Shown: positions 1-64,000 of the stretch, piece after piece
Layout: each line of letters begins with the position of its first letter
How positions within the stretch are numbered: position 1 is the first letter of the stretch
DNA from: an uncultured Pelagibacteraceae bacterium
GTDB taxonomy: Bacteria; Pseudomonadota; Alphaproteobacteria; Pelagibacterales; Pelagibacteraceae
Assembly (NCBI GenBank): GCA_902594605.1
Contig: CACJMR010000003.1
Coordinates: 1-64,000, forward strand
Direction: 5' to 3'
Length of the DNA stretch: 64,000 nucleotides
Made by a program: the position numbers and the translations under genes
The notes under the pieces: model-generated
Seen by the model: the letters and a program-made list of their open reading frames with translations, nothing else
Databases searched by the model: none
What the model was told of the DNA's origin: nothing

Positions 1-1036
1 TACCAATTTTTTTTAACAAAATTAAGTTAATTTTTTCAGAATTATTTTTTTTATCTTTGATCATAAAAGATAAAATCTTATTTAAATCTCTGATAGAAAA
101 ATATTTTTTTATGGAAGAAGGTAGACTAGAGTCATCAATATGATTTATAATTAAATTATATTCATTTTTACTGAGCATATTTTCTTTTAAACTAAAATTA
201 AGTGCTGTCTTCATTCCAAGTATCACGGCTTCACCATGATTTAGTTTATGGCTGTACCCTAAGCCTGCCTCATAAGCATGGGCAAATGTATGACCAAAAT
301 TTAATACCTTTCTTAATGCTGTTTCTTTTTCATCTTTTTCGACTACCTTTTTTTTAATTTTACAACTTTCATAGATAGCTTTTTCAATAAATGGAGATGA
401 AAGATTTAAAATTTTTTTAAGATTTTTATTCAAGAAATTAAATAATTTTTTGTTATCAATTAATGAATGCTTCAATATTTCTCCATATCCACAAATTATT
501 TCTCTTTTTGATAAAGATTTAAGAAATTGAATATCTGAGAGAACCAGTGATGGTTGATAAAAGCTTCCTATTAAATTTTTACCATATTTAGAATTAACTC
601 CAGTCTTCCCCCCGATTGATGAATCAACTTGAGCTAAAAGAGTTGTTGGAATATTTGCAAACTTAAGGCCCCTTTTAAAAAGACTAGCTGCAAAACCACT
701 TACATCACCTGTAATTCCGCCTCCTAAAGAAATTAAAACATCATTTCTTGAAAAGTTTTTATTTAATAAAACTTCTAGAATTTTATTAACGCTATTAATA
801 TTTTTATTTTTTTCACTAGCATTAAAAAATAACACAAAAATACTTTTATTTTTAAAAGACCTTTTAATATTTGAGACAAATTTTTTTGGAACATTTTTAT
901 CAACAACAATCAAACATTTATCAAAATCAATTGAATTTGATTTAAAAATTTTTGATATGTCTGAGGTTAAATTTGATCCAATAATTATTGGATATTTTTC
1001 GGTTTTAGTTACTATATTTAATCTAGTTTGTTTCAT
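1..1036 (-). CDS. aroB: 3-dehydroquinate synthase, truncated by the left window edge
   Basis: Reverse-strand translation from ATG at 1036 reads MKQTRLNIVTKTEKYPIIIGSNL...LISLGGGITGDVSGFAASLFKRG...PTTLLAQVDSSIGGKTGVN...NFGHTFAHAYE, typical AroB; overlaps the aroK end. Absent from the ORF track because it runs off the edge. Confidence 0.95.
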   Translation of the reverse strand, partial: MKQTRLNIVTKTEKYPIIIGSNLTSDISKIFKSNSIDFDKCLIVVDKNVPKKFVSNIKRSFKNKSIFVLFFNASEKNKNINSVNKILEVLLNKNFSRNDVLISLGGGITGDVSGFAASLFKRGLKFANIPTTLLAQVDSSIGGKTGVNSKYGKNLIGSFYQPSLVLSDIQFLKSLSKREIICGYGEILKHSLIDNKKLFNFLNKNLKKILNLSSPFIEKAIYESCKIKKKVVEKDEKETALRKVLNFGHTFAHAYEAGLGYSHKLNHGEAVILGMKTALNFSLKENMLSKNEYNLIINHIDDSSLPSSIKKYFSIRDLNKILSFMIKDKKNNSEKINLILLKKIG

Positions 1037-1598
1037 AAATTTCTACAATTTTATTTACTATTTCACTTTTAGTAAGATTATCACACTTTATCTCATATAA
1101 AGCTTTAGAATAAATGTTAGATCGTTTCTTAATTAAATCAATTAACTCAGTATCTGTTGCATTAATCGCTAATGGTCTTTTTTTACTGTTTTTAATTCTA
1201 TTTAACAATGTTTTATCATCCCAATTTAGCCAAAAAGATAAATGATTTTTTAAAATTTCTTTTCTAATATTGTTATTTGTAAAACCCCCGCCACCAAGTG
1301 AAATCACAGTAGAGTTTAATTTAAGTTTTTTTAAAGTTGTTTGTTCCTCAATTTTTCTAAAATAATTCTCACCCTTAACTTCAAAGATTTTTTTTATTGT
1401 GATATTTAAATTTTTTTCAATTTCTTTATCGATATCGACAAAATTTAATTTTAATTTCTTAGCTACTAACGATCCAATAGAGCTCTTACCAGAACCCATC
1501 ATCCCTAAAAAAACTAGATTTTCTTTTGATTTCATAAGTTTCTTTATTGAAAAAACATAAATATGTCTTAATTTGAAATTATCTAAAAGTATATGCAA
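1023..1598 (-). CDS. aroK: shikimate kinase (actual start probably downstream, near MKSKENLVFLGMMGSGKSS)
   Basis: P-loop GMMGSGKSSIG, DIDKEIE, SLGGGGF, KRPL; adjacent to aroB. Confidence 0.93.
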   Translation of the reverse strand: MHILLDNFKLRHIYVFSIKKLMKSKENLVFLGMMGSGKSSIGSLVAKKLKLNFVDIDKEIEKNLNITIKKIFEVKGENYFRKIEEQTTLKKLKLNSTVISLGGGGFTNNNIRKEILKNHLSFWLNWDDKTLLNRIKNSKKRPLAINATDTELIDLIKKRSNIYSKALYEIKCDNLTKSEIVNKIVEIYETN

Positions 1599-1775
1599 TT
1601 CATTAAAAACACAAGTTCAGGCAAAGCAAGTATCATAGGACTTGTGATTAAATCTATAATTGGATTAGGGGTTATTTTAGGTATTATTTTTTTTCTAAGT
1701 ACAATTGATTTTCCTGCACCTAAAAAAGAAATTGAAAAAATTATTCCAAATGAAAACTTTAAAATTGTTAAATAA
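1593..1775 (+). CDS. small single-pass membrane protein, unknown function
   Basis: 60 aa with hydrophobic segment IIGLVIKSIIGLGVILGIIFFLS; overlaps the start of the next gene. Confidence 0.55.
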   Translation: MQFIKNTSSGKASIIGLVIKSIIGLGVILGIIFFLSTIDFPAPKKEIEKIIPNENFKIVK

Positions 1776-3513
1776 GAAAATTCCTTTAATTAAATTAGTT
1801 TGTCTTATTTTTTTTACACCCGCGTTTGCAGAGGAGAAACCGATTGATATTTGGAATATAGAAAAGAAAGATAATCAAGTTATTTCAGAAACAAATATTT
1901 CAAGTGAAAATTCTAGTGGCACTACTCAGAATAGTGTTTACGAACTACAAACAAATAAACAAACAGATACTATAAAACTAGATAAAGAATTTTCATCAAA
2001 AGAAATTAAAATTGTTGGACTATATGATCCTAGTGAATATGGTTTGAGTATGGATATGTGGTCAAATTCTGATGGAACTAAATTAAAAAATTTATTTCAG
2101 AATATTAATAAGTTTAATCTTTCAGAGGATGCATCTGAGATAATGCACATATCTTTATTAACCAACGCTTATTCTCCAACTCAAAATATTACAGAGCAAG
2201 AATTTATGAGCTTTAAATCTGATTGGTTAATAAAAGATGCAAACTTAGAATTAATAGAAGAATATTTAATTAAAAATCAAATAATAAATTTGCATCCAAA
2301 TTTATCAAGATATTTGGTAGATACTTATTTATCAGAATCAAACGTAAAAAAATCATGTGAGTTTTTTTCTAAAAATTCTGAACCCATTCAAGATGAATAT
2401 CTATCAAAATTTAATTTATATTGTTTAATCAATTATGGAAAAAATGAAGAAGCACAACTAATCTTAGATTTAAAAAAAGAGTTAGGTTTTGAAGATAGTT
2501 ATTACGAAAACAAAATAAATTATTTATTTGGATATTTAGATGAGGCAGATAAAGAAATATCAATAAATTCAATTTTAGATTTTCATTTAGCTCATAGAAC
2601 TAATCCTGAGTTTTCTTATGAACCAAGTGACGATACACCTAAAATAGTTTGGAAATATCTTTCAGCCGCTAATTTACTTTTTAAAATTCAAGATATAGAA
2701 ATTACTGATGTAGAAAAAATTTCTACAATAGAAAAAGCTGTTAATGATAAAAATTATTCTGAGGAGGAGTTATTCGAATTTTATAAAAAATTCCAATTTA
2801 ATATTAATCAATTTTTGAATGCAAAAGAGGCATATAAATCTTTATCTTCAATCGAGGGACGCGCTCTTTTATATCAAAGAGCTCTTTTAACTGAAGAACC
2901 AAAAATCAAATTAGAATTTATAAAGATATTAAAAGATCTATTTATATCTGATGAAATAGGTGATGCCTTTGATTTAGAATTAAAAAAATTTTTAGGTGAA
3001 ATTAATGTTGAGGATGTGCCATCAAATTTTACAACATTTTATAATAGCAATCTAAATAAGAAAGAGACGGCAGATAAAAAGATTAAATATAATAGTAAAA
3101 TTTTACATCAATCAAAACTTATAAATTATTTTAATGGGGACTATGCAAAATCTAAAATTGAAGAGGATCTAGATAAATTTTTAAAGAAAATAAAAAAAGA
3201 TAAAAAATATTTTTTATCAAAAAAAGATATAATTTTTTTAGAGGCACTTAAATCTGATGGAGTTAAAATTTCAAAAAAATATGACAGTCTATATGAGGTG
3301 AAGCAATCAGAAATGCCTGCTGATATTCAAACAATGATAGATAATAATGAGATAGGTGCTGCATTGTTGAGAATAATTGAGGTAATTGGACCTGATAAAA
3401 TTGAAAATATTGATGAAGATACAGTTTATTTTATTATCAACACTTTAAATCAATTAAATGTTGATTTAATTAGAAATAAACTATTGCTAAAAGTTCTTCC
3501 TTTAAAAGTATAA
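1750..3513 (+). CDS. uncharacterised exported protein (likely start ATG 1750, signal peptide)
   Basis: From ATG 1750: MKTLKLLNKKIPLIKLVCLIFFTPAFAEEKP, a clear Sec signal with AFA-E cleavage; long helical-rich body. The track's 1705 start reads through the upstream gene in another frame. Confidence 0.75.
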   Translation: MKTLKLLNKKIPLIKLVCLIFFTPAFAEEKPIDIWNIEKKDNQVISETNISSENSSGTTQNSVYELQTNKQTDTIKLDKEFSSKEIKIVGLYDPSEYGLSMDMWSNSDGTKLKNLFQNINKFNLSEDASEIMHISLLTNAYSPTQNITEQEFMSFKSDWLIKDANLELIEEYLIKNQIINLHPNLSRYLVDTYLSESNVKKSCEFFSKNSEPIQDEYLSKFNLYCLINYGKNEEAQLILDLKKELGFEDSYYENKINYLFGYLDEADKEISINSILDFHLAHRTNPEFSYEPSDDTPKIVWKYLSAANLLFKIQDIEITDVEKISTIEKAVNDKNYSEEELFEFYKKFQFNINQFLNAKEAYKSLSSIEGRALLYQRALLTEEPKIKLEFIKILKDLFISDEIGDAFDLELKKFLGEINVEDVPSNFTTFYNSNLNKKETADKKIKYNSKILHQSKLINYFNGDYAKSKIEEDLDKFLKKIKKDKKYFLSKKDIIFLEALKSDGVKISKKYDSLYEVKQSEMPADIQTMIDNNEIGAALLRIIEVIGPDKIENIDEDTVYFIINTLNQLNVDLIRNKLLLKVLPLKV

Positions 3514-3534
3514 AAATTATAATAAAATCAAGTT

Positions 3535-4053
3535 ATGGCTATCAGAACTATAATAACAGAACCTAATAAATTACTTAGACAAATTTCTAAACCAGTTGAT
3601 CGTGTTGGTAAAGAAGAACAAAAATTAATGGATGATATGCTGGAGACAATGTATGACGCAAACGGAATTGGTCTCGCAGCGATACAAGTTGGTGTACCAA
3701 AGAGAATTATTGTAATGGATATAAGTAAAGATGAGAGTAAAAAAGAGCCAAGATATTTCGTAAATCCGGTTATCAAAAATAAAGATCCAGAAAAAGCAAC
3801 TTATGAAGAAGGATGTCTTTCTGTGCCAAATCAGTTTGCAGAAATAGATAGACCTAGTAAGTGTGAAGTAGAATATCTTGATTACGATGGAGAAAAGAAA
3901 TTGCTAAAGGCTGATGGTCTTCTGGCAACATGTATTCAACACGAGATGGACCATTTAGAGGGAATCCTATTTATTGATTATCTTTCAAAATTAAAAAGGT
4001 CAATGATAATTAAAAAATTATCAAAATTAAAATCCACTTCTGTAGAAGCTTAA
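3535..4053 (+). CDS. def: peptide deformylase
   Basis: GIGLAAIQVG, EEGCLSVP, QHEMDHLEG motifs; followed by fmt. Confidence 0.97.
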   Translation: MAIRTIITEPNKLLRQISKPVDRVGKEEQKLMDDMLETMYDANGIGLAAIQVGVPKRIIVMDISKDESKKEPRYFVNPVIKNKDPEKATYEEGCLSVPNQFAEIDRPSKCEVEYLDYDGEKKLLKADGLLATCIQHEMDHLEGILFIDYLSKLKRSMIIKKLSKLKSTSVEA

Positions 4054-4056
4054 TCA

Positions 4057-4980
4057 ATGCTAAAAAAAATAGTTTTTATGGGTACTCCCATGTTCGCTGT
4101 TCCAATTTTAAAATCACTTTATCAAAATGGATATCCTATTTCTTGTGTTTATACACAACCACCTCAAAAATCTAAAAGAGGTCAAAAAATTAACAAGTCA
4201 CCAATTCAATTAATTTCAGAGACTTTAAATATAGAATTTAGAACACCAAATTCATTAAAAGAAAACTTAGATGAATTAGAATATTTTAAATCTTTAGAGG
4301 CAGATTTGGCAATAGTTGTTGCTTATGGTCAAATTATACCAAAGTCATATTTAAATTTAACTAAAAAAGGATTTATTAATATACATGCATCTATTCTTCC
4401 AAAGTGGAGAGGCGCTGCCCCTATTCAAAGATCAATTATGAATTTAGATAAAGAGACAGGAATTAGTATTATGAAAATAGGGGAGGAACTAGATACAGGA
4501 CCGGTATGTAATATTTATAAAATTAATATCGAAAATAATTTAAATGCTGAAGATATTAATGAAAAGCTATCAAGTTTGGCTGCAGAGAAAATTTTAGATA
4601 ATATAGATGATATATATGAGGATAAAGCAAACTTTATAGAGCAAGATCACTCATCAGCAACATACGCATCAAAAGTTCAAAAAATAGAGGGGCAAATTAA
4701 CTGGAAAGAGGATGCTAAAATTATAATTGGTAAAATAAATGGACTATATCCAGTTCCGGGAGCTTATTTCATGTTTAACGGTGAGAGATATAAAATATTA
4801 AAAGCAGAAATTGGACAAGCGCAAGGAAAACCAGGTGAGGTTTTATCTGACTATTTAGAAATTTCGTGTGGAGACAAAAAATCAATAAAAATTAAAGAAA
4901 TACAAAGACAAGGAAAAAAGCCTCAAAGTATTGGAGAATTTGTTTTAGGAACACAAATTAAAAAGGGTTCATTTATATAA
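4057..4980 (+). CDS. fmt: methionyl-tRNA formyltransferase
   Basis: FMGTPMFAVPIL, NIHASILPKWRGAAPIQRSI; next to def. Confidence 0.97.
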   Translation: MLKKIVFMGTPMFAVPILKSLYQNGYPISCVYTQPPQKSKRGQKINKSPIQLISETLNIEFRTPNSLKENLDELEYFKSLEADLAIVVAYGQIIPKSYLNLTKKGFINIHASILPKWRGAAPIQRSIMNLDKETGISIMKIGEELDTGPVCNIYKINIENNLNAEDINEKLSSLAAEKILDNIDDIYEDKANFIEQDHSSATYASKVQKIEGQINWKEDAKIIIGKINGLYPVPGAYFMFNGERYKILKAEIGQAQGKPGEVLSDYLEISCGDKKSIKIKEIQRQGKKPQSIGEFVLGTQIKKGSFI

Positions 4981-5720
4981 TGAATAGATATCAAATACTT
5001 ATTGAGTATGTGGGAACAAATTTTAGAGGATGGCAAATTCAAAAAAAGGGCCCAACAATTCAAGGATTAATTCAAGAAAAATTATCAAAATTATTAAAAG
5101 AAAAAATTGTTTTACATGGTCAAGGAAGAACTGATGCAGGGGTTCATGCATTTGAGCAATCTGCACACTTTGATTGCAAAAATAAAATAACCGATAAAAT
5201 TAAATTTTTAAAATCCATTAATCATTTTTTGAACTTAAAAGACATTGCAATTAAAAATATTAAAAAAAGAAATAATAAATTTCATGCGAGATTTTCAGCA
5301 AAACAAAGAATTTATAAATACTTTATTTTTAATCAAATAAGCCAACCAATAATTGAAAAAAATAGAGCATGGCATGTTCGTAGGCCTTTAAATTTAGAAT
5401 TAATGAAAAAGGGTGCAAAAAAGTTATTAGGAACTAATGATTATTCAACTTTTAGATCTTCAAGCTGTCATGCTAAAAGTCCAATTAAAACTATTAAATC
5501 AATTAAAATTAAATCATCAAAAAATAAAATTGAATTTCAATTTAGTTCTCAATCATTTTTACAACATCAGGTTAGATCCATGGTTGGTTGTTTAAAATAC
5601 TTGGGAGAAAATAAATGGGATTTGAAAACTTTTGAAAAGAGATTTAAGTCAAAAAAAAGAACGCTGTGTGCCCCTCCAGCACCACCAAGCGGTTTATTTT
5701 TATTTAGAGTTCTTTATTAA
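4980..5720 (+). CDS. truA: tRNA pseudouridine(38-40) synthase
   Basis: YVGTNFRGWQIQ, GQGRTDAGVHA, FLQHQVRSMVG. Confidence 0.96.
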   Translation: MNRYQILIEYVGTNFRGWQIQKKGPTIQGLIQEKLSKLLKEKIVLHGQGRTDAGVHAFEQSAHFDCKNKITDKIKFLKSINHFLNLKDIAIKNIKKRNNKFHARFSAKQRIYKYFIFNQISQPIIEKNRAWHVRRPLNLELMKKGAKKLLGTNDYSTFRSSSCHAKSPIKTIKSIKIKSSKNKIEFQFSSQSFLQHQVRSMVGCLKYLGENKWDLKTFEKRFKSKKRTLCAPPAPPSGLFLFRVLY

Positions 5721-6191
5721 TTTATTTTTATTGCTCATAGCAAACTTTTTATTTATTCGCCATCTAGACTCAGCTCTTACAATATACCCACAACAGTTTT
5801 TTGATTTACATTTACAAGGAAATTGTTTGTAGTTTTCATCATAACCAAATCCATAATCACAGGTAAACTCCTCACCTTTTTTAATATCTTTGATTGCTTT
5901 GACCCAAATTTTCAATCCCTTTCCATCGTAATCACAATTATTATCACAAGAATGATTAATTAAACCTGCGGTATTCCATGGAAAATCTCCATCTAGATCG
6001 TATCTTTTATTTATTGTGAATAAATATATTGGTTTACTATTATCGTATTTATCAGAATCTTGTGTTTGTTTTTTTGTTATAAGTTTTCCGACATAGTCAA
6101 TTATTTTGGTTCCTTCTTTAATGTCACGAGTTGCATAAAGTCCTCTTCCTTTATTATCAATTCCAGATCTTTTTATTTTATATAATTTCAT
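5700..6191 (-). CDS. SET-domain protein (putative lysine methyltransferase)
   Basis: GRGLYATRDIKEGTKIIDYVGKLI, GLINHSCDNNCDY, IKKGEEFTCDYGF, post-SET-like CKCKSKNCCGYI. Confidence 0.88.
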   Translation of the reverse strand: MKLYKIKRSGIDNKGRGLYATRDIKEGTKIIDYVGKLITKKQTQDSDKYDNSKPIYLFTINKRYDLDGDFPWNTAGLINHSCDNNCDYDGKGLKIWVKAIKDIKKGEEFTCDYGFGYDENYKQFPCKCKSKNCCGYIVRAESRWRINKKFAMSNKNKLIKNSK

Positions 6192-6224
6192 GAAGATTTT
6201 TATTTAGAGTTTTCTAAAGAATTA

Positions 6225-7154
6225 TCAATTAAATTCTAAAAGAGCATCAACGTGTCTTTTAGTGCTGTCTCGAAGTGCATTTAGGTCGTAACCACCCTCT
6301 AAAATTGAAACAACTTTTCCATTACAAAATTTTTTAGAAGCCTCTAATATTCTTTTGGTAATAGTAAAATAATCCTCTGTTTTTAGATTAAATTGAGCAA
6401 GAGGGTCATCTTCATGGGCATCAAAACCAGCGCTAATCAATATAAACTCTGGTCTAAACTCTTCTAATTTTTTTAATACACGGTCAAATACGTTTAAATA
6501 TTCTTCTGAACTTATGCCAGCTGGCAAAGGTATATTATAGATATTGTTAAATTTACCTTTTTCTTGTTCTGAACCAGTTCCTGGGTAGTAGGGATATTGG
6601 TGAGTTGATATAAAAAGAACATTTTCATTTTCATAAAAAATATCTTGTGTTCCATTACCATGATGTACATCAAAATCTATTATTGCAACTTTCTTATATT
6701 TATATTTTTTCAACAAATAATTTGCACCAATACTTACTGAATTTAAAATACAAAAACCAGCAGCCTTATTTTGTGAACTATGATGTCCAGGAGGTCTAAC
6801 ACTACAGAATGCATTTTTAAATTCTTTTTTTTCCACCCCATCAATTGCAGCAATTATTGATCCAACTGCATCGAAGGTTGCGTCTTTGCTTCCAGGTGAA
6901 ATGATTGTATCACCATCAAGTGAAGAGAAACCTTTTTTTGGGAAAGAACTTTTTACTAAATTTAAGTAATTTGTTTCATGTGTGGTTAATAGAATATCAT
7001 CTGAAACTTTTGATGGTTTCTTCCATATAAGATTTTTATTATTAAGTTTTTTAAAATTTTCTACTATGACTGATACTCTCGCTATTTGTTCTGGATGCCC
7101 AGGACCTGTATCATGATTTTGAGATGTATCTGATGTAATTAAGCCAGTTTTCAC
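6225..7154 (-). CDS. histone deacetylase / acetoin utilisation family amidohydrolase
   Basis: RPPGHHSSQNKAAGFCILNSVSIGANYL, IDFDVHHGNGTQDIFY, SAGFDAHEDDPLAQ. Confidence 0.92.
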   Translation of the reverse strand: MKTGLITSDTSQNHDTGPGHPEQIARVSVIVENFKKLNNKNLIWKKPSKVSDDILLTTHETNYLNLVKSSFPKKGFSSLDGDTIISPGSKDATFDAVGSIIAAIDGVEKKEFKNAFCSVRPPGHHSSQNKAAGFCILNSVSIGANYLLKKYKYKKVAIIDFDVHHGNGTQDIFYENENVLFISTHQYPYYPGTGSEQEKGKFNNIYNIPLPAGISSEEYLNVFDRVLKKLEEFRPEFILISAGFDAHEDDPLAQFNLKTEDYFTITKRILEASKKFCNGKVVSILEGGYDLNALRDSTKRHVDALLEFN

Positions 7155-8308
7155 TTAAAGTAATTATCTAAGATTTTAGTATAAATTAAAGTTAATCTTT
7201 TTAAATCAGATAAGGACACACATTCTCCTACCTTATGCATAGTTTTTCCTACTAACCCAAATTCTAAACATGGAGCTATTTTTCTTATGAATCTAGCATC
7301 AGATGTACCACCAGTTGTAGATAGTTTTGGTTTAATTTTAGTAATTTTCTTAATTGTATTTTGTATCATAAATGTGGTTTTGTTAGGCTTAGTTAAAAAG
7401 GCCTCACCAGAAACACTATATTCAATTTTATATTTTGATTTATTTTTATTACAAATTTGTTTTATTATTTTGTTAATTTTATTCTTTAATTTGTAAGATG
7501 TGTGTTTGTTATTAAATCTAATATTAAAGGATGCGCTAGCTAATCCTGGAATTACATTATCAGCTGAATTATCAATATTAATTTTTGTTATTTCTAAATT
7601 TGTAGGTTGAAAATCTTTTGTTCCTTTATCAAATTTAACTTCTTTTAACTCTTTTAGTATTCGAACCAAAGCTGTTGATGGATTGTTTGCTCTATTAGGG
7701 TAAGCTACATGACCTTGAATACCAATGACAGTCAATTTTCCAGTCATACTACCTCTACGACCAATTTTAATCATTTCTCCTAATTTATTTGGATTCGTAG
7801 GTTCTCCTACTAAGCAAAAATCTATTTTTTCTTTTCTTTTCCTCAAATATTCAACAACTTTTTTCGTCCCATTAATTGCAATTCCTTCCTCATCCCCAGT
7901 AATTAAAAGGCTGATGGATCCACCAAATTTTTTGTTTTCCTTAGAAAAATTACTTACCGCAGTAACAAATGCAGCTATTGAGCTTTTCATATCATTTGCA
8001 CCTCTGCCAATTAGGTATCCTTTCTTAACAGCAGGTTTAAATGGATTAACAGTCCAATCATTCAAATTACCAGGTGGCACTACATCCAAATGACCTGCAT
8101 AACAAAAATTTGGACTTGAGGTACCAAGTCTTGCGTAAAGATTTTTTACTGGATAACTATTTTTATCTTTAAACTCGAGAATTTTAGTTTTAAAGCCAAT
8201 TTTTTTTAATTTTTTTTCTAAAAATTTAATAACACCGGCATCAGTTTTTGTAACAGATGGAAACCTAATTAGCTCTTTAGCTAATTGTAATTCATTTATT
8301 GTTGGCAT
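7151..8308 (-). CDS. dapE: succinyl-diaminopimelate desuccinylase
   Basis: M20 peptidase motifs AGHLDVVPPG, GRGANDMKSSIAAF, TGDEEG, TTGGTSDARF; next to dapD. Confidence 0.95.
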   Translation of the reverse strand: MPTINELQLAKELIRFPSVTKTDAGVIKFLEKKLKKIGFKTKILEFKDKNSYPVKNLYARLGTSSPNFCYAGHLDVVPPGNLNDWTVNPFKPAVKKGYLIGRGANDMKSSIAAFVTAVSNFSKENKKFGGSISLLITGDEEGIAINGTKKVVEYLRKRKEKIDFCLVGEPTNPNKLGEMIKIGRRGSMTGKLTVIGIQGHVAYPNRANNPSTALVRILKELKEVKFDKGTKDFQPTNLEITKINIDNSADNVIPGLASASFNIRFNNKHTSYKLKNKINKIIKQICNKNKSKYKIEYSVSGEAFLTKPNKTTFMIQNTIKKITKIKPKLSTTGGTSDARFIRKIAPCLEFGLVGKTMHKVGECVSLSDLKRLTLIYTKILDNYFK

Positions 8309-8309
8309 T

Positions 8310-9137
8310 TTAATCTCTTAAAAGATCGTTAACTGATGTTTTAGATCTCGTTTTTTCATCAACTTGTTTAATAATCACTGCACAGCTTAAAGATGGTGCA
8401 GATGGATTGTTTTTATCTGGTAAAGAACCTGGTACAACAACTGAGTATGGAGGAATTTTCCCATAAGTAATCTCTCCTGTTGAACGTGTTACTATTTTAG
8501 TACTTTGAGTAATTAGCATACCCATACTTAATACAGAGCCTTCTCCAACTATCACACCTTCAACAACCTCAGACATCGCCCCAACAAAAACATTATCCTC
8601 AATAATTGTTGGTAATGCTTGAGCGGGTTCCAAGACGCCCCCAATTCCAGAACCTGCAGAGATATGACAATTTTTTCCAATTTGACAACAGCTTCCAGCA
8701 CGACTAAACGTGTCCATCATCGTCCCTTCATCAATATATGCACCAATATTTACATAACACGGCATCAAAACGGCATTCTTTCCTACAAATGATCCTTTTC
8801 TTACTGGCGAATTAGGTACCATTCTAAAACCAGCTTTTTCATGATCTTCTTTTGTCCATCCAGCTGTTTTTCCTTTAAGTAAATGAGCTTTGTCATACCA
8901 GCTACTGTATGGTCCATTTAAATTTTCCATTGGATACATTCTAAAACTTAACATGATAGCTTTTTTCAGATGTTGATGAGTAACCCATTCACCATTGATC
9001 TTTTCAGCTACTCTTGCTTTTCCACTGTCTAAATCATCAATAATTTGATTTACAGCATCTTTTAAAGATTTATCTGAATTTTGGCCTACTTGGTCTTTAT
9101 TTTCCCAAGCTTCATTTATAATTTTTTCTATACTCAT
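8310..9137 (-). CDS. dapD: tetrahydrodipicolinate N-succinyltransferase
   Basis: Left-handed beta-helix repeats, GTMMDTFSRAGSCCQIGKNCHISAGSGIGGVLEP. Confidence 0.96.
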   Translation of the reverse strand: MSIEKIINEAWENKDQVGQNSDKSLKDAVNQIIDDLDSGKARVAEKINGEWVTHQHLKKAIMLSFRMYPMENLNGPYSSWYDKAHLLKGKTAGWTKEDHEKAGFRMVPNSPVRKGSFVGKNAVLMPCYVNIGAYIDEGTMMDTFSRAGSCCQIGKNCHISAGSGIGGVLEPAQALPTIIEDNVFVGAMSEVVEGVIVGEGSVLSMGMLITQSTKIVTRSTGEITYGKIPPYSVVVPGSLPDKNNPSAPSLSCAVIIKQVDEKTRSKTSVNDLLRD

Positions 9138-9141
9138 AATT

Positions 9142-9813
9142 TTATGAGTTTTTTAATAACCTTATTTCTTTTAAAAATAAAGAAAGATTTTCTATTTTGT
9201 AATCAATGTATTCTTGTTCAGACTCTTTTTTGCCCCAGTATTCGTCATTGATTAACCAAACTGTTTTTGCTCCTCTTTCTTTTCCAATAGATAAGTTTTT
9301 TGCGATGTCTTCAATGTAAAGTGTCTCAGTTGGATCAATTTGAAATTTTTTGACCATCAGATCAAATGCTTTTGCCTCAGGTTTTGGGCTGTACTCAGCA
9401 TCAACAATGTCAAATACACCGTCAAATTGATCATCAATTCCTAAGTGAGTAGTAATATTTTTAACATGTTCTTTACTGCCATTTGTAAAGACAAATTTGT
9501 TCAGATTAATATTTTCAAGCTCATTCCTTAAACCAGTATCTTTTTCTAAAAAATCTAAATTAATATCATGCACATAGTCTAAAAATTCTCTTGGAGGTAT
9601 ATCGTGATGTATCATTAAACCATTAAGGCTAGTGTTATATTTATGAAAATAATTTGTTTGTAATTCTTTTGCCTCTTTTAAATCTACATTTAATTTATTC
9701 GAAATATATTGAGTCATTTTTTTACTTACCTGACCAAATACTCCTTCAAGATCACTATAGAGTACCCCATCACAATCAAATAATATGTTTTTGATATTCT
9801 TTAATTCTTTCAT
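9142..9813 (-). CDS. HAD-family pyrimidine 5'-nucleotidase-like hydrolase
   Basis: ILFDCDGVLYSD, FVFTNGSKEHV, SPKPEAKAFDLM, LYIEDIAKN. Confidence 0.85.
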   Translation of the reverse strand: MKELKNIKNILFDCDGVLYSDLEGVFGQVSKKMTQYISNKLNVDLKEAKELQTNYFHKYNTSLNGLMIHHDIPPREFLDYVHDINLDFLEKDTGLRNELENINLNKFVFTNGSKEHVKNITTHLGIDDQFDGVFDIVDAEYSPKPEAKAFDLMVKKFQIDPTETLYIEDIAKNLSIGKERGAKTVWLINDEYWGKKESEQEYIDYKIENLSLFLKEIRLLKNS

Positions 9814-10658
9814 TGTCTTATTAGGGTCCCAGAGCCCTTGTCAGAGAATATTTCCCATAAACACGAATGTGGCTTTGTGCCATTGATTATACCAACTGCT
9901 GTTACACCATTATTTACGGCGTCTAAGCATGCGTTTATTTTAGGTATCATACCTTCTGTAATTATTTCATCTTTAATCATTTTAAGAACCTCAGATGAAG
10001 AAATTTCCTCTATTAATTTCTTATTTTTATCTAAAACACCATCAACATTCGTCATTAACAATAGTCTTCTAGATTTTAAAGATTTTGCTATAGCCATCGC
10101 AGCTGTATCTCCATTAATATTATATGTTTGGTTTTCTTTACCTAATCCTAACGGAGAAATTATAGGAATTTTATTTTGATTAATTATATTTAATATTTGT
10201 TCATTATTAATCTCATTTGGTATTCCTACAAATCCTAGCTCTTCTGCTTCTGGTATAGTTTTTATAACATTATTATTTTTTGTGTGAATAGAGATTGCCC
10301 CTGTGTCTTTGTCTTTTAAAGAATTAACTATGTCATTATTAAAATCAATCAAAACAGATTCAACAATATCAATTATATTTTTGTCAGTTACTCTTAGTCC
10401 TCTTATAAATTTTGATTGAATATTTGATTTTTCTAGCTCTCTTTTAATCCTAGGTCCACCACCATGAATTACCACAGTTGCAAGGCCTAATTTATTTAAA
10501 ACACTAAGATCAGTTATAAAATTATTAAATACGTTTCTATCAATTAAAACATTTCCACCGTATTTAATTACTATTAAATCATTTTTATATTTTTCAATAT
10601 ATTTAGTTACTTCATTAATTGGTGGCCCATCTTTAGGTAATATCTTTTCAAGGTCCAT
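9810..10658 (-). CDS. argB: acetylglutamate kinase
   Basis: IVIKYGGNVLID, VVIHGGGPRI, GDTAAMAIAKSL, GGMIPKINA-like segment. Confidence 0.95.
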   Translation of the reverse strand: MDLEKILPKDGPPINEVTKYIEKYKNDLIVIKYGGNVLIDRNVFNNFITDLSVLNKLGLATVVIHGGGPRIKRELEKSNIQSKFIRGLRVTDKNIIDIVESVLIDFNNDIVNSLKDKDTGAISIHTKNNNVIKTIPEAEELGFVGIPNEINNEQILNIINQNKIPIISPLGLGKENQTYNINGDTAAMAIAKSLKSRRLLLMTNVDGVLDKNKKLIEEISSSEVLKMIKDEIITEGMIPKINACLDAVNNGVTAVGIINGTKPHSCLWEIFSDKGSGTLIRQ

Positions 10659-10672
10659 TTATTATTTTTTAA

Positions 10673-12352
10673 TTAGGTTACAGTTTTAACTGTTGTACGT
10701 TTCATTATTACAACCTGCTGGGCCATTGTTAAAATGTTATTAACTGTCCAATAAATTACTAGCCCACTCGGGAATGGTGCAAGAATTACTGTTAAAAATA
10801 AAGGGAAGAACATAAATATTTTTGCTTGCATTGGATCTGTTGGAGCGGGATTTAACTTTTGTTGTACCCACATTGATACCCCCATTGCAACTGGCCATGC
10901 TCCAATTACAAGGAAAGAAGGCACGTCATAAGGAAACAATCCAAATAAATTAAATATAGAAGTAGGATCCTTAGCACTTAAATCTTGGATCCACCCATAA
11001 AAAGGCATATGACGCATTTCTATCGTTACAAATAAAACTTTATACAAAGCAAAAAATACAGGTATTTGAATCAGAATTGGCAAACATCCAGACATGGGAT
11101 TTACTTTTTCCTTCTTGTAAAGAGCCATCATTGCTTGTTGCAATTTCATCTTGTCATCTTTGTGTACTTCCTTAAGTCTTGCCATCTCAGGCTGAAGAGC
11201 TTTCATTTTAGCCATGCTTCTGAATGAAAAATTAGCAAGTGGAAAAAATGCTACACGAATACAAACTGTAACAGCAATAATTGCTAATCCATAATTACCA
11301 AATATTTTAAAGAAATATTCTAAAGCAGTAAACAAAGGACGTGTTAAAAAGTATAAGAATCCCCAATCAATCGTAAGATCAAATTTATCAATTTTTAATG
11401 ATTCTGCGTACCCATCAATTACATCAACTCTTTTTGCAGCTACTATTACTTGTAAGTTTTCTTCTATAGAAGAGTTTCCAGTTAACTCTAATGGTTCAGT
11501 TGTAACAAAGTTTATTCTGTACTTGTTTTTGTAATCCATCGTAGTTTTAAATTCTTTTTCTCTTGGTGGAATTAGAGTTGATATGTAATATTTATCTCCT
11601 AGACCTAACCATCCTTTTTGGGCAGTTCTTGAGAATTTTTTCTCTTCAATATCGTCATAATCTTCCTCAATTAATTCTTCGTCCAATGTAGCAATAGGGC
11701 CTTCATGAAGAATGTAAAAATCGGTTAAACCTTCTGGGATTTGATTTCTTATAATTTGTCCATAAGAATAGAAGTCATAGTTTTTATCAGTAGAATTTAT
11801 AACTCTTTGTTTTATTGTGAATAAAAACTTATCATCTAATGCAATTTCTTTTTCAAAAGTGATGCCTTGATCATTAGTCCAACTTAGTTTTATAGGAGAT
11901 TGATCAGTTAATTTTTTATTTCCAGAAACTGACCAAATTGAATCTGCATTTGGAATATCAATATTTTTATCAGTAGTTATAAAACCACTTTCAATTATAT
12001 AGCCTTCTTTAGAGCTTCGTGGTGCAAGAAATTTTACTTTTTCATCGCTTTCTAAACTAACATTATATTCTTTGAAAGTTAGATCGTCTATTGCGGCTCC
12101 TTTTAACGAAACAGATCCAACAATACTTTGGTTTTCAAATTGAATTCTTTCACTTTGTTGTAACGCTTCTTCTCGTGAAATTTCGGTTACATTTTCTTTT
12201 TGATCAAGACTAGGCGCATCTGAATTCTGTTCAGTCTTAGTTTTTTCGGTTAAATTTTCTTTCGTTACAGGAGGTGGTGCAAAAAATAGCGAGTATAATA
12301 TAATTACAGCAGCTGATAAACTTATTGCAGCGATTATATTTCTAGTTTCCAT
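10673..12352 (-). CDS. yidC: membrane protein insertase YidC
   Basis: N-terminal TM, periplasmic domain, FPLANFSFRSMAKMKALQPEM, NPMSGCLPILIQIPVFFALYKVL. Confidence 0.97.
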   Translation of the reverse strand: METRNIIAAISLSAAVIILYSLFFAPPPVTKENLTEKTKTEQNSDAPSLDQKENVTEISREEALQQSERIQFENQSIVGSVSLKGAAIDDLTFKEYNVSLESDEKVKFLAPRSSKEGYIIESGFITTDKNIDIPNADSIWSVSGNKKLTDQSPIKLSWTNDQGITFEKEIALDDKFLFTIKQRVINSTDKNYDFYSYGQIIRNQIPEGLTDFYILHEGPIATLDEELIEEDYDDIEEKKFSRTAQKGWLGLGDKYYISTLIPPREKEFKTTMDYKNKYRINFVTTEPLELTGNSSIEENLQVIVAAKRVDVIDGYAESLKIDKFDLTIDWGFLYFLTRPLFTALEYFFKIFGNYGLAIIAVTVCIRVAFFPLANFSFRSMAKMKALQPEMARLKEVHKDDKMKLQQAMMALYKKEKVNPMSGCLPILIQIPVFFALYKVLFVTIEMRHMPFYGWIQDLSAKDPTSIFNLFGLFPYDVPSFLVIGAWPVAMGVSMWVQQKLNPAPTDPMQAKIFMFFPLFLTVILAPFPSGLVIYWTVNNILTMAQQVVIMKRTTVKTVT

Positions 12353-12603
12353 TATTTATTATCCTTCATTTCTTTTTTAACTGGATCAAACCCTTCTCCA
12401 CCTCCTAAAAATTTTATTGGATGGCAGGATAAAATTCTTTTTATGCTAATTAATAAACCTTTAAAAAAACCGTATTCTTTTAAAGCATCTATGCTGTATT
12501 CAGAACATGTGGGTAAATATCTACAAGAATGACCCAATAATGGACTGATCAAATATTTATAGGCTTTGATAAATTTAATTAAAATTAAAGTAAATATATT
12601 CAT
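12352..12603 (-). CDS. yidD: membrane protein insertion efficiency factor YidD
   Basis: [27 protein letters not shown]; between rnpA and yidC. Confidence 0.95.
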
Positions 12604-12944
12604 TATTTTATTTTTGCAAAATCCTGAAAAAGAGTTTCTTTTATAATTTTGTATTCATTATTTAGCATAGAAGACTTAGCTATAACAAGAAATGAATAAT
12701 CAAAGTTTATCTCTATTTTTTTAACAGCTTCATTCATGATGTTTCTTAATCTTCTTTTAATTTTATTTCTCTTTACTGCATTACCAATTTTTTTTTTAGT
12801 CACAAAACTGATATTTAGTCTTTTTTTATCTTTATTTAGTAATTTTCCAAAAAAAATACTTACGTATTTATTGGTAATCTTTTTTTGTTTAAGTAAATTT
12901 TTAAATTCTTCGTTTTTTGAAAGAGCAAGTATTTTGCTTTTCAT
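12603..12944 (-). CDS. rnpA: ribonuclease P protein component
   Basis: [23 protein letters not shown]; operon position. Confidence 0.94.
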
Positions 12945-12948
12945 TATT

Positions 12949-13089
12949 TTATACAGAAACAGTTAGTGATTTTCTTCCTCTTGCTCTTCTTCTAGCCAAA
13001 AGCTTTTTACCACCTTTAGTTTTCATTTTTGAACGAAAGCCGTGTTTTCGAGCTCTTTTTTTATTTGAGGGTTGATAAGTTCTTTTCAT
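12949..13089 (-). CDS. rpmH: 50S ribosomal protein L34 (below the ORF track length cutoff)
   Basis: Reverse translation [46 protein letters not shown]. Confidence 0.97.
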
Positions 13090-13186
13090 AATTAGATTTG
13101 ATATAGTTTTTTATAATTTTTGCCCCTTTATATTAGTAATAATTAAAATAGCAAATAGAAGATTAAGCATTAAAATAAGAAGAATC

Positions 13187-13909
13187 ATGGAAAATACAAA
13201 AAAAATTAAATTATTTATTGGTTTGTCTTATTTATTAATTGTTTGCTTATTTTTGTATTTATTTTTTTCAAAATTTAGTCTCTCGGAAATCACATCCTAT
13301 GATTTTCTAAGAGATAACCAATCTTATTTTTTTGAACTTAAAAAATCTAACTTATTTTTAATTTTTATTATTTTTTTAGGATTAACTATTCTTTGGGTTT
13401 TCCCCTTTTTAGGATTTGGATCTCCAGTTGCTTTAATGGGTGGTTTTATATTTGGAAAATGGATAGGTACACTTGTTGTTGTTTTAGGCTTGAGTATCGG
13501 TGCTACTTTTTTGTATATTTTTGGAAACTATTTTTTAAAACAGCTTATTAGAGAAAAGTTTTTAAATAAGTTTCAAAACTTAGAAATAAAATTTAAACAA
13601 TCCGAATTTATTTATTTATTAATTTACCGTTTTATAGGTGGTATACCTTGGCAGCTGAGCTGTCTCTTACCAACTCTATTTAATGTTAAGGTTATAAATT
13701 TTTTCTTTGCTACATTGATTGGAATAATTCCACAAATTTTTTTAGCAGTTTCTATTGGGAGTGGTTTAGAAAAAATTATAGACCAAAATGCTGAAGTACC
13801 AGGAATAACTGATATAATATTTTCACCTAATATATATGTTCCTATTACAGCTTTCTTTATTTTAATTGTGATTACGATATTTTTGAGAAAGTTTTTTTAT
13901 AGAAATTAG
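13187..13909 (+). CDS. TVP38/TMEM64 (DedA-like) family membrane protein
   Basis: Multi-TM with FGSPVALMGGFIFGKWIGTLVVVLGLSIGATFLYIFGNY and RFIGGIPWQLSCLLPTLFNV. Confidence 0.85.
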   Translation: MENTKKIKLFIGLSYLLIVCLFLYLFFSKFSLSEITSYDFLRDNQSYFFELKKSNLFLIFIIFLGLTILWVFPFLGFGSPVALMGGFIFGKWIGTLVVVLGLSIGATFLYIFGNYFLKQLIREKFLNKFQNLEIKFKQSEFIYLLIYRFIGGIPWQLSCLLPTLFNVKVINFFFATLIGIIPQIFLAVSIGSGLEKIIDQNAEVPGITDIIFSPNIYVPITAFFILIVITIFLRKFFYRN

Positions 13910-13983
13910 TGGTGCTCCCACCCTGTACTGACCAGGGAACTAGTCATTACCAATGACTTGTTATACCATTTAACTACAGGAGC
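13910..13983 (-). tRNA. tRNA-Thr (anticodon GGT), CCA encoded
   Basis: Manual cloverleaf on the reverse strand: GCTCCTG / TGGGAGC acceptor, GTTA-AATGGTA-TAAC D-arm, AGTCA-TTGGTAA-TGACT anticodon arm, CCCTG-GTCAGTA-CAGGG T-arm, A-CCA. Confidence 0.85.
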
Positions 13984-14083
13984 TTAGAGACAAATTGTAT
14001 TTTATTGATAATAAAGCATTTTTTTCAAATTATTGCCTTAATTTTTTGATGAATATGATTTATATCTATTTTAGGGAAATGTT

Positions 14084-14284
14084 ATGGGAATTCATTACGA
14101 CTATAAATCAACTAAAGGTAATAAGCTTATGGAAAAGCAAGCTAAAAGAGAGAGAAAGCTTGCTGAAAAAAAAGCTAAACGTTTAGCTAAAGAAGGCCCA
14201 AAAAAAGAAGAGGAAAAAGCACCTGCACTAGATCCCAATAAACCAATTTCTTTAGATTTCCTTACTAACCCAAACAAAGAATGA
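14084..14284 (+). CDS. small charged conserved-type protein, unknown function
   Basis: 66 aa MGIHYDYKSTKGNKLMEKQAKRERKLAEKKAKRLAKEG...[12 protein letters not shown]; overlaps by ATGA with the next small ORF. Confidence 0.6.
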   Translation: MGIHYDYKSTKGNKLMEKQAKRERKLAEKKAKRLAKEGPKKEEEKAPALDPNKPISLDFLTNPNKE

Positions 14285-14382
14285 GTTCAAAAGAAAAAAA
14301 TGAGCGTTTAAGCCTGGCGCTTAGAAAAAATTTGAAGAAAAGAAAAATTTTCCAAAAAAAAAATAAAAAGAAAAATAAATAA
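14281..14382 (+). CDS. very small basic protein (33 aa), unknown function
   Basis: [37 protein letters not shown] overlap with the upstream ORF and stop overlapping dcd's start suggest translational coupling. Confidence 0.5.
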
Positions 14383-14942
14383 TGTCAATTCAACCTGATT
14401 CTTGGATTAAAAAAATGTGCAAAGAGCACAATATGATAGAGCCATTTTTGGATCATCAAGTTTCTGAGGGTAAAATTTCTTATGGATTAAGTAGTATGGG
14501 ATATGATGTAAGAATCTCTGATGAATATAGAATATTTACTAATGTAAATAGTTCTTTGGTTGATCCAAAGAATTTTTCTGATGATAACTTTATAGAACGA
14601 AAAGGACCACACTGTATTATACCACCAAATTCATTCGTATTAGCTAAAACAGTAGAGTATTTTAGAATACCAAAAGACGTTTTATGTATTTGTGTTGGAA
14701 AAAGCACTTATGCAAGGACAGGAATTATTTGCAATGTTACTCCAATTGAAAATGAATTTGAGGGCAATATTGTAATTGAGCTAAGCAATACAACACCTAA
14801 TCCTGCAAAAATTTATTCAAACGAGGGAATAGCACAATTTTTATTTTTCAAATCAGATACTCAGCCAGAAACAACTTATAAATCAAAGAACGGTAAATAT
14901 CAGGGTCAAACTACAATTCAAGTTGCTAAGATTAAAAAGTAA
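14382..14942 (+). CDS. dcd: dCTP deaminase
   Basis: [55 protein letters not shown]-like segment, GKYQGQTTI. Confidence 0.96.
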
Positions 14943-14945
14943 TTT

Positions 14946-16205
14946 ATGGATAAATTTCTGATTAATGGCCCTTGTAAAATTAAGGGCAATGTTTCAATTT
15001 CAGGTTCGAAAAATGCATCCCTACCGATATTAGCTGCAACATTATTATTTGATAAACCTGTGGTTATCAAAAATTTACCAAGAGTTAGAGACATAAATAC
15101 AATGTTAAATTTATTAAAGTCTCTTGGTTCTAAAATAATTTTATCAAGAGATAAAAAAACAGCAAAAATTATAAATAAAAAAAATATGAAAACTTTTGCT
15201 AGTTATTCTTTAGTCAAAACAATGCGTGGTTCTATTTTAGTTTTAGGTCCACTTATTTCAAAATATAATAAATCTAAAATCTCTTTACCTGGCGGATGTT
15301 TAATTGGTGCTAGACCAGTTAATTATCATTTAGCTGCATTAAAAAAACTTGGTATGAAATATGAGTTAAAAGATGGATATATTCTTGCAAAATCAAAAGG
15401 AAAACTTAGTGGAACGACTATAAATTTTCCAAAGATAAGTGTTGGGGCAACTGAAAATTCTATAATAGCAGCATGTTTAGCAAAAGGAAAAACAGTTTTA
15501 AAAAATTGTGCAATAGAACCTGAGATTAAAGATCTTACAAATTTTTTAAATAAAGCTGGAGCGAAAATAAAATGGAAAGGAAGAGTTTGTAAAATCATAG
15601 GTGTAAATTCTTTACATGAAACTGAATATTCTGTAATGGCCGATAGAATAGAAGCAGGCACATTTTGTGTAGCTGCTACACTTGCAAAAGGTAATTTACA
15701 AATAAATAATTTAAATCCTAAAATTATTGGTACAGAAATAAAATTACTAAAAAAAGTTGGTGCTAAAATTAAAACTAGTGAAAATAAAATCTTAATTAAA
15801 GGACCTGAAAAAATAAAATCAATAAAAAGTATTAAAACTAAAGAGTTTCCTGGTATTCCTACAGATCTTCAAGCACAATTAATGGTTTTAATGTGCAAAG
15901 CAGTTGGCAAAAGTTCAATAACTGAAAGTATTTTTGAAAATAGATTTATGCATGTTGCAGAATTGCAAAGATTAGGAGCAAAAATAAATATTAAAAATAA
16001 TACTGCGACAATAGAAGGAAATACTAAATTCATTGGTGCCGAATTAATGTCTAGTGATTTAAGAGCTTCTGTTGCTTTGGTTCTAGCAGCTGTAGTTTCT
16101 AGTGGTAAATCATATATTAATAGAATTTATCACTTAGATAGAGGTTATGAAAAAATAGAAAATAAATTAAAAAAAATAGGTGTTAAAATTAAAAGATTAA
16201 AATAG
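14946..16205 (+). CDS. murA: UDP-N-acetylglucosamine 1-carboxyvinyltransferase
   Basis: ISGSKNASLPILAA, LPGGCLIGARPVNYHL, GIPTDLQAQLM, DLRASVALVLAA. Confidence 0.97.
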   Translation: MDKFLINGPCKIKGNVSISGSKNASLPILAATLLFDKPVVIKNLPRVRDINTMLNLLKSLGSKIILSRDKKTAKIINKKNMKTFASYSLVKTMRGSILVLGPLISKYNKSKISLPGGCLIGARPVNYHLAALKKLGMKYELKDGYILAKSKGKLSGTTINFPKISVGATENSIIAACLAKGKTVLKNCAIEPEIKDLTNFLNKAGAKIKWKGRVCKIIGVNSLHETEYSVMADRIEAGTFCVAATLAKGNLQINNLNPKIIGTEIKLLKKVGAKIKTSENKILIKGPEKIKSIKSIKTKEFPGIPTDLQAQLMVLMCKAVGKSSITESIFENRFMHVAELQRLGAKINIKNNTATIEGNTKFIGAELMSSDLRASVALVLAAVVSSGKSYINRIYHLDRGYEKIENKLKKIGVKIKRLK

Positions 16206-16597
16206 TGAATAAATATTTAGCAAAAATAATAGCAAGCGACCAAGAAGGTTTACAAATGATTTCAGCTTGTAGTTCAGGGGCTAAGGTTAAAATTGCAGAT
16301 ATAAAATATCTTGCATTCAATAAGGTTTTTTTATTATCAATTGAAAGAACCAAGGTTGAAAGTGATCAGGAAGATAAAAAAATCAATAGCATTTGTAGGT
16401 TTGATTTTGTTGACAAAGTAAGATCAAAGAACATTGATCAATCAAATCAAGAAACAGTTTTAGAACTAATCGGTATAGATTATTTGAAAAATAATGATGT
16501 TTATGAAATAAATCTTATTTTTAATAATAATGCTCATATTGCTTTAACTACAGAAACTATTGAAGCAAGATTAGAGGATCAAAGTGAAATTAAATAG
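16205..16597 (+). CDS. DUF2948-like protein
   Basis: 130 aa between murA and hisD; SACSSGAKVKIADIKYLAFNKVFLLSIERT; typical alphaproteobacterial position. Confidence 0.65.
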   Translation: MNKYLAKIIASDQEGLQMISACSSGAKVKIADIKYLAFNKVFLLSIERTKVESDQEDKKINSICRFDFVDKVRSKNIDQSNQETVLELIGIDYLKNNDVYEINLIFNNNAHIALTTETIEARLEDQSEIK

Positions 16598-16599
16598 TT

Positions 16600-17883
16600 A
16601 TGAAGATACTAAATAATAAAAGTAAAAATTTTGATAAATTATTAGAGAATTTGCTTTTACAGAGAAAAAAAAAAATTCAATCAAACTCTGTTTCTGTAAC
16701 AAATATAATTAAAGATGTTAAAAAAAATGGAGATAAAGCATTATTAAAATACGAGAAAAGATTTAATCAAAACAACATAATTATCCCAAGCACAAAACAA
16801 ATAAAAAAATCTATAAATTCACTTGATAAAAAAGTAAAGAAAGCAATCGATACGGCTTATAATAGAATTTATAAATTTCATTCACTTCAAAAATTTAAAA
16901 ATATTTTTTATACAGATAAATTAAAAAACAAACTTGAATATAAATATGTGCCTTTAGAGTCTGTTGCAATTTATGTTCCTGGTTCTACTGCTTCATACCC
17001 ATCAAGTGTATTGATGAATGCTATTCCAGCAATTGTTGCAGGCGTTAAGAGAATAGTTATGATTAATCCAGGCTATAAAGGAAAACAAAATCCAGCCGTA
17101 TTATACGCTGCAAAAAAATGCAAAATAAAAGAAATTTATTCTATCGGAGGCCCTTCTGCTATTGCAGCAGTATCCTATGGGACTAAAAAAATTAAAAAAG
17201 TAAATAAAATAGTTGGTCCAGGAAACGCCTATGTTGCGGCTGCAAAAAAAGAAGTTTTTGGTGTTGTTGGAATTGAAGGTATGACCGCAGGTCCTTCAGA
17301 AGTGACTGTCGTTTGTGACAAATTCTCAAATCCTGAGTGGGTTGCAAGTGATTTAATTGGACAAGCTGAACATGATATTCTTGCACAATGTATTTTGATT
17401 TCAAAAGATAAAGATTTGCTAAATAAAGTAAAAATTGAAATTACTAAACAACTAAAAGAAATTCCAAGAGCTTCTGTTGCAAGAAGAAGTTTAATTAATA
17501 ATGGAATTCTTATGCATATTTCTTCAGACGCTAAAATAATTAGTGTTGTAAATAAAATTGCACCAGAACATTTAGAATTAAATATTAAAAATTATAAATC
17601 GTTAGTTCCAAAAATAAAAAATTCAGGATCAATATGTTTAGGAAAATATGCGGTGATGGCAATGACTGATTATAATGTTGGATCAAACCATGTGTTGCCA
17701 ACAAATGGTTCTGCAAAATACTCAAGCGGTATAAGTGTAAATGAATTTTATAAAAGGATTTCATACATAAACTTATCAAAAAAGGGTATTGAAAGTCTTG
17801 GACCATCAGTTATAACACTTGCAAATTACGAAGGATTAGTTGGACATGCTCAATCTGTAGTAAAAAGAATTAGGAGAAAATAG
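16600..17883 (+). CDS. hisD: histidinol dehydrogenase
   Basis: [54 protein letters not shown]. Confidence 0.97.
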
Positions 17884-18150
17884 TTTGTCAAAACAAGATT
17901 TATTAGAATTTAAAGGGACAGTAATTGATTTACTGCCGAACGCTATGTTTAGAGTAAAATTAGAAAATGGGCATACAGTTACTGCTCATACAGCAGGCAA
18001 GCTGAGAAAAAACAGAATTCGAGTTTTACAAGGGGGCTAACCCCCAACTCTATGAGTTGGGGGTTAGTCACTTTTTAAATTGGAGATAATGTTACAGTAG
18101 AAATGACTCCCTATGATCTTACTAAAGGAAGAATTATCTTTAGGGGGTAA
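17884..18150 (+). CDS. infA: translation initiation factor IF-1, reading frame interrupted by a 50-nt insert (18032-18081)
   Basis: TTG start after hisD: (M)[48 protein letters not shown], then insert, then [22 protein letters not shown]. Together a complete IF1. The unspliced frame stops at TAA 18038-18040. Confidence 0.9.
18037..18067 (+). repeat. perfect 14-bp inverted repeat (TAT triloop) inside infA
   Basis: CTAACCCCCAACTC-TAT-GAGTTGGGGGTTAG. Confidence 0.97.
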
Positions 18151-18155
18151 TAAAT

Positions 18156-18232
18156 GGCCGAATAGCTCAGCCCGGTAGAGCAGCGCCCTGAAAAGGCGTG
18201 TGTCACAGGTTCAAATCCCGTTTCGGCCACCA
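18156..18232 (+). tRNA. tRNA-Phe (GAA), CCA encoded
   Basis: GGCCGAA TA GCTC AGCCCGGTA GAGC A GCGCC CTGAAAA GGCGT GTGTC ACAGG TTCAAAT CCCGT TTCGGCC ACCA. Confidence 0.95.
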
Positions 18233-18312
18233 CCAAAAAGTTTCATCTTGAAATAATCTTAAAAGAAATTACCTTCAGGAGATAATAAATAACAAAAGGA
18301 CTAAGAAATAAG

Positions 18313-18531
18313 ATGAGTGAAATATTGAAAGGTACTACTAAATGGTACAATGGCCGTAAAGGTTTTGGATTTGTTGAAAGGGAAGATGGACAAAAGGATG
18401 TGTTTATTCATGCATCGGCGATAAAAGCAGCTGGGTTAAGATTCCTTAATGAGGGAGATAAAATTGAATTTCAATTAAGTGAAGACTCTGGAAAAGGGCC
18501 TGCAGCAATCAATATTAAAAAGATAAGCTAA
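18313..18531 (+). CDS. cspA: cold-shock domain protein
   Basis: GTTKWYNGRKGFGFVEREDGQKDVFIHASAI. Confidence 0.95.
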   Translation: MSEILKGTTKWYNGRKGFGFVEREDGQKDVFIHASAIKAAGLRFLNEGDKIEFQLSEDSGKGPAAINIKKIS

Positions 18532-18549
18532 TTTAGAAATTATTTAAGA

Positions 18550-18586
18550 GGGCGTGTTATCTATAAAATAGATAAACGTCCTTTTT
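18550..18586 (+). terminator. Rho-independent terminator after the cold-shock gene
   Basis: GGGCGTGTTATCTATaaaATAGATAAACGTCC followed by TTTTT. Confidence 0.8.
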
Positions 18587-18762
18587 CTATTTAGAGCTTG
18601 AATATTAATTTTTTTTGTCTAAAAGACAGTCCATGAATATAAATATTACATACAGAAAGACTTTTAGAAGTACTCACATAAACTGTTTCCATAGCCAGTA
18701 GGCTATTTATTTATATTATAATTTTAAATCCACAAAAAATAAGATAAAACAAAAAAGGATAT

Positions 18763-18836
18763 GCCTTGGTGGTGAAATAGTATCACGTCGGTTTGTGGAT
18801 CCGAAGTCATAGGAGCGTAACCTATCCAAGGTACCA
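18763..18836 (+). tRNA. tRNA-His (GTG), CCA encoded
   Basis: GCCTTGG TG GTGA AATAGTA TCAC G TCGGT TTGTGGA TCCGA AGTC ATAGG AGCGTAA CCTAT CCAAGGT ACCA; immediately upstream of hisS. Confidence 0.88.
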
Positions 18837-18840
18837 AAAA

Positions 18841-20235
18841 ATGAAACAAGAAAAAAAATTAGTTCCTGGATTACCTTCAGGATTTGAAGATCGTTGGGAT
18901 AAAAAACTTCTTCTCAAAAAAAAGCTTTTAAAAGCTATTGAGAATAATTTTATTAAATTTGGAGCTGAAGCTTTAGAAACCCCTTCGTTTGAGATAAGTG
19001 AAAATATAGGATCTTTTTTGGCAGAAGATGACTCTAATCCTATGTCTGATGTATTCTCATTTCAGGACGGAGAAAAAAGTATTACCCTTAGGTATGATCT
19101 TTCAAGTCCACTAGCTAGATTTGTTGCGCAAAATAATCAAGAGCTTCCATCAATCTTTAAAAGGTATGCTATTCAAAATGTCTTTAGAAATGAAAAGGCT
19201 GGTAATGGAAGGTACAGAGAATTTATGCAAGCAGATTTTGATATCGTTGGAAATGTTAATCCTGCCCAAGCAAATGCTGAGCTTTGTAATTTAATATCAA
19301 CTACTTTGTTAGATTGTGGTCTAAAAAAAGATCAATTTACAATTAACATCAGTAACAGAAAAATAGTTCAAGGATTAATTGATGATTTAAAAATATCAGA
19401 AGAAAAGCAAATTAAAGTAATTAGAGCAATTGATAAATTAGACAAACCAGGTTTTGGTTTAAAAGGTGTTGAAGATCTGCTTAAAAAAGAAAGAAAAGAT
19501 ATAAGCGGTGCAATCACTAAAGGTGCAGATTTAAACGATAAACAAGCTTCTGAAATACTAAATTTTTTAAAAATTAAAGATTTAAAAGAATTAAAAGAAA
19601 CATTAAAAAATCCATTATCTCAAGAGGGCATTAGTGAATTAGAGGAATTATATAAAATACTTAGTTATGGAAAAAACAAAGACCAAGTTAAGAGCAATTT
19701 CTGTATAGTGAGAGGTCTCTCGTACTATGATTCTTTTATTGTTGAAACAAATCTAAATTTTAAAGTTACAAATAATAAAGGTAAAGAAGTTTCAGTAGGC
19801 AGTTGCTGCTCAGGGGGGTCATACGCCAAGTTAATTTCGAGATTTAAAGGAGTGGATATTCCTGGTACAGGAATTAGTTTTGGAGTGGATCGATTGTTGT
19901 TTGCTTTGATGCAATTAGATCAAATAAAAGTAGATAGTCAAAAACCAGTTTTAGTTTGTGTAATGGATGAAAAATATCTTAAAAATTATTATGAAATTTT
20001 AGATCTATTAAGAGATAATAATATCAATGCTGAAATTTTTTTAGATACAAAAAAAAATTTAAGTAAGCAGCTTGATCTTGCCAATAAGCGTGATTTAAAT
20101 GTTGCGATTATTTGTGGAGAAAATGAGTTTAAAGATAACACTATTACCATCAAAAATCTTAAGGGTGTAAAGGGTCAAAATAATCTAACAATTCCCAAAG
20201 AAAAGTTAATCGATGAAGTCAGAAAATTTATCTAA
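18841..20235 (+). CDS. hisS: histidine--tRNA ligase (start ATG 18841; the track's 18793 start lies inside the tRNA)
   Basis: LPSGFEDRW, SLRYDLSSPLARFVA-like segment, RNEKAGNGRYREFMQADFDIVG, GTGISFGVDRL. Confidence 0.95.
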   Translation: MKQEKKLVPGLPSGFEDRWDKKLLLKKKLLKAIENNFIKFGAEALETPSFEISENIGSFLAEDDSNPMSDVFSFQDGEKSITLRYDLSSPLARFVAQNNQELPSIFKRYAIQNVFRNEKAGNGRYREFMQADFDIVGNVNPAQANAELCNLISTTLLDCGLKKDQFTINISNRKIVQGLIDDLKISEEKQIKVIRAIDKLDKPGFGLKGVEDLLKKERKDISGAITKGADLNDKQASEILNFLKIKDLKELKETLKNPLSQEGISELEELYKILSYGKNKDQVKSNFCIVRGLSYYDSFIVETNLNFKVTNNKGKEVSVGSCCSGGSYAKLISRFKGVDIPGTGISFGVDRLLFALMQLDQIKVDSQKPVLVCVMDEKYLKNYYEILDLLRDNNINAEIFLDTKKNLSKQLDLANKRDLNVAIICGENEFKDNTITIKNLKGVKGQNNLTIPKEKLIDEVRKFI

Positions 20236-21259
20236 TATTCTTAAATCAAGTGGTTTTAAGAATATTGAACTTGATAATATTATAGAGTCTAAGCATATCC
20301 TCAAAAGATCCGGAGGAAATTTTAGGCAATATTTATTTTCTTTCTACGATCAAAGAAACGTAGAGTGGAGCTTACGTCCTGATTTAACTCTATCCAGTGT
20401 TATAAAGTTTATTGGAACAAAAGATCAAAAAAAAACTAAATGGTCTTATAGTGGTGAAGCTTACCGAAAACAGAATAAAAATAATAAATCACCAATTATT
20501 AAACAAACAGGTTTTGAAATTTTTGGGTCTAATACTAAAGCTAAAGACGACCTTGAGATTATTAAAACTTCAATCGATATATTTAAAAAATCAAATTTTA
20601 AGAAATGTGAACTTAATTTAAGTAATATTGAAATATTTCATTTACTTGTTAATAAATTAACTTCTTTACCAATTAGATGGAGAGAAAAAATCAAAAGACA
20701 CTACTCAAGAGAAGTATACTTTGATCAATTGTTAAAGAAATTGTCTGATAATAAAGACATTAATCCTAAAATTGTTGAGCAAGATAAAGCAAAGGCTGAA
20801 CGATTAAGAAAAAAAGATCCATCGAAGATGTATTCTGGGAGATCTTTACAAGAAATTTTAGAGAGATTTGATTTAAAAAATTACCGAGATCCAAGAAATC
20901 TTTCTAATAAAAACAGTGTTAAAATAATTAAAGATTATTTGAAAATTTCTTGTCCAATTGAAAAAGCACCTAAAGTTTTAAATGATTTCTTTAAAATTAA
21001 CAATTTGAATATTTTTATCAGTTCAGATTATTTTCCAATAAAAAAAAATAATATTAAAAATATAAAAGTAATTTTTAATACGAATATTAATCGAACGGTT
21101 AGTTATTATACGGGGATGACTTTTAACATAGAGATAAAGACAAATGGTAAAAAAGAAGTTTTTTTATCAGGAGGAAGATTTGATAATTTGATAAAAGATC
21201 TTGGTAACAAGAAAGACTTAAATGCAGTTGGGGCGGCAATTAATAGAAGTATTTTATGA
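20213..21259 (+). CDS. hisZ: ATP phosphoribosyltransferase regulatory subunit
   Basis: HisS-paralogue fold: SLRPDLTLSSVIKF, SYSGEAYRKQ, SYYTGMTFNIE, LSGGRFDNLI; between hisS and hisG. Confidence 0.88.
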   Translation: MKSENLSNILKSSGFKNIELDNIIESKHILKRSGGNFRQYLFSFYDQRNVEWSLRPDLTLSSVIKFIGTKDQKKTKWSYSGEAYRKQNKNNKSPIIKQTGFEIFGSNTKAKDDLEIIKTSIDIFKKSNFKKCELNLSNIEIFHLLVNKLTSLPIRWREKIKRHYSREVYFDQLLKKLSDNKDINPKIVEQDKAKAERLRKKDPSKMYSGRSLQEILERFDLKNYRDPRNLSNKNSVKIIKDYLKISCPIEKAPKVLNDFFKINNLNIFISSDYFPIKKNNIKNIKVIFNTNINRTVSYYTGMTFNIEIKTNGKKEVFLSGGRFDNLIKDLGNKKDLNAVGAAINRSIL

Positions 21260-21939
21260 ACAAAGAGATAATTAATATTTTAACTTTATCTAAAGGCCGA
21301 ATGAAAGCTGAGGCTGAACAAGTTTTTAAAAAAAATAAATTGAAAATAATTCAAGAAAGCGAACGATCATTGATTGGTTCTGTTAAAGGTTATCCAAATA
21401 TTCGTGTACTTTATATGAATGCTACTGAAATTATCGAAGCGTTAGGTAAAGGAATTGGAGATATTGGTATAAGTGGAAAAGATTTATGGCGTGAAAGTGA
21501 ACAAAGCATTCAATCAAATATTGCACTTGCAAAAGAATATAATTGGGGAAAATCTGATTTAGTAGTTGCTGTCGATAATATGTGGCTTGACTGTGTAAAT
21601 CCTACAGATCTTGAAGATATCTCGTACGAGTTTTATCAAAAAAAGAAGAGACTTATGCGTTGTGCAACTAAATTTAAAAACCTTGCTCATGGATGGTTTA
21701 ATTCTAAAGGGATCACTCAATATGAATTAATTACTTCATTAGGAGCTACCGAAGGGGCAAATAAATTAGGAACGGCAGACTTAATCGTAGATTTGAGTTC
21801 AACAGGAGAAACTTTAAGACAAAACAATCTAAAAGTTATTGATACAATTTTGAGCTCTTCTGCTTGTTTATTTTATTCTAAGAAATCAATTAAGAAAAAA
21901 GGTGTAAAGAAAATACTGAAATTACTTTCTAAAAATTAA
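21256..21939 (+). CDS. hisG: ATP phosphoribosyltransferase catalytic subunit
   Basis: LSKGRM, GIGDIGISGKDLWRE, RCATKFKNLAHGWF, ADLIVDLSSTGETL. Confidence 0.95.
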   Translation: MNKEIINILTLSKGRMKAEAEQVFKKNKLKIIQESERSLIGSVKGYPNIRVLYMNATEIIEALGKGIGDIGISGKDLWRESEQSIQSNIALAKEYNWGKSDLVVAVDNMWLDCVNPTDLEDISYEFYQKKKRLMRCATKFKNLAHGWFNSKGITQYELITSLGATEGANKLGTADLIVDLSSTGETLRQNNLKVIDTILSSSACLFYSKKSIKKKGVKKILKLLSKN

Positions 21940-22082
21940 GTCTTTCCAATAAATAAGAATAATCTTAATAATATCCAAGTTTCTTAATACAGCGTAGCAT
22001 CCAATAATCAGTAAAAATATTACAAAAATTTTAAGTATAAAAATTAAGTCCATAAAAAATTCTAATCAATTGATCAAAGTAT

Positions 22083-22451
22083 TCAATATTTATTTCGCCA
22101 ATAGTACTCTTTACTTCTTATTGTATCGCATTCAGAACAATTACTTCTTTTTTTATTAGTCGAGCCATATTTATCATTTGGAAAAACATCCAATGATTTA
22201 AATTTTTTACAAATTGAGCATTGCAATTTACCATTTTTATATTTTTTTTGATTACCAATATTTTTGAATACCAAACCTTGTCTTTCAGTTTCTGACCTTG
22301 TTAATATTTTGGTTTTGTTATTTTTTCCTTCTCCTCTAAAATCTTTTTTAGTCCAGGTTGGATGTTGGTTAATTATTTTTTGAATTTCCTCGTCACTTCT
22401 AGTAATCCATTGATTAGAGCCCTTTGGATTTCTATTAAAATTTTTAACCAT
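22083..22451 (-). CDS. small protein with two CxxC zinc-binding pairs, co-oriented with the methyltransferase
   Basis: LQCSICKKFKSLDVFPNDK...RSNCSECDTIRSKEYYW; 5-nt gap from the MTase stop. Confidence 0.65.
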   Translation of the reverse strand: MVKNFNRNPKGSNQWITRSDEEIQKIINQHPTWTKKDFRGEGKNNKTKILTRSETERQGLVFKNIGNQKKYKNGKLQCSICKKFKSLDVFPNDKYGSTNKKRSNCSECDTIRSKEYYWRNKY

Positions 22452-22456
22452 AAATT

Positions 22457-23665
22457 TTAATCATTAAAATTAAATTTCATTTGTGGTCCTAATTCTTCTT
22501 TTCCTGTGAAGTATAAATCTTTACCTTTTGCTTTTATCATCCAGTCATGATGATGTGAGATTTGTTTTTTATTTTTTTTTAGGGCCATTTTGACTGCTTT
22601 CATTATTTTTTCAGCTCCTAATACAGGTACAGCCATTCCAATTTGTCTTCTAATAGATTCTTTTCCCCCTACAAAATTGTAGGTGAATGGAAATGTTTGT
22701 AAAGTTGCTCGTTCTCTATTTGTCAAAGCTCTATTTTCTTTATAATGGTATACATGTGTCCCACCACCTCCACTTCCAGTTATAGTGTAGGCAGGTTTTG
22801 AGCTGTCTAACCTTTTATAGATATGGCTCATTCTTGCCTTTTTAACTCCAGGAAGACCGTCTTCATCATCACCTAAATCCCATACATTTTTACCTTCAGC
22901 TGTTTTTTTTAGTCTTCTTATAACTCTCTCATCATGTTTAGTTTTTTCCGTATGTTCCACTCCATCAGGAATTTCTTCTAAAGCTTCTTTACATGTTTTG
23001 AAAGGACCTTTGTTTTTTTCAGGTTTTTCGAAGTTGATTTTATTTTTTCTAAAAAAGTCTTCTCTAAAACCAACAAGTATTATCCTATGTCTTGATTGTG
23101 GAACACCATATTCCTCAAATTTATAGTTATCTGCATATATTCTATATCCATGTTTAGAGCAATTAGCTAAATCACCCATTATTTTTTTAAAATTTTGATA
23201 ATTTTGGTTTTGGAGTTTTTCTTTATCAAAAACATCTTTGACTAATACTTGCTCTGATGAATTAAATTTAAGTTTTTTACTTAGAGAGGTAACATTTTCA
23301 GCAACAAAAAATTCCGGCTCAAAAAAGTTTAGAACTTTGCAAGCATACTTGTAAAGTCCTCCAAATTTACCTTCCATTTTTTCTTTTTTGCCAACTAAAC
23401 TAAAATCATTGCAGGGAAATCCAAATAGAAGACCATCAATTTTTCCAAAATCTTTTTTTATTTTTTTTAAATTCGATAGTCTTGAAAAATCTTCTATATT
23501 TTTATTAAAAGCTTCACACTTTTGATTTTTTTCAAAGGTTTTGCAGGAGTCTTCATGGTTATCTACGCCCCAAATATGCTCAAATCCAGCATTTTTTGCT
23601 CCTTCAGCAAAACCTCCGGCACCACAAAATAACTCTGCTAATTTTTTTTTATTCTCTCTTGACAT
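22457..23665 (-). CDS. DNA (cytosine-5) methyltransferase (likely ATG start at 23665)
   Basis: ELFCGAGGFAEGAKNAGF, GFPCNDFS (catalytic PC motif), FVAENVTSL (ENV), QSRHRIILVGF, NRERATLQTFP. Confidence 0.93.
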   Translation of the reverse strand: MSRENKKKLAELFCGAGGFAEGAKNAGFEHIWGVDNHEDSCKTFEKNQKCEAFNKNIEDFSRLSNLKKIKKDFGKIDGLLFGFPCNDFSLVGKKEKMEGKFGGLYKYACKVLNFFEPEFFVAENVTSLSKKLKFNSSEQVLVKDVFDKEKLQNQNYQNFKKIMGDLANCSKHGYRIYADNYKFEEYGVPQSRHRIILVGFREDFFRKNKINFEKPEKNKGPFKTCKEALEEIPDGVEHTEKTKHDERVIRRLKKTAEGKNVWDLGDDEDGLPGVKKARMSHIYKRLDSSKPAYTITGSGGGGTHVYHYKENRALTNRERATLQTFPFTYNFVGGKESIRRQIGMAVPVLGAEKIMKAVKMALKKNKKQISHHHDWMIKAKGKDLYFTGKEELGPQMKFNFND

Positions 23666-23704
23666 ACTCACAGAAGATATATATATTACCTGTGAGTATG
23701 TCAA
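23659..23704. promoter_or_regulatory. perfect 15-bp inverted repeat with two opposing overlapping sigma70-like promoters
   Basis: TTGACATACTCACAG-N16-CTGTGAGTATGTCAA; + strand TTGACA-17 nt-TATATT; - strand TTGACA-17 nt-TATATC. Confidence 0.8.
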
Positions 23705-23728
23705 ATGGATATTTTATAGGGAAAAATT

Positions 23729-24016
23729 ATGGTTAAACCCAAAAAAACAAGAACTAGTCATTTAAGTGCTGCAGAAAAATTTGAGTATTATTTTAATCTC
23801 AGAATGAGATTGCTTAAAAGCGCCTTAAGAGGAGTAGGAAATTTATCAAATAGAAATGTTTATGAGATTCCTGATGGAGCAAAAAAGATAATCGAAAGTC
23901 AATTGAAGGAATGGAGCAAAGAGTATGTTTTTGATAAATGGAATAAAAGTTCAAAAAAAATAGAAACTTTAAGAAAACCAGAAAGTCTTTACGACCAGTA
24001 TTTTAAGAAAAAATGA
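23729..24016 (+). CDS. hypothetical protein, first gene of the rightward island operon
   Basis: 95 aa ORF starting 24 bp right of the palindrome. Confidence 0.65.
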   Translation: MVKPKKTRTSHLSAAEKFEYYFNLRMRLLKSALRGVGNLSNRNVYEIPDGAKKIIESQLKEWSKEYVFDKWNKSSKKIETLRKPESLYDQYFKKK

Positions 24017-24027
24017 ATTATGGAATT

Positions 24028-24232
24028 GATGCACGTTAAAAAGAAGAGGTTGTCATACACGGTGAGCAACAACATCGATAGAATACAAACAATACCTCTC
24101 GCCAGAGTGCATCCTGGTTTTGTCTTATGTTTGTATTCAAAAGTTGCAATTAGCAAGTTGACTATGCAAATTTTAATGCGTGCAAAGCTACATCTTTCTT
24201 TCTTTCTGTGTAGCTTGTACGTGTTAAAAAAC
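24028..24232 (+). ncRNA. candidate structured RNA element in the restriction island
   Basis: Long stem TTTTAATGCGTGC-A-AAGCTACA / TGTAGCTT-GTACGTGTTAAAA (24171-24230) plus GAATACAAACA/TGTTTGTATTC (24081-24091 / 24128-24138) and AGAGGT/ACCTCT; competing pairings. Manual folding only. Confidence 0.4.
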
Positions 24233-24250
24233 AAACAAATAGGAGTTTGA

Positions 24251-24535
24251 TTGAAGAAAGATTATTTTCATTCTTGTTTACAGGATAGATTGCAGTACGT
24301 CCAAGAATTTGCAAGGGAATATACAATATACTTACAAAGTGTTGAGTTTACAAAAAAAACTGACTCAGAATTTTACAAAAATAATAGAATATTGTTTTTA
24401 CTAAACAAAATCCTAAATTTACCAACTAATACATTAAAATTCTTAAAAGTTTTAAAAAGCAGATTCATTTTAAAAAAATGTTTAAATGAAATTGAAGTAA
24501 TAAAAAAAGAGTTAAAAAATTATGAGATGGATTAG
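24251..24535 (+). CDS. hypothetical protein (TTG start)
   Basis: 94 aa ORF overlapping the start of the ATPase gene. Confidence 0.55.
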   Translation: MKKDYFHSCLQDRLQYVQEFAREYTIYLQSVEFTKKTDSEFYKNNRILFLLNKILNLPTNTLKFLKVLKSRFILKKCLNEIEVIKKELKNYEMD

Positions 24536-26690
24536 AAGAGAACAAGCTCAAGATGTAACAAGTCAAAAATTAGAGGTTGATTTTCACTTTAAAGATGATG
24601 ACAATCTATCTGTAACAGATGAGGGGGGTCAAAATTCAAGAGATGGAGCAGTAAATGAACTAATACAAAATTCAATGGATAATTCTCTTTCTCCAGTTGA
24701 CCAAGAAAATATACCAATTATCAAAATTAAAAGGAAAAAAATTAATAAAGGAAAATTTAAAAGTTTAATTACGGATCGATTTGAAGAATGGTTTTTAGAC
24801 AGTAAACAAGTTACTGATGCTTATTTTTTAAAGAATTATTTTGAGAAAAATGAAGATATTGAAGTTCTTCTTTTTGAAGATTTCAATACGACTGGTATTA
24901 AAGGTGGACCTATTCCACATAATATCAAGATGCCTGATCAAACAAGAAATGATTACTATGCTTTTATTTGGGATGTTGGTTCAAAAATGGATAAGGGAGA
25001 TGATAAAGGTGGCAGCGTCGGTATTGGAAGACTTACTTTTGGTCTTTCCTCTAAAATAAATACTTTTTTTGTTTATACAAAACAACAGTTTAAAGATTAT
25101 AATAATACATTCTTCACAGGACTTGCTAATTTTGGACAAAGTGAAACTAATCCATATTTAGATCCAATAGCAAGATTTGGTATCGAGTATGGAGAAAATA
25201 AAATTCCACATCCAATAAGTGCTGATCGTGATCTTGAAATAATAAGACAAATTTTTCAATTAGATAGAAAAAAAGATGAACCAGGGACATCAATGATTGT
25301 TCCTTTCCCGATTGATGATTTAACAAATAAAAATATTATTCTTAATTTTATTAAAAGATACCGAGTTGGTTTTTATTTAAATCAATTTAAAGTTTATGTT
25401 GAGGAAGAATGTATTTCTAGGGACACTATAAAAGATATTGTAAAGAAATACATTCCATCGGAATATAGTAGCTATTGTTCTTTTTTTGATTTTATAGATC
25501 GATGTGCTGAAATACAAAAAAACAAACTTTTTCATATTCCTAAATTTGAAGAGCAAAATCCATCAGAGATAAAAAAGGATAATTTTAAAGAGGAAGATAT
25601 TACTGAAATAATAAAATCATTAGACTCACAAGAAACTATTGGAATTAGAATTAATTTAAACATTCATGAGAGAAAAAAAACGGGAAAGGAATACATAGAC
25701 GATATTAAGAAATCTTTTGTAGATGTTTATCTTCAGAAAACTGATATGGGACTTGGAAAGCAAGATACATTGAGAGGTATCATGTCAGTATCTGGCATAA
25801 GACATTTCGAAGGTAAGGATTACCACGCAATAATTGATATCCAAGATAAACCATCATCAAAGATGTTTAGAAAATTAGAAACTCCTAATCATAAGTTTTT
25901 TTCTAATCATAGTAAAGAATTTGAAAAACTTTACAGTAAATATAGAAATCAGGAGTTGTTAATTAAAAAAGCTCCAGAACGATTAAAAAACTTGTTTGAA
26001 GAAATGGAAGGTAAAATAGATAGTGATGCAGCAGATGATTTTTTTAATTTTGGGAGTGGATCAGATACAGGTAAATCTAAATCTAAAAAAGGTGGCACTG
26101 GCAGAGATACAGAATTTTCAATTCCTGATAATTTATTCTCCAATCCAAAAAGCTACGAAATAAAAAAAATAACAAAAAATAATTTAAGTGGTTTTAGAAT
26201 TTATAATCTAGACTTTAAAGAACAATGTAAAAAAACAATACAAAAAATTGAAGAATTTTTAGAAAATAACAAAGAGGAAAAAAATTTTACAAAAAAAGAA
26301 AAAAGAAGACTTGAGACGCAACTTGAAAAAAATGAAGCATGGTTAAAAGATGAAAATTTAGACGAGCTATTTCCTTCAAAAATATTTATATCAGTTGCTA
26401 AAGATTTAGAGGGTATGGATGATAAAAGTTTCAGATATCATAACAACGATCTTGATTTTGATTTATCTAATAATTTAAGACATAAAATTGAAGCTAAAAA
26501 AGAGGGAGACATTTCAGATGTTGAGTTAACCGGAAATCAAATAGACATTTCAATTACTGGACCAAACTATTCATATGAATTTTTAGCAGATATTCTTGAT
26601 ATCAAAAAAACAAGTGAGGCAAGTGATTTAAGAATTTTTGCCTATATGAAAACTTATAAAAAAGATGAAAAAAATATTAAACTACACTGA
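24522..26690 (+). CDS. GHKL-type ATPase (MORC/MutL-like) of a restriction system
   Basis: N-box-like NSRDGAVNELIQNSMDN, G1-like LLFEDFNTTGIKGG, G2-like GGSVGIGRLTFGLSS; linked to MTase and Vsr. Confidence 0.8.
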   Translation: MRWIRREQAQDVTSQKLEVDFHFKDDDNLSVTDEGGQNSRDGAVNELIQNSMDNSLSPVDQENIPIIKIKRKKINKGKFKSLITDRFEEWFLDSKQVTDAYFLKNYFEKNEDIEVLLFEDFNTTGIKGGPIPHNIKMPDQTRNDYYAFIWDVGSKMDKGDDKGGSVGIGRLTFGLSSKINTFFVYTKQQFKDYNNTFFTGLANFGQSETNPYLDPIARFGIEYGENKIPHPISADRDLEIIRQIFQLDRKKDEPGTSMIVPFPIDDLTNKNIILNFIKRYRVGFYLNQFKVYVEEECISRDTIKDIVKKYIPSEYSSYCSFFDFIDRCAEIQKNKLFHIPKFEEQNPSEIKKDNFKEEDITEIIKSLDSQETIGIRINLNIHERKKTGKEYIDDIKKSFVDVYLQKTDMGLGKQDTLRGIMSVSGIRHFEGKDYHAIIDIQDKPSSKMFRKLETPNHKFFSNHSKEFEKLYSKYRNQELLIKKAPERLKNLFEEMEGKIDSDAADDFFNFGSGSDTGKSKSKKGGTGRDTEFSIPDNLFSNPKSYEIKKITKNNLSGFRIYNLDFKEQCKKTIQKIEEFLENNKEEKNFTKKEKRRLETQLEKNEAWLKDENLDELFPSKIFISVAKDLEGMDDKSFRYHNNDLDFDLSNNLRHKIEAKKEGDISDVELTGNQIDISITGPNYSYEFLADILDIKKTSEASDLRIFAYMKTYKKDEKNIKLH

Positions 26691-27462
26691 TAGAAAAGAC
26701 TCAATTATTATAAGTGGAGATAATCCTGAGGTCAAAATTAATATAATTGAGGAAGATGGTGAAACTTTTTTTGAACCAGAAATAAAATTTGAAGAAAATA
26801 AATTTCCTAGTGATGGTGAAATTTTTATTCAACCATATACCGTTCATGGATATGTTGGAAAACCAGTATATTATGGAAATGTAAAAGAACCATTAAATAT
26901 AAAAACTTTAGAGCCTTATGCATCAAAAGATGAATTATACTTTCGAGTAAAAATTGTTCAAAAACAAATTGATCCAACAATAAAAATTAAAAAAGTCATA
27001 AGTTTTAAAGATAAAATTAGATCTGCTGGAAGTAAAAATTTGATTCAATTTGGTGAGGCAGAAATAGAATCTATTTTTGAAATAAGAATGAAACCAAATT
27101 CAATTCCTATCGTGATGTTTAAAAAGGGATTGGGTTTAAAATCAGATTTAAAATCATCCAATTATCTTAAGGGAATAATTTTTACTGGAAGTGTTAGAGA
27201 AATTTTGATGAGATATATTTTTGACGCTGATACCTTTTTAGAATGTGATGTAAGAGAAGATTATGTAAAACATTTTAAGATGCTTACCAAAGAACCCTTC
27301 CCAAAAAAAGATGATGAAAATGATGATATATTTAATTGGATAGATTTAGCTCTAAGAAGATATTCAAATTATTATGTTAAAAAAAATAAAAATTTACTCA
27401 ATATAATGCCTACTAGCGATATTAAGATCGAGGATAAAATTACGTTCCCCAATAAATCATGA
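26665..27462 (+). CDS. hypothetical island protein, overlaps the ATPase 3' end
   Basis: 265 aa ORF, overlapping start/stop with neighbours implies an operon. Confidence 0.7.
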   Translation: MKKILNYTDRKDSIIISGDNPEVKINIIEEDGETFFEPEIKFEENKFPSDGEIFIQPYTVHGYVGKPVYYGNVKEPLNIKTLEPYASKDELYFRVKIVQKQIDPTIKIKKVISFKDKIRSAGSKNLIQFGEAEIESIFEIRMKPNSIPIVMFKKGLGLKSDLKSSNYLKGIIFTGSVREILMRYIFDADTFLECDVREDYVKHFKMLTKEPFPKKDDENDDIFNWIDLALRRYSNYYVKKNKNLLNIMPTSDIKIEDKITFPNKS

Positions 27463-28556
27463 ATATAAAAAAGTTTAACACAAAAGGAAATGAACAATAT
27501 AAGATTTTATTACAGTCTGTAATTTCAAAAGATATTGTAACCAATTCAGATTATAAAAGTTTTGACGATCTTGCCAGAAACAGGAATTACACCGAGGAGC
27601 TTGCATGTACAAAAAGTATTGAGCTAAAAGATTTTGAAACCAGATATGAATTAGGTAAATATTTAAATGATGCTCTATCTGACTGTAAGCATTCAGAAAT
27701 AGAAAATAATGAAAAAATGTGGAATTGGATTTCTTGTTTTTATATGAGAAAAATTTTGAGTGCAAAAGGTGGAAGAGATATAGCAAGATTTCAATTTACA
27801 AGGGCAAGAGAAGGGAGAAGAAATTTAATTAGAACTCCATGGATGCTTTATAATATAAACGGAGAAAACTCTAAGTTTGCTTTACCATCAGCTTTACATA
27901 TTCATTCTAACGAATGTGAAACTTATTCATCTAGACCTGAACTTTATAGAAATGCAGTTGTAGGAAATTTATGTATGGAATTATATTGGGATAAAAAAAA
28001 TAATAGAGTTTTTGCAAATGCTACTGACCATAGAAAGCAGGGACGTGCAGGTGTATTATACCCAAGACTGTACAAAAAAATTTTAGAGTTATCAAAACTC
28101 TATGATTTATGGTCAATTGATATGGAGACTTTAAGGGAACTTGTTGGTGACGAATTTGATAGTATTAAAAAAGAGGCTGCTAACAAACAAGATACTAAAT
28201 CAAAAAATCCGGTTTGGAAAAGAAATGAACAAATTGTAGTTTTAAAACACTATTTTGAGTCTGATGATCCAATAAAGCTCTCTAAAAATAAACAGGAAAT
28301 TAAAAAAATAAGTTTATTACTTAAATCTTTAGATGAAAATAAAAAAATTGAAACACAGAGTAATTTCAGAAGTGAAGAGGGTGTTAGAAGAAAAATTTTA
28401 AATTTTTGTTCTATTGATCCGAGAGTTGATGACGATGATGGCTTAGATCATTATTCAAAAGGAGACGAAAAAATTTTTATGGAATTTTATAATAATGATA
28501 AAAAATTAAATGAAATTAAAACTATTTACGATGTCATTATTAAAAATGATACTTAA
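27459..28556 (+). CDS. uncharacterised restriction-island protein (tentatively DUF6339-like)
   Basis: NEKMWNWISCFYMRKIL...RTPWMLY...ELYRNAVVGNLCMELYWD; genomic context. Family name recalled, not searched. Confidence 0.55.
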   Translation: MNIKKFNTKGNEQYKILLQSVISKDIVTNSDYKSFDDLARNRNYTEELACTKSIELKDFETRYELGKYLNDALSDCKHSEIENNEKMWNWISCFYMRKILSAKGGRDIARFQFTRAREGRRNLIRTPWMLYNINGENSKFALPSALHIHSNECETYSSRPELYRNAVVGNLCMELYWDKKNNRVFANATDHRKQGRAGVLYPRLYKKILELSKLYDLWSIDMETLRELVGDEFDSIKKEAANKQDTKSKNPVWKRNEQIVVLKHYFESDDPIKLSKNKQEIKKISLLLKSLDENKKIETQSNFRSEEGVRRKILNFCSIDPRVDDDDGLDHYSKGDEKIFMEFYNNDKKLNEIKTIYDVIIKNDT

Positions 28557-28559
28557 TAA

Positions 28560-28937
28560 ATGAAAAAAAAAACTATATCTAAAAATACTAAACCAGAAAA
28601 ATTAATAAGATCTAAACTATATGAGAACGGATACAGATTTAGAATTCATGTAAAAAAACTTCCTGGTAAACCAGATATAGTTCTTCATAAACATAAAACA
28701 ATTTTAAATGTTCACGGTTGCTATTGGCATTATCATGGCTGTGTTCATAGCAATGTACCAAAAACTAAAACTCAATATTGGATAGAAAGATTGGAGCTTA
28801 ATAAGAAAAGAGACTTTTTGAATAAAAGTAAATTAATTAAATTAGGCTGGAAAGTAATTGATGTATGGGAGTGTACTTTAAAAAGAAAGAATATCGATAA
28901 AACTTTTAACACTCTGGAACGTCTAATCATTGCCTAA
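28560..28937 (+). CDS. vsr: very-short-patch-repair (Vsr) type endonuclease
   Basis: NTKPEKLIRSKLYENGYRFRIHVKKLPGKPDIVLHKHKTILNVHGCYWHYHGC...WKVIDVWECTL. Confidence 0.93.
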   Translation: MKKKTISKNTKPEKLIRSKLYENGYRFRIHVKKLPGKPDIVLHKHKTILNVHGCYWHYHGCVHSNVPKTKTQYWIERLELNKKRDFLNKSKLIKLGWKVIDVWECTLKRKNIDKTFNTLERLIIA

Positions 28938-29220
28938 AGATATTTACCAAATCATGGATAAAAGTTACTTAATGGAATTGAAACTATCTGAACTTAAAAC
29001 AGAAAATCAAAAAGAAGTTTTCTTTAGGTATTTATCTATAGCTGAGCATTATATTTCAACTGAAAATGAAAAAGAGGCTAAAGATATTCTTAAAAATTTA
29101 GGTTTTGATAAAAAAACAATTAACTCTTTTATAAAAACAGTTCAAAATCATGTTGCGTCGGAATTTTCTGATATGAAAGAAATTATGATGGGAAAGGTTC
29201 CAAAAAGGTTACTCAATTAA
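28930..29220 (+). CDS. hypothetical protein
   Basis: 96 aa ORF, coupled to neighbours. Confidence 0.6.
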   Translation: MPKDIYQIMDKSYLMELKLSELKTENQKEVFFRYLSIAEHYISTENEKEAKDILKNLGFDKKTINSFIKTVQNHVASEFSDMKEIMMGKVPKRLLN

Positions 29221-29429
29221 TGCTTATTTTTAATTATAGTTCAAAAAAAGAGCTTAAAGCTAATATTGGTAAAAAGCTTAATTACACAGAAACTAGCATT
29301 TTTGGGCTGGAATATAAGTCTAATGGCATTTTGGTTGGTAGCAATAGACCTCATTTAACAAGTAATTCTGGGAGAGAATTTTTTGCAGAAGTTACTTTAA
29401 AAAACAATCTAATCGTAAAGGTAAATTGA
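29220..29429 (+). CDS. hypothetical protein
   Basis: 69 aa ORF with start overlapping the upstream stop. Confidence 0.5.
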   Translation: MLIFNYSSKKELKANIGKKLNYTETSIFGLEYKSNGILVGSNRPHLTSNSGREFFAEVTLKNNLIVKVN

Positions 29430-29471
29430 AAAAAACTTTAAATATAATCAAGGAGGTATAACATACGAATC

Positions 29472-30569
29472 ATGGATACAGTTTTATTAATTATTTTGGT
29501 TTTATTATTAGGAGTCGCTTTAGCTATCCTGTACTTAAATTTAAAATCTAAAACAAAAGATGAAAATCAAAATAAAGAAGCAGAAGAAATAGCTAATTTA
29601 AAATTAGAAATTTCAAGTTTAAAAGATACTTTAAATACCACAATCAATACATCACTTGGTGCAATGTCTACTTCATTCAATAACTTGTCGACAGGTGTCA
29701 CCAAAGATATGACAGCAGCTTTAACAAAAGTAGATGAAAAGGTTGGAAACTTTAACCAACAAGTTCAATTACTAAATCAAAGCCAAGAGGGAATTACGAA
29801 AATCTTTGCTGGAGTGAAAAAATATGGAGTTTTGGCAGAATTTTCTTTAGAGGCTTTAATAAAAGACCTTTTACCTTCATCGCAGTTCATGACTAATGTG
29901 AAGATGAAAGATAATACTAGTGAGAATGTAGAATTTGCTATTAAGCTTCAAGGAGATGTTTTGGTTCCAGTAGATAGTCATTTTCCAGTAGAAAAATTTA
30001 AAGCAATTACCGATGGTCATGACGCGGAAGACAAAAAAGCTGTTGCAGATGCAAGAGCAAAATTAGCCTCAGCATTTAAGGCAAAAGCTAAAAGTGTAAA
30101 TGAAAAATATATTTCACCACCAAAAACTACTGATTTTGCAATTGTATATGCACCAACAGAAAGTTTGTATAAAGAGTTAACGGAATATCAAGATCCAACT
30201 ACAAAAGAATTATTAACTCAAGAGTTAATGAAAAAATATAAAGTTGTTATATGTGGGCCCAATACTCTTTCTGCATACTTACAATCTTTGCATATGGGAT
30301 TTCAATCTCTCAAGATTTCAAAAAATGCCACAGAGATTTATGATCATTTAAAAACAATTAGTACAAGATTTTCTAAACATTTTGACAACATTATAGTTCT
30401 TAGAAAAAAATTAGAGGATGCTATGGGAGTTGTTGATAAATTTGGAACGGATGCAAGATCAATTTCAAGAACTTTAGAAAACATTAAAGATCCCGAGCAG
30501 GTTGAGAAAGCAGTACAAACTGAAAACGTGGAAAAATTTGTTGAAAGAAATAGGCAGCTTAAAAATTAA
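29472..30569 (+). CDS. rmuC: DNA recombination protein RmuC
   Basis: N-terminal TM, coiled coil, VDSHFPVEKFKAI, FAIVYAPTESLYKELTEY, VVICGPNTLSAYLQSLHMGFQSLKI. Confidence 0.93.
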   Translation: MDTVLLIILVLLLGVALAILYLNLKSKTKDENQNKEAEEIANLKLEISSLKDTLNTTINTSLGAMSTSFNNLSTGVTKDMTAALTKVDEKVGNFNQQVQLLNQSQEGITKIFAGVKKYGVLAEFSLEALIKDLLPSSQFMTNVKMKDNTSENVEFAIKLQGDVLVPVDSHFPVEKFKAITDGHDAEDKKAVADARAKLASAFKAKAKSVNEKYISPPKTTDFAIVYAPTESLYKELTEYQDPTTKELLTQELMKKYKVVICGPNTLSAYLQSLHMGFQSLKISKNATEIYDHLKTISTRFSKHFDNIIVLRKKLEDAMGVVDKFGTDARSISRTLENIKDPEQVEKAVQTENVEKFVERNRQLKN

Positions 30570-30606
30570 TTTCTTTTTTTTTGTAATAACGTCTATAAGA
30601 AATCTC

Positions 30607-31293
30607 ATGCAGTGGAATAAAAAGTATGATTATCCTAAATCCATTAGATCGACAGAGGATGGTATAAGAAGATACCTTATAGGTGAAAAAAAATTACCAA
30701 GCGTCACCTCAATTTTAGATGCAACAAAGTCAGAAGAAGATAAAGCAGCATTAGCTAATTGGAGAGAAAGAACTGGCCAGAAAGAAGCTGAAGCAATTAC
30801 AAAAGCAGCAAGCAGTAGAGGTTCAAAGATGCACGCTTATCTTGAGTCCTATCTTTTAGGACGTGAAAATATGAGTTTTTTTGATGATGATGAAAAATAT
30901 AAAATCATGGCAAAACAAATTATAGAAAAAGGATTGAAAAATAGATTTGAGGAAATTTGGGGTGTAGAATGCACTTTGTATAAAGAAAACTCTTATTCTG
31001 GAACTTGTGATGCTGTTGGTATTTTTGATGGCAAGGAATCGATTATTGATTTTAAACAAGCTAACAAACCTAAAAAGGCAGAATATATAGACTCATGGCT
31101 TCTGCAAACAGCTGCTTATGCATTAGCACACAACAGTGTTTATAACTCTAATATAACATCTTGTGTAATTCTAGTTTGCACAGTAGATAATTTGTTCCAA
31201 GAGTTTAAAATTCAAGGTCACGATTTGATTATTTATCAAAACTTATTTTTAGGAAGATTAAAAAAATTTAATGAACTTTATAATTTAACTTAA
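30607..31293 (+). CDS. PD-(D/E)XK exonuclease (MGME1-like), start ATG 30607
   Basis: LPSVTSILDAT, ASSRGSKMHAYLE, YSGTCDAVGIFDGKESIIDFKQANKPK (D-x-IDFKQ), DSWLLQTAAYALAHN. Confidence 0.78.
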   Translation: MQWNKKYDYPKSIRSTEDGIRRYLIGEKKLPSVTSILDATKSEEDKAALANWRERTGQKEAEAITKAASSRGSKMHAYLESYLLGRENMSFFDDDEKYKIMAKQIIEKGLKNRFEEIWGVECTLYKENSYSGTCDAVGIFDGKESIIDFKQANKPKKAEYIDSWLLQTAAYALAHNSVYNSNITSCVILVCTVDNLFQEFKIQGHDLIIYQNLFLGRLKKFNELYNLT

Positions 31294-31299
31294 GATTTT

Positions 31300-32736
31300 A
31301 TGGATAAAATAGTAATTTACGATACAGAAACAACAAATAGCACAATTTGGGGCTCAATAATTGAAGTGGGTGCTGTAGTTGTCGATAAAAACTTAAAAGA
31401 AATTGGTAAGCTTAATATTCGTGGCAGAATGCCCGAGGGTGAGGTTCCAAGTGCAAAAGCCTTATTAGTTAATTCAACAAGTATTGATTTACTTACTAAA
31501 GGCAATTATTCGCATTACGATTTTTTAGGAGCTGTAGAAAACTTTTTTTCCAAGGCTGGCCCAGCATTGTTTATGGGTTGGAGTAACTTAAATTTTGATA
31601 GGAGAATGTTTCATTTTAATTTTTTTAAAGGGAACAGATATCCTTATATTACACACTCATCACCTAATAAAGAACACGATGGTTTACATATTGCAAGGGT
31701 GGCCCAAACCTTAAATCCTGAAACGTTAAAGACTGAATTAACAGAAGCTGGTAATGAAAGTCTCGCTCTAGAGGGTTTAGCTAGACAACAAGGATTTGAT
31801 ACATCTCAACAACACACAGCTTATCATGATGCATTCACAAGCTTAAAAATTCTCAGAATTATAAAAGATAAACACAAAGATAATTGGGAAAATTTTTTAA
31901 GCACATCGACAAAAAATAGTGTTGAAACTATTTTAAAAACTGAGGGGATTTATTCAATATTTGAAAATGTTAAAGGAAAAAATATGATGTATCTTGTTTC
32001 TACATTGCATCCAGATCATTGTTTTCATCCATCATATGCATCTTGGGGATATTTATTTGATTTAAGAAGAGATCCCGAACCATTATTAAATTTATCAGTA
32101 AATGATCTTAAAGTTTATTTAAAAAAATTTAGTCCAAAAGCACTTAGAGTAATAAAAACCAACAAAGCTCCTGTAGTTTTAGATAAAAAGTTTGCATTAA
32201 AAGAGAAGGCATATGCTGACTTAGATTTAGAAACAATCCAGAAAAGAGCAAAAATGGTTAGAAATAGTGAAAATTTTTGTAAAAATATTCAAATCATTAA
32301 TAGAGAGGCCGCTGAAGAAAAAGCTCAAACTCAAACCCAGGAAGATCTGTTACCTGAAGAAACTTTATATGAAAAATTCATTCCCAATAAAGACACCCAA
32401 TTATTTAAAACTTGGCATAGCTCTTCTTGGGAAGATAAATTAAGAATGTTGGATAAGTTTCAAGATAAAAGATGTAGTTGGTTTGGTCAAAAAATTATCT
32501 ATCAAGAAGCACCACAAATTTTGCCACCAGATTTATATAAAAATATTAAAAGTGAAATCGCCAGAAGAATTTTAAGTAAAAATAGAGAAAAATGGCAAAC
32601 TATAGGAATGGCTTACCAAGAAATTGACACCTTAAGAGATCAAGCATCAAATCGAGATGATGAAGAGGAGCTAAAAAAATTAGATGAAATAAATGAATTT
32701 ATTATGTCTATAGAAAAAAAATATGAAATTGCCTAG
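31300..32736 (+). CDS. sbcB: exodeoxyribonuclease I
   Basis: DEDD motifs YDTETTNSTIWGSIIEVGAVVVD, FMGWSNLNFDRRMFHFNFF, TAYHDAFTSLKIL. Confidence 0.85.
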   Translation: MDKIVIYDTETTNSTIWGSIIEVGAVVVDKNLKEIGKLNIRGRMPEGEVPSAKALLVNSTSIDLLTKGNYSHYDFLGAVENFFSKAGPALFMGWSNLNFDRRMFHFNFFKGNRYPYITHSSPNKEHDGLHIARVAQTLNPETLKTELTEAGNESLALEGLARQQGFDTSQQHTAYHDAFTSLKILRIIKDKHKDNWENFLSTSTKNSVETILKTEGIYSIFENVKGKNMMYLVSTLHPDHCFHPSYASWGYLFDLRRDPEPLLNLSVNDLKVYLKKFSPKALRVIKTNKAPVVLDKKFALKEKAYADLDLETIQKRAKMVRNSENFCKNIQIINREAAEEKAQTQTQEDLLPEETLYEKFIPNKDTQLFKTWHSSSWEDKLRMLDKFQDKRCSWFGQKIIYQEAPQILPPDLYKNIKSEIARRILSKNREKWQTIGMAYQEIDTLRDQASNRDDEEELKKLDEINEFIMSIEKKYEIA

Positions 32737-32770
32737 TTGACTTTAAGACTGCAATTTATAGAAAGGATAT

Positions 32771-33088
32771 ATGCTTACAAATTTTAAAGACGAAGATTTT
32801 GATACTAAAATTAAAAATGAAGATGTTTCAGTAATTCAATTTTCAGCCGAGTGGTGTGGACCATGCAAGGTATTAAAACCAGTAATGGATAAATTATCTG
32901 ATGAATATAAAGATAAAGCTGGTTTTTATTATGCTGATGTTGAAGATGGTGGGATTAATACAGGTTCAGCTGCTGGCATTAGAGGTGTTCCAACAGTTAT
33001 TATCTATAAAAAAGGTGTTGAAGTAGATAGAAAAGTTGGTGGAGTTCCTGAGAGCCATATGAAAGAATTTTTAGATAAAAATATTTAA
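32771..33088 (+). CDS. thioredoxin
   Basis: FSAEWCGPCKVLKPVMDKL, GIRGVPTVIIYKKG. Confidence 0.93.
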   Translation: MLTNFKDEDFDTKIKNEDVSVIQFSAEWCGPCKVLKPVMDKLSDEYKDKAGFYYADVEDGGINTGSAAGIRGVPTVIIYKKGVEVDRKVGGVPESHMKEFLDKNI

Positions 33089-34353
33089 TTTAAACTTAAT
33101 ACTTCTGCAGCCCCATACAAAGATCCTGTAACTAATAAAAGATCACCTTCTTTTAAATCAATTGATTTAATCGCTTGCTTGATGTCTGGTTGATATTGAA
33201 CATTGGTCATACTTTTGAATTTTTCTTTCAAATCTTTTCCACTAATAGAGTTAGGCTGAGTTTTTAAATCTATAGTTGTTATGGAAGAAACATCTTTAAA
33301 GTAACTGATATATTTTTCATGTTCCTTGTTTGCCATCATTCCAATTATAACATGTTTGTTACAATCCAAGCTTTGAAGATATTCATTTAATGCTTTAGCA
33401 CCACCTTCGTTGTGGCTTCCATCTACTATAAATCTGTTGTTTTTAACTAATTCTTTTAATTTACCAGATTTAATTTCCTGAAGCCTAGCTAAGCTAGATA
33501 TATTTTTAATACCTTTTTTTATGTGTTCATCCTTAATTTTAAGATCTAGAGTTCTTAAAGTGGCTATAGCAGTTGATATATTTTCTAATTGAAATTGACC
33601 AAGGACATTTGGCAATGGAAGTTTTAAACCACCAAATTGATCTTCATAATAAAAGAAACCATTTTCTTTAATTGAATAGCTAAAATCCTCATTAAAAAAT
33701 AACTTATTAGAAGAGTTATTTTTTATAGTTTTTTTAATACATTCTAAAGTTTCGATATTGTTTTGCTTTGCAACAATTATATTTGAATTAAGTAGCGCTG
33801 ATGTTTTTTCAAATACAATTTGTTCAAGGGTTTGCTTATCTTTTGGCAACCAGTCGAGATGGTCCTTGCTTATCGATGTTACAATACTTGCAAGATTATT
33901 TTTAAGAATATTAGTGGCATCAAAACGGTGAAATAAACCAGCTTCCACTAAGTTAATATTATCTGGATATTGAGCTGCTTTATAAAAGAAACAAGCTGTA
34001 AGCATCTCAAACACAGTAATATTTTGATTATCATTTATTTTTTCAACTTTTTCCAACAAATCAGATAATTCGTCATCACTTAACTCATTGTTATTAAAAA
34101 TATATCTTTCATTTAATTTTTGAATATGAGGACTTTTGAAGACATTACATTTAAAATTTGCTTCTTTAAGAATCGCATATAGAGACTCAATTGTAGAGCC
34201 CTTACCATTCGTTCCACATACAGATATTACTTTAATTTTATCCTGTGGATTACCTAATTTTTTTTCACAAAGATTTTTTATACGATCGAGTGATAGATCG
34301 ATTTCTTTAGGATGCAACTTTTGAAAGTTGCTGAGTATCTTCTGAAGTTTCAT
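33085..34353 (-). CDS. folC: folylpolyglutamate / dihydrofolate synthase
   Basis: SVCGTNGKGSTIESL, SPHIQKLNERY, VTSISKDHLDWL, VDGSHNEGGAKAL. Confidence 0.93.
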   Translation of the reverse strand: MKLQKILSNFQKLHPKEIDLSLDRIKNLCEKKLGNPQDKIKVISVCGTNGKGSTIESLYAILKEANFKCNVFKSPHIQKLNERYIFNNNELSDDELSDLLEKVEKINDNQNITVFEMLTACFFYKAAQYPDNINLVEAGLFHRFDATNILKNNLASIVTSISKDHLDWLPKDKQTLEQIVFEKTSALLNSNIIVAKQNNIETLECIKKTIKNNSSNKLFFNEDFSYSIKENGFFYYEDQFGGLKLPLPNVLGQFQLENISTAIATLRTLDLKIKDEHIKKGIKNISSLARLQEIKSGKLKELVKNNRFIVDGSHNEGGAKALNEYLQSLDCNKHVIIGMMANKEHEKYISYFKDVSSITTIDLKTQPNSISGKDLKEKFKSMTNVQYQPDIKQAIKSIDLKEGDLLLVTGSLYGAAEVLSLN

Positions 34354-35236
34354 TTTCTTCAGAACTTATAGCAGAATTTTTCTTTAACAATATCGATAAT
34401 AACGTTCCAATTGTTGAAGCTGTATCTTTACGATTAACAATTAAATCTACAAAGCCAGTTTTCTGGACGTACTCCGATCGTTGGAACCCCTCTGGTAATT
34501 CCTGCTTGACAGTTCCCGCTATCACACGCGCCCCGGCGAACGCAATGAGCGATCCAGGCTCTGCCAAATTTATATCACCTAGCATCGCATAGCTTGCCGT
34601 GATTCCCCCCGCCGTGGGGTCCGAAAGTAAAACTATATAAGGTAGTCCTGCAGCTTTGACCTCATTGATTGCAAGTGTTGTACGGGTCATTTGTGATAAT
34701 GAAATTAAAGATTCTTGCATTTTCATCCCGCCACCTTGAGTAACAACTAGGAGAGGCTGTTTATTTTCAATAGCATGTTGAGCTGCATATAAAAAAGCTT
34801 CTCCTTCGGCTGCGCCTATACTTGCTCCCATAAAATCAAAATCAGATGCAATAGCTGTAATTTTAATATTATTAATTGAACCTGAGGCTACAACCATACT
34901 GCAATCTAATCCAGTTTTCTTTCGAGCACTTTTTAATCTTTCTTTATAAGGTTTTGAATCCGTCCAATTCAAAGGGTCATCTTTAGGTATAGGTGTTTTA
35001 AATGTTTCGTAGTTACCTTTCCCAAAAAGTAATTCGAAGCGTTGATGTGGCTTTATTTTATGATGTCGGTTGCAGTCCGCACAGACCCATAGATTAGCCT
35101 CTAAATCTTTTTTTAAAATTGGACCCTTGCAACACGATGTCCAATCACTTTTTGCAATATCTTCTTTAGTAGCTCTATCTCGGATAGCAGTTTTAATTTT
35201 TTCACCTGCTCTAATTAACTTTGTTAACCAATTCAT
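34307..35236 (-). CDS. accD: acetyl-CoA carboxylase carboxyltransferase subunit beta
   Basis: FDFMGASIGAAEGEAF, VTQGGGMKMQE, LSDPTAGGITASYAMLGDINLAEPGSLIAFAGARV. Confidence 0.96.
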   Translation of the reverse strand: MNWLTKLIRAGEKIKTAIRDRATKEDIAKSDWTSCCKGPILKKDLEANLWVCADCNRHHKIKPHQRFELLFGKGNYETFKTPIPKDDPLNWTDSKPYKERLKSARKKTGLDCSMVVASGSINNIKITAIASDFDFMGASIGAAEGEAFLYAAQHAIENKQPLLVVTQGGGMKMQESLISLSQMTRTTLAINEVKAAGLPYIVLLSDPTAGGITASYAMLGDINLAEPGSLIAFAGARVIAGTVKQELPEGFQRSEYVQKTGFVDLIVNRKDTASTIGTLLSILLKKNSAISSEENETSEDTQQLSKVAS

Positions 35237-35239
35237 ATG

Positions 35240-36097
35240 TTATTTTAATACCTCTGAAAAACTTTTAACTTGTTTCCCAAAACTTTGTGTTAAATCTGGG
35301 GCACTCAAGTTATCTTGAATATATTTTACAAATGTTGATCCAACAATAACTCCATTACAACCGCTATTGGCTACTTTTTTTGCATCTTCAGGGCTTTTAA
35401 TTCCAAATCCAGAACAAACAGGAATATTTGTTATTTTTTTGATTCTTTTAACAAAATTTGTAACATCAGTTTCATTAGCAGATTTTACTCCAGTAACACC
35501 ACTAACGTTTACTTGATAAATAAAACCAGAGGATATTTTAATAATATCTTTAAGCCTTTTTTGATCTGTAGTAGGTGCTGCTAATTTAATAAGTGATAAA
35601 CCATTGTCATTTAAAGCATCTCTTAATTCATTTTCTTCTTTTAATTCATGAGGTGCATCAACTACTAGCACAGCATCTGCGCCAGCTTTTTTAATATCAG
35701 TTACAAATTTTTTTATTGGGTATTTATATAGATTAGCAATGTAGCCCATCAAAAGGATCCCTACATCTTTGTTGTAAGACCTTATTTTATTAACAAGTTT
35801 AATAGTATCGTTTAAAGAATATCCACTTTTTAAAACATGATCATGAGCAGCCTTGATTACAGGTCCTTCTGCTGAAGCCTCTGAAGTACAATACCCAATT
35901 TCTAAAATGGAGACCCCATTGTCAATTGCTTCCTTGATTAGTTCAAAACTTTGATCTGGAGTAGGGTAGCATCCAACAAAATAGGAAACTAGTTTTGTTT
36001 TTGGATTTTTATTTTCAAATATTTTTTTAAATCGTTCACTCAAAATCTTTACCAATATGTTCTTGGATAGTATCCAGATCTTTTTCACCACGCCCAC
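35240..36097 (-). CDS. trpA: tryptophan synthase alpha chain (true start probably internal, near 36046)
   Basis: LVSYFVGCYPTPDQSFELI, LEIGYCTSEASAEGPVI, GSTFVKYI. Confidence 0.94.
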   Translation of the reverse strand: MGVVKKIWILSKNILVKILSERFKKIFENKNPKTKLVSYFVGCYPTPDQSFELIKEAIDNGVSILEIGYCTSEASAEGPVIKAAHDHVLKSGYSLNDTIKLVNKIRSYNKDVGILLMGYIANLYKYPIKKFVTDIKKAGADAVLVVDAPHELKEENELRDALNDNGLSLIKLAAPTTDQKRLKDIIKISSGFIYQVNVSGVTGVKSANETDVTNFVKRIKKITNIPVCSGFGIKSPEDAKKVANSGCNGVIVGSTFVKYIQDNLSAPDLTQSFGKQVKSFSEVLK

Positions 36098-37229
36098 ATA
36101 GAGATAAGCAAATAGTATAATCTTTAGGTTTATTGTTTGCTTGTCTGAAGATAACTTCTGCAGCTGCTGCCATAGGTTCTAATGCAGAGCAAATTCCCTC
36201 AGTTCTTGCTATAATTTTATATGCTTCAAGCATTTCTTGATCAGTAGCTGATGAATAAGTAACTGCTTTTTGATCTCTTAAATAAGAGTGAAGCGGACCA
36301 ACTGAAAAGTAAGTTATACCTGCACCCAAACTCATGCCTCCTAAAGATTTTGCACCATCGTCGGTTTGCAGCATGTAAGTTTTCATTCCCTGCATAATTC
36401 CAGGTGTCCCATTTGAAAGTGCTGCAGTTTCATGAGCCTCAACCCCAATTTTAGATACACTAGGTTCATCAAGAAAATCATATATTGCTCCCGCAAAATT
36501 ACTTCCTCCACCAACACAGCCAACAATCATATCTGGTAATTTTCCCTCTTGTTCAAGTGATTGTTCTCTTATTTCTCTTCCTATAATACTTTGTGCAAAT
36601 GCAACAATTTTAGGAAATGGATGCGAGGAAACAACAGACCCACATATATAAGCAAAGTCTGGATTTGTGGTCCAAGTTTTAATTGCATCTGTTATAGCTT
36701 CCTTCAAAGTTCCTGGTACGGCTTTTAACTTTGCTCCATAGTGTTTTGCTTTAATAATATTTTGGTTTACTCTTGCTATATCTACTTCGCCCATTACTCC
36801 AATTAAAGGCATTCCAAATTTGGCAGCTACAGCTGCAGTTGCACTATAATGTTGTCCTGCGCCACTTTCACAAATTAAACTTTTTTTACCCATTCTTTTT
36901 GCAAGTAATACTTGAAACAAACTATTTGTGATCTTGTGGCTGCCCGTGTGATTTAAATGTTCTTGCTTGAATAAGATTCGTGCACCACCTAATTCTTTAG
37001 TAAGGTTTTCAGCAAAATATAAAGGGGATGGTCTTCCTATATAGTGTTTACAGTAATAAGCAAATTCATCTAAAAATTCTTTATCTTTTATTGCTTCTTC
37101 AAATCCTTGATTTAACTCATGTAAAGCTGGCATCAAAGTCTCACCAACTGCCATACCGCCCATTGCAGCATCACCTTCGCCATAATAACCAAGCTCATCT
37201 GGACCTGTTTTATAAGAATTTTTTGTCAT
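36036..37229 (-). CDS. trpB: tryptophan synthase beta chain
   Basis: LTKELGGARILFKQEHLNHTGSHKI, ESGAGQHYSATAAVAA, GCVGGGSNFAG. Confidence 0.97.
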   Translation of the reverse strand: MTKNSYKTGPDELGYYGEGDAAMGGMAVGETLMPALHELNQGFEEAIKDKEFLDEFAYYCKHYIGRPSPLYFAENLTKELGGARILFKQEHLNHTGSHKITNSLFQVLLAKRMGKKSLICESGAGQHYSATAAVAAKFGMPLIGVMGEVDIARVNQNIIKAKHYGAKLKAVPGTLKEAITDAIKTWTTNPDFAYICGSVVSSHPFPKIVAFAQSIIGREIREQSLEQEGKLPDMIVGCVGGGSNFAGAIYDFLDEPSVSKIGVEAHETAALSNGTPGIMQGMKTYMLQTDDGAKSLGGMSLGAGITYFSVGPLHSYLRDQKAVTYSSATDQEMLEAYKIIARTEGICSALEPMAAAAEVIFRQANNKPKDYTICLSLCGRGEKDLDTIQEHIGKDFE

Positions 37230-37236
37230 ATTTATT

Positions 37237-37860
37237 TCAAGAATTAATATTATGTACTGTATTTAGAAACTTATCAATTTTATTAATATCTTTTACTCCT
37301 TTTGAGCTTTCTAAACTTCCACTTACATCCAATATGTAGTGTTTATTTTTAAAATTTGTAACATCTTCTATTTTTATATTTCCTGCAATCATTTTTTCTG
37401 TGTGATCATCTACCTCATCAAGCAAATTATGATCAAAACTCATTGATTTCTCATAACCTTTACTATCAAATAAAATTATCTCAGATATATTTTCATACTC
37501 TTTATATTTTTTTATATCTTCTTTATTTTCAATAGTAAGAGCAGCAATTATTTTTTTATTATATTTTTCTTTAATTTTAATTATTTCTTCTGGAGAACAA
37601 TCATACATTTGATAATAGTCAAAAGGTAAATCCTTTATTTTTTCGAGAGTAGACTCATCATTTTTCACAACAACAGCAACGTATTTACTTTTTTTTTTAT
37701 CTATATTTAAGAGCTCTTTTAATCTATCAAGTTCAACATAACGTAAGCTTGCTTTCCAATTTACAATAAAACCTACAAATTGAGGTGGGTGAGGGTGATC
37801 AACAATATAATTTAAAGTTTTAGGATCTGATATCCCACAGATTTTACAACCTTTGATCAT
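37237..37860 (-). CDS. trpF: phosphoribosylanthranilate isomerase
   Basis: KGCKICGISDPKTL, FVGFIVN, AGNIKIEDV, LDVSGSLESSKGVKD. Confidence 0.88.
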   Translation of the reverse strand: MIKGCKICGISDPKTLNYIVDHPHPPQFVGFIVNWKASLRYVELDRLKELLNIDKKKSKYVAVVVKNDESTLEKIKDLPFDYYQMYDCSPEEIIKIKEKYNKKIIAALTIENKEDIKKYKEYENISEIILFDSKGYEKSMSFDHNLLDEVDDHTEKMIAGNIKIEDVTNFKNKHYILDVSGSLESSKGVKDINKIDKFLNTVHNINS

Positions 37861-38549
37861 TTGTTTAAATGATCAATAAGTTTTTTAGTATTGTTTCTAA
37901 TATTACCTTTTGTAAGAGATCTTCCTACAACAATACCAGAAACCTTATTTTCAAATGCTTGTTTAGGAGTCATAACTCTCAATTGATCATTTGACCCATC
38001 ACCAGGCAATCTTATTCCTGGGGTTATGATTAATAAATTTTTGTGTCTTTTACGAACCATCATAGCTTCTTGAGCAGAACAAACTATACCATCACAGCCT
38101 GATTTTTTAATTAATGCTGCTTGCCTTAAAACTAACTGTTTGACATTTTTTGTATGACCTATTTCTTTAAGAGATTTATTATTAAGACTTGTTAAAATTG
38201 TAACTCCTAAAACTTTTAAGTTTTTATTTATTTTTTTTGCCTTTTTTTTTATTGCTTTAAGCATTCCTAAACCACCATTTACATGGACTGTTATATATTT
38301 ACATTTTTTTAAATCTTTTAAGCTGTCAATGGCAGATAATGCAGTTTGGGGGATATCATTTATCTTTAAATCTAACCAAAAATCTTTTTTAAATTTTTCT
38401 AAAAATTTTCGTCCATTTTTCGAATAAAAGAATTGAAGGCCAAATTTAGGGATTATTTTTAATTTATTTGAGTTGGTTTGATTAATTATTTTTTTTATTT
38501 CATTTAAATTTGAAGTATCGCAAGCAACAAAAATATGTTTATTCTTCAT
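37857..38549 (-). CDS. pyrF: orotidine 5'-phosphate decarboxylase
   Basis: FWLDLKINDIPQTALSAI, VHVNGGLGML, GIRLPGDGSNDQLRVMTPKQA. Confidence 0.92.
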   Translation of the reverse strand: MKNKHIFVACDTSNLNEIKKIINQTNSNKLKIIPKFGLQFFYSKNGRKFLEKFKKDFWLDLKINDIPQTALSAIDSLKDLKKCKYITVHVNGGLGMLKAIKKKAKKINKNLKVLGVTILTSLNNKSLKEIGHTKNVKQLVLRQAALIKKSGCDGIVCSAQEAMMVRKRHKNLLIITPGIRLPGDGSNDQLRVMTPKQAFENKVSGIVVGRSLTKGNIRNNTKKLIDHLNK

Positions 38550-38829
38550 TATTCAGTTTTTTAAACAAGTCTTTTGACATTTTAAAGTGAATTGTTTTTT
38601 TTTCAGGTGTGTTTACTTTTTCTCCAGTTTTTGGATTTCTAGATAATCTAGCTTTTTGAATATTTGTTGAAAAAACTCCAAATCCCCTAAGTTCCACTCT
38701 ATCTCCTCTTTTTAGAGCTCTTTTTATTTCGTCTAAAATTATGTCTGTAAATTTGGAAAGATCTTTCTTTAAAAAATTTGGATAGTTGTTTGAGAGTTGT
38801 TTTAAAAGCTTTGATTTTACAATAGCCAA
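38539..38829 (-). CDS. ihfB: HU/IHF family DNA-binding protein (IHF beta-like)
   Basis: GDRVELRGFGVFSTNIQKARLSRNPKTGEKV; next to rpsA. Confidence 0.9.
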   Translation of the reverse strand: MAIVKSKLLKQLSNNYPNFLKKDLSKFTDIILDEIKRALKRGDRVELRGFGVFSTNIQKARLSRNPKTGEKVNTPEKKTIHFKMSKDLFKKLNNEE

Positions 38830-38845
38830 TTTAAATCTTCTTATA

Positions 38846-40573
38846 TTATTCTTTGTCTTCTTCTTTTTTCTTTAAATCTTCAGATAAAGACGAGAAAGGA
38901 AGATTTTTACCCGATCCTTCTGATCCATATTTTTCTAAAGCTTCTTTTTTTTCTATTTCTTCAAGTAGTTTAATACTTAAAGTTACCTTTCTTTTATTTA
39001 AATCCAGTTCAGCTATTGCACAGTCTAATTTTTCACCACCTGTCCATCTTGTAGGTCTCGCATCTGCTGCATTAATAGCAATTGCTGATTTTTTGATTTG
39101 CAAATTCATTTCACTATTTTCAGGACTTACTATTAGGCCCTTATTATCTGTAGAAACAACTTTTACAGTTATGATTTGATTTATTGATTTATCTTTAAAC
39201 CAATCAAATGGGTCTGGTTGTGTCTGTCTATATCCAACTCTAATTTTTTGTTCTGGAACTTTAATCTCTAATACTTTTACTTTAATCTTATCACCCTTTT
39301 TGTACTTAGTGAGTTCTTCCTCACCGTTGTTTTGATAGGTTAAATCATTACAGTGTAAAAACGTATCAATATCTAGGTCCTCTATTTTAACAAAAAGTGA
39401 GTATTCATTTTTATTTATAATTTCTCCCTCAACTATTGTGCCAACAGGATACTTTTTCTCAAAACTTAAAAAGGGATTTTCTTGTGTTAATCGATGTGAA
39501 ATAGCAACTCTTCTTTTTTCTTTATCTATCTCAGTAATTACACAATCTATTTCGTCTCCTACCTTAAACAATTTTTTTACTGATAAATTCTTTTTTGTCC
39601 AGCTTAGTTCACTTGAGTGTAATAGTGTTGTTAAACCTGGTTCTAATTCACAAAATGCACCAAAGTCCATTAATTTAACAACTTTAACTTTATAAATTTT
39701 ATTTAACTCATAATTTTGGATATGTTCGAAAGGATCTGGTGAAAGTTGTTTTACAGAACATCCAACTTGCAGTTTTTCTTTATCGACACTTATCACTTTT
39801 AAATCATGTTTTTCACCAATATTAAAAACTTCATCAGGATGATTTACTCTTGAATATGATATTTCCTGCAAATGAACAAGAACATCTAATTCTCCATTTA
39901 CATTAAAAAAACAACCAAATGAACTATAACCTTTAACTTCAGCTCCTTTAATTATGTCACCAATTTTATATTTTTCTATTATTTTTGCTTTATCTTCTTT
40001 TTTAAAGTTTGAAATAATTTCTCTTCTTGAGACACAAGCATTACCTCTAACTTTATCTAATTTTATTAATGCAAATTTTTGTGGCTCATTCATTAGATGG
40101 CTAATATCCTTTAATGGTTTATCTGAGATTTGTGATCCAGGTAAAAACATAAGAGAGCCTGTATCAATATGCTCAACAATGCATCCACCCTTACATTTAG
40201 ATGTAATTTTACCCATTATTGGTTCATTTTTTTCATAAGCTTCAACTAATTTATCCCAACCTTTTATTTTATGTGCTTTACTTGCTGAAACTAAAACTTC
40301 ACCATTTTTATCCTCAATTTTTTCTAACAAGACTGGTATTTTTTCTCCAATTTTAATTTTGTCTGACATACCCATGCTTTTTAGCTCATTTATGTCTAGT
40401 ACAGGTTCTGATTTTAATCCCTCCACAAAAAGAAAAACAAATTTTTCAGTTATTTTATTTATTTTTCCTTCAATTATCTTACCTTCTTCTATTTGGATTT
40501 TAGAAAGTTGGCTGTTTAGTAATTTTTCGAATTCTTGAGATGCAGGGCTTGACAGGTCTTTGTATATTTCCAT
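38846..40573 (-). CDS. rpsA: 30S ribosomal protein S1
   Basis: Multiple S1 repeats; cmk-rpsA-ihfB order. Confidence 0.96.
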   Translation of the reverse strand: MEIYKDLSSPASQEFEKLLNSQLSKIQIEEGKIIEGKINKITEKFVFLFVEGLKSEPVLDINELKSMGMSDKIKIGEKIPVLLEKIEDKNGEVLVSASKAHKIKGWDKLVEAYEKNEPIMGKITSKCKGGCIVEHIDTGSLMFLPGSQISDKPLKDISHLMNEPQKFALIKLDKVRGNACVSRREIISNFKKEDKAKIIEKYKIGDIIKGAEVKGYSSFGCFFNVNGELDVLVHLQEISYSRVNHPDEVFNIGEKHDLKVISVDKEKLQVGCSVKQLSPDPFEHIQNYELNKIYKVKVVKLMDFGAFCELEPGLTTLLHSSELSWTKKNLSVKKLFKVGDEIDCVITEIDKEKRRVAISHRLTQENPFLSFEKKYPVGTIVEGEIINKNEYSLFVKIEDLDIDTFLHCNDLTYQNNGEEELTKYKKGDKIKVKVLEIKVPEQKIRVGYRQTQPDPFDWFKDKSINQIITVKVVSTDNKGLIVSPENSEMNLQIKKSAIAINAADARPTRWTGGEKLDCAIAELDLNKRKVTLSIKLLEEIEKKEALEKYGSEGSGKNLPFSSLSEDLKKKEEDKE

Positions 40574-41232
40574 TATTTTTTAATTTTATTGTCTATAATT
40601 TTTTTTATTTTAAAAAAACATGCCCTTTTAGTAAGGTTTGTCGTATTAATCAATAGTGAATCTTTTGTTTTCTTAAGGGGAGAAATTCTTCTATTTATGT
40701 CACTTTTATCGCGTTTTTTAATACTTTTTAAAACATCATTAAATTTAATTTTTTTTTTTAGATCTTTAAGTTCTTTATATCTTCGAATGGCTCTTACCTT
40801 AACATTTGCAGTTATAAAAAATTTTAAATCTGCATCTGGTACAATTTTATATGTAATATCTCTTCCATCAAGACAAGATCCCTTATATTTTTTAGGAGGA
40901 TTGTAAGCACATTTTTGTTGAAATGAATGAACCATTTTTCTAATATTTTTGTCTTTTGATATAATTGAGGCTTCATTCCCAATTTCATTAGATAACAACA
41001 TTTTATTTAATAGATTTCTAGAATTTAATGATTTTATTTTTAATTTTATAAATTTTTTATTAAATTCTTTTGGAAATTTTAACTTAAGATAAGCCAAGTA
41101 CCTATAAATTTTTCCAGTATCAAGATAGAAAAGACCATAGTGTTTAGAAATAGCTTTTGCTATCGTTCCAGCTCCTGCGGCGGCAGGTGAGTCTATAGCA
41201 ATTTTTAATATATTTTTTCTTTTAGTAATCAT
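40573..41232 (-). CDS. cmk: cytidylate kinase
   Basis: IAIDSPAAAGAGTIAKAISKHYGLFYLDTGKIYR, GSCLDGRDITY, KRDKSDINRRISPL. Confidence 0.92.
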   Translation of the reverse strand: MITKRKNILKIAIDSPAAAGAGTIAKAISKHYGLFYLDTGKIYRYLAYLKLKFPKEFNKKFIKLKIKSLNSRNLLNKMLLSNEIGNEASIISKDKNIRKMVHSFQQKCAYNPPKKYKGSCLDGRDITYKIVPDADLKFFITANVKVRAIRRYKELKDLKKKIKFNDVLKSIKKRDKSDINRRISPLKKTKDSLLINTTNLTKRACFFKIKKIIDNKIKK

Positions 41233-42548
41233 CCTTTGATGCTTTTTATGATCTTAAGAAAATCTGGAAAAGAAGTATTGATAGACTCTTTGTTGTGTAT
41301 CACCCAATTTCCACCAAATACAAGTGCAGCAATCACTGATGTCATAAATATTCTGTGATCATGCAAATAGTTTTTTATAACAATTTTTTTATTTATTTTT
41401 AAATCTGGGTTACCATAAATTTTAATTGAACTTTTAGTTAGTTTAGTTTTTATTCCCATCAAGTTAAGGATTTTAGAACCCCATTTTAGTCTTGGACTTT
41501 CTTTTTGATCAAGTTCAGCCAAGTCTTTAAAATAGGATACACCTTTTGCTTTTGCTGCAACTAAAAAAATAATAAGAAATTCATCTATAGCCCCTGTATT
41601 TAATTTTACAGGACAATTAATAGACTTAATTTTTTTTGTCCCTTCAATTTTAATATCTCCGTTTGGTTCACCCTTATATATTTTTTTATTTTTTATTAAA
41701 ATTTTAATTCCCATTTTTTTTAGAATATAAATAATCCCAGTTCTTGTTGGATTAATATTTACATTTTTAATAATTAGCTTCGATTTGTCAGTTAAAGCTG
41801 TGAGAACTAAAAAAAATGCACTCGAGCTTATGTCAGAAGGAATGTTATAATTTAGTGTATTAATTTTTTTTGCTTTCTTTATTTTTATAAAATCATACTT
41901 TTTATTATTCTTAATGCTAATTGGCATTCTTAGATGCTTGCATAGTAGTTCAGTATGATTTCTTGATTTGATAGCTTTTATTTTTGTAACTCCCTCTGTT
42001 CTTAAACCTCCCAAGATCACAGCACTTTTACATTGTGCTGATCCTTTTGTTTCAAAATAATTAATTGATTTTAAAACTGATGAACCCTTTATTTTTAATG
42101 GAAGGGTTTTATTATCTCGTAAATTAAATTTTGCTCCAAATTTCGTTAACGGATCCGCAACTCTTTTAAAATCTCTTTTTGACAAACTCTTGTCGCCTAT
42201 TACTTTAATTGAATATGGTGAATTAATAAGTAGGCCTAAAATTAATCTCCCAAGAGTTCCAGAATTTTTTGAATTTATATTGATATTTTTTTTGTACTTA
42301 TATCCATCAATTCCTTTTCCATAGATTTTACAAATATTTTTTTTTACAATTACTTTTATACCTAATTTTCTTACAGCGCTAATTGCTGTTAATACATCTT
42401 CTGACATTAAGAGGTTTTTTGCTTTTGATAACCCAGATCCTAAAGATGCAAATAAAACCCATCTGATACTCAAACTCTTATCACCGCTAACTTTAATTAT
42501 TTTATTAAAAGAATTAATTTTTTTTTTTACTATTAAAGGATTTGCCAT
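41229..42548 (-). CDS. aroA: 3-phosphoshikimate 1-carboxyvinyltransferase
   Basis: VSGDKSLSIRWVLFASL, NSGTLGRLILGL, DHRIFMTSVIAAL. Confidence 0.94.
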   Translation of the reverse strand: MANPLIVKKKINSFNKIIKVSGDKSLSIRWVLFASLGSGLSKAKNLLMSEDVLTAISAVRKLGIKVIVKKNICKIYGKGIDGYKYKKNININSKNSGTLGRLILGLLINSPYSIKVIGDKSLSKRDFKRVADPLTKFGAKFNLRDNKTLPLKIKGSSVLKSINYFETKGSAQCKSAVILGGLRTEGVTKIKAIKSRNHTELLCKHLRMPISIKNNKKYDFIKIKKAKKINTLNYNIPSDISSSAFFLVLTALTDKSKLIIKNVNINPTRTGIIYILKKMGIKILIKNKKIYKGEPNGDIKIEGTKKIKSINCPVKLNTGAIDEFLIIFLVAAKAKGVSYFKDLAELDQKESPRLKWGSKILNLMGIKTKLTKSSIKIYGNPDLKINKKIVIKNYLHDHRIFMTSVIAALVFGGNWVIHNKESINTSFPDFLKIIKSIKG

Positions 42549-42554
42549 CTATTT

Positions 42555-43331
42555 CTAATTAAACTTAAAGCTATCACCAAAATAAGCGTTTTGGGCATTA
42601 GAGTCTTTTACTAAATTAGAAGGAGTATTTTGTGCAATAATTTTACAATTACTCAATATCATTGCAACATCAACACAAGCTAACAAATCTCTAGCCTGAT
42701 GATCACAAATACATATTGTTATTTGATTCTCTTGTTGCAGATTTACAATTATTTCTTGCAACATTTTTATAGTTAGGACATCTAATGCAGCAAAACATTC
42801 GTCTAAAAGTAAAACTTTTGGATTACTTAACAAAGATAGAGCAATAACTAATTTTTTTTTTTGACCTCCAGATAAAAATTTAGCTTTGATATTTCTTACA
42901 TTTTCAAGCTCAAATCTTGATAGTAAACTGTTTACTTTATCATTAATCTCTTTTTTATTTTCAATTACTATTTCACCAATAGCTTTCATATTGTCAAATA
43001 AAGATAAATTATTAAAGTAACCTCCGTATTGAGGAACATATCCTACTTTAAATTTTTTTGTTCTAAGATAAATTGGAAAGTTTGTTACATCTTCTTCATT
43101 TATTTTAATTTTACCATTTACTGGCTTTATTAGTCCTGTAATTAGGTTAAATATAGTGGATTTTCCAACTCCATTTGGTCCCAGCATTCCGAAAATTTGA
43201 CCTTCATTTATCTTAAAATTTATATTATCTAAAATCAGTCGGTTTCCATAAGAAAGAGAAACATTTTCAAATTCAATAATAGTTTTTTTTTTTTTAAACG
43301 ATTTAATTCTAAATTTTTTAATTACAGCCAT
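42555..43331 (-). CDS. lptB: LPS export ABC transporter ATP-binding protein
   Basis: GMLGPNGVGKSTIFNLITGL, FLSGGQKKKLVIALSLLSNPKVLLLDE; with lptC and kdsD. Confidence 0.92.
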   Translation of the reverse strand: MAVIKKFRIKSFKKKKTIIEFENVSLSYGNRLILDNINFKINEGQIFGMLGPNGVGKSTIFNLITGLIKPVNGKIKINEEDVTNFPIYLRTKKFKVGYVPQYGGYFNNLSLFDNMKAIGEIVIENKKEINDKVNSLLSRFELENVRNIKAKFLSGGQKKKLVIALSLLSNPKVLLLDECFAALDVLTIKMLQEIIVNLQQENQITICICDHQARDLLACVDVAMILSNCKIIAQNTPSNLVKDSNAQNAYFGDSFKFN

Positions 43332-43903
43332 TAATCCAAACTTTTAATATTTACTTTTTTATTCTGCTCATACATAAAAATTTTTGTATCTTTTGTCTCA
43401 ATATTTACTTCAACAGAGTCTGCTTTTAAAATATTTTCTAAATTAGTATAAACTACATTTTTTGAAACAATCATAGAATTTCTTCCTAAAGAAAAATCAG
43501 CATAATTTCCAGTAATATTATTATCTAGATATTTAATTATGACATTTTTGGAAAATATTGTATCAAAATTGTTAATATTATACTTTCCATAATCAGAAGA
43601 AATAGTGATTATTTCAGAGTTACTCATTTTTATTAATGCTTTTACCTTTGTGAGAAAAATAATATTACTATCTGAAATATCTATTTCCCCTTTTTCAGCA
43701 TCAATTATATACTCATTACCATTAGAGTCTTTTGACTGATAATTGACCCCATCAATAACATTTGAGTTATAAATCTCTTCTTTTGTGTCATCCTCTGTTT
43801 GCTCTACTTTTTTTATTTCATTTTTATTAAAATAAAAAAAATATAAAACAACAAGTAACAGTATGATGATAAAAATGATGAAAAATAATAAATTTTTCCT
43901 CAT
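43331..43903 (-). CDS. lptC: LPS export protein LptC
   Basis: N-terminal TM plus GVNYQSKDSNGNEYIIDAEKGEI, KNVIIKYLDNNITGNYADF. Confidence 0.8.
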   Translation of the reverse strand: MRKNLLFFIIFIIILLLVVLYFFYFNKNEIKKVEQTEDDTKEEIYNSNVIDGVNYQSKDSNGNEYIIDAEKGEIDISDSNIIFLTKVKALIKMSNSEIITISSDYGKYNINNFDTIFSKNVIIKYLDNNITGNYADFSLGRNSMIVSKNVVYTNLENILKADSVEVNIETKDTKIFMYEQNKKVNIKSLD

Positions 43904-43907
43904 TAAT

Positions 43908-44876
43908 TTATGTAATATTAAATTGTAAAATATTATGGATATGTACTATTCCTATAGCTTTAAATCGATTTTTATTGTCAAAAACATACAAAGAAGTAAT
44001 TTTTTTTTCGTTCATTAAAGAAAGAGCTTTTGCTGCTAACGCACTTTTTTCAATACCTATTGGATTTTTTGTCATTATATCCCTTACTTTAACTGAATGT
44101 ATATTATTTTTTTTCTGGCTAAATCTTCGTATTTGCCCATCAGTTATAATTCCACTAGTTTTCTTTTTTTTATTTTGGACAATTAAAACTCCCAACTTTT
44201 TTTTACTTAAAATTTTAATCGCTTCTTTCATTTTTAAAGTTTCTTCTACAAAAGGTATGTTTTTGCCAGTTAACATAATATCTTCAACAGTCTTAAGTTG
44301 TGCTCCAAGATTTCCAGCAGGATGAATTTTTTTAAAATCAAGCTTTCCAAATTTTTTATATTTCATTGCTGCTATAGCTAGTGCATCACCTATTGCAAGT
44401 TGTGTTGTGGTGCTTGAAGTAGGAATTATACCTTCAGATTCTTTGACCTGAGGAATTAAAATTTTTATATCCGAAGCTTTATATAAAATTGAATCTTTTT
44501 TTGAGACAATACCAATTAAAAATATTTTATTTCTATTAGCATATTGTATAACATTTTTTAATTCGGAAGTTTGTCCAGAATTGCTAATTAAAATTAATAT
44601 ATCTTTTTTAGATATACTGCCAAGATCCCCATGTGATGAGTCACTTGCAGATAAGGTAAATGACGGAGTACCAACAGAAGAAAGAGTAGACGCAACTTTT
44701 GATGCAATAAGACCACTTTTTCCAACTCCACACAATATAACTTTTGATTGGCATTTTGAAATTTTAATTACAGCATCAATAAATGATTTATTTATATTTT
44801 TTTTTAATTTCTGTAATGCTTTAAGTTGGAGATTGATTACGTTTTTTGCTGTTAATAATATTTTTTTATTGTTCAT
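43908..44876 (-). CDS. kdsD: arabinose-5-phosphate isomerase (KpsF/GutQ family)
   Basis: SIS domain GVGKSGLIASKVASTLSSVGTPSFTLSASDSSHGDLG plus two CBS domains. Confidence 0.93.
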   Translation of the reverse strand: MNNKKILLTAKNVINLQLKALQKLKKNINKSFIDAVIKISKCQSKVILCGVGKSGLIASKVASTLSSVGTPSFTLSASDSSHGDLGSISKKDILILISNSGQTSELKNVIQYANRNKIFLIGIVSKKDSILYKASDIKILIPQVKESEGIIPTSSTTTQLAIGDALAIAAMKYKKFGKLDFKKIHPAGNLGAQLKTVEDIMLTGKNIPFVEETLKMKEAIKILSKKKLGVLIVQNKKKKTSGIITDGQIRRFSQKKNNIHSVKVRDIMTKNPIGIEKSALAAKALSLMNEKKITSLYVFDNKNRFKAIGIVHIHNILQFNIT

Positions 44877-45487
44877 TAATGTGACCAGATATCATCTTTA
44901 AATAAAGCTAAATCAAGATCAACTCTAGTTTTTAAAAATTTTAAACAATCTTGATAGAGCTTTATTCTATTTTCTCTTTTAAGTATTTTTTCAAGTTCTT
45001 CATGTATTTTATGAAGGTATAAAACATCATTGGCGCAATATTTAAGTTGAGCAGGCGTAAGCTCCCCTCCAAAATCTGAATTTTGAAATTGTTTGCTTAT
45101 ATCTATATTTATAAATTCTTTTATTAAAATTTTTAAAGAGTGGTTATCTGAATAGGATCTTGCTAACTTTGATGCAATTTTTGTATCAAGGATGTTGTTT
45201 GTCTCTGTTTTTAAATAATGTTTAATATGAGCCATGTCAGCTCTACCAAAATGAAATATTTTTGTTATTTTTTCATCATTTAATAAATTAACTAGATTTG
45301 GTGCATTATAATTGTTTCTATCAAATTGAATTATATGTGCATCTGAATTGCCCGAAGATAATTGTATTAAACATAATGGGTCACGCCTAACATTCAGCCC
45401 CATAAATTCACCATCAACAGCAATTATATTGCCTAATTTCAAATCATCTGGTAGATCGTTTTTGTGTAATTGAATATTATTACTCAT
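44876..45487 (-). CDS. rnd: ribonuclease D-like 3'-5' exonuclease
   Basis: AVDGEFMGLNVRRDPLCLIQLS, FHFGRADMAHI, LKYCANDVLYLHKIH. Confidence 0.9.
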   Translation of the reverse strand: MSNNIQLHKNDLPDDLKLGNIIAVDGEFMGLNVRRDPLCLIQLSSGNSDAHIIQFDRNNYNAPNLVNLLNDEKITKIFHFGRADMAHIKHYLKTETNNILDTKIASKLARSYSDNHSLKILIKEFINIDISKQFQNSDFGGELTPAQLKYCANDVLYLHKIHEELEKILKRENRIKLYQDCLKFLKTRVDLDLALFKDDIWSH

Positions 45488-45503
45488 TATAAAATATATA
45501 TAT

Positions 45504-46490
45504 ATGAAAGCAAAAAATTGTCTAATTTTTGGTGGCAGTGGTCAAATTGGCAGAAACTTAATAAGAAAGCTTACCAAGAATAACTATAAAGTTACTGTAG
45601 TTACTAGGAATTTACATCAAAAGAGCTATATAATCAAAACTCAAGCTAACGCAGGTTATTTAGATATTGTGGAAGCCAATATTTTTGATGAAAAAAAAAT
45701 AAGAAAACTTTTTGAAAAGTCAGATATTTGTATAAATTTAATTGGAATTTTATTTGAAAAGAAAAAAGGAAATACTTTTAAGAATATTCATTCTATATTT
45801 CCATCAATATTAGCAAAGCTGTGCAAAGAATATAATCTTAAACACTTCATACATTTGTCAGCCTTAGGGATAAATGAAGCACAGGACTCTAATTATGCTA
45901 AAAGTAAACTTGAGGGTGAAAATAATATTTTTCAAAATTTTCCACTTGCTACTGTTCTTAGACCTTCAGTGGTATATTCATCAGGTGATAATTTTACCAC
46001 GAGTTTCATGACTTTATTAAACAGACTTCCTTTTTTTCCACTTTACTATAAAGGAAATACAAAATTTGCTCCAATTCATTGTTCTGATTTAACTGATATT
46101 ATTTATAAAGTGATTTCGAAAAATATTTATTCAAAAATCATTGAATGTGTGGGACCAGAGATAATGACTTTCAGGCAAATTTTAGAAAAATTATTAAGTT
46201 CTATTGGCAAGAAGAGGTTGTTAGTACCTTTTCCACTAAAAATAGCTGAATTATCTGCAGGTTTCTTAGAAATAATGCCTAATCCTTTGCTTACAAAAGA
46301 TCAATTAAGGCTTTTAAAATATAACAACATCTCATCAGGAAAATATAAAACCAATTTCGATATAGGTACACCAAGCTTAAAATACTTTGATGAAGAAGTT
46401 AAAAAATATTCATATATGTGGCGTGATGGTGGTCAATTCTCTACAGAAAAATATAAAATAGAAAATGATACAGAGAATAAAACTAATTAA
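45504..46490 (+). CDS. NAD-dependent epimerase / complex I NDUFA9-like protein
   Basis: IFGGSGQIGRNLIRKL, HLSALGINEAQDSNYAKSKLEGE, VLRPSVVY. Confidence 0.85.
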   Translation: MKAKNCLIFGGSGQIGRNLIRKLTKNNYKVTVVTRNLHQKSYIIKTQANAGYLDIVEANIFDEKKIRKLFEKSDICINLIGILFEKKKGNTFKNIHSIFPSILAKLCKEYNLKHFIHLSALGINEAQDSNYAKSKLEGENNIFQNFPLATVLRPSVVYSSGDNFTTSFMTLLNRLPFFPLYYKGNTKFAPIHCSDLTDIIYKVISKNIYSKIIECVGPEIMTFRQILEKLLSSIGKKRLLVPFPLKIAELSAGFLEIMPNPLLTKDQLRLLKYNNISSGKYKTNFDIGTPSLKYFDEEVKKYSYMWRDGGQFSTEKYKIENDTENKTN

Positions 46491-46988
46491 TTAGGCTGTT
46501 TGTATTTTTTTTTCTATAAATTCAGGAACTTCCTCTTTTTCTGTTACTTCATCTTTCTTACCTTTAGGCTGGTAAGCGTACAAAAGATGTAATTTGCAAT
46601 AAGAAAAGTCTTTCAAAGAAGATCTTCCACAAAAATAAAATGATTTTTCGTCAGGGTGACCAATTGGCCATTTACAAGAATTTTCATCCAGTTCCTCTAA
46701 TGATTTAGGATTTTCTGGTTCAAAGTCTTTGTCAATTATTAGCGATTTAAATTTGCTCTTGCGCCCTTTTTTTGTGACTTGAATATTTTTTTCAATTGAT
46801 GAATTATCAAAATTTTGACTTGATGTAGCTGCTCGAGTTTTTATTTTTGCAGATAAGTTTAATCTATGAGCTTTACCTATAACTGCGTTTCTGCTTAGGC
46901 CTCCAATTATTTCTGCAATTTGACTTGCTGTGTTACCTTTACCCCATAGCTCTTTTAGTTTTGCTACTTTTTCATCTGTCCAACTCAT
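46491..46988 (-). CDS. gcrA: GcrA cell cycle regulator
   Basis: SWTDEKVAKLKELWGKGNTASQIAEIIGGLSRNAVIGKAHRLNL; CKWPIGHPDEKSFYFCGRSS. Confidence 0.93.
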   Translation of the reverse strand: MSWTDEKVAKLKELWGKGNTASQIAEIIGGLSRNAVIGKAHRLNLSAKIKTRAATSSQNFDNSSIEKNIQVTKKGRKSKFKSLIIDKDFEPENPKSLEELDENSCKWPIGHPDEKSFYFCGRSSLKDFSYCKLHLLYAYQPKGKKDEVTEKEEVPEFIEKKIQTA

Positions 46989-47158
46989 ATTACTATATAT
47001 TGTATATTAATTTATTGATGCAACAATATACTGATATAAAATTAAATTAAACAATTAAAAAATGAGACTTATCAACATTATATTTACATAATAATTACAC
47101 ATATATTTTCAATCCTAACTTGTATTAATAATTAAACTTTATAAAACAAATTAAATTT

Positions 47159-48325
47159 ATGAGTTATTTGACAAAAAATTATAATAGAAAAAAAATTTCC
47201 TTCAAATTCGGTAAAGGTAGTTACTTATACTCTAATGATAAAAAAAAATACTTAGATTTTGTTCAGGGAATAGCTGTTAATTCTTTAGGCCATGCACATC
47301 CTAAATTAGTAAAAGCTATAAAAAATCAATCAAAAAAATTATGGCATGTATCTAATGCATTTCAAATTCCTGAGGGAGAAAAATTAGCTAAAAAGTTATG
47401 TAAAAAAACTTTTGCCGATTATGTAATGTTCCAAAATAGTGGAACTGAAGCTACAGAAGCAGCAATTAAAGTTGCTAGAAGATATTTTTACTCAATTGGC
47501 AAACCAAATAAAAATAGAATTTTGTGCATCAAAAACTCTTTTCACGGAAGAACTTTAGCAGCAATTTTTGCTAGCGGATCAAAGAAAATGACGGAAGGAT
47601 TTGGTCCAAAAGTAAAAGGTTTTGATCACTTTAGCTTTGGAGATCATAATTCTCTTAAAAAGAAAATTAATAAAAATACAGCAGCTATTATGGTTGAAAC
47701 TATTATGGGCGAAGGTGGTATAAAAGTGATACCAGATTGGTGCTTAAAAGAATTAAGATCATTATGTAACAAGAAAAAAATACTATTAATTCTTGATGAA
47801 GTTCAGTGTGGAATAGGTAGATCTGGTGACTTTTTTGCTTTTGAAAAATCTAAAGTAAAACCTGACATTGTACCAATTGCAAAAGGAATAGGTGGAGGAT
47901 TTCCTATAGGAGCAGTTTTGATGAATAAAAAAGTTGCCTCAGGTATGATACCAGGTACTCATGGATCAACATTTGGAGGAAATCCTTTAGCTATGTCCGT
48001 TGGAAACACTGTAATGGATATAGTATCAAATAAGAAATTTTTAAATAATGTAAAAAGTTTATCAAAATATTTTTTATTTAATCTAAACAAAATTAAAGAA
48101 AAATATCCAAATGTTATTAAGCAAATAAGAGGAAAAGGCTTTTTGATTGGGATACAATTATATAAAGATCAAACTGAATTTATAAAAAAATTAATGAATA
48201 ATCAGTTACTGACTATTCGAGCAGCAGAAAATGTTGTTCGTATTTTACCTCCACTAAATGTTAAAAAAAATGAAATAGATTTAGCAATAAAAATTATTGA
48301 TAAAGTCTGTTCGCAGATAAAATAA
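47159..48325 (+). CDS. argD: acetylornithine aminotransferase
   Basis: FQNSGTEATEAAIKVAR, SFHGRTLAA, LILDEVQCGIGRSG, GSTFGGNPLA. Confidence 0.95.
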   Translation: MSYLTKNYNRKKISFKFGKGSYLYSNDKKKYLDFVQGIAVNSLGHAHPKLVKAIKNQSKKLWHVSNAFQIPEGEKLAKKLCKKTFADYVMFQNSGTEATEAAIKVARRYFYSIGKPNKNRILCIKNSFHGRTLAAIFASGSKKMTEGFGPKVKGFDHFSFGDHNSLKKKINKNTAAIMVETIMGEGGIKVIPDWCLKELRSLCNKKKILLILDEVQCGIGRSGDFFAFEKSKVKPDIVPIAKGIGGGFPIGAVLMNKKVASGMIPGTHGSTFGGNPLAMSVGNTVMDIVSNKKFLNNVKSLSKYFLFNLNKIKEKYPNVIKQIRGKGFLIGIQLYKDQTEFIKKLMNNQLLTIRAAENVVRILPPLNVKKNEIDLAIKIIDKVCSQIK

Positions 48326-48326
48326 T

Positions 48327-49256
48327 ATGAAACATTTCATTAATTTAAAAGATATACCTGCAAAAGATTTAAGAAAGATTATTATTGATGCTAAAAAAAG
48401 AAAAAGTTTAAGAAAAAAACTTAGTACATTAGAGGTTGATAAGGGTGCACCTCTAAAAGGAAAATTATTAATTCAAATGTTTGAAAAATCTAGTTTGCGA
48501 ACAAGATTAAGCTTTTATTTAGCTATTAAACAATTAGGTGGTGGTACTTTGACTTTGAGATCTAATGAGCTTCATTTAGGTCAAGGTGGAGAGAGTATTG
48601 CTGATACAGCTAAAATTCTTTCGACCTATGGTGATGGATTTATGCTTAGAACTGATAGCGATAAAAAGGTTGAAAATTTTGAAAAATATTTATCTATACC
48701 CATTATCAATGGCTTAAGTCCTTCATCTCATCCAACACAGGTTTTATCAGACGTTTTTACTGTTGAGGAAATAATGAAGAAACCTATCTCAAAATTAAAT
48801 ATTTGCTGGATAGGTGACTCCAACAATGTTTTAGATAGTTTAATAACTGCTTCAGTAAAATTTTCTTTCAAGCTGAGCATTGGTTGTCCAAAAAAATTTG
48901 AACCAGGAAAAGAAGTTACAGCTTGGGTCAAAAGAAATAATAAGAAAATTAATATTTATAATGATGCTAAAAAAGCAGTGTCTGGTGCAGATGTAATTTT
49001 TTCTGATAAAGTTATTTCTTTAAATGACAAAGTAAATAAGAAAAAAAAAATAAAAGAATTTAAAAATTTTAAAATTGATAAAAAATTAATGAGTTACGCA
49101 AAAAAAAGTTGCATTTTTTTACATTGTTTACCTAGAGGAGACGAAGTGAGTGACGATGTTTTTTTGGGAAAAAAATCTCACGTATGGCAACAAGCACTTA
49201 ATAGAGTTCACGTACAAAAAAGTATTTTATTATATTGTTTTGGAAAATTAAGGTAG
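48327..49256 (+). CDS. argF: ornithine carbamoyltransferase
   Basis: FEKSSLRTRLSF, SSHPTQVLSDVFTV, FLHCLPRGDEVSDDVF. Confidence 0.95.
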   Translation: MKHFINLKDIPAKDLRKIIIDAKKRKSLRKKLSTLEVDKGAPLKGKLLIQMFEKSSLRTRLSFYLAIKQLGGGTLTLRSNELHLGQGGESIADTAKILSTYGDGFMLRTDSDKKVENFEKYLSIPIINGLSPSSHPTQVLSDVFTVEEIMKKPISKLNICWIGDSNNVLDSLITASVKFSFKLSIGCPKKFEPGKEVTAWVKRNNKKINIYNDAKKAVSGADVIFSDKVISLNDKVNKKKKIKEFKNFKIDKKLMSYAKKSCIFLHCLPRGDEVSDDVFLGKKSHVWQQALNRVHVQKSILLYCFGKLR

Positions 49257-49787
49257 TGGCAAAGGGCTGTCTGAATTCTCATTTAGATATTTTATTACAG
49301 AAGCTCTATCTTTTTCTTTTCTAAGACCTGCATACGCCATCTTTGTTCCCTTTATCCATTTAGCAGGTTTGATTAAAAATCCATTCAGTTCTTCAAAAGT
49401 CCAATTCTTATCATATACAGCTAATGCTTTAGAATATTTATAATCTTCAACCGCTCCAACTTTTCTTCCCACAACATTATATAAAGCGGGTCCTATAGCA
49501 TTCTTCCCTCCTTTAACAATTGAATGACAAGCTGCACATTTTTTAAAAACTTTTTCACCATGAGCAATATCTCCCATTGCCATTAAAGCTGATATATCAA
49601 TTTTGTCTGATGTCGAACTTGAGCTAGTTGTGGATACGGTGGTTGCAGTTTCTACCTCAACTGAATAACCAGGTGTTTCAGGTTTCTCTACATGGAATAT
49701 AACATCAGATAATTTTCCAATACCAATAACAAGCAGGGCAACCATTAAGACTGCAGCAACTATTTTATTTATTTCGAAAGAATCCAT
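49248..49787 (-). CDS. membrane-anchored class I cytochrome c (CycM-like)
   Basis: N-terminal TM, CAACHS heme motif, GKNAIGPALYNVVGRKVG, WIKGTKMAYAGLRK. Confidence 0.92.
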   Translation of the reverse strand: MDSFEINKIVAAVLMVALLVIGIGKLSDVIFHVEKPETPGYSVEVETATTVSTTSSSSTSDKIDISALMAMGDIAHGEKVFKKCAACHSIVKGGKNAIGPALYNVVGRKVGAVEDYKYSKALAVYDKNWTFEELNGFLIKPAKWIKGTKMAYAGLRKEKDRASVIKYLNENSDSPLPLP

Positions 49788-49900
49788 TTTTTCTAAATTT
49801 TGTAGTGAACGTATAACATGATAAATTAAAAAATAGCTAAAATTTAATGTATAAATTTGCCTCTATAGTTGTTTAATGAGTATAATAATTCGAAAATATA

Positions 49901-50632
49901 ATGAAAACTTTAGTAATTATACCATCTAGAATGTCTGCTACTAGGCTGCCTGGTAAACCTTTACTGAAAATAAATGGTTTATCAATTATTTCTCATGTAT
50001 CTAAAAAAGCTGAGGAGGCCAATATTGGAGATGTGATTGTAGCTGCAGAGGACCAGGAAATTATTGATGATGTAAGAAGCAATGGTTTCAATGCTATTTT
50101 AACTAGCAACAAACATAAGACAGGTACAGATAGAATTTATGAGGCACTAAAAAAATCAAATATTAGAGATGTTGATTTCATTATGAATTTGCAAGGTGAT
50201 GAACCAGCAATTGAAATTCAAGATATCGTAAGATTGAATGATAAAATGTTAAAAAATACTTTTAATTTAGGAACTCTTGCTGCAAAAATAAATAACAAGA
50301 AAAACTTGAGAAATGAAAATATTGTAAAAGTCATTACTGAAAATACTCTAAGAGAGAACAATTTTCCAAAGGGCATATCTTTTTTACGAAAGTCTGAGCA
50401 GATAGATAATATTTATCATCATATTGGAGTTTATTGTTATTCAAAAGACACACTCGAAAAATTTGTTCAATTAAGTCAATCTAAAAATGAAATAGAAAAT
50501 CGGTTAGAGCAATTAAGAGCATTAGATAATAATATTGATATCAACGTTTCACTTGCTAAATCATCTCCAATAGGAGTAGATACAGAGGAAGATTATCTAG
50601 CCTTGAAAAAAATAATGGAATATAAGAATTGA
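49901..50632 (+). CDS. kdsB: 3-deoxy-manno-octulosonate cytidylyltransferase
   Basis: IIPSRMSATRLPGKPLL, LQGDEPAI, HHIGVYCYSKDTL. Confidence 0.95.
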   Translation: MKTLVIIPSRMSATRLPGKPLLKINGLSIISHVSKKAEEANIGDVIVAAEDQEIIDDVRSNGFNAILTSNKHKTGTDRIYEALKKSNIRDVDFIMNLQGDEPAIEIQDIVRLNDKMLKNTFNLGTLAAKINNKKNLRNENIVKVITENTLRENNFPKGISFLRKSEQIDNIYHHIGVYCYSKDTLEKFVQLSQSKNEIENRLEQLRALDNNIDINVSLAKSSPIGVDTEEDYLALKKIMEYKN

Positions 50633-51465
50633 TGAGTAAAATTTATTTTCAAGGAACGTTTGGTGCATATTCTCATCTAGCAGCGCTTTCAATTGATGCT
50701 AAAGCAGAAATCTTGCCTTGCAAAACTTTTGATGATTGTTTTAACAAAGCATCTGAAGAATCTGATAGCAGAATTATAATTCCTGAGTCAAATAGAATTA
50801 CTGGTAACATTGGAATTGAATATTTAATTTTTAAGCATAGGCTAAATATTTATAAAGAGCATTTCCAAAAAATTGAGCATAATTTATTAGGACAGCCTGG
50901 AGCAAAATTAAATGATATTAAAGAGGTTTATTCTCACGCACAAGGATTATCTCAATGTTCAAAGTTTATAAAAGAAAATAATTTAGCAGAACATATTAGA
51001 GCGGATACTGCTGGATCTGCTGAAATGATTTCTAAAACAAAAGATATAAAACAATCTGCGATAGCATCTTCATTAAGTGCTGAAATTTATGGCTTAGAGG
51101 TAATTAAAAAAAATATAGAAAACGAAAGTGGAAATTTGACAAGATTTTTGGTTATGGGAAAAAATATTTCTCAACCAGAATTTAAAGATAAAACTTACAT
51201 AACCTCTTTTTTATTTAAATTGAAAAGTAAGCCAGCCGCACTCTATCAATCACTAGGAGGTTTTGCTATTAATGGTGTAAATTTAACTAAACTACAAAGT
51301 TATCCAGAAAAAAATAGTTTCGACTCTTATTTTTTCTTATGCGATTTAGATGGACACATTGAAGATCCAAAAGTTCAGAAATCTCTTGAAGAGCTAGGAC
51401 TACATTGTGAGGATTTTCACGTTCTAGGTGTTTTTGAAGCAGATAATTTAAGACAAAAAAAATAA
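50629..51465 (+). CDS. pheA: prephenate dehydratase
   Basis: IYFQGTFGAYSHLAAL, YSHAQGLSQCSKF, DTAGSAEMI, ESGNLTRFLVMG, ACT domain. Confidence 0.92.
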   Translation: MMSKIYFQGTFGAYSHLAALSIDAKAEILPCKTFDDCFNKASEESDSRIIIPESNRITGNIGIEYLIFKHRLNIYKEHFQKIEHNLLGQPGAKLNDIKEVYSHAQGLSQCSKFIKENNLAEHIRADTAGSAEMISKTKDIKQSAIASSLSAEIYGLEVIKKNIENESGNLTRFLVMGKNISQPEFKDKTYITSFLFKLKSKPAALYQSLGGFAINGVNLTKLQSYPEKNSFDSYFFLCDLDGHIEDPKVQKSLEELGLHCEDFHVLGVFEADNLRQKK

Positions 51466-51510
51466 GAAACTTTTCTTGTAGATTAGAAATTTTAACTGCT
51501 ATAATGGTTT

Positions 51511-51598
51511 TGGAGGCTAGAGGTGGATGCTGCTTGAACCCGACCAGATCTTAACGGAAGCAGTCGTAGAGACAGTTATTCAGGTTCTAGTCTCCTTA
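51511..51598 (+). ncRNA. ffs: signal recognition particle RNA (4.5S type)
   Basis: GGAGGCTAGA...TCTAGTCTCC terminal helix; AGATC-TTAAC-GGAAGCAG apical SRP-like motif; directly upstream of dnaX. Confidence 0.82.
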
Positions 51599-51605
51599 TA
51601 GATAT

Positions 51606-53258
51606 ATGAATAATAACTCAAAAGTATTAGCATTAAAATATAGACCACAAACTTTTGATGATCTTATTGGTCAAGATGTTGTTGCAGAAACTATTACCAA
51701 TTCGATTAAAGCTGACAAAATACCCAATGCATATTTGTTCACTGGAATAAGGGGAATTGGAAAAACCACAACTGCAAGAATTGTTGCAAAAGCACTTAAT
51801 TGCTTAAATGGAATAGAAAATAAATGTAAAATTAAATGTGATAATTGTGATGCGATTACAAACTCAAATCATATCGATGTTCTTGAGATGGATGCGGCAA
51901 GCAAAACAGGTGTTGATGACGTAAGAGATTTAATCGAATTTTCAAGATATGGGCCGACCTCGGCTAAATATAAAATCTTCATTATTGATGAAGTTCATAT
52001 GTTAAGCAAACAAGCATTTAATGCTTTATTAAAAACTTTAGAAGAACCACCAGAATATCTAAAATTTATTTTTGCAACTACAGAAATTAAAAAAATTCCA
52101 ATTACAGTTGTATCTAGATGTCAAAGATTTGATCTATCTAGAATTAAATCCTCAGAATTATTCGAGTTTATTAAAAAAATTAAAGACAAGGAAAATGGAA
52201 AAATAAGCGATGATGCTTTAAAGCTTATAGTAAAAATTTCAGAGGGCTCTGTTAGAGATGCTTTATCATTATTGGATAGAGCATTATTAAGTTTGGATGA
52301 TGGAAAAGAATTAGATTTAAATTCAGCTCAGAAAATTTTTGGATATTTCGATAAATCTCAATTAATTGATTTGTTTGAGTTAATTTTAAAAGGTGAAGAA
52401 ACAAAAGTAATAAGTATTTATAGAAAAATTTATGACCAAGGTGTTGAACCAAAGGTTTTTATTAATGATTTCTTAGAGTTACTTTATTACTTTAAAAATA
52501 TTAATTCTCTAAACTTAGAAAGTACAAACTTCTCATTAAATGATGAAGAATTTTCTAAAATTAAAAATTTATCAAATCAAATTGACTCAGACGTATTAAT
52601 ATTATTTTGGCAATTTGCCATCTCTTCTCTCGAAGAGATAGACATAGTATCTAATCAACACCTTTCAATTGAGATGTTCTTGATAAGACTAATGCATTTA
52701 AGTTATGTAAAATCTGAAAATAAAATTGAAAATGTTGAGACTAATTTGAATAGTGAAAATTTTGTAAAGAACACAGAAAGTGAATTATCCTCTAAAACAA
52801 TTAATCAAATCAAGAATGTTGCACAGGAAGAAAAAACCAAACCAGAAGTTCAGACAGAAATTAAAGCAGAACATAAAATTAATATAAATGCATTCGAGGC
52901 TTTAATTGAAATATGTGCAAAAAAAAAGGAGATTAAACTTAAATACGAATTAGAAAAAAATGTTAACCTTGTAAAATTTGAAAAAAATAGAATTGAAATA
53001 TCTTTTAATGAAAGTTTAGATAAAGATTTTGTAAAAGATTTATCATCAAAGCTTTTTGAATGGACCGGTGAAAGATGGATTATTACGTTTAGTAAATTGA
53101 GAGGGCAAATGTCAATAAAAGATAAACAAAAAAATGTTAAAAAACAATTAATCGACGAAATGAAAAATTCAGAAATATTTAAAAGTATGATGGATAAATT
53201 TCCTGATGCCGAGTTAATAGATGTAAATTCAAAGAAAGATGGAGTTAATAATGACTGA
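51606..53258 (+). CDS. dnaX: DNA polymerase III subunit gamma/tau
   Basis: LALKYRPQTFDDLIGQD, GIRGIGKTTTARIVAKALNC, IIDEVHMLSKQAFNALLKTLEEPP. Confidence 0.96.
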   Translation: MNNNSKVLALKYRPQTFDDLIGQDVVAETITNSIKADKIPNAYLFTGIRGIGKTTTARIVAKALNCLNGIENKCKIKCDNCDAITNSNHIDVLEMDAASKTGVDDVRDLIEFSRYGPTSAKYKIFIIDEVHMLSKQAFNALLKTLEEPPEYLKFIFATTEIKKIPITVVSRCQRFDLSRIKSSELFEFIKKIKDKENGKISDDALKLIVKISEGSVRDALSLLDRALLSLDDGKELDLNSAQKIFGYFDKSQLIDLFELILKGEETKVISIYRKIYDQGVEPKVFINDFLELLYYFKNINSLNLESTNFSLNDEEFSKIKNLSNQIDSDVLILFWQFAISSLEEIDIVSNQHLSIEMFLIRLMHLSYVKSENKIENVETNLNSENFVKNTESELSSKTINQIKNVAQEEKTKPEVQTEIKAEHKININAFEALIEICAKKKEIKLKYELEKNVNLVKFEKNRIEISFNESLDKDFVKDLSSKLFEWTGERWIITFSKLRGQMSIKDKQKNVKKQLIDEMKNSEIFKSMMDKFPDAELIDVNSKKDGVNND

Positions 53259-53568
53259 TTTTAGTAAAATATTAGACAAGGCAAAAGAACTTGAGGCAAA
53301 AATGAAAGAAAGCCAACAAAAAATTAAGGAAATTAGAGTTGAAGGAGTTTCGGGTTCAAATTCTGTGAAGATAACTTTGGATGGTGAGGGAGAGATGCAA
53401 ACAATAAAGTTATCTGATGAAATTATGAAAGAGGACAAAACCATCATTGAAGATTTAATTGTTGCAGCACATAATAGTGCTAAATCTCAACTTAAATCAA
53501 AAACAACTGAGGAAATTTCAAAAGCAACAGGTGGGTTTGGAATTCCAGGTTTCAAATGGCCCTTATAA
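53239..53568 (+). CDS. ybaB: YbaB/EbfC family nucleoid-associated protein
   Basis: DnaX-YbaB-RecR order; MTDFSKILDKAKELEAKMKESQQKI...GFGIPGFKWPL; likely start ATG 53251. Confidence 0.92.
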   Translation: MELIMTDFSKILDKAKELEAKMKESQQKIKEIRVEGVSGSNSVKITLDGEGEMQTIKLSDEIMKEDKTIIEDLIVAAHNSAKSQLKSKTTEEISKATGGFGIPGFKWPL

Positions 53569-53571
53569 AAT

Positions 53572-54189
53572 ATGGAAAATGGTAATGAGATAGATGATTT
53601 AATTAAACTGATATCAAAATTGCCTGGCTTGGGTCCTAAATCAGCAAAGCGGATTGTATTAAAGTTAATTAATAATAGAGATGAACTAGTAAAACCTTTA
53701 GCAAAATCATTAGCGGATGTTTATAAAAATATTTCTAGATGCACAATTTGTGGTGCCTTAAAATCTATTTCAATAGAGTGTGATTATGAAAATTGTAAAA
53801 TTGTAGATAAAAAATATGAAAAAATTTGTGTAGTAGAAAATATATCTGACCAGTGGAGTATAGAAAGTTCAAATATATATAAAGGTTATTTTCACATTTT
53901 AGGAGGCACTATTTCATCAGCTGGACAAAAAAAAGAGGATTTATTAATTAATTCTTTAGTGCAAAGAGTTAAAAAAGATAAGATAGAAGAAGTCATACTC
54001 GCAACTAGTGCAACTGTTGAAGGTCAAACAACTGCATATTATATTCAAGATAGTTTAAAAAATTTGAATGTTAAGATTACTAAATTAGCACAAGGATTAC
54101 CTGTTGGTGGAGAAATTGAAAGTTTAGATGATGGAACTTTATTTTCTGCTTTTAAAAATCGATCTAATTTGGTTTCGAACTCAGATTAG
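53572..54189 (+). CDS. recR: recombination protein RecR
   Basis: [14 protein letters not shown], Toprim [32 protein letters not shown]. Confidence 0.95.
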
Positions 54190-56359
54190 ATTTTTTTTTC
54201 AATCTATTTAAATGCAGTAATGGTTCAGTATAACCTGAAGGTTGTTCTTTACCTTTAAACACTAAATCACACGCAGTTTGAAATGCTATAGAGTTTTCAT
54301 AATCACTGCTCATTTTAACATATAGTGGATCATCTTTGTTCTGGTCGTCTACTATTTTTGCCATCTCTTTCATTATTTCAGTTACTTGTATTTTGGTTGT
54401 AATACCATGATGTATCCAGTTTGCGATATGCTGAGATGAAATTCTCAGAGTGGCCCTGTCTTCCATCAAACCTATATTGTTAATATCTGGCACTTTAGAA
54501 CAACCTACACCCTGATCGACCCATCTCACAACATACCCTAATAGAGTTTGTGCAGAATTGGAAATTTCTTTATTTATATCTTCAACAGACCAATTAGGTC
54601 TATCTGCTATTGGGATGGTTAAGAGATCATCCAGCTTAGCAGGTTCTCTATCAATTAATTTTTTTTGTTCGTTAAAAATATTTATTTCATGATAATGTAA
54701 AGCATGTAAAGCAGCTGCTGTTGGAGAAGGAACCCACGCGCAGTTTGCACCTGCTTTTAAGTGTCCTGTTTTTTGCTCCATCATATCTTTCATTTTGTCT
54801 GGCATTGCCCACATTCCTTTTCCAATTTGAGCTTTACCAGAAAACCCACAACTTAAACCAATATCAACATTGTTATTTTCGTATGCAGTAATCCACTTAG
54901 ATGATTTCATATCACCTTTTTTAATCATAGGACCAGCTTCCATTGATGTATGCATTTCATCACCAGTTCTATCTAAGAAACCAGTATTGATAAAAAAAAC
55001 TCTATTTTTAAGACTTCTAATACATTCTTTTAAATTTGCCGATGTTCTTCGCTCTTCATCCATAATCCCAATCTTACATGTGTACTTAGGTAAATTTAGA
55101 ACTTCCTCAACTTTAGAAAAAATTAAATCTGTAAATGCTGTCTCGTCTGGTCCATGCATTTTAGGTTTTACAATATAAACTGATCCAGTTCTTGAATTAT
55201 TTTTATTTTTAATATCATGAAGCGCAGCTGCTGTAGTTATAAAAGCATCCATAATTCCTTCAGGTATTTCACTTCCATCACTTAATAAAATTGAAGGGTT
55301 AGTCATCAGATGACCAACATTTCTTACTAGCAAAAGACTTCTTCCATGTAATTTTAAACCTTTACCATCTTTTGAGATATAACTTCTATGCGGATTTAAT
55401 TTTCTCTCAAATAATTTCCCTTCTTTTTCAAATTTTGACTTAAGGTCTCCTTTCATTAGGCCTAGCCAATTTCGATAACAAATAATCTTATCCTCTGAGT
55501 CAACAGCTGCTACACTATCTTCATTATCACAAATTGTTGACACTGCTGATTCTAGTATAATATCACTAATACCTGCATGATCTTGTTGAGCAGCAAAAGC
55601 TCTTGAGTCTTTTAGAATTTCAATATGTAAATTATTATTTTTTAAAATAATTGCAGACGGATTATCGCTTTCACCTCGGTGACCAACAAATTTATTTTCG
55701 TCCTCCAAATCAAAAATATCAGCACCTTTTAAAACTTTTAATTTTCCATATTTTACAGCAAAACTTGTAATTTTATTCCAACTTAATCCTGCTAATGGAA
55801 AGTATTTATCTAAAAAATCTCTTCCATATTTTATAACCATTTCACCTCTTAAAGGGTCATACCGTTCAGATACGCTGTCTTCAGACTGTTCAATTACATC
55901 TGTACCATAAAGACTATCATATAAACTCATCCATCTTGCATTAGCAGCATTTAATGCATACCTCGCATTCATGACAGGTACAACTAGCTGAGGTCCAGCT
56001 ATACTTGCAATTTCTTCATCAACATTTTCAGTTTCTATTTTAAAATCAGGTCCTTCATTTTTTAAATAACCAATTTCTAATAAAAATTTTTTGTACTCAT
56101 CTAAATTAAATTCTTTACCTTTATTTTTGATATGCCAATCATCTATTTTCTTCTGTAAATCTTCCCTAAATTTAATTAATTCTTTATTTTTTGGTGCAAG
56201 TTCATCAAGTGTTTTTTCTAGACCTGACCAAAAATTTTCTGAAGATACATTTGTATTTTTTAATAATTCATCATTTACAAAGCTTGATAGCTTTTCAGAT
56301 ACTTGAAGATTATTAATTTTAATGTATTTTTTTTGCATAGCACTTAATTCGTACCCCAT
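54164..56359 (-). CDS. glcB: malate synthase G
   Basis: [67 protein letters not shown]. Confidence 0.96.
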
Positions 56360-56361
56360 CT

Positions 56362-56495
56362 GTATTTTTGCCTGAGAGCTTTACTCCTTCGGCGGAAATC
56401 AATCTCTTTCCAGAGTGTTATGCTTTAATCGGTCCTTTTGCCTGAGAGTTTCCGGGGTGGTTGCTCCTTCGGCGCTATAAATAGTCTCTCCCGAT
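56362..56495 (-). promoter_or_regulatory. tandem glycine riboswitch upstream of malate synthase
   Basis: Reverse strand: ATCGGGAGAGAC...GCGCCGAAGGAGCAA...GGAAACTCTCAGGCAAAAGGACCGAT, then CTCTGGAAAGAG...CGCCGAAGGAGTAAA...GCTCTCAGGCAAAAATACAG. Confidence 0.95.
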
Positions 56496-56604
56496 AATGA
56501 ATTTGTATCTGTTAAATGATTTAAGTCAATTAATAAGAATTACACCTTATTTAATATCATTTTATTGCCTTTTTTGTATTTTAACCATCCGCTATAAATA
56601 AAAC

Positions 56605-57699
56605 ATGAAAAATTATCTAAATTTTGAAACAGAAATTAAAGATCTAGAAAACGAACTAGAAAAATTGAAAGATCCTTACAATCAAGAGGGATTATCAGAA
56701 GTCGACACTCAAAAAATTTCAAGCACTCAATCAGAAATAGATGAAAAATTAAAAAATATTTATTCTAATTTAGATCCTTGGCAGACTACTATGGTTGCTC
56801 GTCATGAAGATAGGCCTAAAGCAAAATTTTTTATTGATAATTTGTTTGAAGACTTCATTTCATTATCCGGGGATAGATATTATGGAGAGGATAAATCAGT
56901 ATTAACCGGATTTGCAAAGTTCAATGGAAAATCTGTTTTAGTAATAGGTCAAGAAAAAGGAGAAGATTTAGACAGTAGGATTGAGAGAAATTTTGGGATG
57001 ATGAGACCAGAGGGTTATAGAAAAACAATAAGATTAATGAACTTAGCAAACAAATTTAATATTCCCATAATCTCTTTTATTGATACTCCAGGAGCATATC
57101 CAGGTGTAGGAGCAGAAGAGAGAGGACAAGCTGAAGCAATTGCAAAATCAATCGAATGCTGTATGGAGCTTAAAGTTCCAACTATTGCAATAATTATAGG
57201 CGAAGGTGGTTCTGGTGGAGCAATTGCATTAGCTTCATCAAATAAAGTCCTTATGCTAGAAAATGCAATTTATTCAGTAATATCCCCCGAGGGATGCGCG
57301 ACTATTCTATGGAGAGATCCAAAAAAAATGCTTGATGCTGCGAAAGCTATGAAGCTTTCAGCTAAAGATTTACTTAAGTTAAAAGTTATTGACGAAATAA
57401 TTGACGAACCATTAGGTGGTGCCCACAGAGATAGAGATATAATATTAAACAATGTTAGACAAACTTTAACAAAAAATTTAAATTATTTTGACGAATTATC
57501 CTCAGAAGAAATAATGACTGAGAGAAAAAATAAATTTCTAAAAATTGGAAGGAATGATGGTTTTATGACTAGTACTGAAGATCTAAGTACATTAACAATT
57601 AAGAAAAATAACTTTGATCAAATTTTTAAATCAAAAAAAATATTACTAGCGATTATTGGTGGATTAATTTTAGTTTCTTCAATCTTTTTACTAATTTAA
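56605..57699 (+). CDS. accA: acetyl-CoA carboxylase carboxyltransferase subunit alpha (C-terminal TM extension)
   Basis: ARHEDRPKAKFFIDNLFEDFISLSGDRYYGED, FIDTPGAYPGVGAEERGQAEAIA; C-terminal KKILLAIIGGLILVSSIFLLI. Confidence 0.95.
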   Translation: MKNYLNFETEIKDLENELEKLKDPYNQEGLSEVDTQKISSTQSEIDEKLKNIYSNLDPWQTTMVARHEDRPKAKFFIDNLFEDFISLSGDRYYGEDKSVLTGFAKFNGKSVLVIGQEKGEDLDSRIERNFGMMRPEGYRKTIRLMNLANKFNIPIISFIDTPGAYPGVGAEERGQAEAIAKSIECCMELKVPTIAIIIGEGGSGGAIALASSNKVLMLENAIYSVISPEGCATILWRDPKKMLDAAKAMKLSAKDLLKLKVIDEIIDEPLGGAHRDRDIILNNVRQTLTKNLNYFDELSSEEIMTERKNKFLKIGRNDGFMTSTEDLSTLTIKKNNFDQIFKSKKILLAIIGGLILVSSIFLLI

Positions 57700-57702
57700 A
57701 TT

Positions 57703-60267
57703 CTATAAAGCTCCACAACAGTTTTTAAATTTTTTTCCTGTAGCCTCACATCTATCGTTTCTAGAAATTTTTTGATTTTTTTTTATTAACAATAAACATT
57801 TTGGATTATCAGATGGATTTATTTTCTTAGAATTTTTTTCTTCGTTATTTGGCTCCATTACTACCTTTAAGTTCATTAAAATAGTTACATAATCTAATTT
57901 TAATTTTTCTAAAAGATTTGAAAATAATTCAAATGCTTCTTTTTTATATTCAACTAATGGATCTCTTTGACCATAAGATCTTAAACCTATAACTTGTCTT
58001 AATTGCTCCAAATATTGAATGTGTGATTTCCAGTTTAAATCAATTGATTGAAGAAAAATTCTTTTTTCAATTTCTTTTGCATGATCTTCACCTAGAAGTT
58101 TAATCCGTTCGTTTCTAGTTTCTTGAAATTTATTAGAAATTTTTTCTCTAAAATCTTTATCTTTTGACTCAATTAAATCCTTAAATTCAGTTTCTTCAAA
58201 GCTTTTCCCAACTATTTGCTTAGTTTTATTATAAAATTCATTACTTTTCGGATTGGATAAATTTGAAATTTTTAACTTTATTAAATCATCAGCTATTTCT
58301 TTTAAAAATTCATTTGAATAATCAAAGATATTTTCACTATTCATCGCATTTTTTCTTTGTGAAAACACAACATGCCTTTGATCATTAAGAACATTATCAA
58401 ATTTGATAAGCGTTTTTCTTATATCAAAATTTCTAGCTTCCACTTTCTGCTGCGCTCTCTCTAATGCTTTGTTAATCCATGGATGATCAATACTTTCACC
58501 ATCTTTAAGTCCAAGTTTTTCAAGCATACTATTCATAGACTCTGATCCAAAAATTCTCATCAAATCATCCTCTAGACTTACGTAAAACACAGAACTACCT
58601 TCATCTCCTTGTCTTCCAGATCTTCCTCTTGCCTGGTTATCTACTCTTCTAGACTCCATTCTTTCTGTACCAATTACAAATAAACCGCCTAAGGATTTAA
58701 TTTTATCTTTATTTATTTTAAGTTGGCCTTCTGGAATAGAACCTTTCTTACCGCCAAGTTGAATATCAACTCCTCTTCCAGAAATACTTGTTGTAATTAT
58801 TAATGAATTTTCTTTTCCTGCATTTGCAATTATTTCAGCTTCATTTTCATGATTTTTTGCATTTAAAACAACATGTTTAATATTTTTTTGATTTAATAAA
58901 TTTGAATAAACTTCAGATTTATTAATGCTTGAAGTAAATACTAGAATAGGTTGACCCAATTTATTTCTTTCAATTATTTTTTCTATAATTGCGTCATTCT
59001 TTTCTTTTTCTGTTCTAAAAATTAAATCATTAAAATCCTTTCGGATCATTTCTTTATTTGTTGGAATAACTACAACGGGCAGATTATAGATTTCAAAAAA
59101 TTCCTCAGATTCTGTAGCAGCTGTACCAGTACAACCAGATATTTTTTTGTAAAGTTTAAAATAATTTTGATAAGTTATAGAAGCTAAAGTGTGATTTTCA
59201 GCTCGTACTTGAATTTTTTCCTTAGCTTCTAATGCCTGATGCAATCCATCTCCAAAACGTCTTCCTTCTAAAATTCTGCCTGTAAGTTCATCAATGATTT
59301 TAAGATTCCCATCTTTAACAATATAGTCTCTACCCTTTTCAAATAAGTGATTTGCTCTTAAAGCTTGGTTAACATGGTGAACTAAATGCAAATTTTCTGG
59401 ATCATAAAAATTATTATTTTTTAAAATACCTGCACTAGAAAAAAGTTTTTCGACATTATTAATGCCATCATTTGTTAATAAAACACTTTTTTCTTTTTCA
59501 TCTATTTCAAAATCTTTATTATTTAACATTCTAATTAGTTTATCAATTACTAGATACTGGGCAGTTTTATCTTCAGCTGCTCCAGAAATTATTAAAGGTG
59601 TTCTTGCTTCGTCAATCAAACATGAGTCTATTTCATCGACTATTGAAAAGTTATGATCTCTCTGAACCATTTGCTCTTCAGAAAATTTCATATTATCCCT
59701 TAAGTAATCAAAACCTAATTCACTATTAGTCGCGTAAGTAATATCACAATAATAATTTTTTTTACGTTCAGCATCATCTTGATTGTTGTTAATAAATCCT
59801 GATGAAAGACCAAGAAAATTATAAATTTGTCCCATTTCTATCGAGTCTCTTTTTGCTAGATAATCATTAACAGTAACTATATGAACACCTTTTTCGCTTA
59901 AGGCATTTAAGTAAGCAGCTAATGTGATTGTTAAAGTTTTCCCTTCACCAGTTCTCATTTCAGCGATTTTACCCTCATGCAAAGCAACACCTCCAATTAA
60001 CTGAACATTAAAGTGTCTCTCGTTACGTGTTCTTTTAGCAGCTTCCCTAACTAAAGCAAAAGCTTCAGGAAGTAACTCGTCTAAAGTTTTTCCATCTTTT
60101 AACTGATTTCTAAATTCATTAGTTTTTTTTGGAAAGTCGTCGTCGTTTAAATTTTTAAAATTTTCCTCGTGTGAGTTTATTTTTTCAACAATTTTACCAA
60201 TTCTATCTAGCTCTTTTTGATTACTAGATTTGATAAATTTTGTTATTAAATTTAATGGGTTAAACAT
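57703..60267 (-). CDS. secA: preprotein translocase subunit SecA
   Basis: AEMRTGEGKTLTITLAAYLNAL, VHIVTVNDYLAKRDS, QARGRSGRQGDEGSSVFYVSLEDDLMRIF. Confidence 0.97.
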   Translation of the reverse strand: MFNPLNLITKFIKSSNQKELDRIGKIVEKINSHEENFKNLNDDDFPKKTNEFRNQLKDGKTLDELLPEAFALVREAAKRTRNERHFNVQLIGGVALHEGKIAEMRTGEGKTLTITLAAYLNALSEKGVHIVTVNDYLAKRDSIEMGQIYNFLGLSSGFINNNQDDAERKKNYYCDITYATNSELGFDYLRDNMKFSEEQMVQRDHNFSIVDEIDSCLIDEARTPLIISGAAEDKTAQYLVIDKLIRMLNNKDFEIDEKEKSVLLTNDGINNVEKLFSSAGILKNNNFYDPENLHLVHHVNQALRANHLFEKGRDYIVKDGNLKIIDELTGRILEGRRFGDGLHQALEAKEKIQVRAENHTLASITYQNYFKLYKKISGCTGTAATESEEFFEIYNLPVVVIPTNKEMIRKDFNDLIFRTEKEKNDAIIEKIIERNKLGQPILVFTSSINKSEVYSNLLNQKNIKHVVLNAKNHENEAEIIANAGKENSLIITTSISGRGVDIQLGGKKGSIPEGQLKINKDKIKSLGGLFVIGTERMESRRVDNQARGRSGRQGDEGSSVFYVSLEDDLMRIFGSESMNSMLEKLGLKDGESIDHPWINKALERAQQKVEARNFDIRKTLIKFDNVLNDQRHVVFSQRKNAMNSENIFDYSNEFLKEIADDLIKLKISNLSNPKSNEFYNKTKQIVGKSFEETEFKDLIESKDKDFREKISNKFQETRNERIKLLGEDHAKEIEKRIFLQSIDLNWKSHIQYLEQLRQVIGLRSYGQRDPLVEYKKEAFELFSNLLEKLKLDYVTILMNLKVVMEPNNEEKNSKKINPSDNPKCLLLIKKNQKISRNDRCEATGKKFKNCCGAL

Positions 60268-60332
60268 TAATATTTGATTTATTCTTTACTTATATTGTTT
60301 AATATATGTATTAAATAATTAATTTAAACAAT

Positions 60333-61634
60333 ATGGGAATTAATTTAACAAATTTTTTATCATCTCAATCAAAAAATACTAAAATGATTGATTTTCAAGA
60401 CCTTGATCATTTAGATGGTCTTTCAATTTCAGTTGTTTCCGCAAATTTATATAAAGATATCAGAGATGATTTAACAATGTTCTATTTCAGAGAAGGTGCG
60501 AATTACGCTTCTGTTTATACTCAGTCAAAAATAGTATCTGAAAATATAAAATGGAATATTAACCAAAGACCAAAAAAAATATATTCCCTAATTGTAAATA
60601 CAAGAAATGCAAATGCTTTCACGGGAAGGCAAGGTTATGAAAGTTTAAAAAAAATAGCAGAGTTAACGGCAAAACAATTGAATAAAAAACAAGAGGAGGA
60701 TGAGGATGATCCAAAGAAAATTTCTACAAAAAATATAATTTTTGGTTGTACTGGAACTATTGGAGAAATCTTTCCTTATGAAAAAATATCTAACAATATT
60801 CCAAATTTAATAAAAAAAATTACTTATACTCAAAATAAATTTATTTGGATGAAGGCAGCACTTGCAATCATGACTACAGATACAAAGCCAAAATTAGCTA
60901 TGGAGGAATGTTATATTGGAAGTGAAAAAGTAAAAATATATGGAATTGCTAAAGGTTCAGGAATGATACATCCGAATATGGCTACAACACTTGCGTATAT
61001 ATTTACTGATGCAACATTATCTAATGATATTTTAGGAAAGCTTTTAAAAAAAAATATAACCAATACATTTAATGCAATTTCTTGTGATGGAGATACTAGT
61101 ACTAATGATATGGCAACTATCTTTGCAACTAATGAAGTTAAAAATTCTCAAGTAAAAAATGTGAATGAAAATAAAATTAAAAATTTTGATAAAGCATTAA
61201 ATAATGTTCTTTTGAATTTGGCCAAAAGAATTGTTTCAGATGGTGAAGGAGCATCAAAATTCATAACAATAAATGTTAGCAAATGTAAAAATGAGATAGA
61301 TGCAAAAAAAATTGCTTTCTCAGTTGCAAATTCTCCACTAGTGAAAACTGCAATTTCTGGAGAAGATCCAAATTGGGGCCGAGTTATAATGGCAATCGGC
61401 AAAGCTGGACCTAAAATTAATTTAAAAAAATTATCTGTTAAATTTGGAAATATAACAATTGTAGAAGGTGGAAAATTAAATCAAAGTTATGATGAAAAAC
61501 AAACAGCAAATTATATGAAATCTGAAAATATAGAGATAAACATTGAAACTTTTACAGGGAATAAAAACTTCGCAGCTTATACTATGGATTTTACAAAAAA
61601 ATATATTGAAATTAATGCAGACTATAGAAGTTAA
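60333..61634 (+). CDS. argJ: glutamate N-acetyltransferase / amino-acid acetyltransferase
   Basis: GIAKGSGMIHPNMATTLAYIFTDA (autocleavage site), SCDGDTSTNDM, GEDPNWGRVIMAIGKAG. Confidence 0.94.
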   Translation: MGINLTNFLSSQSKNTKMIDFQDLDHLDGLSISVVSANLYKDIRDDLTMFYFREGANYASVYTQSKIVSENIKWNINQRPKKIYSLIVNTRNANAFTGRQGYESLKKIAELTAKQLNKKQEEDEDDPKKISTKNIIFGCTGTIGEIFPYEKISNNIPNLIKKITYTQNKFIWMKAALAIMTTDTKPKLAMEECYIGSEKVKIYGIAKGSGMIHPNMATTLAYIFTDATLSNDILGKLLKKNITNTFNAISCDGDTSTNDMATIFATNEVKNSQVKNVNENKIKNFDKALNNVLLNLAKRIVSDGEGASKFITINVSKCKNEIDAKKIAFSVANSPLVKTAISGEDPNWGRVIMAIGKAGPKINLKKLSVKFGNITIVEGGKLNQSYDEKQTANYMKSENIEINIETFTGNKNFAAYTMDFTKKYIEINADYRS

Positions 61635-61672
61635 CTTATTGAAAACTCAAATTTTATAATTAACTAATAATT

Positions 61673-62101
61673 ATGATTAAATATAAACTTTTTTGTAAAG
61701 AATGTAATTTAAAATTTGATAGTTGGTTTGCATCTTCAAACGAGTATGAAAGACTAAAAAAGAAAAAACTTTTAAATTGTCATAATTGTAATTCAGAAAA
61801 AGTTGAAAAAACAATTATGGCACCTCAGTTAATAAGTAATAAATCAAAAACTGATGAAAAATTAAACTTAGAAAAATATAATAAAGTTAAAAAAACTATA
61901 AAAGATTATCAAAAATTTATTAAAGATAATTTTAATTATGTTGGTGATAATTTTGCTTATGAAGCGAGATCAATTCATTATAATGGTAAAAAAAAATCAA
62001 AGGGTATTTACGGAAGTGCATCAAAGGAAGATTTGAAAGAATTAAAAGAGGAAGGTATAGACGCTCAAATGATCCCTTGGATAGATGAAAAGGAAAATTA
62101 G
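61673..62101 (+). CDS. DUF1178-like protein
   Basis: N-terminal CKECNLKFDSWFASSNEYERL...CHNCNSEKVEKTIMAP; IDAQMIPW. Confidence 0.78.
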   Translation: MIKYKLFCKECNLKFDSWFASSNEYERLKKKKLLNCHNCNSEKVEKTIMAPQLISNKSKTDEKLNLEKYNKVKKTIKDYQKFIKDNFNYVGDNFAYEARSIHYNGKKKSKGIYGSASKEDLKELKEEGIDAQMIPWIDEKEN

Positions 62102-62820
62102 TTTTTAATAAACTTTGCTATATAGTTTACAGATAAATCTCTAGAAATATTCCATTCATCCTTAATAATGTTAAAATTCATTCCCTCCAATTTATTGAGA
62201 GATAAATCATATTTCATTAAAATTTTTTTAAGATCCTCAGGTTTAACAAATTTTTCCCATTCGTGTGTTCCAATTGGAAGCCATCTTAGTATATATTCTG
62301 CTCCAACAATTGCAAAAATATAAGATTTTAGAGTTTTATTTATTGTTGCAACAAACATTAGTCCATTTTTTTTTAAAAGTTTTGAGCAGGACTTTAGAAA
62401 AAAATCTATATCTTCCACATGTTCAACAATTTCCATATTTAAAATTACATCAAATTTGTTTTTAATTTTAAGTTTTTCAGGCGAAGAACATAAATAATTA
62501 ATTTTTAGTTTATTTTTTTTTGAATGGAGTTTTGCAATTTTTATATTTTTATCAGATGCATCAATACCTGTTACATTTGCACCCATTTTTGACATTGGTT
62601 CTGATAATAATCCTCCTCCACATCCAATATCTAAAATATTTATTCCTGACAAAGGTTTGAATTTATTTTTTAATTTGAAATTATTAATAATATTTTCTTT
62701 AATATATTTAATTCTTGTTGGATTAAACTTATGAAGTGGTTTGAATTTACCCTCTGGATCCCACCATTCATTGGCCATTTTAGAAAATTTATCTATTTCT
62801 TTTTTATTTATACTAGTCAT
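62098..62820 (-). CDS. ubiG: ubiquinone biosynthesis O-methyltransferase
   Basis: EWWDPEGKFKPLHKFNPTRI, ILDIGCGGGLLSEPMSKMGANVTGID, GTHEWEKFVKPEDL. Confidence 0.95.
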   Translation of the reverse strand: MTSINKKEIDKFSKMANEWWDPEGKFKPLHKFNPTRIKYIKENIINNFKLKNKFKPLSGINILDIGCGGGLLSEPMSKMGANVTGIDASDKNIKIAKLHSKKNKLKINYLCSSPEKLKIKNKFDVILNMEIVEHVEDIDFFLKSCSKLLKKNGLMFVATINKTLKSYIFAIVGAEYILRWLPIGTHEWEKFVKPEDLKKILMKYDLSLNKLEGMNFNIIKDEWNISRDLSVNYIAKFIKN

Positions 62821-62895
62821 TGTGATAAATAGTTGACATAATAATTTAGATGTATTTTATCCATTATTTATTAAATATTAATAATTAAAGCTAGC

Positions 62896-64000
62896 ATGAA
62901 AACCATCGTATTAAAATTTGGAGGAACATCTGTAGGAACTATAGATAGAATTAAAAAGGTATGCAAAATTATTGCTTTTTTCAAAAAGAAAAAAAATAAG
63001 GTAGTAGTTGTTTCATCGGCAATGAGTGGTGTGACAAATGAGTTAGTTAATAAATCTAAACTTATAAGTAGCAATTTTGATAGAGCAGAATATGATGCAT
63101 TAGTTTCGACTGGAGAACAAGCTTCATGTGCACTTATTGCTGGTAGACTTAAACATAATGGATTTAAATCAAGATCTTGGACATCATGGCAATTGCCTAT
63201 TTTAACAGTTGGTCCGCACTCAAGTGCAAGGATTAGTTCAGTAGGTATTAAAGCACTTAATAAATATATAAATTCAGGCGGAATACCTGTAATCACGGGT
63301 TTTCAAGGTGTTAGCAATGATTTTAGAATTACCACTATAGGAAGAAGCGGATCTGATGCAACTGCAATTATGCTTGCAAAATTTATCAAAGCTGATGAGT
63401 GTATAATTTATACTGATGTAGATGGAGTTTATACAACGGATCCAAGACAACATAAAAAAGCAAAAAAAATTAAAAAAATTTTTTATGATGAGATGTTAGA
63501 AATGGCATCACTTGGGTCAAAAGTAATGCAGCCTACTTCAGTTCAGGATGCAAAATTAAATAAAATTAATATCAAAGTTAAATCCTCTTTTGTTTCAAAT
63601 AGTGGAACTTTAATAACAGGTTCAAAAAAGACTTTTAGCAATCAAATTATAACTGGAATTTCTTCTACAAAAAATGATGCTAAAATCACAATTGTAGGTG
63701 TTAAAGATAGACCTGGAGTAGCAGCTTCGATTTTTAGACCATTATCTAAGAATTTGATTAATGTTGATATGGTTGTTCAAAATATCTCTCAAAATGGGAA
63801 AGAAACAGATTTAACATTTACAATTAAGTCTGAGGATTTGAAAAAAACTGAGGGATTAATCAAAAAGAATAAGTCAATTTCATATAAAAAATTTTCTTTT
63901 GATAAAGATTTATCAAAAGTTTCTATTATTGGAGTAGGGATGATAACTACACCTGGAATAACTTATAGGATGTTTCAAGCATTAGCTTCGAAAAAAATAA
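62896..64000 (+). CDS. lysC: aspartate kinase, truncated by the right window edge
   Basis: MKTIVLKFGGTSVGTIDRIKKV, VVVVSSAMSGVTNEL, GRSGSDATAIMLAKFI, YTDVDGVYTTDPR; not in ORF track because no stop in the window. Confidence 0.95.
   Translation, partial: MKTIVLKFGGTSVGTIDRIKKVCKIIAFFKKKKNKVVVVSSAMSGVTNELVNKSKLISSNFDRAEYDALVSTGEQASCALIAGRLKHNGFKSRSWTSWQLPILTVGPHSSARISSVGIKALNKYINSGGIPVITGFQGVSNDFRITTIGRSGSDATAIMLAKFIKADECIIYTDVDGVYTTDPRQHKKAKKIKKIFYDEMLEMASLGSKVMQPTSVQDAKLNKINIKVKSSFVSNSGTLITGSKKTFSNQIITGISSTKNDAKITIVGVKDRPGVAASIFRPLSKNLINVDMVVQNISQNGKETDLTFTIKSEDLKKTEGLIKKNKSISYKKFSFDKDLSKVSIIGVGMITTPGITYRMFQALASKKI

What the first reader, a model, noticed from the sequence alone, without database searches (positions are those of the whole stretch)
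24028..24232. Candidate structured, switch-like RNA embedded in the defence operon
A roughly 230-nt gap between ORFs folds by eye into: GAATACAAACA/TGTTTGTATTC (11 bp); a roughly 21-bp stem TTTTAATGCGTGC-A-AAGCTACA // TGTAGCTT-GTACGTGTTAAAA with a TCTTTCTTTCTTTCTG loop; AGAGGT/ACCTCT; and GATGCAC (24028-24034) complementary to GTGCATC (24107-24113) in another loop (possible pseudoknot). The 5' segment GCACGTTAAAA and 3' segment GTACGTGTTAAAA are near direct repeats, and both can pair with the middle segment TTTTAATGCGTGC, giving mutually exclusive folds. Both strands are open here, but the encoded peptides look unlike normal proteins.
Basis: partly seen in the sequence, partly recalled or inferred. 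Interest (0 to 1): 0.6.

Follow-up and report, generated by a model that had tools for sequence, protein, structure and literature searches.

The report
Pseudoknotted RNA inside SAR11 defence operon
A 209-base stretch inside a restriction-type defence operon of the ocean bacterium SAR11 encodes a knotted, conserved RNA of a class not in Rfam; the RNA is kept almost unchanged while the defence genes behind it are swapped for very different ones, which suggests it is a shared control element.

Summary
Window 24023-24231 lies in a SAR11 (Pelagibacteraceae) C5-methylase/GHKL-type ATPase/Vsr operon. I found 13 homologues: 10 close ones (82-97% identical) and 3 remote ones in another genus of the family (about 65%, core only). 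All 14 sit at the same place in the same kind of operon. In the 14-sequence alignment all 406 core cells pair, 9 pairs change on both sides, and the PK1 and P2/P4 pseudoknots each show compensatory changes. Codon positions vary evenly (18:22:22, against 21:17:58 in the adjacent gene), and dS is 0.17 against 0.85. So the sequence evolves as RNA, not protein. The proposed mutually exclusive 'switch' fold is broken in 7 of 11 and is not supported. No Rfam family matches. The RNA stays nearly constant while downstream ATPases differ (18-79% identity). Best reading: a cis-acting pseudoknot, overlapping a leader frame, that gates translation of exchangeable effector genes. The structure is shown; the mechanism is inferred.

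The parts
23659..23687 (+). promoter-like site (TTGACA-17-TATATT) in the gap between methylase and first operon gene
   Evidence: consensus scan, 11 of 12 matches; equally strong sites were not found upstream of all homologues
23729..24016 (+). 95-aa ORF (fam1), first gene of the operon
   Evidence: a fam1 relative precedes the RNA in 13 of 14 loci; no fam1 relative was detected in G341, although it has the other genes
24020..24250 (+). open frame of 76 codons overlapping the whole RNA; its stop abuts the next start codon
   Evidence: open in all 11 close relatives and in the 3 remote ones; neutral simulation keeps it open in 0.9-3.3% of runs
24023..24231 (+). whole conserved RNA element (209 nt) as found in close relatives
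   Evidence: no gaps in 11 sequences; sharp conservation edges; CM R1 built
24023..24138 (+). pseudoknotted core shared with the remote homologues in another genus
24028..24034 (+). PK1 5' strand GAUGCAC, contains an AUG
   Evidence: pairs 24107-24113; 100% paired in 14, C-G to A-U in 3
24107..24113 (+). PK1 3' strand GUGCAUC, in the loop of P5
24045..24050 (+). P2 5' strand AGAGGU
   Evidence: two pairs with double changes in remote homologues
24094..24099 (+). P2 3' strand ACCUCU
24060..24077 (+). P3 hairpin CGGUG/CAUCG
   Evidence: one pair G-C to A-U in 4 sequences
24081..24091 (+). P4 5' strand (conserved part 24081-24086)
   Evidence: 3 pairs with double changes among close relatives, P=0.001 against tree simulation; 4 pairs with remote ones
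24128..24138 (+). P4 3' strand (conserved part 24133-24138)
24101..24118 (+). P5 hairpin GCCAG/CUGGU
   Evidence: G-C to U-A or U-G in remote homologues; terminator-like in the window because of a following U run, but no U run in the remote homologues
24141..24159 (+). P6 weak hairpin, close relatives only
   Evidence: 95.5% of cells paired, no double change
24171..24229 (+). P7 long hairpin (21 conserved pairs, UUUCUUUCUUUCU loop), close relatives only
   Evidence: 99.1% of cells paired, null mean 93.2%, P=0.0055
24251..24535 (+). 94-aa ORF (fam7); ordinary protein-coding control for the rate tests
24522..26690 (+). 722-aa ATPase with GHKL-like motifs (fam2)
   Evidence: PADLOC PDC-M33A E 1.6e-18; motifs read from alignment A8; no Pfam match
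26665..27462 (+). 265-aa operon protein (fam4)
27459..28556 (+). 365-aa operon protein (fam5), weak HNH match
   Evidence: PADLOC HNH E 0.0013
28560..28937 (+). Vsr-type endonuclease
   Evidence: Pfam Vsr E 6.9e-21
22457..23704 (-). C5-cytosine DNA methylase, divergent from the operon
   Evidence: Pfam PF00145 E 9.8e-58

Best explanation
Window 24023-24231 is a structured RNA domain of the operon mRNA (shown by comparative evidence). Its core is a double pseudoknot: the 5' end pairs with the loop of hairpin P5 (PK1), and P2 interlocks with P4, with hairpins P3 and P5 in the loops. Close relatives add a 3' hairpin, P7, just before the next ribosome-binding site. I infer that it acts in cis and gates expression of the effector genes behind it. 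An AUG lies in PK1, and a peptide-indifferent leader frame runs through the domain and stops at or near the next start codon, so ribosomes that enter the frame would unfold the domain and hand over to the next gene, while the folded domain would keep effector translation low. Since the RNA stays constant while ATPase types are swapped, it probably reads a host-side signal (ribosome, elongation factor or ligand) rather than the ATPase itself.
For: RNA: 406/406 core cells pair in 14 sequences, 9 pairs with double changes. PK1 and P2 were not in the covariance model that made this alignment, so they test it independently. In the 11 close relatives 99.2% of cells pair, null mean 93.1%, 0 of 2000 simulations. 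Rates: variable sites by codon position 18:22:22 in the element, 21:17:58 in adjacent fam7; mean dS 0.17 against 0.85; omega=1 not rejected for the element (lnL -770.4 vs -771.0), strongly rejected for fam7 (-970.9 vs -1039.6). Cis: always on the operon strand, directly before fam7 or the ATPase, in 14/14 loci. Leader frame: open in 14/14, neutral probability 0.009-0.033; G-AUG-CA invariant in all 14; stops at or near the next start codon. RNA constant while ATPases share 18-79% identity. Precedent for an aptamer interplaying with a translated upstream ORF: PMC11260477.
Against: No transcript, probing or expression data. The open frame could be partly chance (probability up to 3% in close relatives, about 6% in the remote genus by base composition). 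Indels between the two genera shift part of the frame. fam7 stands between RNA and ATPase in 9 of 11 close relatives, but before the RNA in G036, G223 and G341, so no single gene is always the immediate target. No ligand, binding protein or alternative fold was found. One related system (G208) lacks the RNA altogether.
Confidence: 0.42

Rival explanations
1. A processive-antitermination element: the RNA contacts the host RNA polymerase/Nus machinery from inside the operon and lets it read through a long foreign operon, as the EAR (epsC) element does in Bacillales.
For: EAR is also pseudoknotted, lies among genes whose content varies between species, and has antitermination activity (PMC2864571). 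It would explain an invariant RNA with exchangeable downstream genes, the changing order relative to fam7, and restriction to one bacterial family.
Against: No sequence match to Rfam epsC or any other family. It does not need the open frame. No terminators were mapped in the operon.
Confidence: 0.2
2. A trans-acting RNA: a processed RNA that binds an operon protein, as a scaffold, guide or RNA antitoxin of the defence complex.
For: Complex fold; strict co-occurrence with the operon (14/14); invariant unpaired stretches; P7 is a long helix that could be an RNase III site. RNA antitoxins upstream of defence genes are known (AbiF/RCd22, PMC12373285).
Against: The RNA is nearly constant while the ATPases diverge to 18-28% identity. 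No tandem repeats. No promoter of its own stands out. One related operon has no such RNA (G208).
Confidence: 0.2
3. A small-protein gene (76-83 aa) whose message happens to be strongly constrained.
For: Frame open in 14 of 14 with tight gene spacing; no indels in 209 columns of 11 sequences; neutral probability 0.009-0.033.
Against: Substitutions even over codon positions, omega not different from 1, synonymous rate a fifth of the neighbour's. Remote homologues keep helices by compensatory change while the peptide changes and part of the frame shifts. No family match for the peptide.
Confidence: 0.12
4. A DNA-level recombination anchor: conserved only because cassettes are exchanged across it.
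For: Flanking genes differ sharply between loci that share the element.
Against: Does not predict compensatory base changes, G-U pairs kept on one strand, or helix conservation above tree simulations.
Confidence: 0.03

Closest known systems
EAR / epsC element (Rfam RF01735)
   Same: pseudoknotted RNA in a long operon whose gene content varies between species
   Different: no sequence match; different bacteria; antitermination not tested here
Translated leaders in riboswitch regions (M. tuberculosis metE/ppe2 uORFs, PMC11260477)
   Same: structured leader with a short open frame leading into the next gene
   Different: no ligand known; different fold; operon-internal
Group I intron core
   Same: order of strands of P2, P3, P4 and P5 here equals P3, P4-P6, P7, P8 of group I introns, and P2/P4 interlock in the same way
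   Different: core only about 116 nt; no Rfam match; the P7-equivalent varies freely; no host gene interrupted; extra pairing of the 5' end with the P5 loop. Topology only
RNA antitoxins of defence operons (type III toxin-antitoxin, AbiF/RCd22)
   Same: structured RNA beside defence genes
   Different: no tandem repeats, no toxin of those families, lies inside the operon
paraMORC restriction-modification operons (Iyer et al. 2008, PMC2292703)
   Same: the protein setting: C5 methylase, Vsr, HNH-like and GHKL-like ATPase genes; that paper lists Pelagibacter among its species
   Different: no RNA appeared in the passages I read; ATPase membership not confirmed by Pfam

Membership tests
Any Rfam 15 family | match at gathering score, or weak match on the short stretch | tested here: not met
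   no match in the element; best weak hits E 2.3 and 4.3, implausible; none for the remote homologue
EAR/epsC (RF01735) | sequence-structure match | tested here: not met
   not among matches up to E 5
EAR/epsC (RF01735) | processive antitermination activity | not testable with these tools
   needs a terminator read-through reporter
Group I intron | conserved core sequences / Rfam match | tested here: not met
   the helix equivalent to P7 varies freely
Type III toxin-antitoxin RNA | tandem repeats upstream of a ToxN-like gene | tested here: not met
   no tandem array; no such toxin among neighbours
Retron msr-msd | adjacent reverse transcriptase | tested here: not met
   no reverse transcriptase match among the ten neighbouring ORFs searched
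Riboswitch | two exclusive folds conserved in homologues | tested here: not met
Riboswitch | ligand binding | not testable with these tools
   needs in-line probing or a binding assay
Protein-coding gene | excess of synonymous over replacement change | tested here: not met
   omega=1 not rejected, codon positions even
Protein-coding gene | frame kept open | tested here: met
   14 of 14 open; neutral probability 0.009-0.033 for the 11 close relatives
paraMORC restriction-modification operon | C5 methylase and Vsr genes beside a GHKL ATPase | tested here: inconclusive
   methylase and Vsr met; ATPase has N-box-like and glycine motifs but no Pfam match

The most novel reading that the evidence does not exclude
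A new RNA class serving as a common trigger for exchangeable anti-phage effectors: leader translation through the pseudoknot reports the state of the host's gene-expression machinery, and phage take-over changes the fold and releases whichever effector cassette is plugged in behind it.
Probability: 0.15. Interest if true: 0.85.

Novelty: new variant of a known kind. Interest (0 to 1): 0.62.

Why it matters
It is a covariation-supported pseudoknotted RNA outside Rfam, found inside a restriction-type defence operon of one of the ocean's most abundant bacteria. It is kept nearly constant while the effector ATPases behind it are exchanged. If it controls them, a single RNA module regulates many different defence cassettes, which would make the question of how restriction-type effectors are held in check directly testable by mutating a few base pairs.

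Tried and rejected
Rfam, both thresholds, window and remote homologue: nothing plausible. Viral contigs: no protein relative. DNA patterns gave 3 hits that the covariance model did not confirm (L039 only 14 bits over the pattern itself), one chance hit inside a GC-rich gene (L052), and none for the combined pattern. Phage records: no match. Switch fold: rejected. Transcription terminator at P5: window shows a U run, but the remote homologues lack it. Promoter scan before the RNA in 12 loci: no consistent site. Weak covariance-model hits L047-L051 (17-18 bits) treated as chance. The 190-nt gap in the related system G208 has no such RNA. MAFFT misplaced P4 of the remote homologue by a base or two, so pair counts use the model-fitted alignment, where PK1 and P2 remain independent. 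The position-specific simulations used rates and a consensus root of my own choosing, so their P values are approximate.

Full report
Setting. The window belongs to a Pelagibacteraceae (SAR11) genome of 43 contigs (the related contig L010 is titled Pelagibacteraceae). Behind hisG lies a methylase on the minus strand (Pfam PF00145, E 9.8e-58) and, on the plus strand, a 95-aa ORF, the element, a 94-aa ORF, a 722-aa ATPase, two further proteins, a Vsr endonuclease and a 96-aa ORF. The ATPase has no Pfam match but a PADLOC candidate match (PDC-M33A, E 1.6e-18) and GHKL-like motifs in an alignment of relatives. This resembles the MORC/paraMORC restriction-modification operons described by Iyer et al. 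2008 (PMC2292703); membership is likely, not proven.

The observation. The plus strand folds better than 199 of 200 shuffles (z -2.45), the minus strand less well.

Homologues. A DNA search of 397 genomes of the family, a protein search of 397 genomes of the order, a profile search of 399 of the genus and one genome-contig scan gave 10 close homologues, aligned over 209 columns without a single gap. A covariance model made from them found a remote homologue in another genus of the family (G036, 47.2 bits, E about 1e-10), and a core model found two more (G223, G341). All 14 copies lie in the same kind of operon: methylase gene diverging, small genes before, ATPase behind. In close relatives the order is fam1-RNA-fam7-ATPase (fam7 absent in two); in the remote genus it is fam1-fam7-RNA-ATPase, except that no fam1 relative was detected in G341. 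One more related operon, G208, lacks the RNA.

RNA or protein. In the nine genomes that also hold fam7, variable sites by codon position are 18:22:22 (of 69 codons) in the element, against 21:17:58 (of 92) in fam7, and 20:13:65 (of 122) in Vsr over 11 genomes. Mean synonymous divergence is 0.17 in the element and 0.85 in fam7 for the same pairs. A codon model with omega fixed at 1 fits the element as well as a free one (lnL -771.0 and -770.4), but fits fam7 far worse (-1039.6 and -970.9). So nucleotides, not codons, are conserved. Yet the frame is open in all 11 close relatives; simulated neutral evolution from the consensus leaves it open in 0.9% of runs with random site rates and 3.3% with fitted site rates. 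It is open in the three remote ones too (about 6% by base composition). I read this as a leader frame that must stay translatable while its peptide matters little. That is an inference.

Structure. With column 1 = 24023: PK1 6-12/85-91, P2 23-28/72-77, P3 38-42/51-55, P4 59-64/111-116, P5 79-83/92-96, P6 119-125/131-137, P7 149-170/187-207. In the 11 close relatives 99.2% of 616 cells pair; simulations on the tree with site-specific rates average 93.1%, and none of 2000 reaches the observed value. With the remote homologues all 406 core cells pair, nine pairs have double changes, and sliding partners by one to three columns drops pairing to 34-48%. PK1 (C-G to A-U) and P2 (G-C to A-U, U-A to A-U) were not part of the model used to align, so their compensatory changes are independent support for the pseudoknots. 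G-U pairs are frequent (54 of 616 cells, counted by hand from the table), which places the RNA on the operon strand. P6 and P7 are absent from the remote genus. P7 is well kept in close relatives; P6 is weakly supported.

What is not supported. The exclusive 'switch' fold, in which 5' GCACGTTAAAA pairs with the P7 5' strand, is intact in 4 of 11 and broken without compensation in 7.

How it may work. The RNA is 82-97% identical across loci whose ATPases share only 18-79% identity with the window's; in the remote genus the ATPases also differ while the core is nearly identical. A binding partner that changes so much is unlikely to be what holds the RNA constant; a host component is a better candidate. 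Its place on the mRNA directly before fam7 or the ATPase, the invariant AUG inside PK1, and the leader frame ending at or near the next start favour cis-acting translational gating (confidence 0.42 for the whole statement; that it is a structured RNA I hold at about 0.95). Rivals are EAR-like antitermination, a trans-acting RNA, and a small protein with a constrained message.

Known families. No Rfam family matches. The order of strands of P2, P3, P4 and P5 equals that of P3, P4-P6, P7 and P8 in group I introns; this is topology recalled from general knowledge, not membership. A study of structured RNAs in Ca. Pelagibacter ubique (PMC2704228) was searched for restriction and hisG, with no occurrence. 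It targeted intergenic regions, and this element could be missed because it lies in an open frame.

Limits. Everything is sequence comparison. Eleven of fourteen sequences are close relatives and the three remote ones are near-identical to one another, so most compensatory changes in PK1 and P2 are one evolutionary step. No expression, probing or binding data exist here.

Noticed in passing
window 22457-29220; L030:5232-9654: The hisG-downstream site is a defence hotspot with exchangeable cassettes between a conserved methylase and a conserved Vsr gene; G732 carries three unrelated genes (347, 251 and 872 aa) between ATPase and Vsr.
   Followed up: partly
window 22083-22451 (-): 122-aa protein with cysteine pairs, behind the methylase in 3 of 13 loci; weak zinc-finger-like Pfam matches only.
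   Followed up: no
window 56420-56503 (-): Glycine riboswitch (Rfam RF00504, 65.7 bits).
   Followed up: no
window 24193-24208: The P7 loop is a UUUCUUUCUUUCU tract of unchanged length in all 11 close relatives, complementary to the purine run 24036-24047; a possible loop interaction, not tested.
   Followed up: no
window 23989-24234 (-): An 81-codon frame on the minus strand is open in 5 of 11 close relatives and has stops in the other 6, so it is not a conserved gene.
   Followed up: yes
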